Origin: Parapedobacter luteus
GTDB taxonomy: Bacteria; Bacteroidota; Bacteroidia; Sphingobacteriales; Sphingobacteriaceae
Assembly: GCF_900168055.1 (NCBI RefSeq)
Contig: NZ_FUYS01000003.1
Coordinates: 248,001 to 312,000, forward strand
Length of the DNA: 64,000 nt
Direction of reading: 5' to 3'
Position numbers and translations under genes: made by a program. How positions within the stretch are numbered: the first letter of the stretch is position 1; each line of letters starts with the position of its first letter. Shown here piece after piece: positions 1-64,000 of this stretch. Below the pieces are notes generated by a model. The model did not search any database. It was not told the origin of the DNA and saw only the letters and a program-made list of their open reading frames with translations.

Positions 1-555
1 CTGTCACTTTCTGGTTGGGCGGGTGTCATGGCCGGCATTTATGCAATCATAGGTGTCTACATTGCACATAAACTTTTCCATTTCAATCCCGGGGAAACAG
101 CGTATACCTCGACAACGCCAGGAAGTTGGCCGGACAATTTCACGAACGTTTTCAGCCTGGCGCTATCTGTGCTGATACTGGCGATAGGAACGGCTATTTT
201 CTTTTCTTACAATAAAGCAAATAAGCGGAACGAAAAATTGTGGAATCCTACCTCGAGACGATTACTGGTAAACATGGCCATTCCGCTCGTAACAGGCGGA
301 GTGCTGACCTTCATACTAATCTCGAAGGCCTTACTTGACTTGATTGCACCATTCACGCTTCTATTCTATGGCTTAGCGTTGTATAACGCAGGCAAATTCA
401 CCTATGGAGAAGTTCGAGTATTGGGTCTTATCGAGATTGGACTTGGTCTGATCGGCGCATACTTCACCGGTACTGGACTGCTATGCTGGGCGATAGGTTT
501 TGGGGTACTTCACATCATTTACGGCATTTACATTCATTACAAGTACGAACAGTGA
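1..555 (+). CDS. Multi-pass membrane protein, 5' end outside window
   Basis: The reading frame is open from base 1 (LSLSGWAGV precedes the first internal ATG at 28), so the true start lies outside the window. Five or six hydrophobic segments separated by short charged loops (for example SYNKANKRNEKLW) indicate an inner-membrane protein. It resembles small uncharacterised membrane proteins that sit beside an ArsR-like regulator in Bacteroidota. The stop overlaps the GTG start of the next gene in the sequence GTGA, so the two are probably translationally coupled. Function unknown. Confidence 0.75.
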   Translation: MSLSGWAGVMAGIYAIIGVYIAHKLFHFNPGETAYTSTTPGSWPDNFTNVFSLALSVLILAIGTAIFFSYNKANKRNEKLWNPTSRRLLVNMAIPLVTGGVLTFILISKALLDLIAPFTLLFYGLALYNAGKFTYGEVRVLGLIEIGLGLIGAYFTGTGLLCWAIGFGVLHIIYGIYIHYKYEQ

Positions 556-851
556 AAGTATCAATCGACGGATTATATAAAGCGTTCGAAAGCAGAATCA
601 GACTGGGCATCATGTCGGCCTTAGCGGTCAATGATACGCTTGATTTTAATTCACTGAAAGAATTTCTGGGAGTGACCGACGGCAATTTGGCGAGTCATCT
701 CAAAGCACTGGAAAAAGAGGCCTTTATAAGCCTGGAAAAATCATTTGTCGGGAGAAAACCAAACACAAAATATTTCATAACCAAAGAAGGCAAAAAAGCT
801 TTCGATAATCACTTAAGAGCATTAGAACAACTCATCAAATCACAGAAGTAA
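552..851 (+). CDS. Winged-helix transcriptional regulator (ArsR/MarR-like), 99 aa
   Basis: Short cytoplasmic DNA-binding protein made almost wholly of one winged-helix domain. LGIMSALAVNDTLDFNSLKE forms the first helices, GVTDGNLASHLKALEKEAF is the recognition helix-turn-helix, and GRKPNTKYFITKEGKKAF is the wing. I chose the GTG at 552 because it overlaps the upstream TGA by four bases and because homologues begin at MKVSIDGLYKAFES; an ATG at 483 would add 23 residues in the frame shadow of the upstream gene. Family knowledge suggests it regulates the flanking membrane-protein genes; that is inference. Confidence 0.85.
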   Translation: MKVSIDGLYKAFESRIRLGIMSALAVNDTLDFNSLKEFLGVTDGNLASHLKALEKEAFISLEKSFVGRKPNTKYFITKEGKKAFDNHLRALEQLIKSQK

Positions 852-955
852 TAAACACAGAAACAGCACCGCGTATTTTTTTACCTACTGACTTTGAAAA
901 GCAAAGCACTTTTAATTCACAACGAAGCTCGACATTTAAAAATTATAATTTTCTC

Positions 956-1294
956 ATGGTACAGCAAAAAAAATTAACAACACAGCCAATTCGTGCTACC
1001 GCGTTAGCTAAATGTATGTTATGGGGCGCAGGTATTGCGCTAATCCTGATTTCGCTTTTCTTGTTTGCCGCTGGCGATCCAAATCCGGATTGGGGAAAGC
1101 TATGGATGGTCCGGCCGCTCCTGATCGTTCCTTCTGCCGGCGCAATGGGCGGTATATTTTATTACGTTATGAACCCCATGCGCTACCGGGGTGGCTGGAA
1201 AAAGCTATCAGCGAATCTATTGAGCTTGGTGGTTTATGTCATCGTGCTCTGGCTCGGCACCGTTTTGGGACTGGATGGCACTTGGTGGAATTAA
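956..1294 (+). CDS. Small membrane protein, 112 aa (KefB-like label in relatives)
   Basis: Three hydrophobic segments are visible: around residues 19-40 (MLWGAGIALILISLFLFAAG), 50-70 (RPLLIVPSAGAMGGIFYYV) and 85-105. There is no enzymatic motif. Relatives in Sphingobacteriaceae are often labelled potassium transporter KefB, but at 112 residues it cannot be a full KefB exchanger, so I treat the function as unknown. It lies in the same direction as the regulator and the DUF4153-like gene, about 50 bp before the latter. Confidence 0.7.
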   Translation: MVQQKKLTTQPIRATALAKCMLWGAGIALILISLFLFAAGDPNPDWGKLWMVRPLLIVPSAGAMGGIFYYVMNPMRYRGGWKKLSANLLSLVVYVIVLWLGTVLGLDGTWWN

Positions 1295-1345
1295 GACGCT
1301 ACTCAAACAACATCCAAATTAAAAAATGCTTAATAAGATAAACTC

Positions 1346-2590
1346 ATGAAAGACGAAATACTGACCCATCTGAACGACCCCCGGCAACTTGAGAAGTTGT
1401 ATAGGGCCAATAAGTCTTCATTTAAACAGGCGTTCAATGCACTGCTTCCGCAGCTGAAAGGCAATACACTTGCTGATTACTGGAACGAAAGATTGAACTA
1501 CGAAAACGAAGAGATTAATCGAGGCACAAACAGCGAGCTTCTATTCGTCATAACGGCCTCTTTGCTTGCCGGAATTATCGCTAAGTTGCCAGCCATTCTA
1601 GCAATAGATGAAGAGTTTTTTTATTCCAGAAACATCGGCTTTGTCATTTTTCCGTTGTTAACGACGTATTTTGCATGCAAAAATAAGCCATCGCGGGGCA
1701 GCATTCTGTTCCTCGCAGGTGCGAGCATTGCAAGTTTGGTTTTCATCAATTCCTTTCCTGATGTAAACAAGAGCGACACCTTAACGTTAGCGTGTCTTCA
1801 CCTACCCCTATTGCTATGGTCCTTACTTGGGTTAGCTTTTGTCGGAAAAAAAGAGAATGACAATGAAAAACGGCTTGGCTTTTTAAAATATAACGGCGAC
1901 CTGATCGTCATGACTACGCTGATCGTTATAGCCGGTGTCGTCCTGACCGGCATAACCATCGGACTCTTCTCCCTGATAGGCTTCCATATAGAGCAATTTT
2001 ATTTTCAGCATATCGGAGTTGTCGGGCTTGCCGCTGCCCCGATTGTGGCAACTCATCTCACACAAACTAACCCACAGCTGGTCAGTAAGGTTTCCCCCGT
2101 AATTGCTAAACTGTTCAGCCCGATAGTCTTGGCAATGCAAATCGCCTATCTTATTGCCATCATTTATTCAGGCAAAAACCCCTATAATGACCGAGAATTT
2201 TTGCTCATTTTCAATGTGCTCCTGGTTGGCGTTATGGCTATCATTTTCTTTTCTATCGCAGAAACATCGGGGATGACTAAAAGCCGTGCTGAACTATGGA
2301 TCCTCTTTTTATTGGCAATTACAACCATCATTGTGAATGGCATTGCGCTTTCTGCTATTTTGTTCCGGATTTCGGAATGGGGAATTACGCCGAATAGAGC
2401 TGCGGTCTTAGGTGCCAACGTTCTGATTTTAGCGAACCTCCTATCCGTAGCCGTGCAGCTTTTCAGGGTGCTTTCCAAGAAGGCCAATGTAGCTCAAATT
2501 GGAAATGCCATCTCCTTTTACCTGCCTATTTACTGTTTATGGACAATCGTTGTCACCTTCATATTTCCTTTAATATTTGGCTTTAGCTAA
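1346..2590 (+). CDS. DUF4153-like multi-pass membrane protein, 414 aa
   Basis: The first 65 residues are soluble and charged (MKDEILTHLNDPRQLEKLYRA), followed by about ten hydrophobic segments. The pattern and length fit the DUF4153 family of inner-membrane proteins, whose role is not established. It ends the plus-strand cluster that begins at the window edge. It lies 51 bp after the small membrane protein, so co-transcription with it is plausible. Confidence 0.7.
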   Translation: MKDEILTHLNDPRQLEKLYRANKSSFKQAFNALLPQLKGNTLADYWNERLNYENEEINRGTNSELLFVITASLLAGIIAKLPAILAIDEEFFYSRNIGFVIFPLLTTYFACKNKPSRGSILFLAGASIASLVFINSFPDVNKSDTLTLACLHLPLLLWSLLGLAFVGKKENDNEKRLGFLKYNGDLIVMTTLIVIAGVVLTGITIGLFSLIGFHIEQFYFQHIGVVGLAAAPIVATHLTQTNPQLVSKVSPVIAKLFSPIVLAMQIAYLIAIIYSGKNPYNDREFLLIFNVLLVGVMAIIFFSIAETSGMTKSRAELWILFLLAITTIIVNGIALSAILFRISEWGITPNRAAVLGANVLILANLLSVAVQLFRVLSKKANVAQIGNAISFYLPIYCLWTIVVTFIFPLIFGFS

Positions 2591-2692
2591 CAACTGCCTA
2601 CCAGGCGCAAGCTTTGTCGCACCCGTGGCGAATACCTCGACCGTAGTCTCAGGAACGGCGTTTCGATCCGAAATCATTACGATGTGCTTCAT

Positions 2693-2735
2693 TTTTAAGG
2701 TTCATAAGGTTGGTTTTATCTTGTGAACCTTAAAA
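2693..2735. repeat. 12-bp perfect inverted repeat with 19-nt loop
   Basis: TTTTAAGGTTCA (2693-2704) is the exact reverse complement of TGAACCTTAAAA (2724-2735). It lies directly upstream of a minus-strand ATG at 2690-2692 that opens a reading frame of about 40 codons beginning MKHIVMISDRNAV. That frame may be the stump of a regulator gene. The repeat could be its old operator or a bidirectional hairpin between the flanking convergent genes; there is no clear T-run. Confidence 0.5.
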
Positions 2736-2811
2736 TAAATCCCCAGCATTCGCAGATATTGAATACCTATTGTGCATTGATTTTGGCATGATCGCAGCTA
2801 AAAAACTCCCG

Positions 2812-5349
2812 CTACTTTTTGGTCAATTTCTGTAAACGCTCTTTCGCGGAAGGGACGACGTCATCTTCTTCTTCATAATTTTCGATCACACTTGCCAACG
2901 TGCTCTTCGCCTGGAAGTCATCGCCTTTGCCTGCATAGGCATCCGCAAGCAGGATGAAGCTCTTGGCCACCCAATAGTCATGTGACCCCATATTGTTGAT
3001 TACATCAAACGCCGTTTCCTGGGCTTTGTCGTATTCCTTGTTTTCGTACTGCAGTTGCCCCACGCGGTACCTTGCCTCTGCGCCGACTGCCGTTTGGCTC
3101 TTCAGCGCCGCCAGATTCAGTTCCTTCATGGCGGGCTCCACTTTTCCTTGCCGCAGCATGGCCCGCGCACCGTACAAGTGTGCCTTGGCAATGTCCTCCT
3201 CAGATGACCGATCGTAATTCTTTATCAACTTCGCATACTTGGCCACCTGCTCCAAGTCACCGATTTGGAAATAACAAATCATCAGGTTAGTTATCGCGTA
3301 GCCATAGTTTTCTTTATGCTCAGAAGTGAGCTCCAGTTTTTTGAGGTGAACGATGGCCTCGTTGTATTCCTCTAAGCTCAAGTATAACGCGGCCACGGTC
3401 AACAAGGTGTTCTCCGTATATTGGCTCGTCCAGTCGTTCAGGATAATGTTCAAGTCGTGCAGCGCTTCCTTCGGGTACCCGGTACGGTACAAGCTCACCC
3501 CGCGGATATAACGGGCATGCTTTTCCTGTATGGGCTTCGGAAATTTATCAAAATATGCATTGATTGCTTCCACAGCCGGTCCGTATTGCCCTCTGGCAAA
3601 CAAGGAATGGGCCGCCTGGAAAGCCAGGTTATCCTGCTCTGCGGCACTCAGATCACCGATATTGGTGCTGGTCGCGTAATTAATATAACTCGAAGCATCC
3701 CCCTGATCCAGGTAGATGTTTTCAATGGAACGCATCGCTTGCCGTGCCTCGTCGGTTGTGGCATGTTCCTCCACCACCTTCTGGAAGGTGGCTTTCGCTG
3801 CTTCGGTGTCGTCTTTATTGTACTGGACAAGCCCGATGGTCATCAACGCCCGTGGGACATAGCTGCTGCGGGGGTATTGTTCGATCATCTGCTGCAGCCC
3901 TTCGATGGCCGTCTCGTAATCCCCGGCAGTGAAATACGTGTATGGAATCTCAAAGGCCACGTCATCTGCATAGTTCGAACCCGGGAATTGTTCAGCAACG
4001 GATCGCAGGGTGCTGAGCTTGGTTTCATTGTCGCCCTGCAATCCATGGATAATACCGCGCTGGAACAACGCATAGTCCTCATTGGGAGCCTCGCTGTTGA
4101 TCAGCTGGTCATAATATTGGTTGGCTCGGCCGTAATCGCGCATGGACAAATACGAATCGCCCAAACGTGCGATGACGTCATGACGTACATCTTCCTCCAT
4201 CGAACTTCCCTCGCTAGCCAAAAAACGTTCAAAATAATCGGCAGCCACGCCAAAGCTGTTGCTGCGGAACGCCGCATAAGCCAAGGCATAGTTCGCATAA
4301 CTGTATACATCGGTGTTTCGCGCTGCGGGCAACTGGAGGAACCGGGAAAAGTTTTCCACCGCCTCCCTGTACTTGCGCACCTCATACATCGCCTCCGCTT
4401 TCCAATACGTGGCCAATGCCGCCATTTCCGCATCGATCGGAAATTTTTCCGATCGCATGAACATGGATATGCTGTTTTCGAAAGCGCGCTCGTTATAAAA
4501 CTCCAGTCCGCGGTAATACGTTACCTTTTGATAAGCCATATCGGCTTTCCGCTCCCTGTTGTTGAACGATTCCAGCATATTTACCGCTGCGTGAAAATTG
4601 CTCGTGCCCAACAAGATCTCCGCCAACAGTGTTTCCGGATTCTCTGTGTTACTTGCATCCGGATTACTATCCCCATATTGCTGAGCGATATATTCCTGGG
4701 CGACTTTCAGGGCTATCTGGGCGGAATCCAATTCATATAAGATTTTGGCATAGTTAAACAGCCCATCCGCTTTCAACGCCTGATCAAAATCCAGTCTGGA
4801 CGCTTTGACAAATGCACTCCGTGCACGTTGCTTATCACCGGTTTCCAGGGCAATATGGCCTAAAGCGATTATCGAGCTCTGATAAAAGGCATCCGAAGCC
4901 GCCAACTTCTCCAGAATAGCGGTTGCTCTTTCGTATTCGCCTGCTTGGTAGGCCAGGAAACCGATCCGGTAATTATCGATATTGCTGCGTGAAGCGTCCG
5001 GATGCCGTTCCAGCAACCTACCGTAATAAGCTTGTTTGAATTCATTCTTTGCAAAATACGTGGCCGCGGCGATCTGGCGCAGCTCGACCTCAAGCGCTTC
5101 CCGGTCGATACGCATATCGGGACTCCGGCGGATCTTTACGGCATCGGCCAGCATCGGCCGGTAATCACGTACAACATCGATGGAGTCCATAAGCGTAGGT
5201 TGCCTTTCGTCCCGCCGCTCACTGGATTGCCGTATATCTTCCTGCTGTTCCTCCTTTTCTTGTGCATACCCCATAGCCAGCAAGGCTGAAAAGACCCCGG
5301 TAAGCAGGTATTTCAGGTAGCTATAGCCGTTCCTTTCCTTCAATATCAT
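2812..5349 (-). CDS. Secreted large TPR-repeat protein, about 845 aa
   Basis: The start at 5349 gives a signal peptide (MILKERNGYSYLKYLLTG, then SALLAMGYAQ). The longer frame to 5430 adds 27 residues that do not look like a leader. The rest is a chain of tetratricopeptide repeats with the usual A-x-Y-x-G pattern (for example YAQAGEYERATAIL-type and YNKDDTEAAKATFQKV), so it is a periplasmic or outer-membrane-associated scaffold. Such proteins in Bacteroidota often work in assembly or protein-protein contact roles, but the partner is not shown here. It stands alone on the minus strand, with an integrase remnant behind it. Confidence 0.85.
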   Translation of the reverse strand: MILKERNGYSYLKYLLTGVFSALLAMGYAQEKEEQQEDIRQSSERRDERQPTLMDSIDVVRDYRPMLADAVKIRRSPDMRIDREALEVELRQIAAATYFAKNEFKQAYYGRLLERHPDASRSNIDNYRIGFLAYQAGEYERATAILEKLAASDAFYQSSIIALGHIALETGDKQRARSAFVKASRLDFDQALKADGLFNYAKILYELDSAQIALKVAQEYIAQQYGDSNPDASNTENPETLLAEILLGTSNFHAAVNMLESFNNRERKADMAYQKVTYYRGLEFYNERAFENSISMFMRSEKFPIDAEMAALATYWKAEAMYEVRKYREAVENFSRFLQLPAARNTDVYSYANYALAYAAFRSNSFGVAADYFERFLASEGSSMEEDVRHDVIARLGDSYLSMRDYGRANQYYDQLINSEAPNEDYALFQRGIIHGLQGDNETKLSTLRSVAEQFPGSNYADDVAFEIPYTYFTAGDYETAIEGLQQMIEQYPRSSYVPRALMTIGLVQYNKDDTEAAKATFQKVVEEHATTDEARQAMRSIENIYLDQGDASSYINYATSTNIGDLSAAEQDNLAFQAAHSLFARGQYGPAVEAINAYFDKFPKPIQEKHARYIRGVSLYRTGYPKEALHDLNIILNDWTSQYTENTLLTVAALYLSLEEYNEAIVHLKKLELTSEHKENYGYAITNLMICYFQIGDLEQVAKYAKLIKNYDRSSEEDIAKAHLYGARAMLRQGKVEPAMKELNLAALKSQTAVGAEARYRVGQLQYENKEYDKAQETAFDVINNMGSHDYWVAKSFILLADAYAGKGDDFQAKSTLASVIENYEEEDDVVPSAKERLQKLTKK

Positions 5350-5513
5350 TGTTCGTCCGTATTCCTGAGCTTTTCCAAATGTTCCTCCGCCAAGGGAATG
5401 ATATGGCAATCTTCCCCTAATTAGCCACACCCAAAACTAAAAAATTCCGATCACAATTACATAAATCGTCAGCAAAAAGTGAACACTAAAAGGCTACTTT
5501 TTTGACTTTGACT

Positions 5514-5610
5514 TTAAAACAAAGCTGCGTTGCCCGGGCGATCGCCGTGTCCGATCATGTGGTTCACCGTTTCAATGGATACGCCTTTATCCAGCGTAAC
5601 CTTGGTAGGG
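5514..5610 (-). pseudogene. Tyrosine recombinase (integrase) C-terminal remnant
   Basis: One minus-strand frame ending in TAA at 5514-5516 reads TKVTLDKGVSIETVNHMIGH. This is the segment around the LGH box of tyrosine recombinases (family pattern TxTLxNGVxIExVxxMLGH). The following residues, RPGNAALF, no longer match the usual TTQxYA with the catalytic Tyr, and no catalytic Arg region can be found upstream, so it is a dead fragment. It marks a former mobile element in this accessory stretch. Confidence 0.6.
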
Positions 5611-5654
5611 GTCTGTCTAAGCAAACAGCCTTCCCGAGGAGCTTTCTCTTGGAT

Positions 5655-6725
5655 TTAAGCATCTTTCAGTGACATCATATCGATAACGAAGCGATATTTC
5701 ACATCGCCTTTTAACATACGCTCGTAGGCTTGATTTATTTCCTGGATATTGATAATCTCCACATCCGAGGTAATCTGATGCTCGCCACAGAAGTCCAACA
5801 TCTCCTGTGTTTCGGCGATACCGCCGATCATCGAACCGGCGAAGTTCTTTCTCCCCGGGATCAATGAGAATGCAGCTACCGGTAGCGGCTTCTCAGGAGC
5901 GCCGACCAATGCTAACGTCCCATCTGTCTTCACATGATGCAGGTAAGCATTGATATCGTGATCTGCCGACACGGCGTCTAAAACAAAGTCCAGCTTACGC
6001 GATAGCTTCATCTGTTCGATATCCGTCGACAGAACCACTTCGTCCGCCCCTAACCGCAGCGCGTCTGCTTTCTTTCTTTCAGACGTTGTAAACACGGTAA
6101 CGTGGGCGCCCATCGCGTGGGCAAGTTTGATAGCCATGTGGCCCAATCCGCCGATTCCAACGACTCCGATCTTTTTGCCGGGGCCGACCTTCCAATGACG
6201 TAATGGCGAGTAGGTGGTAATGCCCGCACACAGTAGCGGCGCTGCTGCGGCAGGGTCCAGATTTTCGGGTATACGCAACACAAAATTCTCATCAACCACT
6301 ACGCGCTCCGAATATCCTCCGAATGTCTGTATGCTGAGATGCTTGTCCGGCGAGTTGTAGGTCTGGATGTTTCCGGCTTCGCAATACTGCTCCAGGCCTT
6401 GCTTACAGTGCTCACAGTCCTGGCAGGAATCTACCATGCAGCCCACACCTACCATATCGCCCACTTTGAACTTATCGACATGCGCACCGACGCTGATGAC
6501 TCTTCCGATTATTTCATGCCCGGGGACACAGGGATACACCGTTCCGTGCCACTCGTTGCGGGCAGTGTGCAGGTCGGAATGACATACCCCACAATATAAA
6601 ATATCTATCTCCACATCACGTGGGGTAGGTGTGCGACGCTCAATGGTCAAAGGCTGTAAAGGAGCCGAGGCCTCCCGTGTACCGAAGGCTTTAGCCGCCG
6701 TTGTTAATGTTTCTGACATATTCAT
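5655..6725 (-). CDS. NAD(P)-dependent zinc alcohol dehydrogenase (YahK/AdhC type)
   Basis: Cytoplasmic medium-chain dehydrogenase that reduces aldehydes or oxidises primary alcohols. Visible motifs: GVCHSDLH with zinc ligand Cys48, the GHE motif at His70-Glu71, a structural zinc set (Cys101, 104, 107, 115 in SCQDCEHCKQGLEQYC), and the Rossmann glycine run GIGGLGH. Length (356) is normal for the family. A second in-frame ATG lies at 6719. It follows the nitroreductase by 47 bp and probably shares its promoter opposite the HxlR regulator. Such pairs usually belong to an electrophile or quinone/aldehyde stress response; that role is inference. Confidence 0.9.
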   Translation of the reverse strand: MNMSETLTTAAKAFGTREASAPLQPLTIERRTPTPRDVEIDILYCGVCHSDLHTARNEWHGTVYPCVPGHEIIGRVISVGAHVDKFKVGDMVGVGCMVDSCQDCEHCKQGLEQYCEAGNIQTYNSPDKHLSIQTFGGYSERVVVDENFVLRIPENLDPAAAAPLLCAGITTYSPLRHWKVGPGKKIGVVGIGGLGHMAIKLAHAMGAHVTVFTTSERKKADALRLGADEVVLSTDIEQMKLSRKLDFVLDAVSADHDINAYLHHVKTDGTLALVGAPEKPLPVAAFSLIPGRKNFAGSMIGGIAETQEMLDFCGEHQITSDVEIINIQEINQAYERMLKGDVKYRFVIDMMSLKDA

Positions 6726-6772
6726 CTCGTTTTTGATTTATCGATAATTTATTCCTAAATAGACAACCAAGA

Positions 6773-7375
6773 TCAGATGTCCTGAACAATTTTTTCACGA
6801 TCGAGGCGTAACTTAGGTCTCCTGTCGGGATGGTTCGTATCGTTTTCGTCTTGCACGCCCAGCGCCACAGCGAAGAGGCTTCTGTACTTGTCGTCACCTA
6901 AGATACCGTCGTATTTGTCAGGCTCGATACCCTCCATCGGTGTAGAGCCGATATCCATCTGTGCGCAGGCCGAAAGCAACACGCCGAGCGCGATGTACAC
7001 CTGGTTGACCAGCCACCGGCTGATCTCCTCATCACCGCTGGGCTTGATCATATTGTAATAGTAGTTAACCGCTCCTTCAGGCAAATGATCCTTAATCTGC
7101 TGTTCAAAAGCGGCCACGTCCTTTATCACCTGAAATACCACGACGCAGCTGCTATCCAGCACACGCTGCTTGTTATGGTAGGAGAATGGAGCCAGCCGCG
7201 TTTTAGTTTCCTTATCCGTGACGAAAGTGAATTTCCAAGGTTGGCTATTGATGGATGACGGGCTAAGTTGAAGGATTGCCTTCAGCTCGTCAAGCACGGT
7301 CTGCGGCAGCTCACCGTCGGACTTATATTGCTTTACGGTATACCGCTGTTGCATCTTTTTCAGAAAATTGCTCAT
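6773..7375 (-). CDS. NAD(P)H-dependent nitroreductase family protein, 200 aa
   Basis: FMN-binding nitroreductase fold. The N-terminal RYTVKQYKSD and the SPSSINSQPWKF segment (FMN site, about residues 38-50) are typical of NfsB-like oxygen-insensitive nitroreductases, and GIEPDKYDGILG near the C-terminus matches the family's second flavin region. It likely reduces quinones or nitroaromatics in the cytosol. First gene of a minus-strand pair with the zinc alcohol dehydrogenase, divergent from an HxlR regulator that most likely controls it. Confidence 0.9.
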   Translation of the reverse strand: MSNFLKKMQQRYTVKQYKSDGELPQTVLDELKAILQLSPSSINSQPWKFTFVTDKETKTRLAPFSYHNKQRVLDSSCVVVFQVIKDVAAFEQQIKDHLPEGAVNYYYNMIKPSGDEEISRWLVNQVYIALGVLLSACAQMDIGSTPMEGIEPDKYDGILGDDKYRSLFAVALGVQDENDTNHPDRRPKLRLDREKIVQDI

Positions 7376-7382
7376 GTTTATG

Positions 7383-7413
7383 TTGCGTTGTTTAATTTTA
7401 AACTATACATTTG
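7383..7413 (+). promoter_or_regulatory. Promoter for HxlR regulator
   Basis: TTG at 7383-7385 and TACATTTG at 7406-7413 with a 20-bp spacer match the Bacteroidota promoter pattern. The -7 element overlaps the inverted repeat, which points to autoregulation. Confidence 0.6.
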
Positions 7414-7419
7414 ATAGTT
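7401..7419. promoter_or_regulatory. Probable HxlR operator, 6-7-6 inverted repeat
   Basis: AACTAT (7401-7406), 7-nt spacer, ATAGTT (7414-7419). It sits between the two divergent genes, covers the -7 element of the regulator gene and lies just past the -7 element of the nitroreductase gene. Position and symmetry fit an operator read by the HxlR dimer; binding is inferred. Confidence 0.55.
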
Positions 7420-7420
7420 G

Positions 7421-7451
7421 CAAAACTAAGTAGTGTTATCCGGTTATGCAA
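7421..7451 (-). promoter_or_regulatory. Promoter for nitroreductase-ADH unit
   Basis: On the minus strand, TAGTTTTG (7428-7421) matches the Bacteroidota -7 element TAnnTTTG, and a TTG (7451-7449) lies 20 bp upstream as the -33 element. The predicted start of transcription falls on the inverted repeat at 7401-7419, so a bound repressor would block it. Confidence 0.6.
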
Positions 7452-7471
7452 TAACGGTCAAAAAGGATAGT

Positions 7472-7837
7472 ATGATGTATATTATAGACGACAAGGAGTA
7501 CCCATGCCGCACGAGTGTGACGATGCGGTTCATCGGAGGAAAATGGAAAGCGGTGATTTTAATCTATCTTGTTGATGGAAGCAAGCGTTACAACGAGCTC
7601 AGAAAGCTGATGCCCACGATCACAGAACGTACGCTGGGCTTACAACTTAAGCAGCTTGAAGCCGACGGCCTTATCGACAGAAAAGTGTATACAACCAAGC
7701 CTCCCTTGATGGTAGAGTATTCCTTAACAGAATTTGGCAAGAGCCTGGCCCCCGTGCTTCGCGAAATTGCCCGCTGGGGCGGCAGGGCCAAGGAGCTATC
7801 CTCCAAGATAGCAGTCAGGTCGCCGGTTCAGCGTTGA
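7472..7837 (+). CDS. HxlR family transcriptional regulator
   Basis: Winged-helix regulator with the family hallmarks CRTSVTMRFIGGKWKAVILI, then RYNELRKLMPTITERTLGLQ (recognition region) and LKQLEADGLIDRKVY. The Cys at the start of the domain is the residue that often senses electrophiles or oxidants in HxlR proteins. I chose the ATG at 7472 because AAGGAT lies just before it and homologues begin near MYIIDDKEYPC. A frame start at 7433 would extend into the promoter. It probably represses the divergent nitroreductase-dehydrogenase pair and itself. Confidence 0.9.
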   Translation: MMYIIDDKEYPCRTSVTMRFIGGKWKAVILIYLVDGSKRYNELRKLMPTITERTLGLQLKQLEADGLIDRKVYTTKPPLMVEYSLTEFGKSLAPVLREIARWGGRAKELSSKIAVRSPVQR

Positions 7838-8065
7838 TCTCATGCTTGAACGCTATGGCTCTAGAAGAGGATTTGTTGAGTGGTTCGGCATTGAGCCGCA
7901 GAGCTGCCTCTAAATTAATCCTGGCGGATTGTGTCAACCACCATCATTTCATGTGCGCTCCTATAAAATTTGACGAGCTGAATAATCCCTATCCCTCCCA
8001 GCCGACCGTCCCCCCTGCTTCCGGCCTTCTCATTCCGACGAATACGTTGGAAGAACCGCGTTCAT
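7838..8065. other. Unassigned stretch between HxlR and aldolase remnant
   Basis: The only frame is an 80-codon TTG-initiated one (7834-8076, containing FMCAPIKFDELNNPYPSQPT) that I do not recognise. It has no clear ribosome site and overlaps the HxlR stop. The stretch may contain the decayed 5' part of the threonine aldolase gene, but I could not align it with confidence. Confidence 0.4.
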
Positions 8066-8071
8066 TCTCCG

Positions 8072-8842
8072 TTTGAGGTATGGAAAGATAGACTGAAAGC
8101 ATTACTTGCCGGGGGAACGCAAGCCAACCTGATTGTAATTTCGGGGCTCCTCAGACCCCATGAAGCTATCATCAGTGCCAGCACCGGACATAAGGTGCTG
8201 GCACTGGACACCCCGGACGGGAAGCTGAACCGCGAAGCCAGTGATTGCTGCACATAGCATGCGTCCGCATGTGGTAAGGCCGCGTTTGGCATGTATTTCT
8301 ATTTCTACCGAAACCGGGTACGTTTTACCGCGCCTCAGAATTACATAACTTATCGGATTATTATTGCCGCGACAAAAACCTCTTGTTGCTTCTGGACGGC
8401 GCCAGGCTGGACAAAGTGCGGGGCTATACTCGGGGAGGCCATCGTGGTGCCCCGACCATCAGCAGACCTGCATTTGGACTACATCATCAAGCAAAAAGGC
8501 GCGCTTATAGCTAAAGTCAGGTTATTGGGAATACAGTTTCTGACGCTTTTTAAAAATTATCTTTATACCAGGCTGACAGCCCCAAGGTAACGCACAGGCA
8601 GCGCTGATTGCCGCTGCCATCGCGGGTATGATTTTTTATATCTGCCGGAAAGTAACCAGTTGTTCTCTGTACCACCCGTACCGGTTATCAGTGAGTTAGA
8701 AAAGAAATATTCGTTTTCCGTATGGAAGAAAATAGATGAAAACAACGCTGCCCTGCTACTTATCACTTCATGGCCCACACCGGAAAACCAGGTGGATGAT
8801 TTTATTGCCGATCTTTGCAAGTCATCCGAAGCGTCTAAATAA
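8072..8842 (+). pseudogene. ltaE: Threonine aldolase pseudogene, several frames
   Basis: Four pieces in different frames follow the order of low-specificity L-threonine aldolase, a PLP enzyme cleaving threonine to glycine and acetaldehyde. First, GGTQANLIVISGLLRPHEAI then ISASTGHKVLALDTPDGKL (8072-8257, ends in TAG). Next, LLLLDGARL (about 8380-8410). Then GAILGEAIVV and IKQKGALIAKVRLLGIQFL (in the frame ending at 8590). Finally LPESNQLFSV and KKYSFSVWKKIDE to FIADL (ends 8842). The lysine-bearing region and the 5' end are missing. In the first piece the family's stretch between two TGH motifs is deleted. The gene is certainly dead. The AraC gene starts 34 bp later. Confidence 0.85.
8173..8206. 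repeat. 13-bp perfect hairpin inside aldolase remnant
   Basis: CAGTGCCAGCACC (8173-8185) and GGTGCTGGCACTG (8194-8206) pair perfectly around an 8-nt loop. It lies exactly over the TGH-to-TGH deletion scar of the aldolase pseudogene. It has no T-run, so it is not an obvious terminator. Confidence 0.6.
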
Positions 8843-8876
8843 CTAAAAATGGGTAACTTCGCGGAGAGGAGGACAA

Positions 8877-9689
8877 ATGTTGAATCTAACAAAAGGCGAA
8901 TATCTGGGATCTGTAAGCAAATCCATTGCGGCCGGCGGTTTGATTATCGGCATAACGGATTACCGTTCCGGTCAAAGTCACTCTCCCTTGCATGCGCATG
9001 AAAATGCTCATTTCAGCCTTGTGCTTAAGGGAACGATGGTTGTCGGGCGCAAACGGCACTCGGGGCTTCAAACCGCCGCTGAACGGTTTCCCTATATACA
9101 ATCGGGCGAACAGCATCAGACCCGTCTTGGTACTTCGAGCGGGAAAAATATCAACCTGGAAATAGAACCCGCTTTTCTGAGAAGATACGATCTTAACGAG
9201 TGCCATGTGACGCAAATGGCCCGGTCGCCGGGGGCCATGCTCATGATGCTTCGTTTTTACAATGAATTACAAAAAGCTAATCCGTGCTTCACCGACCACA
9301 TCGACTTCCTGGTACTCAGTCTCCTGCAAGATCGAAACAAACTAAGCAAAGTTGCGCCGCCAAGCTGGGTGGTTATCCTTCGCGACCTGCTGAATGTCAA
9401 TTGGGACAAGGAACTTAGCTTGCAGCAGCTGTCTGAAGCTGCGGGCGTACACCCGGTCACGATATCAAAAAGCTTTCACCGGTATTTTGGTTGTGGTCTG
9501 GGTGATTATAGGAGACGAATCAAACTCGAGCGCGCCGTTGAACTTATTGCTTCGGGTAATAGCTCGCTGACTTCCGTCGCCTGTGCCTGCGGCTTTTTTG
9601 ACCAAAGTCATTTCATTAAATCATTCAAGGCAGGTACGGGCATGCTGCCTAAACATTTGCGGTTTTTATCCGCTATTCAGGATGGCTAA
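8877..9689 (+). CDS. AraC family transcriptional regulator, 270 aa
   Basis: N-terminal cupin-like sensing domain (HSPLHAHENAHFSLVLKGTM, about residues 36-56) followed by a C-terminal AraC double helix-turn-helix. The latter includes LSLQQLSEAAGVHPVTISKS (about 180-200), FHRYFGCGLGDYRRRIKLER, and the second helix-turn-helix SVACACGFFDQSHFIKSFK. GGAGAGGAGG upstream of the ATG is a strong purine-rich ribosome site. It may control the serine hydrolase 58 bp downstream; that is inferred from position only. Confidence 0.9.
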   Translation: MLNLTKGEYLGSVSKSIAAGGLIIGITDYRSGQSHSPLHAHENAHFSLVLKGTMVVGRKRHSGLQTAAERFPYIQSGEQHQTRLGTSSGKNINLEIEPAFLRRYDLNECHVTQMARSPGAMLMMLRFYNELQKANPCFTDHIDFLVLSLLQDRNKLSKVAPPSWVVILRDLLNVNWDKELSLQQLSEAAGVHPVTISKSFHRYFGCGLGDYRRRIKLERAVELIASGNSSLTSVACACGFFDQSHFIKSFKAGTGMLPKHLRFLSAIQDG

Positions 9690-9697
9690 TCCCGTAC

Positions 9698-9705
9698 TAT
9701 TTTTG
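9698..9705 (+). promoter_or_regulatory. Possible -7 element before serine hydrolase
   Basis: TATTTTTG matches TAnnTTTG, 42 bp before the ATG at 9748. No TTG is seen at the expected distance, so the call is weak. Confidence 0.35.
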
Positions 9706-9747
9706 CAGCACCGGTATACTCATCTTTGGCCATCAAATGATTAGGCT

Positions 9748-11490
9748 ATGGGAAAATGTTTAAATACCGTGTCGAGCGTAGCGCTTAATTTAACGCTGAG
9801 TCTTCCGCTTTTTGCCCAGCGGCAAATGGGCATCCTGATTCAGGGGAAAACTGTGACTGCAGAAATTTCCGCCGGAGAAAAGCATCTTTATCAAATCACC
9901 CTGGAAAAGGACCGGTTCGCTCACCTCAATATCCTACAAAAAGGAGTCGATGTCAAAGTAGTCACCTATGACGCAAATGGCAAAATAGCCGGTGATTTTG
10001 ATAGTCCTAACTACACGAGCGGCCCTGAAAGCGCGGCACTCTACTCTTCCGGCAAAGGCATATATATACTTGAAATTCAGGCGCAATCAACTGACCGAGA
10101 GCATGCCAGTTATGAGTTAACTCTTGACAGGGTCAGCCCGAAAGCTGTGCAGCCGGAAGGAAAGATTGACGAATTGATGGCAGCCTTTGATAGTAACCAG
10201 TCACCCGGCGCGTCGGTGGCCGTTGTTAGCGGTGGCCGGTTGCTCTTTGAGAAAGGCTACGGCATGGCCAACCTTGAGCACGGCATTCCTTTACGGGCAA
10301 CTACTCCCCTTCATGTTGCCTCAGTTACTAAATCCTTTACCAACTACTGCATTTTCCTGCTGGAAAAGCAGGGAAAGTTAAAACTGGATGATGACATTCG
10401 TAAGTATGTACCTGAAGTGCCCGATTTCGGATACAAGATCAGTCTTCGTCACCTTGCTGAGCACAGCAGTGGTATGCGTGATTATGCAGCTCTGCGCGGT
10501 ATGGCCAGATATGAGATCGATACCAGAGAGATGTTTTTTAAAATGCTTGCCCGGCAGCATGATCTGAATTTTATACCAGGTGAGAATTGCGATTATAGCA
10601 ATACGGGCTGCGTGCTGCTCGCCGAGGTCATACAGCGGGTGTCAGGAAAGTCGTACTCAAGGTTTGTGAAGGAAAATATATTCGATCCGCTTGGAATGAA
10701 TGCAAGTACGGTCCAGGACGATCAGTCGATGATCCTGCCAGGGGTTGCAGACAGTTATGACCGGACCGTGGACGGTCCGAAAAAGATGTACGTACTTGGA
10801 AGTCTGGTTGGCGGAACCGGCATCATTTCCAATGCACGGGATATGGCGATCTGGGCAAATCACTTGCTTCACCCCAAGGATGATGCGGACATCGTTGCAA
10901 AAATGAGTACCCCAGGAAAGCTCAATGATGGAACCAGAACGACGTTCGGGCCAGGCCTGATGGTGTCGGATCATAAGGGACACCTTGAAATCGGCCACTC
11001 CGGTGCCACAGGTGGTTTTAAAGCACACGTAGGAATTTTTCCGGACGATGACCTGGCAGTAATTGTTCTGGCCAATACGAACGACATCTATTCCCGGCCG
11101 GTAGCCAGGCAAATCGCCGAACTTTATTTTAATGCCCCACCGAAGCGTACGAGGCCTGCGCTGGTTTCCGTTGTACCAGCAAACGCTGTTGAAGACCCCA
11201 AGCCAGCATGGGACAAGTCTACGTTAAAGCTGGTTGAGTATACAGGCAAGTATTACAGCGATGAGGCAGCGACCACTTACTCTTTTGAATTAATTGGAGG
11301 CCAGCTGGTCATACGACCCGGCTACCTCTCCGACATGACGTTGACCCCGCAGAGCAGGGATACCTTTCAGGGTGCTTTTGGAGGTATTGTTGAATTTGTG
11401 AGGGCGCACGATGGTAAAGTTCTTGGCTGTAAGTTTACGTTTCCCCGGATGAAAAACTTGTTTTTTAAAAAACTTGCTGGAGGAAGTTAA
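9748..11490 (+). CDS. Class C beta-lactamase-like serine hydrolase, 580 aa
   Basis: Exported serine hydrolase of the beta-lactamase class C / DD-peptidase / esterase group. Signal peptide at residues 1-23 (LTLSLPLFAQ). A jelly-roll-like N-terminal domain at about 28-128 resembles pre-peptidase C-terminal domains. The catalytic domain from about 135 has Ser192-x-x-Lys195 (SVTK), Tyr283-Ser-Asn285 (YSN) and His417-Ser-Gly419 (HSG, in place of KTG). A C-terminal barrel-like tail (YTGKYYSDEAATTYSFEL) is common in family members that act on peptides or esters rather than beta-lactams. Substrate not determinable. Confidence 0.88.
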   Translation: MGKCLNTVSSVALNLTLSLPLFAQRQMGILIQGKTVTAEISAGEKHLYQITLEKDRFAHLNILQKGVDVKVVTYDANGKIAGDFDSPNYTSGPESAALYSSGKGIYILEIQAQSTDREHASYELTLDRVSPKAVQPEGKIDELMAAFDSNQSPGASVAVVSGGRLLFEKGYGMANLEHGIPLRATTPLHVASVTKSFTNYCIFLLEKQGKLKLDDDIRKYVPEVPDFGYKISLRHLAEHSSGMRDYAALRGMARYEIDTREMFFKMLARQHDLNFIPGENCDYSNTGCVLLAEVIQRVSGKSYSRFVKENIFDPLGMNASTVQDDQSMILPGVADSYDRTVDGPKKMYVLGSLVGGTGIISNARDMAIWANHLLHPKDDADIVAKMSTPGKLNDGTRTTFGPGLMVSDHKGHLEIGHSGATGGFKAHVGIFPDDDLAVIVLANTNDIYSRPVARQIAELYFNAPPKRTRPALVSVVPANAVEDPKPAWDKSTLKLVEYTGKYYSDEAATTYSFELIGGQLVIRPGYLSDMTLTPQSRDTFQGAFGGIVEFVRAHDGKVLGCKFTFPRMKNLFFKKLAGGS

Positions 11491-11580
11491 CTCTTGGGCA
11501 AAGGTCGTACCGGTTGTACCGCGCAGCCGTTTTTGCCGTTTCAGGCTCTCACAAATGGGCTTTAGTTCGCCTTAAACGAA

Positions 11581-11633
11581 AAAGCCCCTGCTTTCGCAAG
11601 GGTTTCATTTTAGTTAGTCGGGGTGGCGGGATT
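11581..11633 (+). repeat. Direct repeat copy 1: tRNA-Pro 3' end plus terminator
   Basis: This 53-bp block recurs 200 bp downstream with two mismatches (11584 and 11603). It contains the tRNA terminator hairpin and the last 15 or so bases of tRNA-Pro(CGG), seen on this strand as CGGGGTGGCGGGATT, after which it diverges. Duplication of a tRNA 3' end is the classic mark of an attachment site. Confidence 0.75.
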
Positions 11634-11710
11634 GGCTGCATCCCGCTGCCCCGCGCTCGTTTGCCGCAGCCATCCCGTGAAGGGGTGGGGCGTCTAACTA
11701 ACATGAAGCC
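11598..11710. repeat. Imperfect inverted repeat between the tRNA-end copies
   Basis: The block at 11601-11618 (GGTTTCATTTTAGTTAG) is met in inverted form at about 11693-11710 (CTAACTAACATGAAGCC). Inside it GGGATTGGCTGC (11628-11639) faces GCAGCCATCCC (11666-11676). The whole forms a nested hairpin of about 110 nt and looks like a miniature palindromic element derived from the tRNA tail. Confidence 0.55.
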
Positions 11711-11734
11711 GGCACTCCGTGCCTTGGTTTTTTT
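11711..11734 (+). terminator. Rho-independent terminator
   Basis: GGCAC-TCC-GTGCC stem (11711-11723) followed by TTGG and seven Ts. It could end transcription coming from the serine hydrolase gene. Confidence 0.5.
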
Positions 11735-11786
11735 ATGTAATAGGCCCGCTCAAGCAAGCTTGGCGGGCCTATTACATAAAAAAACC
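11726..11786. repeat. Long near-perfect hairpin, 24-bp arms
   Basis: Arms 11726-11749 and 11763-11786 are exact reverse complements, with poly-T / poly-A ends and an ATGTAATAGGCCCGC core. The loop itself continues as CAAGC/GCTTG (11751-11755 and 11758-11762) after one bulged base, so about 29 bp can pair. It directly adjoins the tRNA terminator and the second tRNA-end copy. Confidence 0.85.
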
Positions 11787-11802
11787 CCTGCTTTCGCAAG
11801 GG
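11778..11802 (-). terminator. Terminator of tRNA-Pro(CGG)
   Basis: Read on the minus strand: CCCTTGC, loop GAAA, GCAGGGG, then seven Ts. One mismatch in the stem. It lies 15 bp past the tRNA 3' end. Confidence 0.75.
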
Positions 11803-11817
11803 CTTCATTTTAGTTAG

Positions 11818-11891
11818 TCGGGGTGGCGGGATTCGAACCCACGGCCTCTTCGTCCCGAACGAAGCGCGCTACCGGGCTGCGCTACACCCCG
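11818..11891 (-). tRNA. tRNA-Pro (CGG)
   Basis: Minus-strand cloverleaf: acceptor CGGGGTG paired with CACCCCG, anticodon stem CTTCG/CGAAG with loop TTCGGGA (anticodon CGG), T arm GTGGGTTCGAATCCC, discriminator A. CCA is not encoded (ACTA follows the stem). A 3' fragment of this gene is repeated 200 bp to the left. Confidence 0.95.
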
Positions 11892-11928
11892 TCGTTGTCA
11901 TCATACCATCCGTTAAAAAATAGCCGAG

Positions 11929-11936
11929 CAAAAGTA
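11929..11936 (-). promoter_or_regulatory. -7 element for tRNA-Pro(CGG)
   Basis: Minus-strand TACTTTTG matches TAnnTTTG, about 38 bp before the tRNA 5' end. Confidence 0.5.
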
Positions 11937-12001
11937 TTATTTATCTCCGAATAGAACAACTATTTTAAAAAGTTACACCTAAAAGAATCGGCAAAATTAC
12001 G

Positions 12002-12946
12002 TTAGCGCTCTTCGGATGAATCCAATAGCAAATCGTAACGCTCCTCGCGAAGCACCTTACCCCATTGCACTACCTCTACAGCAGCCGTTGGCCGGAACCC
12101 CATGCACTTATACATGGCAATAGCCCGTTGCTGAATGTCCGTTGTCAATAAATATACGCATGTATATCGCCGTTCCCTGCAGTGTGCTAAAGCCATCTCC
12201 AACAAATTCCTACCGATACCTGCGCCGCGGAACCCCGGATGAACAAGAAACCAACGCAACTGGGCTTCATTCCCCGGGCGATCCACGATAGCGATGCAGC
12301 CAACAATTTCACCGTCGTACAGCGCTAACCACACTTTGTCTTTATCAGGCTTATAGCGTTCAAGAAACTCGTAAAAAGTCTTGACTACGTAGCACTCAAA
12401 CGCTTGCGAATAACCTGACTCCTCAGCATAGAGTTTCCCGTGTAAGTGAATCAGGTAACCAATATCACCCGGATACAACTCCGCACGATAGGTCACACGG
12501 TCCCCGAGCGCCTTATTATCGCTCGCCATCGACACAAGCCGCTTTATCGTCTGCATCGCACTTATCAACCGATCACATTCACCCGAACGAAGTGAGCCGA
12601 TAAATCGCCTGATTTGTTCGTCTTGCTTACGCTGGAGCTCGGCCAACTGGGCTTTACCCCTATCCGTCAACCGAATATCGTAAGCCCTACGATCCGCGTC
12701 AGATGGCTTTTTCTCAATAATGCCATCACGTCTATATAACTTAAGTATTCTACTGAGGTATCCTTTATCCAACTGAAGTAACTCACTCAGTCTGTGAGCG
12801 GTGATGCAACCGTGTTCCCCAATTTCGTAAAGTACGCGCACCTCTGAAAGCGAGTATGGGCTATCAAGAAAACGGTTACTGGGTATGCCAAGCTGCGCTG
12901 TATAAAACCTATTAAACAACCGTATTTGGCTTATTTTTCCGTCCAT
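12002..12946 (-). CDS. MarR regulator fused to GNAT acetyltransferase
   Basis: Two-domain cytoplasmic protein. An N-terminal MarR winged helix (SLSEVRVLYEIGEHGCITAH, LSELLQLDKGYLSRILKLYR, wing KPSDADRRAYDIRLTDRG) is followed by a C-terminal GNAT domain with the acetyl-CoA loop RWFLVHPGFRGAGIGRNLL and the C-terminal YKCMGFRP motif. Such MarR-GNAT fusions are known in bacteria; the acetylated substrate is usually unknown. I chose the ATG at 12946 because an ATG at 12982 would place the first codons inside the palindrome upstream. That 15-bp palindrome is a likely autoregulatory operator. Confidence 0.9.
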   Translation of the reverse strand: MDGKISQIRLFNRFYTAQLGIPSNRFLDSPYSLSEVRVLYEIGEHGCITAHRLSELLQLDKGYLSRILKLYRRDGIIEKKPSDADRRAYDIRLTDRGKAQLAELQRKQDEQIRRFIGSLRSGECDRLISAMQTIKRLVSMASDNKALGDRVTYRAELYPGDIGYLIHLHGKLYAEESGYSQAFECYVVKTFYEFLERYKPDKDKVWLALYDGEIVGCIAIVDRPGNEAQLRWFLVHPGFRGAGIGRNLLEMALAHCRERRYTCVYLLTTDIQQRAIAMYKCMGFRPTAAVEVVQWGKVLREERYDLLLDSSEER

Positions 12947-12957
12947 GCAGACAAATC

Positions 12958-12994
12958 TCCAACAAATAGTTGACAAAAGCAACTATTTGTTGGA
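12958..12994. promoter_or_regulatory. 15-bp palindrome, probable MarR operator
   Basis: TCCAACAAATAGTTG (12958-12972), 7-nt spacer ACAAAAG, CAACTATTTGTTGGA (12980-12994): perfect arms. It ends 11 bp before the MarR-GNAT start codon and begins 8 bp past the stop of the truncated MscS gene. MarR dimers bind palindromes of the TTG-n-CAA kind next to their own genes. There is no T-run on either strand, which argues against a simple terminator. Confidence 0.65.
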
Positions 12995-13002
12995 ATGGGC
13001 GT

Positions 13003-13746
13003 TCAATCCACCGTAGCACATCTGCTCACCCGTACGGAAAGGTTAACCGCACTGTCTCCAAGTTCAGTCACCACAATCTGCGGCGCCGGATCAGCGTAAG
13101 CAAATTCATTGTTTTTTACAACCTCCAGTAAAATCTCCTTTGCCTGCCTCAAATCAGTGGAATAGGCCACCCCGATATCAAACCAGGTCCGGCGTGTACC
13201 CAATTGGGTGTAATTCGTAATACTACTGTTTGATAAATCGCCATTGGGCACCACCACCAATTGGTTCTGGGGAGTATTCAATTTGGTATTGAAAATATCG
13301 ATTTCTTTGACTGTACCTGATACCCCGGAGCTAGACTGAATGAAATCACCGATTCGGAACGGCTTCAACACCAATATCAGTACGCCGCCGGCGAAGTTGG
13401 CCAACGACCCCTGCAATGCCAATCCAATAGCCAGACCGGCTGCACCGATGATAGCAACGAATGCGGAAGTTTGCACACCCAGTTGGGTGATCACCACGAT
13501 AAAGAGCAGAATATTCAGCACCCAGCTGATGAGATTGTTGAGAAACCGCTGAAGAGAAATATCCAAGTTTCTGCGTTCAAAAGTCTTTGCTATGAAGCGC
13601 TTGAGCACTTTGATGAGCCACGAACCGATCAGGTAAATCAGTACCGCTGAAATAACCGCAGATATTAATCTCGGCGCCCATTCGACGACTGCTGTCAAAA
13701 AATTATTCCAATACTCTTGAATGTTTTCCGTTTGTGTAGTTTGCAT
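13003..13746 (-). CDS. MscS-type mechanosensitive channel, 3'-truncated
   Basis: Inner-membrane channel of the small MscS family. N-terminal hydrophobic helix (LISAVISAVLIYLIGSWLIK), second helix (LISWVLNILLFIVVITQLG) and the pore helix GAAGLAIGLALQGSLANFAGG (residues near 100) are clear, then the beta domain (GDFIQSSSGVSGTVKEIDIF). The protein stops at 247 residues with VNLSVRVSRCATVD, whereas relatives continue after VNLSVRVW for about 35-40 residues to an IPFPQ-like C-terminus. The tail has been lost at the boundary with the MarR-GNAT module, so function may be impaired. Confidence 0.85.
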   Translation of the reverse strand: MQTTQTENIQEYWNNFLTAVVEWAPRLISAVISAVLIYLIGSWLIKVLKRFIAKTFERRNLDISLQRFLNNLISWVLNILLFIVVITQLGVQTSAFVAIIGAAGLAIGLALQGSLANFAGGVLILVLKPFRIGDFIQSSSGVSGTVKEIDIFNTKLNTPQNQLVVVPNGDLSNSSITNYTQLGTRRTWFDIGVAYSTDLRQAKEILLEVVKNNEFAYADPAPQIVVTELGDSAVNLSVRVSRCATVD

Positions 13747-13787
13747 AATGATGTGATTTTTGGGGGTTAAAGAACATTAACTTGCTT

Positions 13788-13817
13788 CAAAGCTACATTA
13801 TTATTTGTTACCATCAA
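13788..13817 (-). promoter_or_regulatory. Promoter for MscS-type gene
   Basis: Minus-strand TAGCTTTG (13795-13788) with TTG (13817-13815) 19 bp upstream, a close match to the Bacteroidota promoter pattern; start codon about 40 bp further on. Confidence 0.6.
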
Positions 13818-13937
13818 AAACCCAGGGCCATGTTTACTGGCCGTGATAAAGCCATCTTCAAACTGAATGGTCGATTTGCCGCACCTCACTCCTTCTTCTA
13901 CCGCTCGGCTGATCGTTCAAGGCGCACCGCCAAAAAC

Positions 13938-13966
13938 AACAAAAGCCCTTGCTTTGGCAAGAGCTT
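13938..13966 (-). terminator. Terminator of tRNA-Pro(GGG)
   Basis: Minus strand: AAGCTCTTGC, loop CAAA, GCAAGGGCTT with one mismatch, then TTGTTGTTTTT. It closely resembles the terminator hairpin of the other tRNA-Pro. Confidence 0.6.
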
Positions 13967-13973
13967 CTTGGAT

Positions 13974-14050
13974 TGGTCGGGATGGCGGGATTCGAACCCA
14001 CGACCTCCAGCACCCCATGCTGGCGCGATACCTGGCTACGCTACATCCCG
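13974..14050 (-). tRNA. tRNA-Pro (GGG)
   Basis: Minus-strand cloverleaf: acceptor CGGGATG with CATCCCG, anticodon stem CCAGC/GCTGG with loop ATGGGGT (anticodon GGG), T arm GTGGGTTCGAATCCC, and an encoded 3' ACCA. It differs from the nearby tRNA-Pro(CGG) mainly in the anticodon arm. Confidence 0.95.
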
Positions 14051-14060
14051 AACGGGGGTG

Positions 14061-14091
14061 CAAACTTAGATAAAATTGTATTTATATGCAA
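14061..14091 (-). promoter_or_regulatory. Promoter for tRNA-Pro(GGG)
   Basis: Minus-strand TAAGTTTG (14068-14061) with TTG (14091-14089) 20 bp upstream; the tRNA begins about 10 bp after the -7 element. Confidence 0.65.
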
Positions 14092-14124
14092 GTTATAAAA
14101 ATCGAATCTAACGCACGGAATGCG

Positions 14125-14841
14125 TCAGCCATTTTTATCGCCGATATACTTATAAAACGAATCACGGTATGTATCACCTACAGGGATTATCTTATCTCTG
14201 ATGTAGATTCGCCCTCGTTCTATACTTGCTATTTTATCAAGCGCCACGATATACGACCGGTGGACACGCACGAAACGATTAACGGGTAGGATATCTTCCA
14301 TTTTCTTCATGTTCTGAAGTGTCACGATACGCTCATCGGGTGTATAAATGGAAATATAGTCTTTTAATCCCTCAATATATAAAATGTCATCGAGATCGAC
14401 CCGCTGAATTTTGTGTTCCGTCTTAACAAAAATAAAATCTACAGCCTCGCTTTGCGTGGGCTGCGCCGTTGCCTGTTGTACCTTGGGTGGCTTATTATTA
14501 AGTACTTTCTGCACCGAACGATAAAACCGGTCAAAGGCAATCGGTTTCAATAAATAGTCGACCACATTGAGCTCATAACCATCCAAGGCATACTGTGGGT
14601 AGGCCGTGGTAAGAATGACATCGCATTTGCCATTGATGATCTTCAGAAACTGTATACCCGTCAGTTCAGGCATCTGCACATCCAAAAACACCAGATCGAC
14701 TTCTCCATTTTGCACCAACGTGAGTGCTTCTATGGCATTGGTAGTGCTACCTACAAGTTTCAATTCTGGCACCTTAGATACATAATCCGTTATTATATCT
14801 AATGCCAGCGGTTCATCATCTACAACTATACATCGTACCAT
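14125..14841 (-). CDS. LytTR response regulator, 238 aa
   Basis: N-terminal receiver domain with acidic pocket DDE (8-10), phospho-acceptor Asp54 (LVFLDVQMPE) and LLKPI lysine. C-terminal LytTR DNA-binding domain (from about 130: DFIFVKTEHKIQRVDLDDIL, IEGLKDYISIY, RFVRVHRSYIVAL). It is the partner of the histidine kinase encoded 21 bp upstream. LytTR proteins bind 9-bp direct repeats; a good candidate pair lies at 15983-16012 beside this operon. Confidence 0.93.
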   Translation of the reverse strand: MVRCIVVDDEPLALDIITDYVSKVPELKLVGSTTNAIEALTLVQNGEVDLVFLDVQMPELTGIQFLKIINGKCDVILTTAYPQYALDGYELNVVDYLLKPIAFDRFYRSVQKVLNNKPPKVQQATAQPTQSEAVDFIFVKTEHKIQRVDLDDILYIEGLKDYISIYTPDERIVTLQNMKKMEDILPVNRFVRVHRSYIVALDKIASIERGRIYIRDKIIPVGDTYRDSFYKYIGDKNG

Positions 14842-14862
14842 GGGCGGAATTATTATTCGGGC

Positions 14863-15879
14863 TTATAAATATATGAAAAGTTCGCTACTGTAGTAATCTT
14901 CTGACTCAACAATATTAATAGTATGTCTGCCGGGATAGCCAAGCTGGAGCCGCCGCTTGAGGTTGGTCAGTCCGACACCTTTGGTTTGGTCTTTATTGAG
15001 CTGACTTTTAGCGTTTTCAGCCTTAAAGTGCAAGCGGCCATGGTGCACTTCGATATCGATACGGATTGGCTTGCTCGCATTAGTAGATACACCATGCTTG
15101 AAAGCGTTTTCGAGGAATGAAATCAGCAACAATGGCATGATGCGGTGGCCGGGCTCATCCACATCCACATAAAGATCGACATAAACCTTTTCCTTGAAAC
15201 GCAATTTCTGTAATTCGATATAGTTTTTCAGGTAGTTAATTTCTTCCTCCAGCAATACAAACTCTTCATTGCTCTCATAAAGCATGTATCGCATGATTTC
15301 GGATAATTTGAGGATGGCTTCGGGTGTCTTTTCGGACTTTTGGTAAGCCAAAGAGTAGATATTATTCAGCGAATTAAATAGAAAGTGGGGATTAATCTGT
15401 GATTTCAGAAACGCCAATTCGGCATTCAATTTCTCGTTTTCTAAACTTTTGCGATGTTCACGGAGCTTGAAATTAGCTGAAATAATATACGCCGCCGTGC
15501 TTAATAACATGAAAAACAATCCAGTGATAAGCGCCGCAACGGTATATTGCACAGGCGTCAATAGTTTTTCCGTATTCTCTTGATCGCGATATTTTAAGAT
15601 AACGTCTTCGTAGTGCAAAGCTATGGCGTATTTCAGGGCAATAGATGCTAACAACACAAGAATAACATACAATATAGCACGTTTATAACGGTTGTCTCCG
15701 ATAAAAAGCGGGGTGACGAGAAAATAATGGACGTAAAAGATAATCATATTCAACGCGCCATATAGCAGAATCAAAACCGCCGTCTCCCCAGGATGTTCCC
15801 TGGCGCTCACAAAAAACAAAACGGTCAACATAACCGCCCACACAAGTGCATGGATAAGAATAGCTTTATTTTTAAGCAT
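14863..15879 (-). CDS. LytS-type sensor histidine kinase
   Basis: Membrane kinase with four hydrophobic N-terminal segments (for example ALVWAVMLTVLFFVSA and AALITGLFFMLLSTAAYII), then the His_kinase box QINPHFLFNSLNNI and a HATPase with LLLISFLENAFKHG and GVGLTNLKRRL. It phosphorylates the LytTR regulator downstream. The frame is open to an ATG at 15903, but MLKNKAILIHALVW at 15879 is the family-like start, and TATATTTG at 15892-15885 (minus strand) may be its -7 element. Confidence 0.9.
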   Translation of the reverse strand: MLKNKAILIHALVWAVMLTVLFFVSAREHPGETAVLILLYGALNMIIFYVHYFLVTPLFIGDNRYKRAILYVILVLLASIALKYAIALHYEDVILKYRDQENTEKLLTPVQYTVAALITGLFFMLLSTAAYIISANFKLREHRKSLENEKLNAELAFLKSQINPHFLFNSLNNIYSLAYQKSEKTPEAILKLSEIMRYMLYESNEEFVLLEEEINYLKNYIELQKLRFKEKVYVDLYVDVDEPGHRIMPLLLISFLENAFKHGVSTNASKPIRIDIEVHHGRLHFKAENAKSQLNKDQTKGVGLTNLKRRLQLGYPGRHTINIVESEDYYSSELFIYL

Positions 15880-15982
15880 AATCGCAAATATAACGTTAGC
15901 CAATTAATATCCGCTCCGCTGATAGACAAACGCCTTGCTTCGCTCGGCCAACGCCCTGTTCCGACGGATGAACTCCCCGGTT

Positions 15983-16012
15983 CCCGTTGGTCTACAAAAT
16001 CCGACCGTTGGT
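15983..16012 (+). promoter_or_regulatory. Candidate LytTR-binding direct repeat
   Basis: CCCGTTGGT (15983-15991) and ACCGTTGGT (16004-16012) are two 9-mers in direct orientation with a 12-bp gap (21-bp period); TCTA... follows each as TA. The second copy fits the published LytTR consensus [TA][AC][CA]GTTN[AG][TG] exactly and the first misses only position one. It lies in the intergenic region between the lytS-like gene and the plus-strand membrane gene, so it could serve either. Binding is inferred. Confidence 0.6.
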
Positions 16013-16102
16013 CTAAAACTTTTCTATCCGGAATCAGGAATTGGTTTCTTTGTATCGTGCATTGGGTCGGTGTGATTGTATAACTTTATAAACATTAAGA
16101 AA

Positions 16103-16282
16103 ATGAAAAAGTTTATTGGCAACATTTCGCCTTTTCTGCTACTCATAATTCCTTTTTTTGTGGCCTTGATACTGGTAGCGGGGCAAGCAGGCAGCGAAAT
16201 CATCCAAGAACGTATCCAGTTAAATGCCTCATTCATTTCATTGCCGGACATCAATGTTTTTAAGGTGCTATTATGGCGATAA
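16103..16282 (+). CDS. Small membrane protein, 59 aa
   Basis: One hydrophobic segment (SPFLLLIIPFFVALILVAG) near the N-terminus and a short hydrophilic tail ending FKVLLWR. I chose the ATG at 16103 (MKKFIGN) over 16076. It is the first gene downstream of the LytTR-like direct repeat in the same orientation, so it may be the target of the two-component system. I do not recognise a named family. Confidence 0.55.
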   Translation: MKKFIGNISPFLLLIIPFFVALILVAGQAGSEIIQERIQLNASFISLPDINVFKVLLWR

Positions 16283-16296
16283 TGGGCCGACTTACG

Positions 16297-16304
16297 TACC
16301 TTTG
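16297..16304 (+). promoter_or_regulatory. -7 element giving a possibly leaderless transcript
   Basis: TACCTTTG matches TAnnTTTG and ends only 5 bp before the ATG at 16310, so transcription would start at or within a base or two of the start codon. Confidence 0.5.
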
Positions 16305-16309
16305 CTGTC

Positions 16310-16954
16310 ATGCAAAATCCACGTTTATCGCTGCAGAGTGTATTGACAGCATTGAATCTCGATTCGGCTTGCACTCCCCTGATTGAGCAGGCTCCTTTAT
16401 ATGAAAAGCTTATCCATGCGGTTACGCCGCAATCCGTTTACGCTGCAATACGCGAAATCGGGGAGACACTGAACGTTCAACAACCGGCCAATCAAATGGC
16501 TGAAGATCTCGAAGAGCGCATTGATATCATTATCCACAAGCTCAAATTCATTGCTAACGACAACAAACCGCGGGTGCTCGCCCTGTATGATGTACACCCC
16601 TTAAAAATAGCCCATAACGAATACCTTGCCAGTCTTGTTCAAATTTGCGCTGGCATCAGTTATCCCGGAGACATCACCGCCTCGATCTGGAATCCTGATA
16701 TTATCATCGTCATTAATGACAAACCAATGCCGCGGTTGCTTGATGAACTGCCGGCGACATTTTCCGATCCGGCATGGCGGCAAGTTAACGCCTTAGCCAA
16801 CAACCAGGTATATATCGTTCACAACAGCAATTATTTGCACCAGCCTGGTGCGCTAATCGCTGATGATGCCGAAATACTGGCTGAAATCATCCATCCAAAG
16901 TATTTCGTGTTTGGTCGGGATGAAGATGCCTGGATGAGGTTTGAATGGCAATAA
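16310..16954 (+). CDS. TroA/BtuF-like substrate-binding fold protein, no signal peptide
   Basis: The middle and C-terminal parts (RVLALYDVHPLKIAHNEYLA, ASIWNPDIIIVINDKP, WRQVNALANNQVYIVHNSNY) have the pattern of helical-backbone metal/cobalamin/siderophore-binding proteins of ABC importers. At 214 residues it is shorter than secreted BtuF-like proteins, and no signal peptide or lipobox precedes the domain, so it may be cytoplasmic or a degenerate paralogue. It ends one base before the thrC stop on the other strand. Ligand unknown. Confidence 0.6.
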   Translation: MQNPRLSLQSVLTALNLDSACTPLIEQAPLYEKLIHAVTPQSVYAAIREIGETLNVQQPANQMAEDLEERIDIIIHKLKFIANDNKPRVLALYDVHPLKIAHNEYLASLVQICAGISYPGDITASIWNPDIIIVINDKPMPRLLDELPATFSDPAWRQVNALANNQVYIVHNSNYLHQPGALIADDAEILAEIIHPKYFVFGRDEDAWMRFEWQ

Positions 16955-16955
16955 A

Positions 16956-18263
16956 TCAGGAGTTCGCCAACAGGTAACTTTTAAATGCCGAAAAATCGTT
17001 ACCTAATGCCGTTATCTCTTTATTACGCCCTGCCAGTAGCTTAACCTGGTCGGGTATCGTAATGCGAGCAGCAATTTCCGGGGCGAACATGTCTGGAAAC
17101 TTACAGGGGTGCGCCGTCGACAAAAATACAGTAGCATACGAACCCGGGTACTGACGGCGATAGGCTTCTGCAGACAACCAAGCAATAGCTGTATGGGGGC
17201 ATGCCACGTAATGATACCGATCGAAAATAGTCTGGATAGCCCTACGGGTATCTGCATCGGTAAAGGTGAAAGCAGTGACTGCCTGCTTAACGAGCGCATT
17301 GTCATACCCAAATAAATCCATGATACGCACCCAATTACTTGGGTTGCCTACATCCATTGCGTTGGCTAACGTCTGTACAGACGGCCGTGGCTCAAAACGG
17401 CCGGTTTCGAGAAAGCGCGGAACCGTGTCATTCACATTCGTGGCCGCAATAAAACGCCTGACAGGCAACCCCATTTTATGCGCCAGCAGACCGGCGCCGA
17501 TATTGCCGAAGTTGCCACTGGGCACCGAAAACACCACCTCTTCCATGCCTTGCACCAACAGTTGGGCATAAGCATAAAAATAATAAAACGTCTGGGGGAT
17601 CAGTCTGGCTATGTTGATTGAATTAGCCGATGTGAGCCGGAATGCCGATTTTAACGTTTGGTCATTGAACGCTTCTTTGACCAACGCCTGGCAATCATCA
17701 AAGGTACCGTCGATCTCGATAGCCCGGATGTTTTGTCCATGGGTGGTCAGTTGCAGCTCTTGCACGGGACTTACCTTCCCTTTGGGATAGAGAATGGTAA
17801 CCCGTGTGCCCGGTACGCCCAGAAATCCCAATGCTACAGCTCCCCCCGTGTCACCCGAAGTAGCCACCAACACGTCTAATACACGATCATCACCGGCCGA
17901 GAGAAAGGCCATTGCCCTGCTCATAAAGCGAGCGCCAAAATCTTTGAAGGCCAATGAGGGACCATGGAACAATTCAAGCACCGCTAAACCGCTGTCCAAC
18001 GGACGGATGGGCGCTTCGAAGTTGATCGCATCGCTTACTATCCTACGGAGGTCTGCTTCCGGGATGTCGTCGCCAATAAGCGCCGTTGCTACAAAAAAGG
18101 CAATATCGTGTAGTGAGTACTGCGGAAGGTTCCGTATGAAATAACTGTCCAGCTGAGGAATCAACGCTGGCATATAAAGCCCTTTATCCGCAGGCAGACT
18201 GTTAAAAACCGCCTCTTTAAACGATACACGTAAGTCGCTGTTGTTTGTGCTATATAACTGCAT
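16956..18263 (-). CDS. thrC: Threonine synthase
   Basis: PLP enzyme converting O-phosphohomoserine to threonine, last step of the pathway. Motifs: the PLP lysine in HGPSLAFKDFGARFM (about residue 108), SGDTGGAVALGF for phosphate binding, and SGNFGNIGAGL. Length 435 is normal. Third gene of the operon; its start overlaps the thrB stop by 14 bp, so translation is probably coupled. Regulation follows the leader upstream of thrA. Confidence 0.97.
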   Translation of the reverse strand: MQLYSTNNSDLRVSFKEAVFNSLPADKGLYMPALIPQLDSYFIRNLPQYSLHDIAFFVATALIGDDIPEADLRRIVSDAINFEAPIRPLDSGLAVLELFHGPSLAFKDFGARFMSRAMAFLSAGDDRVLDVLVATSGDTGGAVALGFLGVPGTRVTILYPKGKVSPVQELQLTTHGQNIRAIEIDGTFDDCQALVKEAFNDQTLKSAFRLTSANSINIARLIPQTFYYFYAYAQLLVQGMEEVVFSVPSGNFGNIGAGLLAHKMGLPVRRFIAATNVNDTVPRFLETGRFEPRPSVQTLANAMDVGNPSNWVRIMDLFGYDNALVKQAVTAFTFTDADTRRAIQTIFDRYHYVACPHTAIAWLSAEAYRRQYPGSYATVFLSTAHPCKFPDMFAPEIAARITIPDQVKLLAGRNKEITALGNDFSAFKSYLLANS

Positions 18264-19257
18264 GTTTATTGGTAATTTCTTTCGGTCCTTCCATATTTAT
18301 TTTCGACATATATCCATGGCTACCGATCCCCTGCGCTGTCAGGTGTGCCTGAATAACCGAGGTGATACCGTTGGCTTGCTCCGCATTTTGCGCAAAGGCG
18401 AAGACAGACGGCCCCGAGCCAGAGATACCAAAACTCAGCGCTCCAGCGTCGATAGCCAAGCGGCGCATCTCATAAAACTCAGGGATGAGAATTGCCCGTG
18501 TAGGCTCGATAAGCACATCTTGCATACTTCGCCCAATCAGCTCGTAGTCATTGCGAAACAACCCTGCCACCAATCCGGCCACATTACCCCACTGGGTCAC
18601 CGCATCTTGGAGGGCTACTTTTGTGCGAATCATTTGCCGGGCATCGCGCGTTGGAACGTCTACATGAGGGAACACCACGGAGGCATGCAATGCAGGGGGG
18701 GCGGGAAGCGCTACCACATCTAAGGGATTATACCCTCTAATCAACGTAATGCCCCCCAACAAGGCAGGAGCCACGTTGTCCGCGTGGCCATGGCCACAAG
18801 CCAGTTCCTCACCTTCCATGGCAAAGGGCAGCAGCTCCCTCCGTGACAGTGGACTGCCTAGCAACTTGTTGACAGCATATAATCCCGCCACGGTACTTGC
18901 CGCACTTGATCCCAAACCACTACCGATTGGCATATGCTTATGCAATTCGATTTCAATCCCGATATCGCACCGCCCGATGTACTGCAAAAACGATATTACG
19001 CTTGCACTTACGGTGTTCCTCGACACCTCGCGAGGCAACCTGCCTTCATCTCCCGTTATGTTTACTAACCGCACACCCGGTTCGCCGGCTCTTCGAATGA
19101 CCACCTCATCCCCCGGTTCGTGTAATGCAAAACCCAACACATCAAAACCACAAACCATATTGGCGACGGTGGCTGGCGCAAATACATGCACCTTGTCCCG
19201 TTCCCCTGAAGCCACACCCGTTTTGGTGGTCTCTTGTTGTTCCATGATAGTTTTCAT
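18250..19257 (-). CDS. thrB: Homoserine kinase
   Basis: GHMP-fold kinase that phosphorylates homoserine with ATP. The ATP-binding loop PIGSGLGSSAASTVAGLYA is at about residues 110-130, and FGISGSGPSVFAFA is the C-terminal GHMP motif. The first residues (MKTIMEQQETTKTG) are a poorly conserved extension; a second ATG lies at 19245. About 110 bp separate it from thrA; I see no terminator in that gap. It overlaps thrC. Confidence 0.95.
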   Translation of the reverse strand: MKTIMEQQETTKTGVASGERDKVHVFAPATVANMVCGFDVLGFALHEPGDEVVIRRAGEPGVRLVNITGDEGRLPREVSRNTVSASVISFLQYIGRCDIGIEIELHKHMPIGSGLGSSAASTVAGLYAVNKLLGSPLSRRELLPFAMEGEELACGHGHADNVAPALLGGITLIRGYNPLDVVALPAPPALHASVVFPHVDVPTRDARQMIRTKVALQDAVTQWGNVAGLVAGLFRNDYELIGRSMQDVLIEPTRAILIPEFYEMRRLAIDAGALSFGISGSGPSVFAFAQNAEQANGITSVIQAHLTAQGIGSHGYMSKINMEGPKEITNKHAVI

Positions 19258-19366
19258 CTAATTATTATCTTTTGTGGCTGATGAGCGCTCGCTGTAAATA
19301 ATAATTGCCGTGTCACCATTTATTACACCTCGGCTTCATTTACATGCTTACCTCGTCGTAGGAAAT

Positions 19367-21814
19367 TCATGCGCCAACATTTACCAAATCCGCAAAAACA
19401 CCTGCAGCCGTGACCTCTGCCCCAGCCCCCGGCCCTTTAACCACAAGCGGCCGCTCTTTATACCTTTCGGTGGTAAACGAAATAATATTGTCGCTTCCCG
19501 AAAGTGCAAAAAAGGGATGGTTAGCATCGACCAATTCTAAAGCGATAGAAACTTGCCCCGCTTCTAACTTGCCAATATAGCGAAGCACCTTATTTTCTCG
19601 TTGAGCTTTTGCCTTCAAATCGTCAAAATACGCGTCAGCCGCTTTTAATTCATCGTAAAATTCTCCGACCGAAGCAGCTTGGATGCAGGCTTCCGGCAAT
19701 ATTGCCCCCAACTGGACATCCTCGGGTTCAAGCTTATATCCGGCATCCCGTGCCAAAATCAGCATCTTACGCATGAAATCCGTACCCTTAAGATCGTCAC
19801 GTGGATCTGGCTCTGTATAACCCAATCGTTGCGCGGTTTGGACCACATCGTGAAAGGAAGCTGTTCCGTTGAAGTTATTAAAGATATAGGATATCGTGCC
19901 TGACAATATAGCTTCCACACGTATAATCCGATCCCCACTCATCATCAAGTCCCGCAGTACACGCACGATAGGTAGTCCAGCTCCGACATTGGTTTCATAA
20001 AAAAAATCGACGCCGTGCCTGCGGGCAGTATCCTTTAACGTCTGATACTGGCTGTACTTGCCCGAGTTGGCTATCTTATTGCAAGTGACAATGGAAATGT
20101 TAGATCTGAATATGGTTTCATAATAACGGACAGGCTGCTCACTCGCCGTGTTGTCTACAAACACACAGTTTGGAAGATTCATCTGCATCATCCTTGCCAC
20201 AAACGTATCCAAATCAGCCGGCTCTCCCGATTCGTGTAATTGCACTTCCCATGTAGCTAAGTCAATTCCATCCGCATTAAAAAGCATCCTCCGTGAATTA
20301 CTAAGACCGATTATCTTTATTTCTATATCATTATTGTCCAGCAGGAAGCCATACTGCTCCTGAATCTGCCTGAATAACGTCGAACCGATGTTTCCTGTGC
20401 CAACATTGAAAACATGCAACGTTTTATTTAACTGGGCAAAGAAAGCATCATGTACAGCATTCAGTGCTTTGGCCAGATCGGTTTGGGCGATAATAACCGA
20501 GATGTTGTATTCCGAAGACCCTTGGGCAATAGCACGGACGTTAATGCCATTTCGGCCCAACGCATGAAAAAGCCGGCCTGACATACCGGGAGTCTGCTTC
20601 ATGTTCTCACCGACAATGGCTAACACAGATAACCCATTTTCGATTTCTGGATTCGACAATTTGTTTGCTTTCAACTCCAATTCAAATTCGCTCTCAATCA
20701 GCGATTTAGCACGCAGTGCATCAGCCGGGTGTATGGCAAATGTAATGCTGTGTTCGGAAGAAGACTGTGTAATCAGCACCACATTGATTTGCTCCCTTGC
20801 GAGTAGCGTGAATAACCGGCCGCTGAAGCCGGCACGGCCAACCATGCCGCTGCCCACTAAATTGATGACACTGATAGTTGGAATGGAGGAAATACCTTTG
20901 ATTGGCAGTGCCGCCTTACCGCCGTCATGCTGGATGGTCGTGCCTACGAAATCTTGATTGAACGTATTGCGGATTACAATCGGGATTTCCTTTAGAAAAG
21001 CCGGAACCATTGTTGGCGGATAAATAACCTTGGCTCCGAAATAAGATAATTCCATAGCCTCGGTGTATGACAGTATCGGCAGTGAAAATGCTTTCTTTAC
21101 AATCCGTGGATCGGCGGTAAGCATGCCATCGACATCGGTCCAGATTTCAATCGCTTCGGCATCGATGGCCGATCCGATGATTGCAGCGGTATAATCGCTG
21201 CCTCCCCTACCCAACGTGGTGACTCTTTCCTGCTCACTGGACGCAATAAAACCTGTGACAAAAAGTAAGCGTCCCGGGTTCGCCGCTACAAATGCCCGTA
21301 TAAGCTGTTCGGATAGCGCTTGATTGACGTGCGCACCTCCGAAGTGGCTGTCAGTCCGGATAAGTTGTGTTCCATCCACAAACAGCGACTCTGAAAATTG
21401 CTGCTCAGCGGCTTTACTGACCAAAAAGGTCGAGCACCGTTCCCCATAGCTCAATATCAGATCCCTGCTTTGCAGGCTTAGCTCACGCAAGCTGCAAACA
21501 CCTTGTAAAAGATCCTCCAACTCGTTGAAAAAAATCTTCAGTTTGGTCAACACCGGATTTTGGCATTTCACAGGAATCAACTGCTTGACTACCGTAAAAT
21601 GACGACCTTCGATCTCCTGTAAACCCTGAACGAAGTCCCGTCCCTCCGCGGCCTCCTCTGCAAGGTAGGCCAGCAAATTGGTTATTCCACTCATTGCCGA
21701 CAAAACAACCAATGGCCGCTCACCTGACGTTTTAGATTTTCCTACGATTTCAAGCACCGCCCGGATGCCATCAACAGAACCAACGGATGTACCGCCAAAC
21801 TTGAGTATTTTCAT
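19367..21814 (-). CDS. thrA: Bifunctional aspartokinase / homoserine dehydrogenase
   Basis: Fused enzyme catalysing the first and third steps from aspartate to homoserine. Residues 1-290: aspartokinase (MKILKFGGTSVGSVDGIRAV, VTTLGRGGSDYTAA). About 300-450: two ACT-type regulatory segments (INVVLITQSSSEHSITFAI, INVRAIAQGSSEYNISVII), the likely threonine-feedback sites. From about 460: homoserine dehydrogenase (LHVFNVGTGNIGSTLFRQI, FYETNVGAGLPIVRVLRDL, GTDFMRKMLILARDAGY). Length 815 is typical for ThrA. First structural gene of the operon, about 140 bp after a Thr-rich leader peptide and 80 bp after its terminator. Confidence 0.97.
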   Translation of the reverse strand: MKILKFGGTSVGSVDGIRAVLEIVGKSKTSGERPLVVLSAMSGITNLLAYLAEEAAEGRDFVQGLQEIEGRHFTVVKQLIPVKCQNPVLTKLKIFFNELEDLLQGVCSLRELSLQSRDLILSYGERCSTFLVSKAAEQQFSESLFVDGTQLIRTDSHFGGAHVNQALSEQLIRAFVAANPGRLLFVTGFIASSEQERVTTLGRGGSDYTAAIIGSAIDAEAIEIWTDVDGMLTADPRIVKKAFSLPILSYTEAMELSYFGAKVIYPPTMVPAFLKEIPIVIRNTFNQDFVGTTIQHDGGKAALPIKGISSIPTISVINLVGSGMVGRAGFSGRLFTLLAREQINVVLITQSSSEHSITFAIHPADALRAKSLIESEFELELKANKLSNPEIENGLSVLAIVGENMKQTPGMSGRLFHALGRNGINVRAIAQGSSEYNISVIIAQTDLAKALNAVHDAFFAQLNKTLHVFNVGTGNIGSTLFRQIQEQYGFLLDNNDIEIKIIGLSNSRRMLFNADGIDLATWEVQLHESGEPADLDTFVARMMQMNLPNCVFVDNTASEQPVRYYETIFRSNISIVTCNKIANSGKYSQYQTLKDTARRHGVDFFYETNVGAGLPIVRVLRDLMMSGDRIIRVEAILSGTISYIFNNFNGTASFHDVVQTAQRLGYTEPDPRDDLKGTDFMRKMLILARDAGYKLEPEDVQLGAILPEACIQAASVGEFYDELKAADAYFDDLKAKAQRENKVLRYIGKLEAGQVSIALELVDANHPFFALSGSDNIISFTTERYKERPLVVKGPGAGAEVTAAGVFADLVNVGA

Positions 21815-21892
21815 TTGTACGATAAAGTGTCTATAGCATTTGCATTCATTCCTTGCATAAAATCAATTGCGCATTCAAACCGCTGAAATTAA

Positions 21893-21923
21893 AAGCGCCT
21901 TCCTGTATTCGAGGAAGGCGCTT
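21893..21923 (-). terminator. thr operon attenuator terminator
   Basis: AAGCGCCTTCCT and AGGAAGGCGCTT form a perfect 12-bp stem with a 7-nt loop, followed on the minus strand by TTAATTT. It lies between the leader peptide and thrA, where it would stop transcription unless an alternative fold forms. Confidence 0.85.
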
Positions 21924-21953
21924 ATATCTATTGTCAACAATTACAACATATAA

Positions 21954-22019
21954 TCACTTCCCCCGGGTTTTCCGCCCCGTGGATGTAATGGATGTTGTAA
22001 TGGTCACGTATCTTTCCAT
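21954..22019 (-). CDS. thrL: Threonine operon leader peptide, 21 aa
   Basis: Short frame MERYVTITTSITSTGRKTRG plus a final Lys: six Thr and two Ile in 21 residues, concentrated in VTITTSITST. Thr and Ile are the residues that control the enterobacterial thr operon by ribosome stalling. Codons 7-10 (ATTACAACAT) are perfectly complementary to ATGTTGTAAT just past the stop codon, giving the 1:2 pairing expected of an attenuator, and a strong terminator follows. It is too short for usual gene finders. Homology to enterobacterial ThrL is not claimed; only the logic is the same. Confidence 0.85.
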   Translation of the reverse strand: MERYVTITTSITSTGRKTRGK

Positions 22020-22038
22020 TGTTTTATAATTTCCGCGA

Positions 22039-22069
22039 CAAAGGAAAGTTTTTATTTTCAAATTATCAA
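22039..22069 (-). promoter_or_regulatory. Candidate thr operon promoter
   Basis: Minus-strand TTG (22069-22067), 20-bp spacer, TTCCTTTG (22046-22039), one mismatch from TAnnTTTG. Transcription would begin about 15 bp before the leader ATG. Confidence 0.45.
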
Positions 22070-22143
22070 GGAAAAAGTCGTTTTTTTATGATTCCTATAT
22101 TTTTATAGAAATTCAAAACAAATAAACGATCGTCATTTTTCTC

Positions 22144-22174
22144 TTGCCTGAATGAAATTTTTACCATAGCTTTG
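22144..22174 (+). promoter_or_regulatory. Promoter for NlpC/P60 gene
   Basis: TTG (22144-22146), 20-bp spacer, TAGCTTTG (22167-22174): exact match to the Bacteroidota promoter, 75 bp before the start codon. Confidence 0.65.
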
Positions 22175-22248
22175 CGAACCAATGGGCATAACGTGTTGTG
22201 CCCGCTATAAACAATCAACGTCTGTATGTTCCATAAAAAGGCAAATTA

Positions 22249-22842
22249 ATGAAGAGGAAAACATCAGTAGCGTGTATACTATTTGCTTGCATGTTTGCCA
22301 TATCGCAAGCCCAAACCTTAACCGAACAGCCGACTACAAACCCATCCGATCCGGATAATTTAGCAAAAGACTATTTTTCTCAGATAATGGGTGTTGCTGT
22401 TTCAGCGACCACGAATACAAAGCTTTACCAATTTATCTATGAATGGATAGGCACGCCTTACCGTCTGGGAGGCACCACCAAAAAAGGCGTTGACTGCTCG
22501 AAATTTGCTTACGAGCTCTACGATAAAGTTTTTAACACCACATTGGGCCACAATAGTCGTAACATCTACACACAAGTGAATCCCATCCGGAAAGAAGAAT
22601 TGAAACCCGGAGATTTGGTGTTTTTCAAAATCAGGAGCCGCAATATTACGCATGTAGGAGTTTACATTGGCGATGACAAGTTTGCCCATGCGTCTTCAAG
22701 CCGCGGCGTAATGATCAGCGATCTTAATGAAGCTTACTGGAAACGTTATTATTATAACGGCGGCCGAATGCTTACAGCGATGGCAGCTGAAAATACTGCG
22801 GATGATAAACAAGACGGCGGCCGGCAACCAGCATTAAACTAA
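22249..22842 (+). CDS. NlpC/P60 cell-wall endopeptidase, 197 aa
   Basis: Secreted C40-family peptidase that cuts stem peptides of peptidoglycan. Signal peptide at residues 1-22 (ACILFACMFAISQAQ); catalytic Cys83 in GVDCSKFAYELY; His135 in THVGVYIG; third polar residue His147 in FAHASS. Length and arrangement match Spr-like single-domain members. It stands alone after a clear promoter, divergent from the thr operon. Confidence 0.93.
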   Translation: MKRKTSVACILFACMFAISQAQTLTEQPTTNPSDPDNLAKDYFSQIMGVAVSATTNTKLYQFIYEWIGTPYRLGGTTKKGVDCSKFAYELYDKVFNTTLGHNSRNIYTQVNPIRKEELKPGDLVFFKIRSRNITHVGVYIGDDKFAHASSSRGVMISDLNEAYWKRYYYNGGRMLTAMAAENTADDKQDGGRQPALN

Positions 22843-23020
22843 ATATAGCGCTTCGCATAAAATTGCCCAGCATCGTCTCGTTAAAGTCCATCAATTCCTG
22901 TTGAAACATTGGAAAGCGGATTTTATTTGTGTTCCATATCGATTTTTACACCTCTCCGGGCTTGAAGCCTTCGTTAATATTCCCTATTTTTACCAACCAT
23001 TTCACTGTAAAAATTCAGGC

Positions 23021-23533
23021 ATGTCCGAAAAAAAAGTTTTGATTCTCAACCAGGAGCAAATACGGAAAAAGACCATCCGTATTGCTTACCAACTACTTGA
23101 AGACAACTTCGAAGAAGATTCACTTGTATTAGTGGGCATAGCCGACAGGGGGTATGTATTTGCTCAGCGAATTAAGGCAGTGCTTGAACAAATTTCCTCA
23201 CTCAATATCGAACTCATCAAAGTCTCGCTTGATAAGACAAGCCGCATACTGGACGCAAAAACGGACGTCCCGATAGAACAAGCGGAGAACAAGGTGGTTA
23301 TCCTGGTAGATGATGTATTAAACAGTGGCCGCACCTTGGCTTACGGAATGGGCGTCTTTTTCGATGTACCCCTTAAAAAGATGCGGACGGCGGTATTAAT
23401 TGACCGGAGCCATCATAAATTCCCAATTTTTAGCGACTTCTCCGGCCTGAAATTGTCCACTATCCTAAAAGAGCATGTGACCGTCACACTCCATGAATTT
23501 GATGGAGGGGAAGACGCAGCTTGGCTCCTATAA
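23021..23533 (+). CDS. Phosphoribosyltransferase family protein, 170 aa
   Basis: Type I phosphoribosyltransferase fold; the PRPP loop VVILVDDVLNSGRTLAYGM (about residues 90-108) is clear, and VLVGIADRGYVFAQRI is the pyrophosphate-loop region. It resembles PyrR/hypoxanthine phosphoribosyltransferase-like proteins of Bacteroidota, but the base specificity cannot be read. I chose the ATG at 23021 (MSEKKVLILNQ) because the open frame before it (from 22901) is rich in hydrophobic, unrelated sequence. Confidence 0.88.
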   Translation: MSEKKVLILNQEQIRKKTIRIAYQLLEDNFEEDSLVLVGIADRGYVFAQRIKAVLEQISSLNIELIKVSLDKTSRILDAKTDVPIEQAENKVVILVDDVLNSGRTLAYGMGVFFDVPLKKMRTAVLIDRSHHKFPIFSDFSGLKLSTILKEHVTVTLHEFDGGEDAAWLL

Positions 23534-23542
23534 AGAACACTA

Positions 23543-24967
23543 TCAATCGACTTTTATTTTCAATGTCATACCTGGCTTTATATTGTTGTTCGTCAAGCCG
23601 TTCGCGGTCTTAATGGCTGACACACTGGCTCCGCGGTGACGTTGCGCAATACCCGATAGCGTGTCTCCACGTTTTACCTTATAGGAAATATACGATCCTG
23701 AGGCTTCTTTTCCAGAAGCGGCCGGTGCCGTTTGCCGCCGGACGCTTAGTCGCTGACCGGGCACAATGATATTCTTTTTGATGTTGTTCCAGGCACGCAA
23801 ATCCTGCACAGTAACACCGTAATGTTTGGCTATACCACCCAGCGTTTCCCCTTTTCGCACCCGATGGATAAACGTTTTATCCCCTCCTGTATTATCGGAT
23901 GCATTCATTACGGTCGGTATCCCGCTTTGGGTGTTTAGCGCAGCATATAATGCGGAATAGGCTTGCGGCGGCACCTCCGGCAATATCAGTCTTTTCGGGA
24001 ATTCCGGACTGCCGTTTACAATCCCCCTTTTATACGCAGGGTTTAGTGACTTAATGATGCCTTCATCAACACCTAACGCGTTAGCTACGTTATCAAATGA
24101 CACAAACTTCTGAACCCATACGGTTTCCGTAGTCAATAGCAAATCGTCTGAATTATCCGGCATGATACCATGCTCTTCATGATAACCCAGCATATAAGTC
24201 ATCGCGATAAATGCTGGTACATAATTACGTGTCTCGCGGGGTAAATAAGGACTGATAGCCCAATAATCGGGGTTGGTTAATCCCGAACGCTGTATCGCCC
24301 GCAATACATTTCCCTTTCCACAATTGTATGAGGCTATAGCCAATAACCAGTCATCGAATTCGTTATAAGCATCCAATAAATACGCTGCAGCTGCGTAACT
24401 TGCCGCTACGGGATCCTTTCGTTCATCGACATAGCTATCCATAGCCAAGTTGTATACCCGTGCGGTAGCATACATAAATTGCCATAAGCCCGTGGCCCCA
24501 ACCCGGGATATGGCATGCGGGTTTAACGCCGACTCGACAATGGACAAATATTTAATTTCATCCGGCACACCGATCTCTGCAAAAACCTGCTCGTATATCG
24601 GAAAGTAATACTGCCCAAGCCCCATCATCCGAGACAGGTATCTCCGGTATCGCTCTGTACTGTACACATCAATATAAGACTGCACTTGAGCATTGTATGT
24701 AAGCGGAACAGTTCGCTGAAGATAGGCAAGCCGCCCCTCTACAGTTGCGGGCACAAAATCTAAAATCGGGGAAGTACCCAACCCCTCTTCAAGGTGAACA
24801 AAATGCACGCTGTCCGCTATTAGATCGAGTTGCGCACTGATTTGGCTGGCAATATCGGTTTGCGATAATGTGTCCGAAAGTGAATCCAGGGAGGTATTCT
24901 TCGAAAATGCCAATTGTGCACACAAAACACTACTCACGGCTACTGCCGAAATCTGTTTTAATTTCAT
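23543..24967 (-). CDS. mltD: MltD-like lytic transglycosylase with two LysM domains
   Basis: Exported peptidoglycan-cleaving enzyme. Signal peptide (VSSVLCAQLAFS), then an SLT domain with catalytic Glu145 in LSIVESALNPHAISRVGATG, followed by LWQFMYATARVY and LAIASYNCGKGNV. Two C-terminal LysM modules (HRVRKGETLGGIAKHYG, about 366-410; YKVKRGDTLSGIAQRHRG, about 428-473) bind glycan. It sits downstream of tatA and an EnvC-like factor on the same strand, so the group looks like a cell-wall remodelling set. Confidence 0.93.
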   Translation of the reverse strand: MKLKQISAVAVSSVLCAQLAFSKNTSLDSLSDTLSQTDIASQISAQLDLIADSVHFVHLEEGLGTSPILDFVPATVEGRLAYLQRTVPLTYNAQVQSYIDVYSTERYRRYLSRMMGLGQYYFPIYEQVFAEIGVPDEIKYLSIVESALNPHAISRVGATGLWQFMYATARVYNLAMDSYVDERKDPVAASYAAAAYLLDAYNEFDDWLLAIASYNCGKGNVLRAIQRSGLTNPDYWAISPYLPRETRNYVPAFIAMTYMLGYHEEHGIMPDNSDDLLLTTETVWVQKFVSFDNVANALGVDEGIIKSLNPAYKRGIVNGSPEFPKRLILPEVPPQAYSALYAALNTQSGIPTVMNASDNTGGDKTFIHRVRKGETLGGIAKHYGVTVQDLRAWNNIKKNIIVPGQRLSVRRQTAPAASGKEASGSYISYKVKRGDTLSGIAQRHRGASVSAIKTANGLTNNNIKPGMTLKIKVD

Positions 24968-25151
24968 GTTTTCGTTAGTAGGTATCTATGCCATAAGGCC
25001 TTCTCACGACATACTCATAGCTATCCAAGTTAACAACTAAGTACCATTGGTTAAGTATATTCTACGTTGAAAAACGTGTAGATTAGGTTTTTTATTGTAC
25101 GATTGAAAAATAAAAGTTGTAGCCCAATGACGCCCATGTAACGAAGGAGCT

Positions 25152-25179
25152 TTATGCCAAATCCCATGTGCTGGCATAA
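25152..25179. repeat. 8-bp inverted repeat between tatA and mltD
   Basis: TTATGCCA (25152-25159) and TGGCATAA (25172-25179) with a 12-nt loop. No T-run, so a terminator role is doubtful. Confidence 0.35.
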
Positions 25180-25207
25180 CGTCTCGCTTGATATCGGGCA
25201 TACTACC

Positions 25208-25399
25208 TTAGTTATTCTCTTCTACTTTTTCTTTAGGACTTTCCTTTTGTCCTTCCTTGAATTCCCGGATACCACGTCCCATCCCACGCATTAGCTCAGG
25301 AAGCTTGCGCCCGCCGAACAACAAAAGCAACGCCACCACAATCAATATAATTTCTGGTGTCCCAAGAAATAACAACACTGAATCAAGCATAATAGTCAT
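25208..25399 (-). CDS. tatA: Twin-arginine translocase subunit TatA, 63 aa
   Basis: Single N-terminal membrane helix with the family signature GTPEIILIVVALLLLFGGRK, then the amphipathic helix LPELMRGMGRGIREFKEG and a charged tail. TatA forms the pore for folded Tat substrates together with TatC, which is not in this window. The gene lies between the EnvC-like gene and mltD. A second ATG lies at 25390. Confidence 0.95.
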   Translation of the reverse strand: MTIMLDSVLLFLGTPEIILIVVALLLLFGGRKLPELMRGMGRGIREFKEGQKESPKEKVEENN

Positions 25400-25441
25400 T
25401 TTAAATTACTTACTCCACCCCGCCTAAGCACAGTGGATTTA

Positions 25442-25473
25442 CAAATGTACATATAATATTTTCATCCGAACAA
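25442..25473 (-). promoter_or_regulatory. Promoter for tatA
   Basis: Minus-strand TACATTTG (25449-25442) with TTG (25473-25471) 21 bp upstream; about 40 bp before the tatA start. Confidence 0.55.
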
Positions 25474-25556
25474 TTTATTTTCAAATGGTTTGAAGCTTAT
25501 TGAGATCGCTCCCTCCTTTTTTCAAGAGCATCGCTCATGCCGTTTCATTGTGATAA

Positions 25557-26849
25557 TCATTTCGCCAACCAAGGTTCAGGGTTGATAGGTGTTGCGCCCT
25601 CCCAAAGCTCAAAATGCACTTCTGATGTCCCATCCGTCGGATCCACCGAAGCCGTCCCCAAAGTTTGGCCCCGTTGAACGGTTTGTCCGCGCTTAACCGC
25701 TAAACTGCCCAAGTTTTGGTAAACCGAAAAATACTTGCCGTGCTGTACGAGAACAAAATAAACTCCGGTCATATTGCCCACCGTTCGTACGGTACCATCA
25801 AAAATTGCTTGTACCGGCGCGTTATTGGATGTCCGAATCTTAATCCCCGAATTATTTACCGTGACATTTCTTCCGACAGTATGCCGTCCAAACCCTTGTG
25901 TGATAAACCCTTGTTGCACCGGCCATGGCAGCCGGCCACGGTTGCCCGCAAAGTCGGCGGAAAGTTTCGCCGCTGCCGGTGTATTGGCCAATACTTCGGT
26001 ATCGCTCTTACGGACGGATGGGTTTTCAGCCTCCACTTCTTTTACGGTCTTGCCCGTCCGCTCGGCTTCCAATGCCAAGGCCGCTTGGCGTGCTTCCTCT
26101 TCTAACCTTCGTTGTTCTTCGATTTCGCGCTGGATAGCCGTCCGTATTGCCCTTGCTAAGCGTTCATCTTCTTGTTGCTTCTTTTGCAGTTCTTGTTTAA
26201 ATTGCTTTTCCTGTTGAGTAAGCGCCTGCAAGATTTTGGATTCGGCTCCTTGTTCTTGTGCAATCACCTTACGTTCTTCCTGCTGTTCTGCGAGTAGGGC
26301 TGCCTGTTCCTTTTTATTCGCCTCTAATTGTGCAACTTTCAATGCGATCGCTTTCTGCGTGTCTTCAATCTCTTTCGCACGTTCTTTACGGGATTCATTA
26401 AACTGCTGTAAGTACTTTACCCGTTTGAATGCTTGGTTGAAATCCTTCGACGCAAAGATGAACATCATCTTATTATAAGCATTTCGGTTACGGAAAGCAA
26501 ACAACACCATGTTTTCATAATCCTTCCGCAGCTTGGCCAGTTGGTTGCGCAGGTTTTGGATGGTTTTATTGTGCGAAGCAATCTGGCTGTTAATCAGTCT
26601 AATCTCGCTATTGATGGTACTGATTTTCTGTTCACGCAGCCGAAGTTGCATATTCAATGCGTTCACCTGCTTAAGGGATAAGCTTCGATCACTTGATGTC
26701 GTTTTAAGACTTTGATTTAGCTGCTCTATTTCCCGATTTAGGCGTTCCCGCTGCTTTTTAAGTTCGGCACTACTTTGGGCAAAACCAGTAGCCGACGCCA
26801 GGAAAACAACGAATGCACTTAAAATAACCCTCATAAAATTCATCAACAT
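25557..26849 (-). CDS. EnvC-like murein hydrolase activator (coiled coil + degenerate LytM)
   Basis: Signal peptide (ILSAFVVFLASATGFAQ), a long coiled coil of about 220 residues (KQRERLNREIEQLNQSL to EEQRRLEEEARQAALALE), then an M23/LytM domain at the C-terminus. In active M23 enzymes the zinc site is HxGxD plus HxH; here the first part reads NNSGIKI, without His or Asp, and only the later VHFELWEG keeps one His. The domain is therefore probably inactive, as in EnvC, which activates amidases. Starts at 26849, 26843 or 26834 are possible. Confidence 0.9.
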   Translation of the reverse strand: MLMNFMRVILSAFVVFLASATGFAQSSAELKKQRERLNREIEQLNQSLKTTSSDRSLSLKQVNALNMQLRLREQKISTINSEIRLINSQIASHNKTIQNLRNQLAKLRKDYENMVLFAFRNRNAYNKMMFIFASKDFNQAFKRVKYLQQFNESRKERAKEIEDTQKAIALKVAQLEANKKEQAALLAEQQEERKVIAQEQGAESKILQALTQQEKQFKQELQKKQQEDERLARAIRTAIQREIEEQRRLEEEARQAALALEAERTGKTVKEVEAENPSVRKSDTEVLANTPAAAKLSADFAGNRGRLPWPVQQGFITQGFGRHTVGRNVTVNNSGIKIRTSNNAPVQAIFDGTVRTVGNMTGVYFVLVQHGKYFSVYQNLGSLAVKRGQTVQRGQTLGTASVDPTDGTSEVHFELWEGATPINPEPWLAK

Positions 26850-26958
26850 GCTGCTTTGTCTGCGGTGGGAACACCAGTAAATTCCTACACCTGTAAATCG
26901 TGTCATTCAGCCAGATATCGTTCGCGAAGGTAATAAAACCAGACCGATAATCAAACTG

Positions 26959-27750
26959 CTAATGGATTTCCTTGTACCGTGCAGGAATGCTAAAAGGCAT
27001 AGCTAACGCCTCGTCATACGTAACCCTGCTGTAACTCATCTCGGCCTGTAGATTGAATCCGTCTGCAACGGCTGAGATCGTTAGCTGGTAAGGTGATGTC
27101 ATCCGTCCAGATTCCTGATACGCGGAATAACGCACCTCCAGCCGTTGATTATGTACTGCTTCATCCAACAACGTGCTCATCATACGATACGCCGCATCCA
27201 CGTGTATTGTATAAACCAATTCATTGGTCTGACCACGCAGAATATGGCCACCGTCCACCGCCCAAACTTTGGTATCTCCTTCAACCGCTTGTCCAATGAT
27301 GTGCCCCGCCAAAAGTTGCTGCAGATTGGTAAAATCCAGCGCTTTGTTGGTAAAATGGTGGATATAGCTAAATGGCTTCTTTAGATATTCGGCTTTCAAA
27401 CGATTGATGATTTGGACACTGTCCGGTGTAATTAGCATCCGGCCTGCTTCAATGCCCATCAACGCGGTAACGGAGATCCAGATAGCCTTCCCCCTTTCCA
27501 TCCGCACATTCGCGGTAACATCGTAATTATCTTTATTGATAACTATTCGGCTTTTAGCACGTCCACTAAATGTCGTGAACTGTGGCTCATTTTGTATGAT
27601 ACTGTTCATGACATCCAATCGTTCGGTGTCGGACAAACGCCTTTCGTTTCCTTCTCCATCAGTAACCAATCGTTTTTTGGGCGCACATGAAAGCACCGTT
27701 ATAAACAACACCAGGACAACGGCGCCTTTAATCAATATATTGTTTCGCAT
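26959..27750 (-). CDS. DUF4292 lipoprotein, about 263 aa
   Basis: Starts MRNNILIKGAVVLVLFITVL with lipobox LSC at about residue 21, so it is a lipoprotein. The body (FTTFSGRAKSRIVINKDNYD, VRMERGKAIWISVTALMGIE, GRMLITPDSVQIINRLKAEY) is the DUF4292 pattern, related in shape to LolA/LolB-type beta-structures; a lipoprotein-handling role is only a guess. It overlaps the 3' end of the TPR gene by 23 bp and precedes the EnvC-like gene, an arrangement common in Bacteroidota. Confidence 0.88.
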   Translation of the reverse strand: MRNNILIKGAVVLVLFITVLSCAPKKRLVTDGEGNERRLSDTERLDVMNSIIQNEPQFTTFSGRAKSRIVINKDNYDVTANVRMERGKAIWISVTALMGIEAGRMLITPDSVQIINRLKAEYLKKPFSYIHHFTNKALDFTNLQQLLAGHIIGQAVEGDTKVWAVDGGHILRGQTNELVYTIHVDAAYRMMSTLLDEAVHNQRLEVRYSAYQESGRMTSPYQLTISAVADGFNLQAEMSYSRVTYDEALAMPFSIPARYKEIH

Positions 27751-29485
27751 CGATCTTTTTGGATAATTTATCAATATCCTTGCCAACGGATTGGGAGATG
27801 GCTCGCGCCTTTTTCCATTGCGTTACCGCGCCATCGATATTTCCCAACTTGGCAAGAATATCACCGTAGTGCTCCAGTAATGTGTCGGAAGCCTTCTCCG
27901 AGTGCTTAATGGCCCGTTCTATCCAAATCAACGCCTCTTCATATTTTCCCTGTTGGAAAAGTACCCAGGCATAGGTATCCTCGTATGACGCATAATTGGG
28001 CATAATTTCGTTTGACTTTTTTGACATCTCAGCAGCAAGCGCCAATTTCTCATTACGGATCGCCAGGTAATATGCATAGTTATTGAGCGCATAGGCATTT
28101 GTACTGTCCAATGCGATGGCCTCTTCATAAGCAACATCGGATTCCGCATGCATCGACAGCACATGGTAGATATCCCCAAGGTTGCTATATAGTTGAGTCA
28201 GCAAGGGTATATGTGTTTCATTGGCATTGTTCAGAGCCGCTTCTAAATGAGTACGGGCTTCCTGATAATTTTTGTTACCAAGAAAACCATGCCCCGTAAA
28301 AAATAAAAACAATGGGTGGTTTGCAAATAAACGCAAAGCTTCTTTGCCATGCGTTTCCACATCATGATATCGTCCCATTTGAAGCTCCACTTGAAGCAAT
28401 TGTTGCCAGACACCTTCGATATATTTATTTTTATCCAACGCTTCCAGATACGCTTCGCGCGCCTGTTCCAACTGTTGCAGCTGCATATATATATCCCCTC
28501 TCACGGCGTGAGCCTTAGCCTCTCCCGGATAAGACTCAGCCAACAGGTTGGCCAAGTCAGCCACATACTTGCCCTCGATCGGATGTTCTTGTTCGCCAAT
28601 AGCAGTATATAATATACCGGCTTTGGCATCTATGTCCAATTGGTCACTTAGGAAGGCCTGACGGAGAAAATCGTATGCCTGCCGTTGTTTGCCCATAACC
28701 AAATAAGTGTCCGACTTACTAAGTAAGACGAGCGGTTCATTCGGAAACAAATCCGCCGCACGATCCAGCAAAGCCAAGGCTTTCTTGGATTTTCCTGCAT
28801 TAGTATACAATTCAGCCAGTAATATGTAGCTTTTGCTTTCTTCAGGCTTTTTTGCGACAAGCAGCTCCAATTCCCGTATCGCCGAAGCCGTATTGCCCTG
28901 CGCCAAATAGATCTGATATTTAGCTAAATACTGATCGTCGGTTTCTCCAAATTTCTCAGCCACTGTCTCCCATACCGCAAGCGCATCATTGTACCGTTTA
29001 TCCAGGTATAGCGTGTATGCCTTATCCTGATAATGGGATAGCTTGTCAGGATTGAGGTTGATAAGCTCATCAAACACCATCGGCATTTCACGTACATTTG
29101 TCGTCTTTTTATAAATATCCAATAGCAGGTTCCAGTACCATTCATTTTCAGGATGCAGCGCTGCGGCACGCTTTGCGGACCGCTCAGCAGCCGCGAAGTC
29201 CTCATTCTCAAAATAAATTCTTGCTAACTCGAAATGAGCCGCATCGTTTTCCGGCTGCAGGTTTACCAATTTGTCAAAGGTGTTTTCTGCGGCCGCGAGC
29301 TGGCCGGATGACTTTTGCTGTATACCTTTGAAATATAATTCCTTTATCAATAGGCTATCACCGACACTGAGCACTTTAGGTACAGCAACTTCATCCTGGG
29401 CTTGAACAGCGCCTCCCGCTACCATCAACCATCCGAATGCTACCAATTGCCCAAAACAACGCACCTTTATTATTACTTGCCACAT
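27728..29485 (-). CDS. Exported TPR-repeat protein, 585 aa
   Basis: Signal peptide (LVAFGWLMVAGGAVQAQ) followed by about twelve tetratricopeptide repeats (for example GQLAAAENTFDKLVNLQPEN, EDFAAAERSAKRAAALHPEN, GKYEEALIWIERAIKHSEK). First gene of the unit TPR - DUF4292 - EnvC-like. It probably acts as a periplasmic scaffold for envelope assembly; partner unknown. Divergent from the ribosomal protein operon. Confidence 0.88.
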   Translation of the reverse strand: MWQVIIKVRCFGQLVAFGWLMVAGGAVQAQDEVAVPKVLSVGDSLLIKELYFKGIQQKSSGQLAAAENTFDKLVNLQPENDAAHFELARIYFENEDFAAAERSAKRAAALHPENEWYWNLLLDIYKKTTNVREMPMVFDELINLNPDKLSHYQDKAYTLYLDKRYNDALAVWETVAEKFGETDDQYLAKYQIYLAQGNTASAIRELELLVAKKPEESKSYILLAELYTNAGKSKKALALLDRAADLFPNEPLVLLSKSDTYLVMGKQRQAYDFLRQAFLSDQLDIDAKAGILYTAIGEQEHPIEGKYVADLANLLAESYPGEAKAHAVRGDIYMQLQQLEQAREAYLEALDKNKYIEGVWQQLLQVELQMGRYHDVETHGKEALRLFANHPLFLFFTGHGFLGNKNYQEARTHLEAALNNANETHIPLLTQLYSNLGDIYHVLSMHAESDVAYEEAIALDSTNAYALNNYAYYLAIRNEKLALAAEMSKKSNEIMPNYASYEDTYAWVLFQQGKYEEALIWIERAIKHSEKASDTLLEHYGDILAKLGNIDGAVTQWKKARAISQSVGKDIDKLSKKIDAKQYID

Positions 29486-29489
29486 AACT

Positions 29490-29520
29490 TTGAAAAATCA
29501 ATTTTATTATCGTACCTTTG
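29490..29520 (+). promoter_or_regulatory. Promoter for rplM-rpsI-rpsB
   Basis: TTG (29490-29492), 20-bp spacer, TACCTTTG (29513-29520): full match to the Bacteroidota promoter. An overlapping TAACTTTG lies at 29485-29492. Confidence 0.7.
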
Positions 29521-29575
29521 CAGACCCTTAAACAAGGGGCTAAATATATTTATTAATTATTTCAAAACAAAGCAA

Positions 29576-30019
29576 GTGAATACGTTAAGTTACAAAACTG
29601 TCTCTGCCAACAAAAGCACCGTCAACAAGGAGTGGATTGTTGTTGACGCTGAGGGCGAGATCTTGGGGCGCTTGTCATCTCAGATTGCTAAAGTGATCCG
29701 GGGAAAGCACAAGCCTTCTTACACCCCACACGTAGACTGCGGCGATAACGTAATTGTGATCAACGCAGACAAAGTTAGACTGACCGGCAATAAACTTGAG
29801 GACAAGGTGTACAGCCGTTACACCGGTTACCCAGGCGGTCAGCGTTTCACCTCTCCAAAGCAGTTGTTGGCCAAGCATCCGGAGCGCATTCTGGAAAAAG
29901 CCGTACGCGGCATGCTGCCCAAAAACCGTTTGGGACGCGCGTTGTTCAAAAACCTGTATGTATACGCAGGCAACGAGCATCCTCATGCAGCACAAAATCC
30001 AAAAACTGTTAAATTCTAA
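29576..30019 (+). CDS. rplM: Ribosomal protein L13 (uL13)
   Basis: Large-subunit protein. EWIVVDAEGEILGRLSSQIA, the KHKPSYTPHVDCGDNVIVIN segment and the signature AVRGMLPKNRLGRALFKNL are diagnostic. I chose the GTG at 29576 (MNTLSYKTVSANK): the frame stays open to 29402 but that stretch runs through the promoter. 147 aa, normal length. Followed 11 bp later by rpsI. Confidence 0.97.
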   Translation: MNTLSYKTVSANKSTVNKEWIVVDAEGEILGRLSSQIAKVIRGKHKPSYTPHVDCGDNVIVINADKVRLTGNKLEDKVYSRYTGYPGGQRFTSPKQLLAKHPERILEKAVRGMLPKNRLGRALFKNLYVYAGNEHPHAAQNPKTVKF

Positions 30020-30030
30020 GGAGAAAAGAA

Positions 30031-30417
30031 ATGTCAACAACTAACACTTCAGGAAGAAGAAAAACTGCTGTTGCCCGCATTTATCTTTCCGCTGGCAGCG
30101 GCAATATTACCGTGAATGGTAAAGATTATAAAGAATATTTCCCAACATTGCCATTGCAATACATCGTTACCCAAAGCACGGAAGTGGCCGGCGCTGCCGG
30201 TAATTACGATGTAAAAGTTAACGTAGCCGGAGGAGGCATCAAAGGTCAGGCGGAGGCCGTCCGTTTGGCAATAGCCAAAGCGCTCATCGAGCTTAATCCC
30301 GAGGTGAAACCTGCATTACGGGCTAAAGGCCTGGTAACTCGTGACGACCGTATGGTGGAACGAAAGAAACCCGGACGCCGTAAAGCACGCAGGAGATTCC
30401 AATTCAGTAAACGTTAA
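30031..30417 (+). CDS. rpsI: Ribosomal protein S9 (uS9)
   Basis: Small-subunit protein near the P site. GRRKTAVARIYLSAGSGNIT at the start, GGGIKGQAEAVRLAIAKALI in the middle and the conserved C-terminal RKKPGRRKARRRFQFSKR tail that reaches the decoding centre. AAGGAGAAAAG is a clear ribosome site. Second gene of the unit; normal length. Confidence 0.98.
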   Translation: MSTTNTSGRRKTAVARIYLSAGSGNITVNGKDYKEYFPTLPLQYIVTQSTEVAGAAGNYDVKVNVAGGGIKGQAEAVRLAIAKALIELNPEVKPALRAKGLVTRDDRMVERKKPGRRKARRRFQFSKR

Positions 30418-30435
30418 TTTTAAGGAGAACAAAAA

Positions 30436-31308
30436 ATGGCAAGAACAACATATCAAGAGTTATTGGATGCAGGTGTGCACTTTGGCCACCTTACCCGTAA
30501 ATGGGATCCGAAAATGGCTAAGTACATTTTCATGGAACGTAATGGCATCCACATTATTGACTTAAATAAAACCCTTACCAAGCTCGAAGAAGCGGCGTCA
30601 GCAATTAAACAAGTTGTCAAGTCTGGCCGGAAAGTCTTATTCGTAGCAACTAAGAAACAAGCCAAAGACATCGTAGCCGCTCAAGCTAAAGCTGTAAACA
30701 TGCCCTTTGTAACCGAACGCTGGTTAGGCGGAATGCTTACTAACTTCGCTACGGTACGTAAATCCATCAAAAAGATGTCAAACATCGACAAGATGACCAA
30801 AGATGGCACTTACGATGTCTTGTCCAAGAAAGAAAAGCTGATGATACAGCGCGAGCGGATCAAGTTGGAAAACCTGCTAGGTGGTATTGCTGATTTGAAC
30901 CGCCTGCCAGCAGCGCTCTTTATCATCGATGTGAAAAAAGAGCACATCGCAGTAAGTGAAGCACTGAAGCTAAACATCCCCACATTCGCCATGGTGGATA
31001 CCAATTCGGACCCTACCAATATCGACTTTCCTATTCCGTCCAATGATGACGCGACGAAATCCATTAGTCTCATCACAGAGATTATAGGAAAGGCAATTCA
31101 GGAAGGTCTTGAAGAGCGGAAACGCGACAAAGAGGAAGAAGCTGAGCGGGAAGCCGCTGCCGCTAAAGCCAAAATTGACAGCGGTGAGGAGCCTGACACG
31201 GAAATTAAAGAGTCAAAAGCCGACGCGGACGCGTCAGGAAAACGCCCCCGTAAAACAAAAGTAGAGGCTTCAGCAGAAACAGACGACGAAACGCAAGACG
31301 GAGAATAA
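30436..31308 (+). CDS. rpsB: Ribosomal protein S2 (uS2), with charged C-terminal extension
   Basis: LLDAGVHFGHLTRKWDPKM, RWLGGMLTNFATVRKSI and FAMVDTNSDPTNIDFPIPSN are diagnostic. The C-terminal 60 residues or so are rich in Glu, Lys and Ala (RDKEEEAEREAAAAKAK) and extend past the usual end, as in other Bacteroidota. AAGGAGAAC precedes the ATG. A terminator-like hairpin separates it from tsf. Confidence 0.97.
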   Translation: MARTTYQELLDAGVHFGHLTRKWDPKMAKYIFMERNGIHIIDLNKTLTKLEEAASAIKQVVKSGRKVLFVATKKQAKDIVAAQAKAVNMPFVTERWLGGMLTNFATVRKSIKKMSNIDKMTKDGTYDVLSKKEKLMIQRERIKLENLLGGIADLNRLPAALFIIDVKKEHIAVSEALKLNIPTFAMVDTNSDPTNIDFPIPSNDDATKSISLITEIIGKAIQEGLEERKRDKEEEAEREAAAAKAKIDSGEEPDTEIKESKADADASGKRPRKTKVEASAETDDETQDGE

Positions 31309-31317
31309 TCTCTACAG

Positions 31318-31387
31318 AAGCCGGATGGTAAACAGCAGGTTTCGGAAGCATTATTTTTCCGTTAACCGGTTGCCTTCCGGCTTTTTT
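31318..31387 (+). terminator. Terminator between rpsB and tsf
   Basis: AAGCCGGA (31318-31325) pairs with TCCGGCTT (31376-31383), running into TTTTTT. The loop is long and contains its own small AACCGGTT palindrome. Confidence 0.55.
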
Positions 31388-31446
31388 ATAGGTACTTTGC
31401 AGTAGTCAAAAACATATTTACGTATACACAAAACAAGGAAAATAAC

Positions 31447-32286
31447 ATGTCCACAGTACAAATTTCAGCATCGGATGTAAATAAGCTGCGCCAACAGACC
31501 GGCGCGGGCATGATGGATTGCAAGAAGGCACTCATTGAAGCCAATGGTAATTTTGAGGCCGCTATCGATTATTTACGTAAAAAAGGTGCTAAAGTAGCCG
31601 CAAGCCGTCAAGATCGTGATTCAAACGAAGGTGTCGTGATTGCGAAAACAACAGCCGATGGCAAGAAAGGCGTCATTATTGAATTGAATTGCGAAACGGA
31701 TTTTGTTGCCAAGAATGCCGATTTTATTGCCTTTGCAGAAAGCATCGCAGATGTCGCCGTAAATCAAGCCCCTGCATCGTTGGACGCGCTAAAACAATTG
31801 GAAATAAATGGTATCAAGATTTCCGATTTGCTGCTTGATCAAACTGGGAAAATTGGAGAAAAAATAGATGTCTCCAAGTATGAAACTGTCGAAGCCGAAA
31901 AAATAGTTGCTTATATACATGGCAATTATCGATTGGGCGTATTGGTAGGACTTAATCAAGCTATTGAGGGCGCTGACGAGGCCGGCAAAGACGTTGCCAT
32001 GCAAATTGCAGCGATGAACCCTGTTGCCATTGACAAAGGTGATGTAGACGCCCGCACTATCGAGCGTGAATTGGAAATTGCAAAAGAACAAATTCGGGCC
32101 GAAGGTAAGCCCGAGGAGATGGTTGAAAAAATTGCGCAGGGCAAACTCAATAAATTCTACAAAGAATCCACGTTGCTCAATCAAGAGTTTGTAAAAGATT
32201 CTTCCAAGAACATTGCTCAGTTCTTAGACAGCGTCTCCAAAGGATTAACCGTCACCGTTTTTAAACGGGTACAACTGGGCGCTTAA
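31447..32286 (+). CDS. tsf: Elongation factor Ts
   Basis: Nucleotide-exchange factor for EF-Tu. Signature VNKLRQQTGAGMMDCKKALI at the start and GVVIAKTTADGKKGVIIELN with CETDFVAKN in the core. 279 aa, normal for the phylum. GGAAAATAAC precedes the ATG. It lies after rpsB as is usual, but behind a terminator-like hairpin, so it may also have its own promoter (TACTTTG near 31393 is one base short of the -7 pattern). Confidence 0.97.
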   Translation: MSTVQISASDVNKLRQQTGAGMMDCKKALIEANGNFEAAIDYLRKKGAKVAASRQDRDSNEGVVIAKTTADGKKGVIIELNCETDFVAKNADFIAFAESIADVAVNQAPASLDALKQLEINGIKISDLLLDQTGKIGEKIDVSKYETVEAEKIVAYIHGNYRLGVLVGLNQAIEGADEAGKDVAMQIAAMNPVAIDKGDVDARTIERELEIAKEQIRAEGKPEEMVEKIAQGKLNKFYKESTLLNQEFVKDSSKNIAQFLDSVSKGLTVTVFKRVQLGA

Positions 32287-32333
32287 CAGCACAGTGCCCC
32301 GCAAATTATATCATCTCATGCCGGGCAAAATAA

Positions 32334-32369
32334 AACACCTCCTTATTATTCACATGATAAGGAGGTGTT
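32334..32369. terminator. Terminator after tsf
   Basis: AACACCTCCTTAT and ATAAGGAGGTGTT form a perfect 13-bp stem with a 10-nt loop; no long T-run, but the stem is strong and directly follows the gene. Confidence 0.7.
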
Positions 32370-32639
32370 CATTGCACCTTTCTTTCCGCCAAACCATCTA
32401 CAAATAAAATTAGTAACTAATAGGATAATTTTATCTTAAATATTGCCATCTTTTTGCACATTATTGGTTTTAACACACACTAGCGTCAATTTATTAATTA
32501 TTATTGCCATTTTAACAATAAAGTTTACTAACTTGGAATTTGAATTGGCATACACCTTATTAACGTGAAGTTAAAAAATTCGATACCAGGCTGTGTTAGG
32601 TAGCTCGTGCATATTCCTTTGGATTAAAACTGTGAAAAC
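32370..32639. other. AT-rich non-coding stretch before REC gene
   Basis: About 270 bp, strongly AT-rich (for example around 32505-32530), with no frame of note. It probably carries the control region of the REC gene. I could not fit a clear TTG-n20-TAnnTTTG promoter. Confidence 0.4.
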
Positions 32640-33101
32640 ATGGAAAGGAAAATTTCAATTTTATATGTGGATGATGAGGAGAACAACTTAATCTCTTTCC
32701 GGGCCACATTCCGCCTAAAGTATAAGGTATATACGGCCTTGAGTGGTAGAGAAGCTATCCAACTGATCAAGGAAAGACCAATTAACGTCATTATCACCGA
32801 CCAACGGATGCCGCAAATGACGGGGGTTGAATTTCTGGAAGAGGTGATCAAAGTCAACCCGGACCCGATGCGAATACTCCTTACAGGATATGCCGATATG
32901 AGTGCGGTGGTTGACGCGGTCAATAAGGGCAAAATTTTCCATTACCTGAGCAAACCGTGGAGCGAAGAAGAATTAGATGATACCATTCAGCGGGCGTATG
33001 AAATTTACGCCGAAAGAGAACGGATAAAAGAGTCTTTTTCGAAACTTGAAGTAACGAACGAGCAACTTGAATTTCTACTCAGACAAAAGCTGCTTTCATG
33101 A
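32640..33101 (+). CDS. Single-domain response regulator, 153 aa
   Basis: Receiver domain with DDE pocket (11-13), phospho-acceptor Asp54 in IITDQRMPQMTG and the KPW lysine. No DNA-binding output domain; the last 35 residues form a helix (RERIKESFSKLEVTNEQLEF) that may pair with a kinase. Its receiver is clearly a paralogue of the one in the gene just downstream on the other strand (shared DDExNNLISFxATFR, GRILLTGYAD-type and KPW motifs). The two genes are tail to tail, 34 bp apart. Confidence 0.88.
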   Translation: MERKISILYVDDEENNLISFRATFRLKYKVYTALSGREAIQLIKERPINVIITDQRMPQMTGVEFLEEVIKVNPDPMRILLTGYADMSAVVDAVNKGKIFHYLSKPWSEEELDDTIQRAYEIYAERERIKESFSKLEVTNEQLEFLLRQKLLS

Positions 33102-33135
33102 CACAAACCTATAAGGATGGCCGATAAGCACCGGC

Positions 33136-34221
33136 TTATTTGCTCGGGATAACGACCGTAAAGGTGGTTCCTTCGCCCTCTACAGAGGTCACCGCTATTT
33201 CTCCCTGAAGTTTAGCCAACGCACTTTTCACATTGTATAACCCAAAACCTGTTCCTTCTGCCTGATCGCTTCCTCTAAAAAACAACTTAAAAATCTCCCC
33301 GATATCCTGCTCCGCGATACCGATTCCCGTATCACTCACTTGTATAGTAGCTTTGCTGCCTTCCACAACGACAGACAACTTCACCATTTTATGGTCGTTG
33401 TCCCGCTTTTGATATTTGAAAGCATTGGACAACAAATTATGCAAAATAAGCTTCAACGCTGTTTCGTCGCCCTTAAACACTTCCTTTTGGTCACTACTGA
33501 TCACGAATTCGACGTTGTGGTTCCGCGTATATATACTATAAAAATTTTGTAAATATTCAAATAAGGACTCAAAGCTTATTTCGGAAATTGTCAGTTCTCC
33601 ACGTTTCAACAAGTAATAATCATGGAGGCTGTTTATGTAAGAATTTAACTTTAGCACAGAACTTTCCATTAACGCCAGAATCTCGTGAATTCTGTCTACG
33701 GAATCAAATTCCAGCGCCAATTTTATAGCAGACAATACGCCTGTCAAAGGATCCCGAAGATCATGGCTCACACTATAGGCGAATTTATCCAGTTCATCAT
33801 ATGCTTTCTGAAGTTCTTCATTCCTAATATCCAACATCGAGTTAGTAATGTAAAACTTGTTGGCCTCCTCGATGGAAGATATAATTTCTTCCTCAACCCA
33901 CGGCTTTCGCACAAATCGGAAAATATGCCCTTTATTCACAGCGTCCACCACTGTTTCCATATCGGCGTATGCCGTCAGTAGAATCCGGATCGGCCTCGGA
34001 AAATCATGCTTTATTTTGTGCAAAAAGTCAATCCCCATTTCTCCGGGCATCCGCTGGTCGCAAAAAATGATTCTAATGTTGGGGTTTGAACGCAGTATCT
34101 CGCGAGCTTCATCGGTATTGATTGCCGTGTATACGGGGTAACGATACCTAAACGTAGCTTTGAAACTGATTAGGTTGTTGGCCTCGTCATCGATGTACAG
34201 TATTTCCGGGGACTTGAGCAT
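33136..34221 (-). CDS. REC - histidine kinase hybrid, 361 aa
   Basis: N-terminal receiver (DDE 11-13, Asp55 in IIFCDQRMPGEMG, KPW), then HisKA with KFAYSVSHDLRDPLTGVLS (His near residue 153) and a HATPase (LILHNLLSNAFKYQ, VSDTGIGIAEQDIGEIFKLF, GTGFGLYNVK). It has no membrane segment, so it is a cytoplasmic kinase controlled through its own receiver, most simply by the 7TM-DISM kinase encoded 78 bp upstream. Last gene of the four-gene unit. Confidence 0.9.
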   Translation of the reverse strand: MLKSPEILYIDDEANNLISFKATFRYRYPVYTAINTDEAREILRSNPNIRIIFCDQRMPGEMGIDFLHKIKHDFPRPIRILLTAYADMETVVDAVNKGHIFRFVRKPWVEEEIISSIEEANKFYITNSMLDIRNEELQKAYDELDKFAYSVSHDLRDPLTGVLSAIKLALEFDSVDRIHEILALMESSVLKLNSYINSLHDYYLLKRGELTISEISFESLFEYLQNFYSIYTRNHNVEFVISSDQKEVFKGDETALKLILHNLLSNAFKYQKRDNDHKMVKLSVVVEGSKATIQVSDTGIGIAEQDIGEIFKLFFRGSDQAEGTGFGLYNVKSALAKLQGEIAVTSVEGEGTTFTVVIPSK

Positions 34222-34299
34222 AAAGCTTTGGAACGTTTATATGGCCAATGAAGCTAAAAAACAAAAATAAACATAAATGATTTGAATAAAGAAAAACAC

Positions 34300-36450
34300 T
34301 TAATGCATTTGTTGCCTAAGCGGAATGATTAGTATAAAGTTTGTCCCTTCACCTACTTCAGACTCAATCTTTATCTCGCCTTGATGCTTTTTAATGGTGT
34401 TATAGGCTATCGACATACCCAACCCTGTTCCTTCACCAACCTCTTTGGTGGTAAAAAAAGGTTCAAATATTTTTTCCTGCACGTCCGCCGGCATTCCTAT
34501 TCCGTTATCCTTGATTGATATGTATACATTCACGGCATCTACCCCCGTTTTTATTTCTAAAAGGCCACCCGGTCTTCCTTCGAACTTCTTATTAATCGCG
34601 TAGAGCGCATTGGTTATAATATTGAGAAACACCTGATTCAGCTTTCCCGGATAACATTCAATATGAGGAAGGTCGGCATAGTGTTTAGCGACATGCACGC
34701 CCTCTTTGACCACGCTATTCAAAATCACTAACGTCGACTCCAACCCTTCGTTGATGTCTGCAAACTTCAACGAATCTTCGTCGACCCGCGAGAAAATCCG
34801 TAAGCTCTTTACTATTTCCGCCGTCCTATTCGCCCCTTCGTGCATGCCTTTGAGCAGGAAATCGATTTCTTCTTTAAGGTAATCAAAATCCAATTCGTCT
34901 TTATATGTGTTGATATACCGCTTTTTTTCTTCAATCGACGAGTCTGCACACGCGATCCGTTCAATTTCGCTCAGCGTATCCCATATCATATTAATGTCCC
35001 GTCTCAGCGGTGCCACATTAGAGGTGACAAAGTTAATTGGATTATTGATTTCGTGTGCGACGCCGGCGGTCAATTGGCCAAGAGAAGCCATCTTTTCCGC
35101 TTCAACCAATTGGGCCTGGGTTTCTTTTAAATAGGTCAGCGTCTTCTGCAACGACTCGTTGGATTCTTTCAGGGCATGAGTGCGTTCTTCAACCCGCTGT
35201 TCAAGAATAATATTTTGCTCGCGTATCAGCTTTTCGTTTTCCTTGGACATCAGCAGGGCCCTCGCCTGCGAATCTTCTTTTTCTTTTCTATACAAGTTGA
35301 TCTTGTCCCCAAGCGCAAACGACAGCAGCAATGCCTCGACCAGCGATCCAATCTGAACAGCGTGCACCGTCAACAGGCTATAGCTGAGCATACCATAATC
35401 CTTCAGGACAAACGTAATTACACTACCAAGGAAAATACCCCATGCAATCAGAAACAATTTAGCAGGACGGTTACCCCTTCTATATGTAATATAAGCTATT
35501 ATCAATACAATCAAGGATCCTGAACCCGCAACCAAATTGACCGCGCTGTAACCTACGGAAGGTCCCTGTAGAAAGAGGAGAGCGATGGCAATTAAATCGC
35601 CGACAATAATCAAGTTCAACCAGCCGTTAAAATACTTGCTATAATTTTTTATGTTCAAAAACGACTTTACAAAAAAGACAGAAGCGATACCAGACATGGC
35701 GCCGAAAAACGTGACGACATATCCATTTGGAATCTCAATCCACTGGAAAAAGCGATCAAAATAACCCAGTAAGGCAACCTGCGCAGCTGTAACCCAAAAA
35801 ATATAATGAACATAGATCAAGTAGTGCCGATCACGCGCCGAGAAGTATAAGAAAAGGTTATACAGTAACATCGCCAGCATAACACCTATGTAGATCCCCG
35901 AACGTATATCGAATCCGCCTACCGCCTTAATAAAGTTTCTGGAATCGCTAATCATCAATGGCACGAGCAATTGTGTCGTGCTTCTTAATCTCAAATAGAA
36001 CGTGGCCGAGTCGCCCCGTGGAATCACCAGGTTGTGCGCAAAAAACTGGTGATGGTAATCCCTTTCTACATAAGGCGTAGCCGTAGTAATGGGCACGCTG
36101 TCCACTATCGCTCCAGCCAGCTTGAAAAGGGCAACTTCCTCTATCGTCGGATTGCTGATGCTGAGTATGAGCTGCGGATAGTCTGTATCGTTGAAAATCG
36201 TAAACCGAATCCAATTGTTGACCTCACTGGTACCAAAGTTCAATACTTCAGAATTGCTTCTTTCAAAAACCCCTCGGCCAGCAAGAATATCCTCAACGGT
36301 AAGCCGATTGCTCGTATCCTGAAATATTTCGACTTCACGCCCTATGTATTTGGCCGAATAGCCGTCTGCAACGTGTATAACCGGTTGGGCAAACAGGCAA
36401 GGTAAGCACTGAAACAAAAAAAAAATACTGCTAATGAATTTAATGTCCAT
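34300..36450 (-). CDS. 7TM-DISM sensor histidine kinase, 716 aa
   Basis: Signal peptide (FFLFQCLPCLFAQP), an extracytoplasmic 7TMR-DISMED2 carbohydrate-binding-like domain (about 25-175: NWIRFTIFNDTDYPQLILSI, DSATFYLRLRSTTQLLVPLM), seven membrane helices (about 185-390), a coiled coil, then HisKA (LGQLTAGVAHEINNPINFVT) and HATPase (VFLNIITNALYAIN, KDNGIGMPADVQEKIFEPFF, GTGLGMSIAYN). The ligand of such sensors is usually a small molecule and is unknown here. Its start overlaps the ThiF-like gene by 11 bp, tying the two in one unit. Confidence 0.92.
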   Translation of the reverse strand: MDIKFISSIFFLFQCLPCLFAQPVIHVADGYSAKYIGREVEIFQDTSNRLTVEDILAGRGVFERSNSEVLNFGTSEVNNWIRFTIFNDTDYPQLILSISNPTIEEVALFKLAGAIVDSVPITTATPYVERDYHHQFFAHNLVIPRGDSATFYLRLRSTTQLLVPLMISDSRNFIKAVGGFDIRSGIYIGVMLAMLLYNLFLYFSARDRHYLIYVHYIFWVTAAQVALLGYFDRFFQWIEIPNGYVVTFFGAMSGIASVFFVKSFLNIKNYSKYFNGWLNLIIVGDLIAIALLFLQGPSVGYSAVNLVAGSGSLIVLIIAYITYRRGNRPAKLFLIAWGIFLGSVITFVLKDYGMLSYSLLTVHAVQIGSLVEALLLSFALGDKINLYRKEKEDSQARALLMSKENEKLIREQNIILEQRVEERTHALKESNESLQKTLTYLKETQAQLVEAEKMASLGQLTAGVAHEINNPINFVTSNVAPLRRDINMIWDTLSEIERIACADSSIEEKKRYINTYKDELDFDYLKEEIDFLLKGMHEGANRTAEIVKSLRIFSRVDEDSLKFADINEGLESTLVILNSVVKEGVHVAKHYADLPHIECYPGKLNQVFLNIITNALYAINKKFEGRPGGLLEIKTGVDAVNVYISIKDNGIGMPADVQEKIFEPFFTTKEVGEGTGLGMSIAYNTIKKHQGEIKIESEVGEGTNFILIIPLRQQMH

Positions 36451-37513
36451 CTAATAGTTGGTCAATATCAAAGTAATACCTGCCTGATTTTACGTGTTCG
36501 CCCAACAGCACTTTACGCGAAACATCGGTAACAACCCCGCCTCCCAAAACAACTGATGATGCCAGTTGCGGCCATGACCGCAACGTTTTTCCGATTTCAG
36601 CAAATGATTGTTTCATTCGCGGAGAAAGCATTTCAGCATTTACGATTTTTTTGACGATGTTCATCCGTTCGCTATTTGCCATAGACCCAACGTTTTCAGC
36701 ATCTCTTTCATCCACAAACCCATGCAACAAGGGCCGATCCGGCTCAAGATCAAATCGCTCGATGTCCAGCATCCCGCGATCGTTGGTCTCCATGATAACG
36801 GGCATATTACATTTTCGTGCTTCTACCCGGCTTTTCAGTTTGACTTCCATATTATCACATACTTCAATCAGTAGATCAAGAGATCCGCCCGCCGTTAAAA
36901 AGTCCACCATATTATGCGCATGTAAGCCTTCAGAAAACACTTCCACGTTTATAAACGGATCCAGTTCGGCAATTTCGCGCGCTGCGATGATCGCTTTGTT
37001 TAGGCCTAAATTATGTACGCCGGTCCGGATACGATTCAGGTTACTCAATTCGACAGTGTCAAAATCAGCGAGCCGCAAGGTCCCGCAAACGCGTTCCATA
37101 GCCATCGTAAGCGCGATAGATTGTCCCACCGACAGCCCAACAATGCCGATCACCTTCTCTTTCAGTACGAGCTGCTCCTGCGCAGATATCTTGAGCTGAT
37201 TACGATTGGTTCTTAACTCATAAAATTCAGTATCAGGCACCAAATGCACTAATTTCCTACTCCAAGGATAGTAAACCCAAACACCATACGATGTTAAATC
37301 TTTACCATCCAAGTACTGTTCAATCAAATGCGGCTGATCCAGGGTAGACACATCAACAGATGGGTAGCGTATCTTATGCAGCTCCTGTAATTGATGCATG
37401 ACCGTATCATAAACAAACAATGCTTCACCGTTTCTTAGCTCGTTATAGCGTTTTCTGTCGGTTGGTGATTCAAGCCTTAACAACTCGGGACGATACATTT
37501 TATCCGGTTCCAT
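36440..37513 (-). CDS. ThiF/E1-like adenylyltransferase family protein, 357 aa
   Basis: The first 110 residues are unassigned. A ThiF/MoeB-type adenylating domain follows: KVIGIVGLSVGQSIALTMA is the nucleotide loop, then RLADFDTVELSNLNRI with the Asp and Arg of the active site, NKAIIAAREI with the Lys, and DLLIEVCDNMEVKL with the Asp for magnesium. The core is therefore probably active in making an acyl-adenylate. The CxxC zinc pairs of MoeB/ThiF are absent. It may fit the Rv1355c-like group. No ubiquitin-like carrier protein is seen nearby. It lies 25 bp after the GNAT-fold gene and overlaps the sensor kinase. Confidence 0.8.
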   Translation of the reverse strand: MEPDKMYRPELLRLESPTDRKRYNELRNGEALFVYDTVMHQLQELHKIRYPSVDVSTLDQPHLIEQYLDGKDLTSYGVWVYYPWSRKLVHLVPDTEFYELRTNRNQLKISAQEQLVLKEKVIGIVGLSVGQSIALTMAMERVCGTLRLADFDTVELSNLNRIRTGVHNLGLNKAIIAAREIAELDPFINVEVFSEGLHAHNMVDFLTAGGSLDLLIEVCDNMEVKLKSRVEARKCNMPVIMETNDRGMLDIERFDLEPDRPLLHGFVDERDAENVGSMANSERMNIVKKIVNAEMLSPRMKQSFAEIGKTLRSWPQLASSVVLGGGVVTDVSRKVLLGEHVKSGRYYFDIDQLLDGH

Positions 37514-37538
37514 ATAGGTTACGATTGATATATCTTGT

Positions 37539-38351
37539 TTAGATTACATTAACCACATTATCTCTGTTTTCCAGATGGTTAGGACGAGTAGCCTTATAGT
37601 TACGTATGACTTCCTGCAAATCCCATCCTTCCATTTCTGGCAATAGGATTTCGTAGTGTATTTCTATTTCCTTGCGCCTTAGCCGTTCGACTCGGACCAG
37701 GTTTAGGTGCTGCCGGATGCTGAATATGGCGTTGCGGTTCTCCTCATCTGCACGCTCCAAGCCGTCCACATCCTTCAAAAGCATGGTCGTCGCCAACAAG
37801 TCCAGCTTGGGATAATAAAATGTCCCGTCGTTGCCCACACTGCGTTCTATCATATACCCAACACTCTCAGCCATCTTCACCGTATATGGCGCGCAGAGGG
37901 CGAAAAGAGACTTCAAACCAATTTGCGTAGAGATTGCAACGGCCGCCCGTGTCAAGAAAATACTTCCAACTCCATAGCCGGCAATTTCACGCGAGTTCCA
38001 TAGTCCGCAAATTTCACCAGTTCCCTGCTGTGCATATTGCCACACCAGGTCGAAAATTTTCGGATCCATTCTTCCGGTCGCTTCTTCAATCGGCAATGGC
38101 TGGCTACCTCCAGCAACGTGTATCCGCGCGCCTCCAAACACCCGTTCCTTATCCAGGGATTCAACGATCAACACGAAAGCCGCCGGATTAAACATCCACT
38201 CGTTTTTGGATGAGGTGACCTTCTTTACACCGATATTGGTTAATACTTGTTCGTGCCCCTTCAAAAAGAGCTCACAAGTTTTAGGATCATCGATAGCCCG
38301 AAAGGCTCTTAGCCTTACAACAGGATGTTCCTCGTTTAAAGTTAAAGACAT
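37539..38351 (-). CDS. GNAT-fold protein of unknown function, 270 aa
   Basis: The middle of the protein has the GNAT pattern: ERVFGGARIHVAGG (beta strand with GG-R), EICGLWNSREIAGYGVGSIF (core strand and pantetheine-loop region), ISTQIGLKSLFALCAPYTVK and MAESVGYMIERSVG. This layout recalls N-acyl-amino-acid or LuxI-type synthases more than simple acetyltransferases, but the resemblance is by eye. The last 60 residues are helical and charged. First gene of the unit GNAT - ThiF - 7TM kinase - REC kinase. Confidence 0.6.
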   Translation of the reverse strand: MSLTLNEEHPVVRLRAFRAIDDPKTCELFLKGHEQVLTNIGVKKVTSSKNEWMFNPAAFVLIVESLDKERVFGGARIHVAGGSQPLPIEEATGRMDPKIFDLVWQYAQQGTGEICGLWNSREIAGYGVGSIFLTRAAVAISTQIGLKSLFALCAPYTVKMAESVGYMIERSVGNDGTFYYPKLDLLATTMLLKDVDGLERADEENRNAIFSIRQHLNLVRVERLRRKEIEIHYEILLPEMEGWDLQEVIRNYKATRPNHLENRDNVVNVI

Positions 38352-38375
38352 GAAATGAATTCAAGCGTACCCTTA

Positions 38376-38383
38376 CAAAAATA
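38376..38383 (-). promoter_or_regulatory. -7 element for GNAT-ThiF-kinase unit
   Basis: Minus-strand TATTTTTG matches TAnnTTTG, about 25 bp before the first ATG of the unit; no TTG at the usual distance in a very AT-rich region. Confidence 0.4.
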
Positions 38384-38452
38384 ATAAATTAAACGCAATC
38401 TATTTAATAAAATAATTTCTTTCTTATATTCAAAATTAAATTCCATAGTCCC

Positions 38453-38929
38453 TCATCCTATTGTGCCGCCAAGATAAAGAACGAAAAGTGACATGACATC
38501 AGGAATTTTAAAAAACAAGAAGAGGCCGTCTTTTACGTACAGAAGGTCGTTTCCGAATCTTCCGAATCGGTCAGAAAGGAGCAACGAAGGCAAATCCACA
38601 CTTTTCTCCCTCAGCTTCTGTATTTTTGTATTGAAAGGTTCGTCCCCTTCCGAAAATCGCAGATACATCAACGAAGCGTATTCCGCGAAAGATTCAGTCA
38701 ACCATTTTTCCATGCTGTGATGGTTGCCTCTGTTCCACCACGTGTGTGACACTTCATGTGCCAGTGTATAAAATTCATCCAGGTCATTGACCAGCGTAAT
38801 GTAATTGCCCTCAGCTTTTTGAATCCTTACAACAGCTTTAGGAAGTGGCCGGATCAAGATCGAAATGTGCTTACCGCCTGGAGCGCTTCCCATTTGATCG
38901 TTATAAAAATCCACCATGCTAACTGTTTT
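38453..38929 (-). pseudogene. M1 aminopeptidase fragment
   Basis: Contains the zinc motif AHEVSHTWWNRG and, 16 residues on, the third ligand Glu in WLTESFAEYASLM, spacing seen in a subset of M1-like metallopeptidases. Only about 150 residues remain of an enzyme usually above 500. The 5' side is replaced by transposase sequence, and the 3' side ends in LYLGGTIG, unlike the family. It is almost certainly not functional. On the minus strand the piece runs in the same frame as the end of the transposase fragment. Confidence 0.75.
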
Positions 38930-39058
38930 CTCCTCCCCCTGCTCCAGCAGCTCCCCCCTGGTTGCCCTTGACGGCCAGCAGGTAATCAGACTTCTTCGAA
39001 CGTATCTTCGCCGCGACGTCTCGCTGGCATCCCATGGCGTTGAAACAAGTGGGTCCAG
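38930..39058 (-). pseudogene. ISAs1-family transposase fragment
   Basis: The minus-strand frame reads [20 protein letters not shown] then LLAVKGNQ, the core motif of ISAs1-type transposases (family pattern DAMGCQxxIAxxI, YVLAxKGNQ). After a run of six G the frame shifts to GELLEQGEE, the expected next residues, and then fuses to the M1 peptidase fragment. No terminal inverted repeats or full transposase remain. Confidence 0.75.
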
Positions 39059-39079
39059 CCATAAACTGTGTAAAAAGCA

Positions 39080-39104
39080 AAAGGGCCGCGATTTACGGCC
39101 CTTT
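39080..39104 (-). terminator. Terminator of tRNA-Met
   Basis: AAAGGGCCG and CGGCCCTTT, perfect 9-bp stem with 7-nt loop; both sides have A/T runs, so it could work in both directions. Confidence 0.8.
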
Positions 39105-39111
39105 TTGTCGG

Positions 39112-39185
39112 TAGCGGGGAGCAGGATCGAACTGCCGACCTTAGGGTTATGAATCCTACGCTCTAACCATCTGAGCTACCCCGCC
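39112..39185 (-). tRNA. tRNA-Met (CAT)
   Basis: Minus-strand cloverleaf: acceptor GGCGGGG with CCCCGCT, D arm GCTCAGATGGTTAGAGC, anticodon loop TTCATAA (CAT) on stem TAGGA/CCCTA, T arm GGCAGTTCGATCCTGCT, discriminator A. The A-C pair closing the anticodon stem also occurs in other elongator Met tRNAs of the phylum. CCA is not encoded. Confidence 0.93.
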
Positions 39186-39199
39186 AAAAAATTAGTTTG

Positions 39200-39207
39200 C
39201 AAATATA
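39200..39207 (-). promoter_or_regulatory. -7 element for tRNA-Met
   Basis: Minus-strand TATATTTG matches TAnnTTTG and ends 14 bp before the tRNA. Confidence 0.5.
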
Positions 39208-39286
39208 GTTTATTTTCCTTTTCTTTAGAAAAAAAGTTGAGAAAGTATAAATAGGATAAATTAAACGCTTAACCATCACCATTGGC

Positions 39287-39664
39287 ATGACAGAAAAAAT
39301 CAAATTCCAGCTGGAATACGAAATCAAGTCTTCACCAAAAATTCTATTCTCCTTCCTGCATGAACCCAATGCATTAGCACAATGGTTTGCAGACGACGTG
39401 ACATACAAAGATGGTGTCTACGAATTCAGCTGGGATGATGAACAACACATTGCTAAGCTTATCAGTCTTAAAGAAAATAAATTGGTTAAATACAAATGGT
39501 TGGACGACGAACCCTATCATTTTGAAATGGAAATCGTTCAGGACGAGCTCACCAATGATGTCGCACTGGCCATCACGGATTTTGCTCGGGAAGAAAACCT
39601 CAACGACCGCAAACTAATCTGGAATAACCAAATTGAATACCTTCAAAGCGTAATTGGTGCCTAA
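39287..39664 (+). CDS. START-like (SRPBCC/AHSA1) domain protein, 125 aa
   Basis: Small cytoplasmic protein with the helix-grip pattern: LEYEIKSSPKILFSFLHEPN, ALAQWFADDVTYKDGVYEFS, KYKWLDDEPYHFEMEIV and a C-terminal helix WNNQIEYLQSVIG. In this superfamily the cavity binds a hydrophobic ligand, but the ligand is unknown. It precedes the LptF/G-type permease gene in the same direction, an order common in Bacteroidota. Confidence 0.85.
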   Translation: MTEKIKFQLEYEIKSSPKILFSFLHEPNALAQWFADDVTYKDGVYEFSWDDEQHIAKLISLKENKLVKYKWLDDEPYHFEMEIVQDELTNDVALAITDFAREENLNDRKLIWNNQIEYLQSVIGA

Positions 39665-39671
39665 AAAATAC

Positions 39672-39679
39672 TACCTTTG
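39672..39679 (+). promoter_or_regulatory. -7 element before LptF/G gene
   Basis: TACCTTTG matches TAnnTTTG, 28 bp before the ATG at 39708. Confidence 0.5.
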
Positions 39680-39707
39680 TATAGAGGTCATTTAGGGGCG
39701 CTTGTTA

Positions 39708-41222
39708 ATGAAAAAAATCCATCTTCTTATCCTTAAAGCATTTATCCGGCCGTTCATCGTCACCTTTTTTATTGTGATGTTTGTCTTGCTGATGCTTTTT
39801 CTTTTCAAGTACATTGATGACTTGATTGGAAAAGGATTTGAATGGTATGTCATCCTTGAACTATTAGCCTATCAATCTGCCGTACAGATATCCATGGCGA
39901 TGCCACTCTCCATGCTACTTTCTTCCATTATGACGTTTGGCAATTTAGGAGAAAGCTATGAATTGGTTGCCATCAAGGCTGCTGGAATTTCGCTTAGAAA
40001 AGCCATGACGCCGCTGTTTATTCTGGTAGGCCTATTCAGTGGGGGTGCTTTCCTGTTCAGCGACTACATACTACCTGTAGTTAACCTCAAAATGGGTGCT
40101 TTGCTATACGATGTCCGGATTAAACAGGCTGACTTTCTCATCAAGCCCGGCATCTTCAACAATACTATTCCCGGATATTCCATCAGGGCAAAAGGCAAAA
40201 GCAAAGATGGAAAAATTCTGTATGATTTAATGATATACGACCATAAGTCGAGCAACACAGCAAGTAATGTCCTATTGGCTAAAGAAGGGTATATTTATAA
40301 TTCCCCGGATAACAACACCATGATTCTAAAACTTAAAGATGGTGTGCGTTATGAAGACAGCAGGGCCAGGAACGCTAAGGTATATAATCCCCGTCAACAA
40401 TTCACCCGGTTTTATTTCGATGAAACCGAACAAAAGTTTGATATGTCGGCATTCCAAATGAAGCGTACTGACGAAAACCTGTTTAAAAGCCATCACATGA
40501 TGCTCAATTTAAAACAATTAAGGCAGTACACCGATTCAAATGCCGTGCAAATGGACAGCCTTAGACGCACCGTATTCAAAGAAGTACAATCCTACTATTA
40601 CCATTTTAATGACTATTACAAAGCTAAAGACACCCTCTTATCCCCATCCGTTCCTGTAGTTACTTACCAGCATGGATTTATAGAGGCTATACCTAATGAC
40701 AAACGTACCATGGCAATCAACAGCGCCATGAATCAGGTTCGATATATCAAAGATGTGCTGAATATTAAAGCCAACGAGGATACGTTTTATCGCGACAAGG
40801 ACATTCGGTACAATATCGAATTTCAACGCAAATTCACGTTAGCCGTTTCCTGCCTATTGTTGTTTTGTATAGGTGCTCCTTTAGGGGCAATCATCCGTAA
40901 GGGCGGCCTTGGCCTTCCTGTCGTTATGGCGATCATCTTTTTCTTGATTTACCACATCATATCCACGGTAAGTGAAAAGTCAGCGAAGGAAGGAAATATA
41001 GACACCTTCTGGGGGATGTGGATGGCCATTTTCACCTTATCTCCCCTTGCCGTCTTCCTCGCTTATAAAGCCGCTACGGATTCTGCGTTATTTGATATTG
41101 AGCAATACAGGCTAAAAGCAGAAAAGGCCATAACCTGGATAAAAAACAGGTTTGGCGCCCGCAGCCGCAAAGTCGTGCAAGCGCGGAAATCTTTACATGA
41201 CGATTATACATTATCGTCATAA
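39708..41222 (+). CDS. LptF/LptG (YjgP/YjgQ) family permease, 504 aa
   Basis: Inner-membrane part of the LPS export machine that, with LptB, extracts LPS and passes it to LptC/A. Three hydrophobic segments at each end flank a large periplasmic domain (about 110-380). FIVTFFIVMFVLLMLFLFKY, AMPLSMLLSSIMTFGNLGES and LAVSCLLLFCIGAPLGAIIR followed by KGGLGLPVVMA are family motifs. Whether it is LptF or LptG cannot be told; the partner is not in this window. ATG 39708 preferred to TTG 39702. Confidence 0.92.
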   Translation: MKKIHLLILKAFIRPFIVTFFIVMFVLLMLFLFKYIDDLIGKGFEWYVILELLAYQSAVQISMAMPLSMLLSSIMTFGNLGESYELVAIKAAGISLRKAMTPLFILVGLFSGGAFLFSDYILPVVNLKMGALLYDVRIKQADFLIKPGIFNNTIPGYSIRAKGKSKDGKILYDLMIYDHKSSNTASNVLLAKEGYIYNSPDNNTMILKLKDGVRYEDSRARNAKVYNPRQQFTRFYFDETEQKFDMSAFQMKRTDENLFKSHHMMLNLKQLRQYTDSNAVQMDSLRRTVFKEVQSYYYHFNDYYKAKDTLLSPSVPVVTYQHGFIEAIPNDKRTMAINSAMNQVRYIKDVLNIKANEDTFYRDKDIRYNIEFQRKFTLAVSCLLLFCIGAPLGAIIRKGGLGLPVVMAIIFFLIYHIISTVSEKSAKEGNIDTFWGMWMAIFTLSPLAVFLAYKAATDSALFDIEQYRLKAEKAITWIKNRFGARSRKVVQARKSLHDDYTLSS

Positions 41223-41228
41223 GTAACG

Positions 41229-41236
41229 TACTTTTG
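41229..41236 (+). promoter_or_regulatory. -7 element before ribBA
   Basis: TACTTTTG matches TAnnTTTG, 22 bp before the ATG; TTAGGAGA then serves as ribosome site. Confidence 0.5.
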
Positions 41237-41258
41237 TGTGGTTTATTAGGAGACCCAA

Positions 41259-42479
41259 ATGAGCATCAGGCTAAATACAATCGAAGAAGCAATTAGCGAT
41301 ATTAAGCTAGGAAAAGTGGTTATCGTGGTCGATGATGAAGATCGCGAAAATGAGGGTGATTTCGTCACCGCTGCACGAAACGCTACACCTGAAATAATTA
41401 ATTTCATGGCTACCCATGGCCGGGGTTTGGTATGTGTCCCGCTTACTGAAGAACGATGCAAGGCACTTAACTTGAACCTGATGGTCGGGAATAATACCGC
41501 AGTTTATGAAACCAACTTTACTGTATCCGTAGATCTGCAAGGTTATGGCTGCACGACGGGGATCTCAGCATCAGATCGTTCGAAAACAATTAAAGCATTA
41601 ATAAATCCGGCTATAAAGCCTGAAGAATTCGGCCGACCGGGCCATATCTTCCCCTTAATTGCAAAAGACGGCGGTGTATTGCGCCGTGCAGGGCATACCG
41701 AAGCAGCTGTCGACTTGGCAAGACTCGCCGGATTCGAGCCAGCAGGCGTATTAGTGGAGATTCTTAAAGATGACGGCGAAATGGCTCGCTTGCCCGATCT
41801 GCTTCAAGTCGCTGACCATTTTGATTTAAAAATTATTTCCATCAAAGATTTGATTGAATACCGGTTAGCGAAGGATACGCTCATCACCCGTGAAGTATCC
41901 GTAAACCTGCCGACCGAATGGGGCCAATTTAACTTGATGGCGTACACGCAAAAAAACACCGGAGAGCAACATATCGCAATCTATAAAGGCGAATGGACAC
42001 CAGACGAACCTATTCTCGTGCGCGTGCACAGCTCGTGCGTTACCGGCGATATTTTTGGCTCATGCCGCTGTGATTGCGGACCGCAGCTTCACCGGGCGAT
42101 GCAGATGATTGAAGAAGCGGGAAAAGGGGTCGTTGTTTACATGAATCAAGAAGGCAGAGGCATCGGGCTTATCAATAAATTACACGCCTACAACCTGCAA
42201 GAAAATGGCCTTGATACGGTAGACGCCAACCTTGAATTGGGCTTCAAACCAGACCACCGGGATTACGGTGTCGGCGCACAAATTCTAAGAGATTTGGGGG
42301 TCACCAAAATGCGCTTGATGAGCAATAACCCCACCAAGCGAGCTGGCTTGATTGGCTATGGCTTGGAAATCGTCGAAAATGTCCCTATAGAAATCGAGCC
42401 AAATCCGTACAATGAACGCTATTTAAGGGCTAAACGGGATAGAATGGGGCATACGATCATGAAGGATCCGCTTCCATAA
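41259..42479 (+). CDS. ribBA: Bifunctional DHBP synthase / GTP cyclohydrolase II
   Basis: Two steps of riboflavin synthesis in one protein. Residues 1-205: 3,4-dihydroxy-2-butanone-4-phosphate synthase ([19 protein letters not shown] metal site, [29 protein letters not shown]). Residues 206-406: GTP cyclohydrolase II with zinc cysteines in [15 protein letters not shown] and [19 protein letters not shown], and [13 protein letters not shown]. Both active sites look intact. Its 3' end overlaps the convergent chain-length gene by 23 bp. Confidence 0.97.
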
Positions 42480-43560
42480 TCTGACGGTATATCCGCCTGA
42501 TCAACAGAACTAAACAAGCCAGGAAACCACCTAGGACTCCACCGATGATGATGGCTTTGACCTTGCCAAGCTTATCATTTTCAAGCGGGAGTATGGGCCT
42601 GTCCAGAACTTGAATAACAGGCTTTTCATTGCGGAGCGTTATCTTAGCAAGCTCCTGGTTTTTGACCAGCTCTGTTAATATCGCCGTATTGGCCTGTACA
42701 TCCACCGTACGCCGCTGTGACCCCACGCGTAAGCTTTGGAAAGCCCTATTGGGATTCGGGTTAGCATCCGCCGCTGCAGCCACACCACCAATCGCCTCAT
42801 TAAGTTCCCTACGTACGGAATCTACCTGATGGGTAAGAATAGCCAAATTCTCCTCCGCTTTTTGCGTACGCGTTTTGATATAAAAATCCGATGCGTTTTC
42901 GATCAACGTTTCGGCAAACGCCTTTGAAAAAGCTTCATCGGGGGTTTCCATCTTGATGGCGATGATGTTCAGTTTTTTATCGGGTTTGTCAATTACCAGA
43001 TTTTTTTTCAAAATCGCCTTGTAGAATCGAGACATCAAGCTATCCTGTAGAAAAACACCAGAAGTATCAGCAAACTGGAAACCCTTTAATCGCTCCTTTT
43101 CGGCCCACTTTTCTCTAAAATTGTTATATTCAACATAGCGGTTTACCAACAGATCCTTTTTTCCCTCAATTTCGACCTCCGTAAGCAAGGTCTTGTCAAT
43201 CATCGAACGGGATTTCAGGAACTCAATGATATTATCTCCTTGGAAGAAACCGCCAGAACCACCAATCCCGCCCAAATTGAAGCCCAGCTGGGCTGCAATA
43301 CCTGCCGCCGCACCTAAACTGCTTTGCGACGCCCCCTGTTCCTCCATGACAAAGTTAAGCGTTGCCGTGTAATTAGTTCGCTTTGCTATTGAATATACAA
43401 GTCCAACGACACCACCAAGTAATCCAACGATTAAAATAATCGCCCATTTATTTAAGAAATACCTGAACCATTCTCTCACATTTGTGATTAATTCTTTCAA
43501 GCTAATGTCATCATCCTGTGGCTGCGGACGTTGAGCGATGCTAACTTTGTTTTCTGCCAT
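42457..43560 (-). CDS. Wzz/GNVR-type chain-length determinant, about 367 aa
   Basis: Inner-membrane protein that sets polysaccharide chain length with the export channel. One helix near residue 45 ([20 protein letters not shown]), a periplasmic coiled-coil region with the GNVR-like segment, and a second helix near the C-terminus ([20 protein letters not shown]). There is no kinase domain, unlike Wzc. ATG 43560 ([10 protein letters not shown]) fits better than 43593. Last gene of the polysaccharide unit. Confidence 0.88.
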
Positions 43561-43599
43561 AGTATTACTTTCAAACGAAATAGAACACGTCACAAGTTG

Positions 43600-46125
43600 T
43601 TATCGGATCATTGTCAGAATAATCGCCGCAAGCGAGGCTATCCCGGTTCCAAGTCCCAACCATTGCTGCGGGCTCATTGGCGGCCTCACCTCTTTCTGAG
43701 GCACAAAAATCTCGGCCCCCGGTTTAATCGGCGGATAATTATTAAAAAACAAGAACCGATTGGTACTCTTGACTGATCCATTGGCGTATAACACATACGA
43801 ACTCTTTCGCAGCGCACGAGCAGAAAAGCCACCTGCTTGAGAAATATATTGTTTAAAGCCTTTCGACGGCGAATAGACCGCTGTCGATGGAGCCAACACC
43901 TCCCCCGAAATTTTAACGGTCTGCAATTCTTTGGGTACCCGAATAATATCGCCGTCTTCCAAGATCAAATCTCCTTGTTGTCCGGGCCTTTTTATAATCC
44001 GCTCCAGATTAATACCCACAAAGCCATTGTTTATGCTTTTGTTGATGTTCATATCCCCCACGATGTTAGCATCACTTTGCAACTGTTTCAGCGCAAGCAT
44101 CCGGCTTTGTTCTTCTTGTAAGCGAAGTTCCTTTTCTGCCATTTCGGCGGTGGTTTCCGCGGTTTTGGTTGTGTCTACAGCCAATCCCCGTTTTAGCGAC
44201 GCCCCTGCTACATACGCAAACGGTGTGAACCCCCCCGCACGCTTAACGAGATCCGAAATCCGCTCATCTTTGCGTGTTATCGTATAAATCCCCGGATAGA
44301 GCACTTCCCCTTCGATCCGTACTGTCTTCTGCGTTTCGTAACCCGTAGCCGTACGGACGACCACTTTGTCAAATGGCATCAGCACAAAATCCCGCTCGGT
44401 TTTAGTCAATCCTCTATGTGCATCCACCTGAAACACTTCCGCAATTTGAGCGGATTGAGATAATGCGTCTGCGTTCTTCACCCGTCTTGACACTTCAATC
44501 CGCGTACCTGTCGCACTTTCCCTAAAACCACCGGCCTGCATAATCAAATCTTGCAACGTCATCCCTTCGGCATAAATAAATTGACCCGGTGAGCGGATTT
44601 CCCCATCGATAGCTACCGTGTATTCTTCACGCAAATCGAAGATTGACGATATGGCAACTACATCTTCGCGCTTCAGTTCGATATCGGGTACTGTTCCCGC
44701 GATAACTCCTGCTACATTAAACGCCAATTGCTCTGTTTGCATATCGTCCTTCAAACGGACGATATAGCCACGGTTTAAAAAAGCATCCTCTTTTAACCCC
44801 TCTGCTTTTTTAATCAACATCGAAAGTGTCAGCCCTGGACTTAGCTCATATTCACCCGGCCTGAACACCGCACCTTCGATGGCTACCCTATTTTCAAATC
44901 GATCGAGTACGCGTTCTGCCATATATTTATCGCCTGTCTGGGGCAAGTAATGCCCAAATTGACTTTGGAGCACGTCTTCAATCCTTCGTTCTTTATCCGT
45001 ATATCGCACGACTTTTACCCTGGCCTTATATGCGTCCTCTGTAAAACCTCCCGCATAACGCAGCAAATCCTCAAACGTTTCGCCTTCCTTCAGTTCAAAT
45101 ATAGCAGGCCGCTTCACTCGGCCATTAAATTCAATTCTCGATTCATACGGAGGGACCATCAGAATGTCTTGATCCTCTAAACGAACATTGTTCGTAAAGG
45201 CACCGTTAACCAATACATCATAAATATCTAAGTAGGCGATAACTTTTCCATCCCGGATGACGCTTATGTTCCGGAACGATCCGTTTACCGACGGCCCACC
45301 GGAATGATACAATGCGTTAAATGCATTCGCTACGGAAGGCAAGGTATACGTACCTGGCTTCACAACTTCACCCGTTACCGTTACTTTAATGCTGCGAATG
45401 TTACCTAACGCGACATTGATCTTTGTGGCGCCCGTGCGAATAGCGGAATACACTGTTGCCATTTGGCTACGAATCCGCTCGGTCGCCTGCTCAATGGTCA
45501 TGCCGGCGACTGCAAGCACACCCACATAAGGAATATTAATCGTCCCATCGGGCGTGACCATCAGCGAATGGTTTTCTTCTGACCGTCCATATATATCGAT
45601 TAACAGCTGGTCTCCCGGACCAATGACGTAATTCCGGGGTGTTGCAATCTGCAGACTCGGTTCGAACACCGGCGTAACACCTTGAAACAAGGACGCTCCA
45701 TATATCCGCAATCGAAGTTCATTAAAGGATTTCTCCGCTTCGTTTACCGTATCTAGTCGTGGGGTATTTTCTTCCACCGCAGCATGTGAAGAGTCTAAAA
45801 ATTGACGCTCGGTATTTCTACCCGATAATCCTGGTTTATTCAATGAAGTTGTTCCTCCCCCCAGCCGTTCAACCCGCTCACGCAACTTATCGATTTCGGC
45901 AGGCGGCATTCCGCGCTCCAAAGCCAGCCTTTCCATCTCTGCTTCAGACAACCCCGAAGCCTCAGCTTGCCGCATATAGGAGCGGATTTGGTCGTCCGAT
46001 AAATCCTCGACACGAATCTGGGACAAGTCAGTAGCGTTGAGATTTTGCGCAAATCCCATTCCCCCGAATAGACTCGTCAAAACAAGAAAAAGAACTGCCG
46101 GGAAATAAAAATATCTTTTTGCCAT
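43600..46125 (-). CDS. Polysaccharide export protein with multiple SLBB domains, 841 aa
   Basis: Outer-membrane channel component of the Wza type. Signal peptide (FLVLTSLFGGMGFAQ; no lipobox Cys), then Poly_export segment YVIGPGDQLLIDIYGRSEEN and at least five SLBB repeats (VTVTGEVVKPGTYTLPSVAN, EFNGRVKRPAIFELKEGE, AIEGAVFRPGEYELSPGLTL, IDGEIRSPGQFIYAEG, IEGEVLYPGIYTITRKD, ISGEVLAPSTAVYSPSKG). One helix at the very C-terminus. It is over twice the length of E. coli Wza, as is usual in Bacteroidota. It sits next to the chain-length gene. Confidence 0.93.
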   Translation of the reverse strand: MAKRYFYFPAVLFLVLTSLFGGMGFAQNLNATDLSQIRVEDLSDDQIRSYMRQAEASGLSEAEMERLALERGMPPAEIDKLRERVERLGGGTTSLNKPGLSGRNTERQFLDSSHAAVEENTPRLDTVNEAEKSFNELRLRIYGASLFQGVTPVFEPSLQIATPRNYVIGPGDQLLIDIYGRSEENHSLMVTPDGTINIPYVGVLAVAGMTIEQATERIRSQMATVYSAIRTGATKINVALGNIRSIKVTVTGEVVKPGTYTLPSVANAFNALYHSGGPSVNGSFRNISVIRDGKVIAYLDIYDVLVNGAFTNNVRLEDQDILMVPPYESRIEFNGRVKRPAIFELKEGETFEDLLRYAGGFTEDAYKARVKVVRYTDKERRIEDVLQSQFGHYLPQTGDKYMAERVLDRFENRVAIEGAVFRPGEYELSPGLTLSMLIKKAEGLKEDAFLNRGYIVRLKDDMQTEQLAFNVAGVIAGTVPDIELKREDVVAISSIFDLREEYTVAIDGEIRSPGQFIYAEGMTLQDLIMQAGGFRESATGTRIEVSRRVKNADALSQSAQIAEVFQVDAHRGLTKTERDFVLMPFDKVVVRTATGYETQKTVRIEGEVLYPGIYTITRKDERISDLVKRAGGFTPFAYVAGASLKRGLAVDTTKTAETTAEMAEKELRLQEEQSRMLALKQLQSDANIVGDMNINKSINNGFVGINLERIIKRPGQQGDLILEDGDIIRVPKELQTVKISGEVLAPSTAVYSPSKGFKQYISQAGGFSARALRKSSYVLYANGSVKSTNRFLFFNNYPPIKPGAEIFVPQKEVRPPMSPQQWLGLGTGIASLAAIILTMIR

Positions 46126-46206
46126 TACCTATATCCTAACCTTTTAATACATCACACTAACACTTCCATTTCAATCTGCAAATATGTTTTTTTCTTTATC
46201 TATTTT

Positions 46207-47892
46207 TCAAAACCGATAGAGTACGCCTAACCTGAATTGAAAATTATTTCTATCAATCGGCGTAAAATCCCAAAACTCTCCGGACGTATCGCCTTGCTCG
46301 TATTGGTAGTTATGGGACTTTATGTAAAACAGCCGCCCGTTAAAAACCATATTTTTATACCCCCACTCACCAATTGCTCCTACAGCCAAATCGACCCACA
46401 TCCGCCTGTAATCTTCACTAGCTCTATAAAAAAAATCGTTGAACTTCACGTGTCGTTCTACTTGAAGCCCGATATTTTTAATCCCCTTCACCCAACTGAC
46501 ATTTAGCAGCTGGACATTGCTCCCCGGACCGATCCCTGCACCAATTACCTGCCCAAGATGCGTATACCCATGGCGTACCCTGCTATCTGTGTACCAAGAG
46601 GGGCTCGTCCGTATGGTGGTTGTTCGCGATTTTTCAAGCTGCGTAAGTTCAAATCCAACCTGCAAAAGCTCTTCATTAGCCAAATTCAACGGCACAAGTT
46701 TTCGAAAGCCCAATACATATGCCCGCGAATGCTCTAATTCCACCACCAGATCCCGTTGGTTCCAGGGTGGATCGGTTCGCCCATATTCAAAATAGATTTC
46801 GGCGTTGCCTTTCGGCATCAACCATCGAGCAAACACGGATGCGTATACGTCTCTATTCATTCTATCTTCCCGTCCTTCTAATTCGTCAGGTCTACGGACG
46901 ACATCGTTTGAACCCGGTCCCAATAAGGGTAAGTAGCCTTTGAGTCCCCCTCCTAAATCTTCACTATATACGACAAAACTCCTGGACAATCCAACAAAGA
47001 GTCCGGGCAGCCATTTGGGTTGATAGGAAACTGTAATACCCGAAATGTACCGCCAGTCGTCTCTTTTCGGAACATAATGCTCATCGAAGTGGGCCGGATT
47101 CCCAAGTAGTGTCGGTGTAAAGCCCGATTCCTTTAGCCTGCCTGCAATGAGTTGGCCTTCGATAGTCCCTATCGGTGTCGAAATCGGACGCGTAGTATTG
47201 AGTGTTAGATGCAGAAAACCTGGCGCATTGTTGGTCATCAATAGCGAATTGTATATACCGGGCCCCCACCAAAGATTCTCGGTCGATATTCCGATTGACG
47301 CCGGGCCATAATTGACCCTGAAGCTACTTTGGCCGGGTAACAGCTTCGTATAGGCCTTATCGCCGAACCGCTCCGGCATATCGATATTATTTGCAAATTC
47401 ATACCAGGCGGCCCACGCATAGGTGTTGTCGCCATTATAGCCCATAAAGGGTTTATTTTCCGCAAAGACCAGTTCCGGACGGAGTTGCAGGCTAAACCAT
47501 TTGTACTTGGCATATATTCCTGCGCCAATCATTGTTTGGTAACCGACCGAAGGTATCATGCCTCCGTCATTCCAACCATACGGCAATTTGGAATTATACT
47601 GATGCTCCCATACTATCGGCATCAATTGCAGGGAAAAACCACTGTCTACCGATGAGATAATTTCTTTGTTGAGATAATAATCGGGTCTTTTTGCTTGATT
47701 ATCAGGATGAATGATAGATTCGTAAGTCAGGGGACGAACAGTAAAAGAGATATTGGAATCGATCAAGCCCAATAATTGATCCCGACGTATTTTTTGTTCC
47801 AATACAGGCGTCCCTAACGGGAGGGTCTGTCCTGTTATATGCAACACTGATGATAATAGAAAGGCCGTGGCCAACACGAACTTTATCTTCAT
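46207..47892 (-). CDS. Wzi-type capsule assembly protein, copy 1, 561 aa
   Basis: Signal peptide (LATAFLLSSVLHITGQT) followed by an outer-membrane barrel of the Wzi family, which anchors capsule at the surface. Motifs shared with its neighbour: LPYGWNDGGMIPSVGYQTMI, ISTENLWWGPGIYNSLLMTN, RHGYTHLGQVIGAGIGPGSN and a C-terminal barrel strand ending LYRF. Paralogue of the gene immediately upstream (20 bp away), clearly from a tandem duplication. Confidence 0.92.
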   Translation of the reverse strand: MKIKFVLATAFLLSSVLHITGQTLPLGTPVLEQKIRRDQLLGLIDSNISFTVRPLTYESIIHPDNQAKRPDYYLNKEIISSVDSGFSLQLMPIVWEHQYNSKLPYGWNDGGMIPSVGYQTMIGAGIYAKYKWFSLQLRPELVFAENKPFMGYNGDNTYAWAAWYEFANNIDMPERFGDKAYTKLLPGQSSFRVNYGPASIGISTENLWWGPGIYNSLLMTNNAPGFLHLTLNTTRPISTPIGTIEGQLIAGRLKESGFTPTLLGNPAHFDEHYVPKRDDWRYISGITVSYQPKWLPGLFVGLSRSFVVYSEDLGGGLKGYLPLLGPGSNDVVRRPDELEGREDRMNRDVYASVFARWLMPKGNAEIYFEYGRTDPPWNQRDLVVELEHSRAYVLGFRKLVPLNLANEELLQVGFELTQLEKSRTTTIRTSPSWYTDSRVRHGYTHLGQVIGAGIGPGSNVQLLNVSWVKGIKNIGLQVERHVKFNDFFYRASEDYRRMWVDLAVGAIGEWGYKNMVFNGRLFYIKSHNYQYEQGDTSGEFWDFTPIDRNNFQFRLGVLYRF

Positions 47893-47912
47893 ATATAAGT
47901 TATTAAGTGGCT

Positions 47913-49622
47913 TCAGAACCGATAAGAAACGCCCAGTTGTAATTGAAAATTAAACTTATCCTGTTCGTCAAAACGCCAGAAATTTTGTAAATCAGGTTTT
48001 TCCTCCAACTCATATTGGTAATTAAATGCCCGGGTAAGTCCCATCTTACCGTGCGCTAAAAAATTTTTATAGTTCCACTCCCCGAAAACTGCCATGGACA
48101 TATCCACCCAATTGCGCCTCATATCGCCATAGGTGAAATAAAAGAAATCGTTGTTATGCACATAGCGATAGTATTGAACCCCCAATTGTTTTATCCCTTG
48201 AACCCAACTGATGGATAACGTCTGCAAATTGCTCCCCGGCCCGATTCCCAATCCCACCATTTGCCCTAAATGTGTATATCCATGCCTAACTTGGTGATGC
48301 CTATACCAAGGACCACCTGGACGAATTGTTTCGTCTTTAGGGCCTTCCGATTGTGTTACCTCTACGTTGACGCTCAGGTAGTCATTTCCCCACCAATTTA
48401 ACGCCGTTAATTTCCTGAAGCCAACTGTATAGGCCCGTGAATGCTCCAGTTGTACAAACAAATCGCGCATATCCCATGCATGGTCGTTTCGTCCATATTC
48501 GAAATAAGCCTCTGCATTCGCCTCCTTGATTACCCACCTTGCGAACACCGAAATATACTCGTCGCGTCCGTAACCTTCATCAGCATTCGCGCTGTCTGAC
48601 CCGCTGGAATAGCCCGATTTACTTACGGGATCCAGAAAGGGCAAATAATTCCGGAAATTGCCTTTGACTTCTTCATAATAGGCGATCGACGAGCGGGCCA
48701 TTCCTAATGACAGCCCTGGGAGCCACTTCGGCTGGTAAGTAAACGTAAGACCCGAAAAATACCGCCAATCATCGCTTTTCCGGCGGTAGTACTGGTCATA
48801 ATGATTGGGATTGCCCATTTGCTTGGGAGGATAGCCAGACCCCTCCAGCCGGCCACCCACCATTTGTCCCTCGAAGGAGCCAATCGGTGTGCGTATGGGC
48901 CGCGTTGTATTTATCGTCAAATGTGGAAACCCCGGCGCGGTGTTGGACAGGAGCAGCGAACTATAAATACCAGGTCCCCACCATAGATTTTCGGTAGAAA
49001 TCCCAATGGAAACCGGATGAACGTTCAGCCGCACACTGCTCTGCCCGGGCAGTAATCTCGAATACCAACCATCCCCAAATCGCTCCGGTAAATCAATCTG
49101 GTTACCGATGCGCCGGTACCATTCATACCATTCGCGCTGCGTTTTCCCATTGAACCCAGGATAATCCCCGTTTTGAGCCAAAACATATTCCGGTCTCAAT
49201 TGCACGCTTAAAAACGCATATTCCGCGTAAATACCGGCACTCACCATGGTTTGGTAGCCTGCTGAAGGTATCATCGCACCGTCATTCCATCCTTCAGGCA
49301 ACGTAGAGTTAAGTTGGTTCTTCCACTGTACTGGCAACAAGGAAACCCGTAACTTATCCCGGGAAAGCAACGTTTCTTTTCCGTTGTAATCCGACTCCTC
49401 TTCCACCGCAAAGAGCTGACCTGATGGCTGCAACGCAACATGCGTAAGTGGTCTAATAGAAAATGAAATGGTCGAATCCAGTTTCCCCAGCAATTGTTGC
49501 CTCCGATAATAGTCTTCAAGCAAAGGGGTTCCGACGGGTATCGTTTGCGCCTTGGAACTATCAGCCATTCCAGCCAACAATGACGCTATGGCAATAAGCG
49601 ATATTATGGGTTTATTAATCAT
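47913..49622 (-). CDS. Wzi-type capsule assembly protein, copy 2, 569 aa
   Basis: Same family and layout as the next gene downstream: signal peptide (SLIAIASLLAGMADSSKAQ), LPEGWNDGAMIPSAGYQTMV, ISTENLWWGPGIYSSLLLSN, RHGYTHLGQMVGLGIGPGSN, final strand GVSYRF. Sequence differs over much of the barrel, so the duplication is old. Two Wzi proteins in one locus could act on different chains or at different stages; this is inference. Confidence 0.92.
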   Translation of the reverse strand: MINKPIISLIAIASLLAGMADSSKAQTIPVGTPLLEDYYRRQQLLGKLDSTISFSIRPLTHVALQPSGQLFAVEEESDYNGKETLLSRDKLRVSLLPVQWKNQLNSTLPEGWNDGAMIPSAGYQTMVSAGIYAEYAFLSVQLRPEYVLAQNGDYPGFNGKTQREWYEWYRRIGNQIDLPERFGDGWYSRLLPGQSSVRLNVHPVSIGISTENLWWGPGIYSSLLLSNTAPGFPHLTINTTRPIRTPIGSFEGQMVGGRLEGSGYPPKQMGNPNHYDQYYRRKSDDWRYFSGLTFTYQPKWLPGLSLGMARSSIAYYEEVKGNFRNYLPFLDPVSKSGYSSGSDSANADEGYGRDEYISVFARWVIKEANAEAYFEYGRNDHAWDMRDLFVQLEHSRAYTVGFRKLTALNWWGNDYLSVNVEVTQSEGPKDETIRPGGPWYRHHQVRHGYTHLGQMVGLGIGPGSNLQTLSISWVQGIKQLGVQYYRYVHNNDFFYFTYGDMRRNWVDMSMAVFGEWNYKNFLAHGKMGLTRAFNYQYELEEKPDLQNFWRFDEQDKFNFQLQLGVSYRF

Positions 49623-49653
49623 CGTATACGCTTGTCAGTACTTCATTCGAGTT

Positions 49654-49681
49654 CAAATATAAGGGATAAAACGATAACCAA
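49654..49681 (-). promoter_or_regulatory. Possible internal promoter before the Wzi pair
   Basis: Minus-strand TATATTTG (49661-49654) with TTG (49681-49679) 17 bp upstream, in the 71-bp gap after the glycosyltransferase gene. It would let the export genes be read separately. Confidence 0.4.
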
Positions 49682-49693
49682 ATCATTTATTCC

Positions 49694-50830
49694 CTATTGG
49701 GCCGGCGATTGCAGGATTTCATTAATCTGTTGAACATAAATCGCGTGTATGAATTGATCCCTGTAATGTTGAACTACCCGATCGCGGGCGGCTTTTCCCA
49801 TGCTAACCCGTTCTTCTGTCGGCAACTGGGCAAACCTCCGCATACCGGCAACTAACGATGCAATGTCTTTGGGCGTCGTCAAAAATCCAGTAGTATTATC
49901 AATGACAACTTCCCTACACCCGACATGATCAGTCGTGATGGCAGGCACCTCCATACTCGCCGCTTCCAGCAAACAGCGCGGAATACCCTCACTGTAATAT
50001 GAAGGGAATACCATGCAATGTATCTGTTCGATAAACGGGCGAACATCAGATGTCTTACCTAAATAGCGAATAACACCTTCTCTTTCCCATGCCTCAACGG
50101 TGTCCGATGAAATCGCTGATGGGTTTAAGGTGTCCGTGAAGCCCAGCAACACACCTTCTACAGCCAGACCTTCCTTTCTTAAAACACGAATCGCCTCTAC
50201 AAAGTCCGCGACGCCTTTGTCATATAATAACCGGCCGGAGTAGATAAATTTAGTCGTTTCACCATCGGGATAAGCCACCTTACGCTTAAAATGTTCCACG
50301 GATATTCCCTCGCCTGGAATAACTTTTGAGGCAGCCAACCCCAACATTCTCCTGTCCGTGAAATATGCATGATCATCTTTGTTCAAAAACCATACACTGG
50401 ACGCATGCCTCAGCGAAAACCGATAAAGCCGCTCGACCATAGCCCGCATTATCCCGCCTTTCGCGATCCCATACCCTAATCCTGTGATCACCGCAATGGA
50501 ACGAATGTGCAACGATCGGGCAGCCAGAATTCCGTAAATATTCGGTTTAATGGTGTAGGAGATCAGCAAATGAGGCTCAATCCGCTTAAAAACAGCGATA
50601 AACTCCTGATATAACCTAAAGTCAGCTAATGGATTTGTACCTTTGGCCTTCAGTCTGTACAGCGGAACAAATCGGATGCCGAACGACGAAAAACGTACTG
50701 AATAATCATCGGGAGGCGCAATGACGATTACCTCTGCACCAAGCTTTTGAAGCATCGTCAATGTGCTTATCCGGAAATTATACATACTCCAGGCAGTATT
50801 TGCTAAAAACGCTATTCTCCTTCCTTTCAT
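49694..50830 (-). CDS. Family 4 glycosyltransferase, 378 aa
   Basis: GT-B transferase. The N-terminal domain begins MKGRRIAFLANTAWSMYNFR; the C-terminal nucleotide-sugar domain has KFIYSGRLLYDKGVADFVEA and the acceptor/donor E-x7-E motif in FPSYYSEGIPRCLLEAAS. Resembles WbpH/CapM-like capsule transferases. The ATG at 50830 overlaps the upstream TGA (ATGA), so translation is coupled; an upstream ATG at 50866 is in the neighbour's frame shadow. Confidence 0.9.
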   Translation of the reverse strand: MKGRRIAFLANTAWSMYNFRISTLTMLQKLGAEVIVIAPPDDYSVRFSSFGIRFVPLYRLKAKGTNPLADFRLYQEFIAVFKRIEPHLLISYTIKPNIYGILAARSLHIRSIAVITGLGYGIAKGGIMRAMVERLYRFSLRHASSVWFLNKDDHAYFTDRRMLGLAASKVIPGEGISVEHFKRKVAYPDGETTKFIYSGRLLYDKGVADFVEAIRVLRKEGLAVEGVLLGFTDTLNPSAISSDTVEAWEREGVIRYLGKTSDVRPFIEQIHCMVFPSYYSEGIPRCLLEAASMEVPAITTDHVGCREVVIDNTTGFLTTPKDIASLVAGMRRFAQLPTEERVSMGKAARDRVVQHYRDQFIHAIYVQQINEILQSPAQ

Positions 50831-51717
50831 GATTTCATACCGATTCGCCGCGGCAATTGAACACATTTTATTGCTGTAATCACATCGGACAGCTGCCTCC
50901 GCTCGTCGCTGTCTAATTGTTCATTCCTTCGGGCAGACAGGTGACGCTGCAGCTTGGCTATGCCCGCAGCCAAATATAAAAATGATTTGAGGTAGGTGTC
51001 CGCCACTTGTTTCCAATACACCGCAGGTGGCAATATCCCCTTTCCATATACCCTTAAAATTTTTCTTAACGTCTTTTTGCTTTTCAAGTAATTAGCTATA
51101 TTGACGTTACCCTCTCGGATGATATATAGGTATTCAGGCACGCGTTGAAAATCAGAAACAGCGTGTGTTCTACAAAACAGTTCATAGTCTTCAGCACGCA
51201 CATAAACCGGATCATACGGATGTTGAGCAAACCATTTCTTCCGGCCGAGGATAGAACCATGCAATAACATCATTGAGGTAACTACATTTTGTGCTCCCCG
51301 TCTAATCGGCTGCGCACCTCTCTTGCCTACGGGTTGGCAATGTTCATCCATGGTATAAGCAGCTGTGTCAACAACGTCAATCTGGCTATCAGACAAAATG
51401 AGCGCAAGTTGCTTTTCCAATCGCTTTGGCATCATCATGTCATCGCCGTCCATCCTTGCGATGAATTCTCCCTTTGCTAAAGCGGTGATTTGATTCAATC
51501 GATAGACCAGCCCCCGGTGCGTTCTGTCATCAATGATTTGTACCCGTGGATCATCGATATCTCCTAAAACTTCCACCGAGCGATCGCTTGAACCATCATT
51601 GATGAGTATCAACTCCCAGTGTTGATAAGTCTGCGCAAAGACGGATTTCACCGTATCTACAATCGTATGTTCATTGTTGTAAAATGGAATGCCAATAGTA
51701 ATCAACGGCTCACTCAT
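50827..51717 (-). CDS. Family 2 glycosyltransferase, 296 aa
   Basis: GT-A transferase. ITIGIPFYNNEHTIVDTVKS with LILINDGSSDRSVEVL is the nucleotide-binding region, and GEFIARMDGDDMMMP carries the DxD metal site. A C-terminal helical part follows. It starts within the stop of the polymerase gene (TAATG overlap) and overlaps the next transferase by four bases. Sugar specificity unknown. Confidence 0.9.
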   Translation of the reverse strand: MSEPLITIGIPFYNNEHTIVDTVKSVFAQTYQHWELILINDGSSDRSVEVLGDIDDPRVQIIDDRTHRGLVYRLNQITALAKGEFIARMDGDDMMMPKRLEKQLALILSDSQIDVVDTAAYTMDEHCQPVGKRGAQPIRRGAQNVVTSMMLLHGSILGRKKWFAQHPYDPVYVRAEDYELFCRTHAVSDFQRVPEYLYIIREGNVNIANYLKSKKTLRKILRVYGKGILPPAVYWKQVADTYLKSFLYLAAGIAKLQRHLSARRNEQLDSDERRQLSDVITAIKCVQLPRRIGMKS

Positions 51718-52988
51718 TATCGTGTGTACATTTCGTTTCGATTGGCATGAGTTTTATCTGGTAAAACCGCTACCCAAAACAATAAAAACATAAAAGCGTT
51801 AACATCGGCAAAGCCCTTAATATTTAGCACCAGCACATAAACAGCCATAAATAACATGCTCAACCGCAGTAAGGGCGTTTTATACAGCAAGGAGATGACC
51901 CTAAAAAGGTAAAATTGCCCCCCAAAAAAAATAATCGCACCAAAAATGCCAAAATAAAAAATCAGCCGCAAATATCCGACGTCCGTGCCCATGTAATAGC
52001 CATCCTGAACGTTAAATAATCCGTCGCCTATCAACCATGTCTTCACGTTATCCGGCCAAATAAACATCGTACCCAGATGTTGCGTGGATCCTGTACTCAC
52101 TTCGCTGTTATCACTTGCATTGATAAACATCTCAAATGCCCACCCTACGATTTCCGAATCGAAAACTTGTGGGTAACGATAAAATACGAATGCGACTGCC
52201 ATGGCGATAATAAGCAGTAAGGTACCGTAAAAGAAAAACATTCGCCTGAGCCCGGGCTTGCTCAGTGTTAAGCGCCAATCCCTGGGCCAACAGATATATA
52301 CAAAGCCCAATAACGCACCAACTAATGTCGTACGCGCTATAAATGTACCCACCAGCATGATAAAGAAATACAAAAATGTCAAACCCAAAATCCCCCTCCC
52401 CTGCTCCGAATGTACCCGTATAAGATAGGCCACGAACAGCAAAGCAAGCCCCCAAATAATTCCCCCCATGAAAAACATGCCTATACCCATCCCCATCAAC
52501 CTCAAATTGAGTACCTCCTCAATGACCATGTCCGCCTGGTCATCAAAATTCTGGATGGAAAATATAAAAGCATTGAGTGAAGGCATTAAATACATCGCTA
52601 CCGCAAGTACGCTATTCGCGATAATCGCGGCAAAAATATACTTGAACAGCTTTTCGACTGAAAACATGGGATAGCAGCGTTTGGATAACCACACAACCAA
52701 ATAAGCGCCGGTAAAGTGGAGTGTTAAAAGCACTAAATATTGGGACATCCAGACATCGAATGTGCTATTCAATAAACTGGAAATAAATATGGGCAATAAC
52801 AACAGGTAAAACGCGACCGATAAGCGAATGATATATTTGTTAACTTTTATAAAGTTACCTAAAAACACGATCAAAACCAGTCCTAAAATTCCAAATATGA
52901 CTCGTGTACGCAAAAAATAAGGCAGGGGATTGAATGAACAATTAAAGATGTACAAAAAATAAAATAGGAATAAACCTAATTTCTTCAT
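51717..52988 (-). CDS. O-antigen/polysaccharide polymerase-like membrane protein
   Basis: About 423 residues with roughly ten to twelve hydrophobic segments and a large outer loop near residues 280-350 (SDNSEVSTGSTQHLGTMFIW, GDGLFNVQDGYYMGTDVGYL). That arrangement fits Wzy-type polymerases, which join repeat units in the periplasm; the low sequence conservation of the family limits certainty. I chose ATG 52988 (MKKLGLFLFYFLYIFN), 2 bp after the preceding gene's stop. Confidence 0.8.
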   Translation of the reverse strand: MKKLGLFLFYFLYIFNCSFNPLPYFLRTRVIFGILGLVLIVFLGNFIKVNKYIIRLSVAFYLLLLPIFISSLLNSTFDVWMSQYLVLLTLHFTGAYLVVWLSKRCYPMFSVEKLFKYIFAAIIANSVLAVAMYLMPSLNAFIFSIQNFDDQADMVIEEVLNLRLMGMGIGMFFMGGIIWGLALLFVAYLIRVHSEQGRGILGLTFLYFFIMLVGTFIARTTLVGALLGFVYICWPRDWRLTLSKPGLRRMFFFYGTLLLIIAMAVAFVFYRYPQVFDSEIVGWAFEMFINASDNSEVSTGSTQHLGTMFIWPDNVKTWLIGDGLFNVQDGYYMGTDVGYLRLIFYFGIFGAIIFFGGQFYLFRVISLLYKTPLLRLSMLFMAVYVLVLNIKGFADVNAFMFLLFWVAVLPDKTHANRNEMYTR

Positions 52989-52990
52989 AC

Positions 52991-54046
52991 CTACCCTCGC
53001 GCTGTTAGTTGATGAACTTTCCTTAAAAAATATGATGCCCTTAACAATGCGGCCGCTCCTATGCCTATCCATAGCTGAAATGAACTCAGGAGGACAATAA
53101 AATTCCACACGCCCATATCCTTTCCCCGGTACAGCAGCAATTTTAAGTATATTTTTCCACAGACACTGTAAAAAGATGCTGCGCGGCAATATCCAGTGTT
53201 CCTGACGCTATTCAGTAGCTCATGAAAATGATCACGTAAAACCTCCATTTTTATGTCCCCCAGCTCCATACGCTTTATTCCTTCTGTACTCGACAATTGA
53301 TAGTGGATGTTGAGCGCGTCAACCGTGGGAGTGTAGCCGAGATAGGCAAAATTATCCTGATGTATGCGCGAAATTATCCGCTTACGCTCGTCGATGCGTT
53401 TGCTCGCCTTGGCCGTAATATCGTCTGAAGAAATACGATAATGAAGCAAAAACCCGGGAAGATTCACTCCCCGGTGGGTACGCAACAACCTACTCCACAA
53501 ATCATAATCTTCCGCATGCAGCGCTTCGGCACGATAAGGGTTAGCAAGGAGTACCTCCCGTCTCACCATGACACCCGGATGAGGGAAAGGGCTGTTAAAA
53601 AGTGTTTCTGCTTTTAACGTATCCCAGTCGAGATTATAATAAACCTTGCCTATTATCCCCTCGTCGTCGAAGAGAATCATCCCGCTACCGCATAAATCCA
53701 CATGCGGATGATTGGTCAGATAACGATGTTGCAACATCAAGCGGCTTGGCTCAGATATATCGTCCGCATCCATGCGAGCAATAAACTTGCCTTGAGCTAA
53801 TGAAATGCCTTTGTTCAATGAATACACAATACCCCGGTTGCCCTCGTTTTTGATTATCCTGATCCTTGAATCGTCAAACCTGCTAAGCGTCTCCATCGTG
53901 GCATCTGTCGAGCCATCATCAACGATCAACAACTCAAAGTCCATAAACGTCTGATTAAGAATGCTCGCAACGGCCGAACCGATATATCGTTCAGCGTTAA
54001 AAACCGGCATCAAAACCGTAATCTCTGGATATCGGTTGTTTTGCAT
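52991..54046 (-). CDS. Family 2 glycosyltransferase, 351 aa
   Basis: GT-A fold: ITVLMPVFNAERYIGSAVAS, LLIVDDGSTDATMETL and GKFIARMDADDISEPSR with the DxD site. The C-terminus carries a hydrophobic stretch (NFIVLLSSFQLWIGIGAAAL) that may associate with the membrane. It is a paralogue of the other family 2 enzyme in this locus. Three bases separate it from the upstream gene. Confidence 0.9.
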   Translation of the reverse strand: MQNNRYPEITVLMPVFNAERYIGSAVASILNQTFMDFELLIVDDGSTDATMETLSRFDDSRIRIIKNEGNRGIVYSLNKGISLAQGKFIARMDADDISEPSRLMLQHRYLTNHPHVDLCGSGMILFDDEGIIGKVYYNLDWDTLKAETLFNSPFPHPGVMVRREVLLANPYRAEALHAEDYDLWSRLLRTHRGVNLPGFLLHYRISSDDITAKASKRIDERKRIISRIHQDNFAYLGYTPTVDALNIHYQLSSTEGIKRMELGDIKMEVLRDHFHELLNSVRNTGYCRAASFYSVCGKIYLKLLLYRGKDMGVWNFIVLLSSFQLWIGIGAAALLRASYFLRKVHQLTARG

Positions 54047-54049
54047 CGC

Positions 54050-55072
54050 TTAATCTATCGTTATTAGCCGGTGAAATGCCTGAATCGATTTCATCAAATC
54101 GAAAGAAGTTCCTTTATTGATGGCTGCTGTCCGCATTTCTTCTCTCAGTTGGGAGCAACTTGCCAATTGATTCAGTGCATTGATGTAATCAACCGTTTCA
54201 CGGCAGAAGAAGCTGTCGCGCTCATCGCAATAGTCTCTGATGGATCCTACTTCCGTAACGACCTGAATCAGTCCGGCCGCCAAAGTGCTGGTGATCACAT
54301 TGCTACCTATCGTATCTTCTAAAACAGACAAATTAACGTCGCAGCATTGCATCAATTTTAGCATCTCCATCTCTGTCAAATAACCATAAATACGCACATG
54401 GTCGCTGTGGCTAAGTAGCATACGCTTTGACTTCCCCATCCCAATGTGGAATACAATACCCTGCCCCGAACAAGCAGCTATGATTTTCTCCAGTTGTGCA
54501 AAATTGCGCAGCAAACTCCCCATGAAAAGCACATGTAACCGGTTATCATCCTGCTTCTTCCGCATATCCGGCTGATAGAACGCGGTGTCTACATAATGAA
54601 ATGTCTGGACGACTTCGCCTTCATAACCGACTTCCCTTATAAATTCGGCTAAGCTACCGCCAAACACAATGACTTGATCCAGTACGGCCAACTGCTTCTT
54701 TATCTCCCGTTTACTTCCATATAACGACAATAAGTGCTTCCCCCCAAGGTGAACAAGGCCTGCTAACCGTTGCTTCAATCCAACACGGCGTAGTAGATTG
54801 GCTATCACATTTTGATGGGCAAAATATTTGCTCAAATATTCCATAAACACTACCTTGTCACCTTTTTTTAGCACGAAAAGAAGATAGATGAAAATGCAGA
54901 TCGCGTAAATATAGGCAACAAACCTTCCCCCCCTGTATTCTTGATTAATATGTTTAACCAATACGATCTGCGGCACTTGGTTTGCCAATTGCCGCGAAAA
55001 GTAAGCCATCCCCGCATGATTGCCGGAAGTATGCTTAAAATCATAATAGAGCAGATAAACCTTATTCTTCAT
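54050..55072 (-). CDS. GT-B fold glycosyltransferase-like protein, 340 aa
   Basis: The C-terminal half has a family 1/4-like nucleotide-sugar fold: LHVLFMGSLLRNFAQLEKII, VRIYGYLTEMEMLKLMQCCD and SNVITSTLAAGLIQVVTEVG. The usual E-x7-E motif is not clear, so the family assignment is tentative. It lies between the flippase and a family 2 transferase, so a role in building the repeat unit is likely. A hydrophobic patch near residues 50-65 (FVAYIYAICIFIYLLFVL) could peripherally anchor it. Confidence 0.75.
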   Translation of the reverse strand: MKNKVYLLYYDFKHTSGNHAGMAYFSRQLANQVPQIVLVKHINQEYRGGRFVAYIYAICIFIYLLFVLKKGDKVVFMEYLSKYFAHQNVIANLLRRVGLKQRLAGLVHLGGKHLLSLYGSKREIKKQLAVLDQVIVFGGSLAEFIREVGYEGEVVQTFHYVDTAFYQPDMRKKQDDNRLHVLFMGSLLRNFAQLEKIIAACSGQGIVFHIGMGKSKRMLLSHSDHVRIYGYLTEMEMLKLMQCCDVNLSVLEDTIGSNVITSTLAAGLIQVVTEVGSIRDYCDERDSFFCRETVDYINALNQLASCSQLREEMRTAAINKGTSFDLMKSIQAFHRLITID

Positions 55073-55081
55073 AATCCGTAT

Positions 55082-56533
55082 TCATGGATGTTTACTGAAT
55101 TTCCGGCGAACCTGAGTGGCAAAATCCTTTATCAAAACGTTTTTAAACAAGTTGTATTGAATTAGAAAATAACCGATTATACAAAACAAAATACCTAATG
55201 ACAGTATCATTAGCGGATGGCCATCCAACCTCTTGACAGTCCAGTAAATAGGCAAAAAGGCCAATGCAGATGTGAGGGCCTGCAAGATCAATGTCCAGTC
55301 GGGCGCAAACGTCACCACTCGTTTCGAATAGCGGTATAAAAAGAAGAATACCACCAGTTCAGTCAGCAATGTAGTCGCTGCTGTTCCGAAATGGCCGAAA
55401 AGAGGAATAAGCAATAAGTTCGTCGTCACACTGACCAACATGCCAATGAGTGCGGCCCTCAGGAAAAATCGTTCGTGATTAGACGGATTCAATATTTGCA
55501 TGCCAAAGACGTTGCTTAAACCAACGACAAATATGGTGGGAGCCATAATCTGTAGCGAAAGAATCGCTGGTAAATATTGTTCTCCCGCAAAAAGCGTAAT
55601 GAATTCTTCGGCATAGATTGTAATCCCCGCCCACGCAGGCACTCCAATCAATACGATATACCCAAAAGACTTATGCAGCAATCCAATGACACGCTGCATA
55701 TCCGACTGGTGGTAGGCTTGGGACAGCGCGGGGATGGTTACCAAGGTTAATGCAGTCAATACCGTTATGACCAATTTGTTGAGCTTGACCGCCGTTGTGT
55801 AATATCCAACATCCAAATCCCCCTTGAATAGCCCCAAAATCGCCGTATCTAAAAGCGTATACACACTGACAACGATGCCGAATGCATAGAAATTTACCAA
55901 AGGTTTCATGTGACGGCTTAATTTCAGGCCCTTAAATCGTAGACTGACGTACCGCTGAGCATACAATACGTTCATGCATAAGTTTCCCCAAACCGTAAGC
56001 AATGATATTCCATAATAAACCAGTGTATCACTTTCATCTTTGACCAAAAGAAATATCAACACAATGGACATCGTCCTAATCAACAATGAACGCCAGGTAA
56101 TGTACTTAAACGCTTCCAACCCTTGGAACAGCCATTCAATAAGAAAAACCTGACCAACCAAAACTCCCAACCCAACCCAAAACAATGTGCGATATTCGGA
56201 TAGCTGAGGCGTAAATAAAAACAATCCAATGAATATCAACGAGATGACAAGTGTTGAAAGCAAGTGAATACATAACAATTCACTAAAAATCGCCGAGCGA
56301 TCGCGCTCATTTGACCGCACTTTAGCAATCTCCCTTACCCCATAAATGGGTATCCCCAATGCTGCAAGCAGGATAAAATACTGCGTAAAACTCTCTACAA
56401 AACCAATACTCCCCATTCCCTTTGGTCCCAACACCCTCGATACATATGGAAACACGATAACGGGAAACAATACCTGGCTGGCAGATAAGACAATATTGTA
56501 CAGCGCATTTTTCTTGATGGTATTTGTGGCCAA
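55082..56533 (-). CDS. Wzx-type oligosaccharide flippase, 483 aa
   Basis: MATE-like/polysaccharide-synthesis membrane protein with about twelve to fourteen helices. The start NALYNIVLSASQVLFPVIVF, then PYVSRVLGPKGMGSIGFVES and FTQYFILLAALGIPIYGVRE, is the standard N-terminal signature. It moves lipid-linked repeat units across the inner membrane. First gene of the minus-strand polysaccharide unit; minus-strand TACTTTTG at 56592-56585 is a possible -7 element. Confidence 0.93.
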   Translation of the reverse strand: MATNTIKKNALYNIVLSASQVLFPVIVFPYVSRVLGPKGMGSIGFVESFTQYFILLAALGIPIYGVREIAKVRSNERDRSAIFSELLCIHLLSTLVISLIFIGLFLFTPQLSEYRTLFWVGLGVLVGQVFLIEWLFQGLEAFKYITWRSLLIRTMSIVLIFLLVKDESDTLVYYGISLLTVWGNLCMNVLYAQRYVSLRFKGLKLSRHMKPLVNFYAFGIVVSVYTLLDTAILGLFKGDLDVGYYTTAVKLNKLVITVLTALTLVTIPALSQAYHQSDMQRVIGLLHKSFGYIVLIGVPAWAGITIYAEEFITLFAGEQYLPAILSLQIMAPTIFVVGLSNVFGMQILNPSNHERFFLRAALIGMLVSVTTNLLLIPLFGHFGTAATTLLTELVVFFFLYRYSKRVVTFAPDWTLILQALTSALAFLPIYWTVKRLDGHPLMILSLGILFCIIGYFLIQYNLFKNVLIKDFATQVRRKFSKHP

Positions 56534-56584
56534 GAGCTCGTCAATGTTTATGGTGCCAGATTACTCCTTCTTGCACGTATCGCA

Positions 56585-56592
56585 CAAAAGTA
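56585..56592 (-). promoter_or_regulatory. -7 element for polysaccharide unit
   Basis: Minus-strand TACTTTTG matches TAnnTTTG, about 50 bp before the flippase start; no TTG found at the expected distance. Confidence 0.4.
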
Positions 56593-56694
56593 CAAGAAAG
56601 ATAATAATTTTGTCCATATTAGCGATAATGTTGACAATTCGAACAAACCTACCAATATCATCGGTTGTTGGTAACCATAGATAAAGTTTTTTTA

Positions 56695-58125
56695 ATGAAC
56701 GGACAGATTCTGGTTGAAAAAGCCTACATCAACGGCCAATTTGTCAAAGGCCGTCGATCCTTCAATGTCGTCAACCCGGCCACGGGTGAGATCATCGCGG
56801 CCGTGCCTGACCTTACGATAGCCGACTGCCATACGACCATTGACCATGCTTATGATGCCTGGCCCTCGTGGCGTGATACAGCGGCCGCCATACGCGCAAA
56901 CACTGTGCGCAAGTGGTACGACCTCATCATGGCCAATAAGCAGGAGCTTGCCCGTATCATGACCATGGAAAGCGGAAAGCCATTGGCAGAAAGCCTCACC
57001 GAAGTGGACTATGGTGCCTCTTTCGTAGCCTGGTTTGCCGAAGAAGCACAGCGCGCTTACGGCGAAACCATTCCTTCGCCTAAGGCGGGTCAACGACTGC
57101 TTACTATCCGCCAGCCGGTTGGAGTGGTTGCAGCCATTACACCGTGGAATTTTCCATTAGCAATGATTACGCGTAAGGTAGCTCCCGCATTGGCCTGCGG
57201 ATGCACGGTCGTGCTCCGGCCTGCCTCGCAGACGCCGTTAACGGCGTTCGCGGTAGCCAAATTAGCGCATGAAGCGGGATTCCCAGCGGGCGTACTCAAT
57301 GTCATCACCGGCAAAGACAGTAAAGGCATGGGCACGGAATTGGCCACCAATGAGAAAGTTCGCAAAATCTCCTTTACCGGTTCAACGGAAGTAGGTCGAT
57401 CGCTGATGGCGCAAGCGGCAGCGACCATTAAACGGGTATCTTTCGAGCTTGGGGGCAACGCCCCTTTCCTTGTCTTCGACGATGCCGACATCAATGCCGC
57501 AGTGCAGGGAGCAATCGCTGGCAAATTCCGTAACTCCGGCCAGACCTGTGTATCGGTCAACCGTTTTTTTGTGCAAGACAGTGTGTTTGACAGCTTTGCC
57601 AAACAGTTGACCGTGGCGGTAAAGAAACTAAAAGTTGGCAATGGTTTAGACGAAGGGGTACAAGTGGGACCATTGATCAACCAAGAAGGGCTGGAAAAGG
57701 TAAAAACCCACGTAAAAGATGCCGTTGATAAAGGGGCTAAGCTGCTCACGGGCGGTAAACCGAAGAAAGGGCTTTTCTTTCAACCGACCGTTTTGGCCGA
57801 CGTCAGCCCTTCAGCGCTGATTGCTCGCGAAGAAACATTTGGTCCCGTTTGCGCATTATTCCGGTTCAGCACTGAAGAAGAAGGCATTGCGATGGCCAAT
57901 GACACGGAGTTCGGCCTTGCTTCCTATTTCTACAGCAACGATGTAAACCGCTGCTGGCGCGTAGCCGAACAACTGGAAGCCGGTATGGTGGGCATCAACA
58001 CCGGATTGCTATCTAATGCTGTAGCACCTTTTGGTGGCGTCAAGCAATCCGGTATCGGCCGCGAAGGCTCCAAACACGGCATTGATGAATATACAGCGAT
58101 CAAGTACTTTTGCTTTGGAAGCTAA
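56695..58125 (+). CDS. gabD: NAD(P)-dependent succinate-semialdehyde dehydrogenase
   Basis: Aldehyde dehydrogenase superfamily. NITPWNFP-like GVVAAITPWNFPLAMITRK, general base Glu in FELGGNAPFLVF, catalytic Cys in RNSGQTCVSVNRFF, and the C-terminal APFGGVKQSGIGREGSKHG, which together fit the GabD subgroup. The substrate call (succinate semialdehyde) follows family resemblance. ATG 56695 gives 476 residues; TTG at 56665 is not needed. Its stop overlaps the convergent hemJ end by four bases. Confidence 0.9.
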   Translation: MNGQILVEKAYINGQFVKGRRSFNVVNPATGEIIAAVPDLTIADCHTTIDHAYDAWPSWRDTAAAIRANTVRKWYDLIMANKQELARIMTMESGKPLAESLTEVDYGASFVAWFAEEAQRAYGETIPSPKAGQRLLTIRQPVGVVAAITPWNFPLAMITRKVAPALACGCTVVLRPASQTPLTAFAVAKLAHEAGFPAGVLNVITGKDSKGMGTELATNEKVRKISFTGSTEVGRSLMAQAAATIKRVSFELGGNAPFLVFDDADINAAVQGAIAGKFRNSGQTCVSVNRFFVQDSVFDSFAKQLTVAVKKLKVGNGLDEGVQVGPLINQEGLEKVKTHVKDAVDKGAKLLTGGKPKKGLFFQPTVLADVSPSALIAREETFGPVCALFRFSTEEEGIAMANDTEFGLASYFYSNDVNRCWRVAEQLEAGMVGINTGLLSNAVAPFGGVKQSGIGREGSKHGIDEYTAIKYFCFGS

Positions 58126-58658
58126 CCACGCTCCCGGATTTTCTTGTATATCTTCACCGCCAGCATCAGCATAAGTGATAGTAAGAGCAGTCCCAAAACC
58201 CCGTATATCCAATTGACAGCGCTTTTTAACACTACTGCAAAGACGATAGCAAATAAGATAACCGTGGCCAATTCATTCCACATCCGAAGGCGCGTCGACG
58301 TCCATTTGCTCGTTTCGCTCCTAAGCTTGAACATGATGCGCTGGCAGGTAAAATGATAGCCGACCAACCCAAGGACGAAAGTAAGCTTCACGTGCATCCA
58401 GTCAGCTTGTAGCAAACCAGGCACCACATACAGCATGGTCAGCCCGGCCGCGATGGCTAAGTACATGGATGGTGTAGTGATAATCCACCACAATTTGCTT
58501 TCCATCTGCATAAATTGCCTGTGCAGTACCTGATATTCCTGCACGGACTTTTGCCTCGCTTCGGTGTGATAGATAAATAACCTTACCATGTAAAATAATC
58601 CCGCCATCCAAGTGATGACGAATATGATGTGTACCGCTTTGGCGTAAAGATATAACAT
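58122..58658 (-). CDS. hemJ: Protoporphyrinogen IX oxidase HemJ, 178 aa
   Basis: Four-helix membrane protein that oxidises protoporphyrinogen IX in late heme synthesis. Conserved His10 (AKAVHIIFVITWMAGLFYM) and a conserved Lys at 91 (WMHVKLTFVLGLVGYH) match the residues essential in characterised HemJ. Length is normal. The heme gene hemE lies 80 bp upstream on the same strand, so both may be expressed together. Confidence 0.92.
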   Translation of the reverse strand: MLYLYAKAVHIIFVITWMAGLFYMVRLFIYHTEARQKSVQEYQVLHRQFMQMESKLWWIITTPSMYLAIAAGLTMLYVVPGLLQADWMHVKLTFVLGLVGYHFTCQRIMFKLRSETSKWTSTRLRMWNELATVILFAIVFAVVLKSAVNWIYGVLGLLLLSLMLMLAVKIYKKIRERG

Positions 58659-58669
58659 GGCATCACGTA

Positions 58670-58721
58670 TTGCGTATTGCGTATATGGAGACTCCCAAAC
58701 AAGTCGCTATACAATACGCAA
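58670..58721. repeat. 10-bp inverted repeat between hemE and hemJ
   Basis: TTGCGTATTG (58670-58679) and CAATACGCAA (58712-58721) are exact reverse complements; the left side also repeats CGTATTG in tandem (58666-58680). It could be an interspersed repeat or a processing hairpin. Confidence 0.5.
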
Positions 58722-58738
58722 AGCTAAAATCGTAAAAT

Positions 58739-59776
58739 CTAATAGCTAAACTCCTTCACCACCTCAATTGCATACTTCACGTTGTCAAACGGAATATCCG
58801 GCATAATGCCGTGCCCCAAGTTAAAAATGAAGCCATTTTGCCCACGCATGCCATCAAACAGGTGCAAAATTCTTTCCTTGATTACCCTTTTATCAGCATA
58901 CAGTACAAACGGGTCAAGATTGCCCTGTACCGCCATACCCTGGGGAAGGCTGTCTTTCACCATACGCAAATCCGCATTCCAGTCCACTGAAACGACATCC
59001 GGTCCAGCCTCTGCCATGATTGGAGCAAATACCGAGCTTCCCTTACAAAACGAGATTACGGGCACCCCCTCCCTTGCGAGCTTCGAGAAAATATACGCAT
59101 TGTAATGGTGGGCAAACCGCTTGTAGTCGTCCCATGCCAGGGCCAGTGCCCAGCTGTCAAACAATTGTAGTGCATTTACTCCCGCTGCAATTTGCATATT
59201 CAGATAGTCGACGGTCACGTCGGCTATTTTCTGGAGGATCATATGGGCAAGCTCGGGTTCGTTATGGAGCAGCAATTTCGTACGTTTGAAATCTTTCGAT
59301 GAGCCACCTTCTACGAGGTAACTCAATACGGTAAAGGGCGCCCCTGCAAAGCCAATCAATGGAATACGTCCCTGCAAACGTTGCTGAATCACTTGGATGG
59401 CTCCCGCCACGTATTGCAGCTTATCCACTACGTCCACCTGCAGCGCTTCCGCGTCTGCCCGATTACGCACCGGGTTGGCAAACCGAGGTCCCACGCCCTG
59501 CTCAAAGCTAAGCTGTCCGCCCATGGCTTCCGCAGTCACCAGGATATCCGAAAACAGGATAGCGGCGTCCACTCCAAGCAAATCGACCGGAAGCATCGTC
59601 ACATCTGCCGCAATTTCAGGGGTCTTACACATTTCAAGAAACGAATATCTGTTCTTGATATCCCAATATTCCTTCATAAATCGGCCTGCCTGGCGCATCA
59701 TCCACACGGGAGGCCGCTCAGTGGGCTGCGAAAATGCTGCCCGTATAAATAAGTCGTTTTTCAAATCAGGTGTCAC
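58739..59776 (-). CDS. hemE: Uroporphyrinogen decarboxylase
   Basis: Cytoplasmic enzyme removing four carboxyl groups from uroporphyrinogen III. Signature RPPVWMMRQAGRFMKEYW at about residue 20, AILFSDILVTAEAMGGQLSF, IGFAGAPFTVLSYLVEGGSS and GHGIMPDIPFDNVKYAI. 345 aa, normal. Starts with GTG at 59776, three bases after the stop of the preceding small TPR gene, so it is likely co-transcribed with the two-component system upstream. Confidence 0.96.
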   Translation of the reverse strand: MTPDLKNDLFIRAAFSQPTERPPVWMMRQAGRFMKEYWDIKNRYSFLEMCKTPEIAADVTMLPVDLLGVDAAILFSDILVTAEAMGGQLSFEQGVGPRFANPVRNRADAEALQVDVVDKLQYVAGAIQVIQQRLQGRIPLIGFAGAPFTVLSYLVEGGSSKDFKRTKLLLHNEPELAHMILQKIADVTVDYLNMQIAAGVNALQLFDSWALALAWDDYKRFAHHYNAYIFSKLAREGVPVISFCKGSSVFAPIMAEAGPDVVSVDWNADLRMVKDSLPQGMAVQGNLDPFVLYADKRVIKERILHLFDGMRGQNGFIFNLGHGIMPDIPFDNVKYAIEVVKEFSY

Positions 59777-59779
59777 TAA

Positions 59780-60295
59780 TTAATCCTTGGGTATTTCGTT
59801 TTCGATTTTATTAATGATTTGCGCCACACGCGAAGTCACTTCAAGTTTCCTTGCGAGGGCGGTATAAGCCTTCACCCGTTCGAAATCTCGTTTCCGAAGG
59901 TTGATGTTGGCCAAATTTATCAGAATGATTGCTTTGTCATTCGGTCGCCGGAATGGCAGTCGTGAAGCAATCTGGAAATGCCGTTCAGCCGTTTCATAAT
60001 CCCCCGCTTTCAAAGCGAGATTACCGCTCATGAACTCATAGTAATTGCGGCGTCCTTTACGGAGGTATTGAGGCTTTTTGATGTCCGCCAATAAACGCTT
60101 GGCCTTATCGTAATCGTGGTTTTGAAATGCTTGGGTAGCAATGAATACCGTGCCTTCACGGTAGTGGCTCCACGTCAGGTAACCCATTGCTCCAGCAATC
60201 ATCGATGCGAGCTGATAACTTTGCTCATACACAGCCCAAACCAACAATAAAAACGCAAGCGCCAACACCACGGCACGAGCTCTGGATGTCATCAT
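59780..60295 (-). CDS. Membrane-anchored TPR protein, 171 aa
   Basis: One or two N-terminal hydrophobic segments (AVVLALAFLLLVWAVY, SMIAGAMGYLTW) then TPR-like repeats (YDKAKRLLADIKKPQYLRKG, GDYETAERHFQIASRLPFRR, RDFERVKAYTALARKL). It overlaps the response regulator stop by four bases (ATGA) and precedes hemE by three, so it is locked into this unit. Function unknown; a helper of the two-component system or of an envelope process is possible. Confidence 0.8.
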   Translation of the reverse strand: MMTSRARAVVLALAFLLLVWAVYEQSYQLASMIAGAMGYLTWSHYREGTVFIATQAFQNHDYDKAKRLLADIKKPQYLRKGRRNYYEFMSGNLALKAGDYETAERHFQIASRLPFRRPNDKAIILINLANINLRKRDFERVKAYTALARKLEVTSRVAQIINKIENEIPKD

Positions 60296-61008
60296 GAGGC
60301 TTGCGGATTGTCGGTAAATTTATAGCCTACGCCGCGGATGGAATGGAAATACACCGGGTGCTTCTGGTCGGGCTCAAAATATTTCCTGAAGGTCAGGATG
60401 AAGTTGTCGATGGTACGCGTGGACGGGTATACGTCATAGTTCCACACGGTTTCCAATATCTGTTCACGGGAAACCGCTTCATTACGCCGTTCAATCAGCA
60501 GTTTGAGCAACATCGTCTCCTTCTTCGTCAAAGACGTCACCGTGCCATCCGCATGGTGTAGTTCAAACGAATTGAAATAAATAGTTTTATCCCCTATGGT
60601 ATACGAGTTAAGCTCCTTAAGTTCGTCGCCCTTCATTCCCCGTCTTACCAATATACCTACGCGCAGGATGAGCTCCTCCAGGTTAAATGGTTTCACGAGG
60701 TAATCGTCGGCACCTTTACGAAGCCCCGTAATTCGGTCCTCGCTGCTATTTTTGGCCGTAAGGAACATGATAGGCACCTCCGTATTTTGTAACCTGATGG
60801 TTTCAGCCACTTGAAATCCATCGATTTCAGGGATCATGACGTCCAGTATGACCAAGTTAAACCGCTCCTCTTTGAATATTTTCAGCGCTTTCTTCCCATC
60901 CGTCGCTGTCGATACCCGGTACCCTTCCAATTCCAGGTTGAGCTTGATGGCGTCCAAAAGGTGCTCCTCGTCTTCCACCAATAAAATCCGATGCTTAGTT
61001 TGTTGCAT
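60292..61008 (-). CDS. OmpR-type response regulator, 238 aa
   Basis: Receiver domain (acidic pocket EDE 12-14, Asp56 in LVILDVMIPEIDG, Lys in LVKPFNLEE) and a C-terminal winged helix (KKETMLLKLLIERRNEAVSR, YPSTRTIDNFILTFRKYFEP, IRGVGYKF). Partner of the kinase encoded by the overlapping upstream gene (14 bp overlap). I prefer ATG 61008 (MQQTKHRILLVEDEEH). Targets unknown; the position suggests control of this unit including hemE. Confidence 0.95.
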   Translation of the reverse strand: MQQTKHRILLVEDEEHLLDAIKLNLELEGYRVSTATDGKKALKIFKEERFNLVILDVMIPEIDGFQVAETIRLQNTEVPIMFLTAKNSSEDRITGLRKGADDYLVKPFNLEELILRVGILVRRGMKGDELKELNSYTIGDKTIYFNSFELHHADGTVTSLTKKETMLLKLLIERRNEAVSREQILETVWNYDVYPSTRTIDNFILTFRKYFEPDQKHPVYFHSIRGVGYKFTDNPQAS

Positions 61009-61876
61009 AATGGTTGCTAAATATAACTTCGAAAACACTTCCCGACGGTGTGTTATCTTTCACTTTGATCTGCGCGCGGTGTTTCTCCAATACCGTTTTT
61101 ACAATATATAATCCAAGTCCGGTACCCTTGGTTTTCCGGGTATCTTCATTTCCCACCCGGTAAAATTTATTGAAGATTAGTCTTTTCTCATTGTCCGCTA
61201 TCCCAATGCCGTGGTCGGCCACGCTGAACACCACCTGTCCATTATCTTTCTCCAGTTTCACAAACACATGGGCGCACGGCGGTGAATACTTAACAGCATT
61301 TTCGATGAGGTTGGTCACCACGTTGGTGATAGCAAACCGGTCGCCTTCAATCCGAATATTCGGTTGCAACTCGGTCTTAATGACCTGCGTCGTACAGGAA
61401 TGAATCTGAAGCCTGCCAGCCACATTTTTAACCAGCTCAGTAAGGTCGATTTGCTCTTTGGGGAAGTTGTAACGCAAATCTTCCAGCTTGGTTGCAATTA
61501 ATACATTGCCGACCAAATCATCCAAGCGTTCAATATCCTTCAGGGAATTGGAGAGGAATTGGTCGCGCTGTTCTTTACTGAGATCTCGCTTAATGATCGT
61601 TTGGATAGCCAGCTTAATAGCTGCCAACGGCGATTTCAGCTCGTGGGTAACTGCCAGCAGGAAGTTCTGCTGCTGTTGTTGTATTTTATGCTCGCGGACA
61701 AATGCCTTTTTTAGCTTGAGCGCTCCTACTACGAAGATAAGCATAAAAAAAATCCCCTCGCCGATAATCATGATCTTCCGGCTAGGTTGTGCCTCAATAA
61801 GCAACACCCCCCACCAAATCAATTGCGCAGTGGCATAAAAAACAAGAAAATAAAACAGTACCAACGGCTTCCGCAT
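60995..61876 (-). CDS. Sensor histidine kinase, about 293 aa
   Basis: Two hydrophobic segments (LVLFYFLVFYATAQLIWWGV, MIIGEGIFFMLIFVVGALKL) with almost no periplasmic loop, then HisKA (NFLLAVTHELKSPLAAIKLA, His the phospho-acceptor) and HATPase (NVVTNLIENAVKYSPP, VADHGIGIADNEKRLIFNKF, TGLGLYIVKTVL). ATG 61876 is preferred because the promoter pattern at 61901-61932 lies between it and the next ATG at 61930. It phosphorylates the overlapping OmpR-type regulator. Confidence 0.94.
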   Translation of the reverse strand: MRKPLVLFYFLVFYATAQLIWWGVLLIEAQPSRKIMIIGEGIFFMLIFVVGALKLKKAFVREHKIQQQQQNFLLAVTHELKSPLAAIKLAIQTIIKRDLSKEQRDQFLSNSLKDIERLDDLVGNVLIATKLEDLRYNFPKEQIDLTELVKNVAGRLQIHSCTTQVIKTELQPNIRIEGDRFAITNVVTNLIENAVKYSPPCAHVFVKLEKDNGQVVFSVADHGIGIADNEKRLIFNKFYRVGNEDTRKTKGTGLGLYIVKTVLEKHRAQIKVKDNTPSGSVFEVIFSNHYATN

Positions 61877-61900
61877 AGCAACCTCTCGAAAAGCAAAACA

Positions 61901-61932
61901 CAAAAGTATTGATTTACATCCGTTAATCACAA
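61901..61932 (-). promoter_or_regulatory. Promoter for kinase-regulator-TPR-hemE unit
   Basis: Minus-strand TACTTTTG (61908-61901) with TTG (61932-61930) 21 bp upstream. It supports the kinase start at 61876. Confidence 0.6.
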
Positions 61933-62023
61933 ATTGGGGGAGACATTATGACAATAATACGAAACTCGCCGCGATTCCGGCGCCTTACCCCCGGCTTCCA
62001 GCCGCCGACTGGCACAAAATCCG

Positions 62024-62031
62024 TATCTTTG
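62024..62031 (+). promoter_or_regulatory. -7 element before yjjG, possibly leaderless
   Basis: TATCTTTG matches TAnnTTTG and ends 4 bp before the ATG at 62036, so the transcript may begin at the start codon. Confidence 0.5.
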
Positions 62032-62035
62032 CGCC

Positions 62036-62737
62036 ATGGGCATCAAGAACAAAAAGGATATTTTCTTTGATTTAGACCACACCCTCTGGGACTTTGAAAA
62101 AAATGCTGAAGAGACCTTACTGGAATTGTTTGACACCTATCGTTTCAGTGCGTTCGGTTTCGGATCTGCTGAGTTATTTATCGAAACCTACAATCGAAAC
62201 AATCACCGGCTCTGGGCAAGCTATCATCATGGCAAGATAACCAAAGCTGAACTCCGGGAAGCCCGTTTCGCCGACACATTCAGCGAATTGGGCGTAGACC
62301 CCCGTTTATTTCCGAAAGCCTTCGAAACCGATTACCTGCGGCTATGCCCGCAAAAAACCAACCTTTTCCCCCACGTTCATGAAACCCTGGGATATTTGCA
62401 GGAGAAATACACCTTACATCTTATCTCAAATGGCTTTGGCGATGCCGCGGAGACGAAAGTGACGAAGTGCAATTTGAAAAAGTACTTCACGACCATCGTG
62501 ATCTCTGAAACAGTAGGTGTCCACAAGCCTCATCCCCAAATCTTCCATTATGCTGTTGCTAATGCCAAGACAGCGATTCCCCAGAGTGTGATGATTGGCG
62601 ATAGTCTCGATGCGGACATCCGGGGCGCGCTAAATGTCGGTATGGATGCGATATTTTTTAATCCCAAGAAAAATGAGGTACCAACAGACGTCAAACAGAG
62701 CATAACCACATTGGACGAATTGAAAGCCCTTCTCTGA
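62036..62737 (+). CDS. yjjG: YjjG-type noncanonical pyrimidine nucleotidase, 233 aa
   Basis: HAD-superfamily phosphatase. Motif I DIFFDLDHTLWDFEKNAEET with Asp12 and Asp14, motif II LHLISNGFG, Lys in ETVGVHKPHPQIF, and motif IV VMIGDSLDADIRGALNVG. In E. coli YjjG removes noncanonical pyrimidine nucleotides; the same is likely here. Cytoplasmic, full length. Confidence 0.9.
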   Translation: MGIKNKKDIFFDLDHTLWDFEKNAEETLLELFDTYRFSAFGFGSAELFIETYNRNNHRLWASYHHGKITKAELREARFADTFSELGVDPRLFPKAFETDYLRLCPQKTNLFPHVHETLGYLQEKYTLHLISNGFGDAAETKVTKCNLKKYFTTIVISETVGVHKPHPQIFHYAVANAKTAIPQSVMIGDSLDADIRGALNVGMDAIFFNPKKNEVPTDVKQSITTLDELKALL

Positions 62738-62761
62738 TTTTCCGCAAACTTCCGCTGCAGA

Positions 62762-64000
62762 TTAGAACTGCTCACCGCCCCCATTGAAGTCCTCATCCAT
62801 TCCACGATTCCGACGACGGTCCTCACGTTCAAAATCCTGCCTTCCAAATCGGTAGTTGATTGAGACCATAAACATGCGCCGCATCCAGCGGTTCTCGAAA
62901 TAGCGGTAAAACTGGTGGGTCTGCGTGTATCCCCCCCATCTCCGCTGGTTAAACAGATCGCGTACATTGAACATCACACTCGCTTTCCGGTCCAAAACAT
63001 CCCACCGGACACCGGCATCTACCACAAACTGCTCGATGCCTTTTCCTTGTGCCATAACTCTCGGCGCTTGGTATTCCGCGCGCGCCTGGGCCGACAGGCC
63101 GGGCATAACCCGGTAATTCGCTGTGACATTGGCATTCCAGTTGAAACCCTCTGCCGGCGCAATATTGAATGCCTCACTGCCGTGGAATCGGGTATGGAAA
63201 AAATTGGCATTAAACATAGCGTCGACCTTCTTACTGAAATCAACCCTCGAAATTAATTCCAAACCGGCTGCTTCGTTACGGCTGATATTTTGCCACTGAG
63301 AGAATGTGACGCCGTCCATTCCTTCGACTGTTGTAATAATCGGCTGTACCACATCGTTCATTCGCCGATAATAAGCGGAAGACGTAAACGTCACGGCGTC
63401 CCAGAATTTGGCGTAGCTCAATTCAAAGGAATGAATATCTTCCGGCAACAGATTAGGGTTACCCTGCCGGATATTCATGGGGTCAGACACGTCGATAAAC
63501 GGATTGACCTGCCAACCACGGGGCCTGTTGACCCTTCTCGTATAACTCGCCTGCAACTGGTTGCCTTCACCGAACTCCTGGGTCAGGAATATACTGGGAT
63601 ACACCCGAAAATAGTCCAGCCGTCCGGTAGCTGTCCGGTCCGATGGCGGCACATCCGGATCAAACGAAAGGTATTCCGTATTCAAATAAGCCTGTTCTGC
63701 ACGAAGCCCCGCTTGGACGCCCAATTTTTCGGTGAGCTTACGCTGATAATTAGCATATAACGCATGTACAATGCTTTCCATACTGAAATCATTGCTAATG
63801 TCGTAGTCGGGGAGCATCGTGCCTTGTCCTACATCAAGGTATTCTGACCGCTGCGTATCTTCAGACCTTCTGATAATCGAACGATAGCCCGCTTCGAATT
63901 TGTTTTCGTCACCTAATGGACGCACATAATCCAGTTGCAGGTTAAGGTTTCTGCCGTCTTCACCGGTGTTATTCACCCTCAGATCTTGCGCTGTCGACGG
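62762..64000 (-). CDS. Outer-membrane beta-barrel family protein, 5' end outside window
   Basis: The frame is open to the right edge (PSTAQDLRVNNTGEDGRN upstream of any internal start), so only the C-terminal part of about 410 residues is present. Long amphipathic strands with aromatic girdles (NLNLQLDYVRPLG, ANYQRKLTEKLGVQAGLRAE, QASYTRRVNRPRGWQVNPFI, FELSYAKFWDAVTF) and the motif RQGNPNLLPEDIHSFELSY fit the PF14905-like group related to TonB-dependent receptors. The C-terminus is charged (REDRRRNRGMDEDF). Substrate unknown. Confidence 0.88.
   Translation of the reverse strand, partial: PSTAQDLRVNNTGEDGRNLNLQLDYVRPLGDENKFEAGYRSIIRRSEDTQRSEYLDVGQGTMLPDYDISNDFSMESIVHALYANYQRKLTEKLGVQAGLRAEQAYLNTEYLSFDPDVPPSDRTATGRLDYFRVYPSIFLTQEFGEGNQLQASYTRRVNRPRGWQVNPFIDVSDPMNIRQGNPNLLPEDIHSFELSYAKFWDAVTFTSSAYYRRMNDVVQPIITTVEGMDGVTFSQWQNISRNEAAGLELISRVDFSKKVDAMFNANFFHTRFHGSEAFNIAPAEGFNWNANVTANYRVMPGLSAQARAEYQAPRVMAQGKGIEQFVVDAGVRWDVLDRKASVMFNVRDLFNQRRWGGYTQTHQFYRYFENRWMRRMFMVSINYRFGRQDFEREDRRRNRGMDEDFNGGGEQF

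Follow-up and report, generated by a model that had tools for sequence, protein, structure and literature searches.

The window analysed here, a stretch of 64,000 nt, carries on its minus strand three consecutive genes that form a thrABC operon. thrA (19367..21814, start codon at 21814) encodes the bifunctional aspartokinase/homoserine dehydrogenase I (NCBIfam equivalog NF006959, 1009 bits), thrB (18250..19257) a homoserine kinase (NF002288, 373 bits) and thrC (16956..18263), which overlaps thrB, a threonine synthase (TIGR00260, 275 bits), all with scores above the cut-offs. On the far flank of the leader region lies an NlpC/P60-type gene (22249-22842, plus strand) divergent from thrA. Between these two genes we located a short Thr/Ile-rich leader ORF followed by a terminator, both on the minus strand; an earlier note on this DNA had described the two without giving the strand.

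The leader ORF has 21 codons (MERYVTITTSITSTGRKTRGK), with its ATG at 22019 and a stop codon that ends at 21954 (21954..22019, minus strand). As in thr-type attenuators, the operon is immediately preceded by a small ORF with many codons for the amino acid that the pathway makes. It contains six Thr codons, five of them inside VTITTSITST, and two Ile codons; the putative regulatory codons are Thr6 to Thr14 (22004-21978, minus strand). The best ten codons of the leader gave a Thr/Ile score of 6.2, a value that did not occur once when the region was shuffled 3000 times with dinucleotides preserved. Upstream of the ORF we found a match to the Bacteroidota-type promoter, formed by a putative -33 TTG element (22067..22069, minus strand) and a putative -7 element TTCCTTTG (22039..22046, minus strand; consensus TAnnTTTG) separated by 19 nt from the ATG of the leader. 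The whole match, TTG-N20-TTCCTTTG (22069-22039), agrees with 8 of 9 consensus positions, and congeners keep it with the same spacing and at nearly the same distance from the leader. Transcription would hence start just upstream of the leader, judging from this match. A scan for sigma-70 promoters gave weak, chance-level sites only, and the Bacteroidota pattern fits better.

The leader RNA (191 nt) folds with -59.3 kcal/mol (z = -5.4). In the minimum-free-energy fold, segment 1 (ATTACAACAT, 21992..22001, minus strand), within the Thr codons, is the 5' arm of an anti-antiterminator whose 3' arm, segment 1' (ATGTTGTAAT, 21940..21949, minus strand), lies 3' of the leader stop. Similar pairings involving Thr codons were also seen by eye in relatives. 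Segment 2 (CCGGGGGAAGTGA, 21954..21966, minus strand) comprises the last leader codons and the stop, and is the 5' arm of an antiterminator. Its partner, segment 3 (AAGCGCCTTCCTC, 21911..21923, minus strand), serves both as the 3' arm of the antiterminator and as the 5' arm of the terminator. Segment 4 (21893..21904, minus strand) closes the terminator, a 12-bp stem of -19.9 kcal/mol (21923-21893) followed by TTTTAATTT; a run of four U starts within the stem at 21894 and the remaining U-rich tail, TTAATTT, occupies 21886..21892 (minus strand). An intrinsic terminator, with its 12-bp stem and U run, is present between the leader and the first gene. The earlier note had described the 21-codon Thr/Ile frame, a perfect 10-bp pairing between leader codons and a stretch after the stop (here 22001-21992 with 21949-21940) and a 12-bp terminator stem 80 bp before thrA. 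All three are there, and the gap to the start codon is 78 nt. What that note lacked is the antiterminator that makes the leader a switch: in the window, the last leader codons CCGGGGGAAGUGA pair with CUUCCUC in the 5' arm of the terminator.

The genome groups with Parapedobacter. In order to compare relatives, we sampled the regions upstream of fused thrA genes from 80 GTDB loci, plus genus, order, class and phylum. A similar leader is present in nearly every genome of the family Sphingobacteriaceae, e.g. MSKYTTTTTIITTGDKARRK, MNTNTIITSIIITTGIKLRRK or MIYNGTIITTIITTGVKHGGR. Thr/Ile scores of at least 6 were obtained for 97% of 127 family upstream regions and for 0.16% of shuffles. Within the family leaders all four Thr codons are in use, and the third codon position is the most variable, with mainly Thr/Ile exchanges at the second and hardly any change at the first, as expected of a translated frame. 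ATG is the start codon in 113 of 126 leaders and GTG in the other 13. Of the 128 family regions submitted to a simple scan, 115 showed the terminator (90%, versus 2% in shuffles).

In most relatives segment 2 covers the last 3-5 leader codons, where a purine-rich stretch reads GGAGGAAG in most of them and CCGGGGGAAGUGA in the window. This leader end covaries with the terminator arm: GAGGGGAG goes with CTTCCCTC (locus L007), TTAGAAGA with TCTTCTAA (L077), CGGGGC with GTCCCG (L115), ATCGGGAGC with GCTCCCGAT (L233) and TGGGGG with CCCCCA (L061). In lineages with a changed segment 3 (CTTCC, TTTCC, TCCCG, CCCCC and CTTCT types), the best partner of segment 2 is mostly a segment 3 of the type found in the same leader. 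Among 13 divergent representatives, cognate 2:3 duplexes averaged -13.7 kcal/mol versus -10.7 kcal/mol, a difference reached by 2 of 100000 permutations, which is not a strict probability, the sequences being related and their shared ancestry incompletely removed. In this panel the window's own segment 3 comes only fifth among the 13 candidate partners of its segment 2, because G-rich sequences pair with many partners. The leader end is part of an antiterminator that excludes the terminator, according to both the 2:3 pairing and its covariation. From comparative data, the tracking of segment 3 by both segments 2 and 4 is what we regard as the strongest evidence for the predicted attenuator. 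The earlier note had proposed an alignment of relatives as a check; in about 125 of them both the frame rich in Thr and Ile and its start codon are retained, and compensatory changes preserve terminator and antiterminator alike.

We then folded the transcript truncated after segment 3, with the ribosome at different positions. The predicted probability of the window antiterminator was 0.86-0.90 with the ribosome on Thr6 to Thr14 if pairings in all registers between the segment 3 core and codons 15 to stop are counted (0.24 by strict register). It dropped to 0.01 at Thr18 and 0.00 at the stop codon, and was 0.04 with no ribosome, a state in which the antiterminator is predicted to be absent because the 10-bp pairing ties the Thr codons to the sequence 3' of the stop. 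Across 99 distinct leaders, the mean probability of 2:3 before segment 4 is made was 0.86 with a stalled ribosome, 0.59 with none and 0.00 with the ribosome at the stop. Even without a ribosome, the antiterminator is predicted in 66% of the distinct leaders, the window not among them; a lack of translation may hence not switch the operon off in every relative. These predictions, which ignore kinetics, yield mutually exclusive structures switched by ribosome position; folding had been proposed as a check in the earlier note, and its outcome is favourable. The predicted switching follows the logic of the enterobacterial thr leader.

Taking these data together, we consider it highly probable that the thrABC leader is a classical ribosome-mediated transcription attenuator, and the genes are very probably read only under threonine shortage, through the leader RNA switch. 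When Thr-tRNA, and probably Ile-tRNA too, is scarce, the ribosome would stall on codons Thr6-Thr14 and cover segment 1, leaving segment 2 free to pair with segment 3 once this is made. The resulting antiterminator would block the 3:4 terminator and let RNA polymerase read into thrA. With plentiful charged tRNA, the ribosome would reach the stop and cover segment 2, and segments 3 and 4 would form the U-tailed terminator, at which transcription would end. If the leader is untranslated, segment 1 would pair with 1' around segment 2, and segment 3 would again be left for the terminator. The proposal of the earlier note, that the supply of Thr- and Ile-tRNA controls the operon by ribosome stalling, thus gains support from conservation, compensatory changes, predicted switching and the position of the conserved promoter match, which is upstream of the leader and not downstream of the hairpin. 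Attenuation by a leader peptide requires transcription-translation coupling tight enough for the ribosome to steer RNA polymerase, and we infer that such coupling operates at the thr leader.

One could argue that the leader acts on translation, by hiding or opening the start region of thrA, or by means of Rho, and not by intrinsic termination. Other thr leaders of Bacteroidota, as well as the his leader of this genome, keep their regulatory codons mostly without a clear U-tailed terminator, so non-classical designs do exist in the phylum. For the leader studied here we find this improbable, since about 90% of the family retain the U-tailed terminator, which in the window stands 78 nt ahead of the thrA start codon, and the terminator arm covaries with segment 2. 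Even less probable is control of the terminator by a T-box or a metabolite-binding riboswitch with an incidental leader frame. The 5' leader is indeed long, structured and ended by an intrinsic terminator; however, Rfam gave no riboswitch or T-box match over the window, and what is conserved is an amino acid content with variable third positions, not an aptamer core. The absence of T-boxes from 7 Bacteroidetes/Chlorobi genomes in a 2008 survey (PMC2494555) also counts against this explanation. Finally, the stem is symmetric enough to score as terminator-like on both strands, but a stray stem-loop or the ordinary terminator of a neighbouring gene next to a chance Thr-rich frame can practically be dismissed: no gene ends at the hairpin because the flanking one (22249, plus strand) is transcribed away from it, and the Thr frame, the terminator and their coupling by the 2:3 pairing are conserved across the family.

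We compared this probable attenuator with known systems. Enterobacterial thr operons are controlled by attenuation with stalling on ThrL, and Bacteroidota make little use of Shine-Dalgarno-based initiation and have their own promoter type. As in the enterobacterial thrL (Rfam Thr_leader, RF00506), the leader peptide is Thr/Ile-rich, with a TTG-type end in most relatives, and mutually exclusive terminator and antiterminator precede a fused thrA-thrB-thrC operon. Unlike it, the window leader has no evident Shine-Dalgarno-like site on its 5' side, is preceded by a match to the Bacteroidota-type promoter and builds the antiterminator from purine-rich sequence at the end of the leader frame. No Rfam leader family matched the 64,000-nt window at its gathering score, and RF00506 (gathering score 55 bits) gave no match there even at E<=10. 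Relatives scored 26-40 bits with this model, all below the gathering score, and two of them align to its full length (40 and 34.5 bits). Bacteroid-trp (RF01692, cut-off 49 bits) gave no match on the thr leader.

This latter family comprises the Trp peptide leader RNAs that Weinberg et al. (2010, PMC2864571) described in Bacteroidota; like the thr leader, it belongs to this phylum and is a peptide leader RNA in front of genes for amino acid synthesis, but it has Trp codons and precedes the trp operon. The histidine RNA attenuators predicted in Firmicutes (PMC9413887), with hisS/hisZ leaders in PMC2965389, are further cases in which comparative genomics predicted attenuation by leader peptides in bacteria other than Proteobacteria, and differ in phylum and amino acid. 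For B. thetaiotaomicron, a transcriptome paper describes extended 5' UTRs whose small ORFs recall the leaders of attenuators, in passages that do not name thr (PMC7366714). Attenuation of this kind is already known, and among the Rfam leader families there is Thr_leader for Proteobacteria and a Trp leader for Bacteroidota, and none for Thr in Bacteroidota. Candidate attenuators in Bacteroidetes/Chlorobi are reportedly mentioned by Vitreschak and co-workers in an abstract of 2004. The suggestion of the earlier note that a case in Bacteroidota may be little documented fits with the lack of a Thr_leader match in the window and with our search of the open-access literature, which found no paper on a thr attenuator in this phylum. 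Such an attenuator takes a textbook system beyond its known home. Most Bacteroidota versions are missed by the Rfam leader families. Being conserved and covarying, it makes transcription-translation coupling testable in Bacteroidota, and it offers a ready-made threonine-responsive switch.

Other families of Bacteroidia present a second design of thr leader (L164, L162, L120, L189, L188 and others). In these compact leaders the series of Thr codons continues directly into a short GC hairpin, and the stop codon is located in the hairpin loop or beside it, e.g. ACTACTACCCCT-TAG-GGGTATACATTTTTACATATAATCC, often with CATAT after it, and by eye the stems vary with compensation. Their terminator-like signal is weak (39% with any score versus 2% in shuffles): a clear U-tailed terminator is lacking in most of them, and almost without exception the candidate with the highest score is the compact hairpin itself. 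The scanned representatives had no Rfam match at E<=1, and an alignment of compact leaders lost register across families. Most simply, the hairpin would be held open by the stalled ribosome itself, and it may act through termination, pausing with Rho, or translation. This class is a more unusual lead than the classical thr attenuator.

The his operon shows the reverse distribution, with a His-rich leader and a U-tailed terminator in several other families and a compact leader in Sphingobacteriaceae, this genome included. Upstream of hisG on contig C6 of this genome (locus L254), a His-rich leader reads MENIQIALIHCIHFHHRLCGDV up to its stop, and its last codons form the hairpin CATCGCC-TTTG-CGGCGATG, followed by TATGTTTCTACGTGAAG, a motif common to many Sphingobacteriaceae his leaders. 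No U-tailed terminator was found in the Sphingobacteriaceae his leader set. Perhaps, and we suggest this tentatively as a somewhat doubtful reading, one and the same operon has designs that differ by family, thr being classical in Sphingobacteriaceae and compact in several others, and his the opposite.

In other families, His-rich leaders followed by U-tailed hairpins were seen upstream of hisG (L243, L246, L250, L251, L252 and L262), and Ile/Val-rich ones upstream of ilvD (L266, L270, L273, L274 and L275); convincing leaders in the ilvD scan came only from outside Sphingobacteriaceae. From these His-rich and Ile/Val-rich leaders, leader-peptide attenuation looks common across Bacteroidota. 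Of the 21 trpE loci examined, most have a Trp-rich leader and a terminator upstream, and Bacteroid-trp (RF01692) matched 2 of 10 scanned trpE loci. The trp leader of this genome reads MLMNKFRIALWWRLDGNNVGQAGTVTCG, then the terminator. It lies upstream of trpE on contig C11 (L328) and, like that of a congener (L329), is a Trp leader (LWWR / LWWW) with the U-tailed terminator CCCCGACG...CGTCGGG; Bacteroid-trp did not match these two loci at E<=0.01 and does match L325 and L326 of another family. Regarding thr, a genome of another family (G043, locus L117) whose ThrA is 60% identical has the leader MIARAFRITGRIGMTTIMSIMGDVQSWR, with Met besides Thr/Ile codons, and the terminator CCTTCCTCC, so that added control by methionine is possible there. 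Lastly, the motif TTTCTACGTGA follows the compact hairpin in two operons, thr in family f33 (L195 and L196) and his in Sphingobacteriaceae (L254 and L310).
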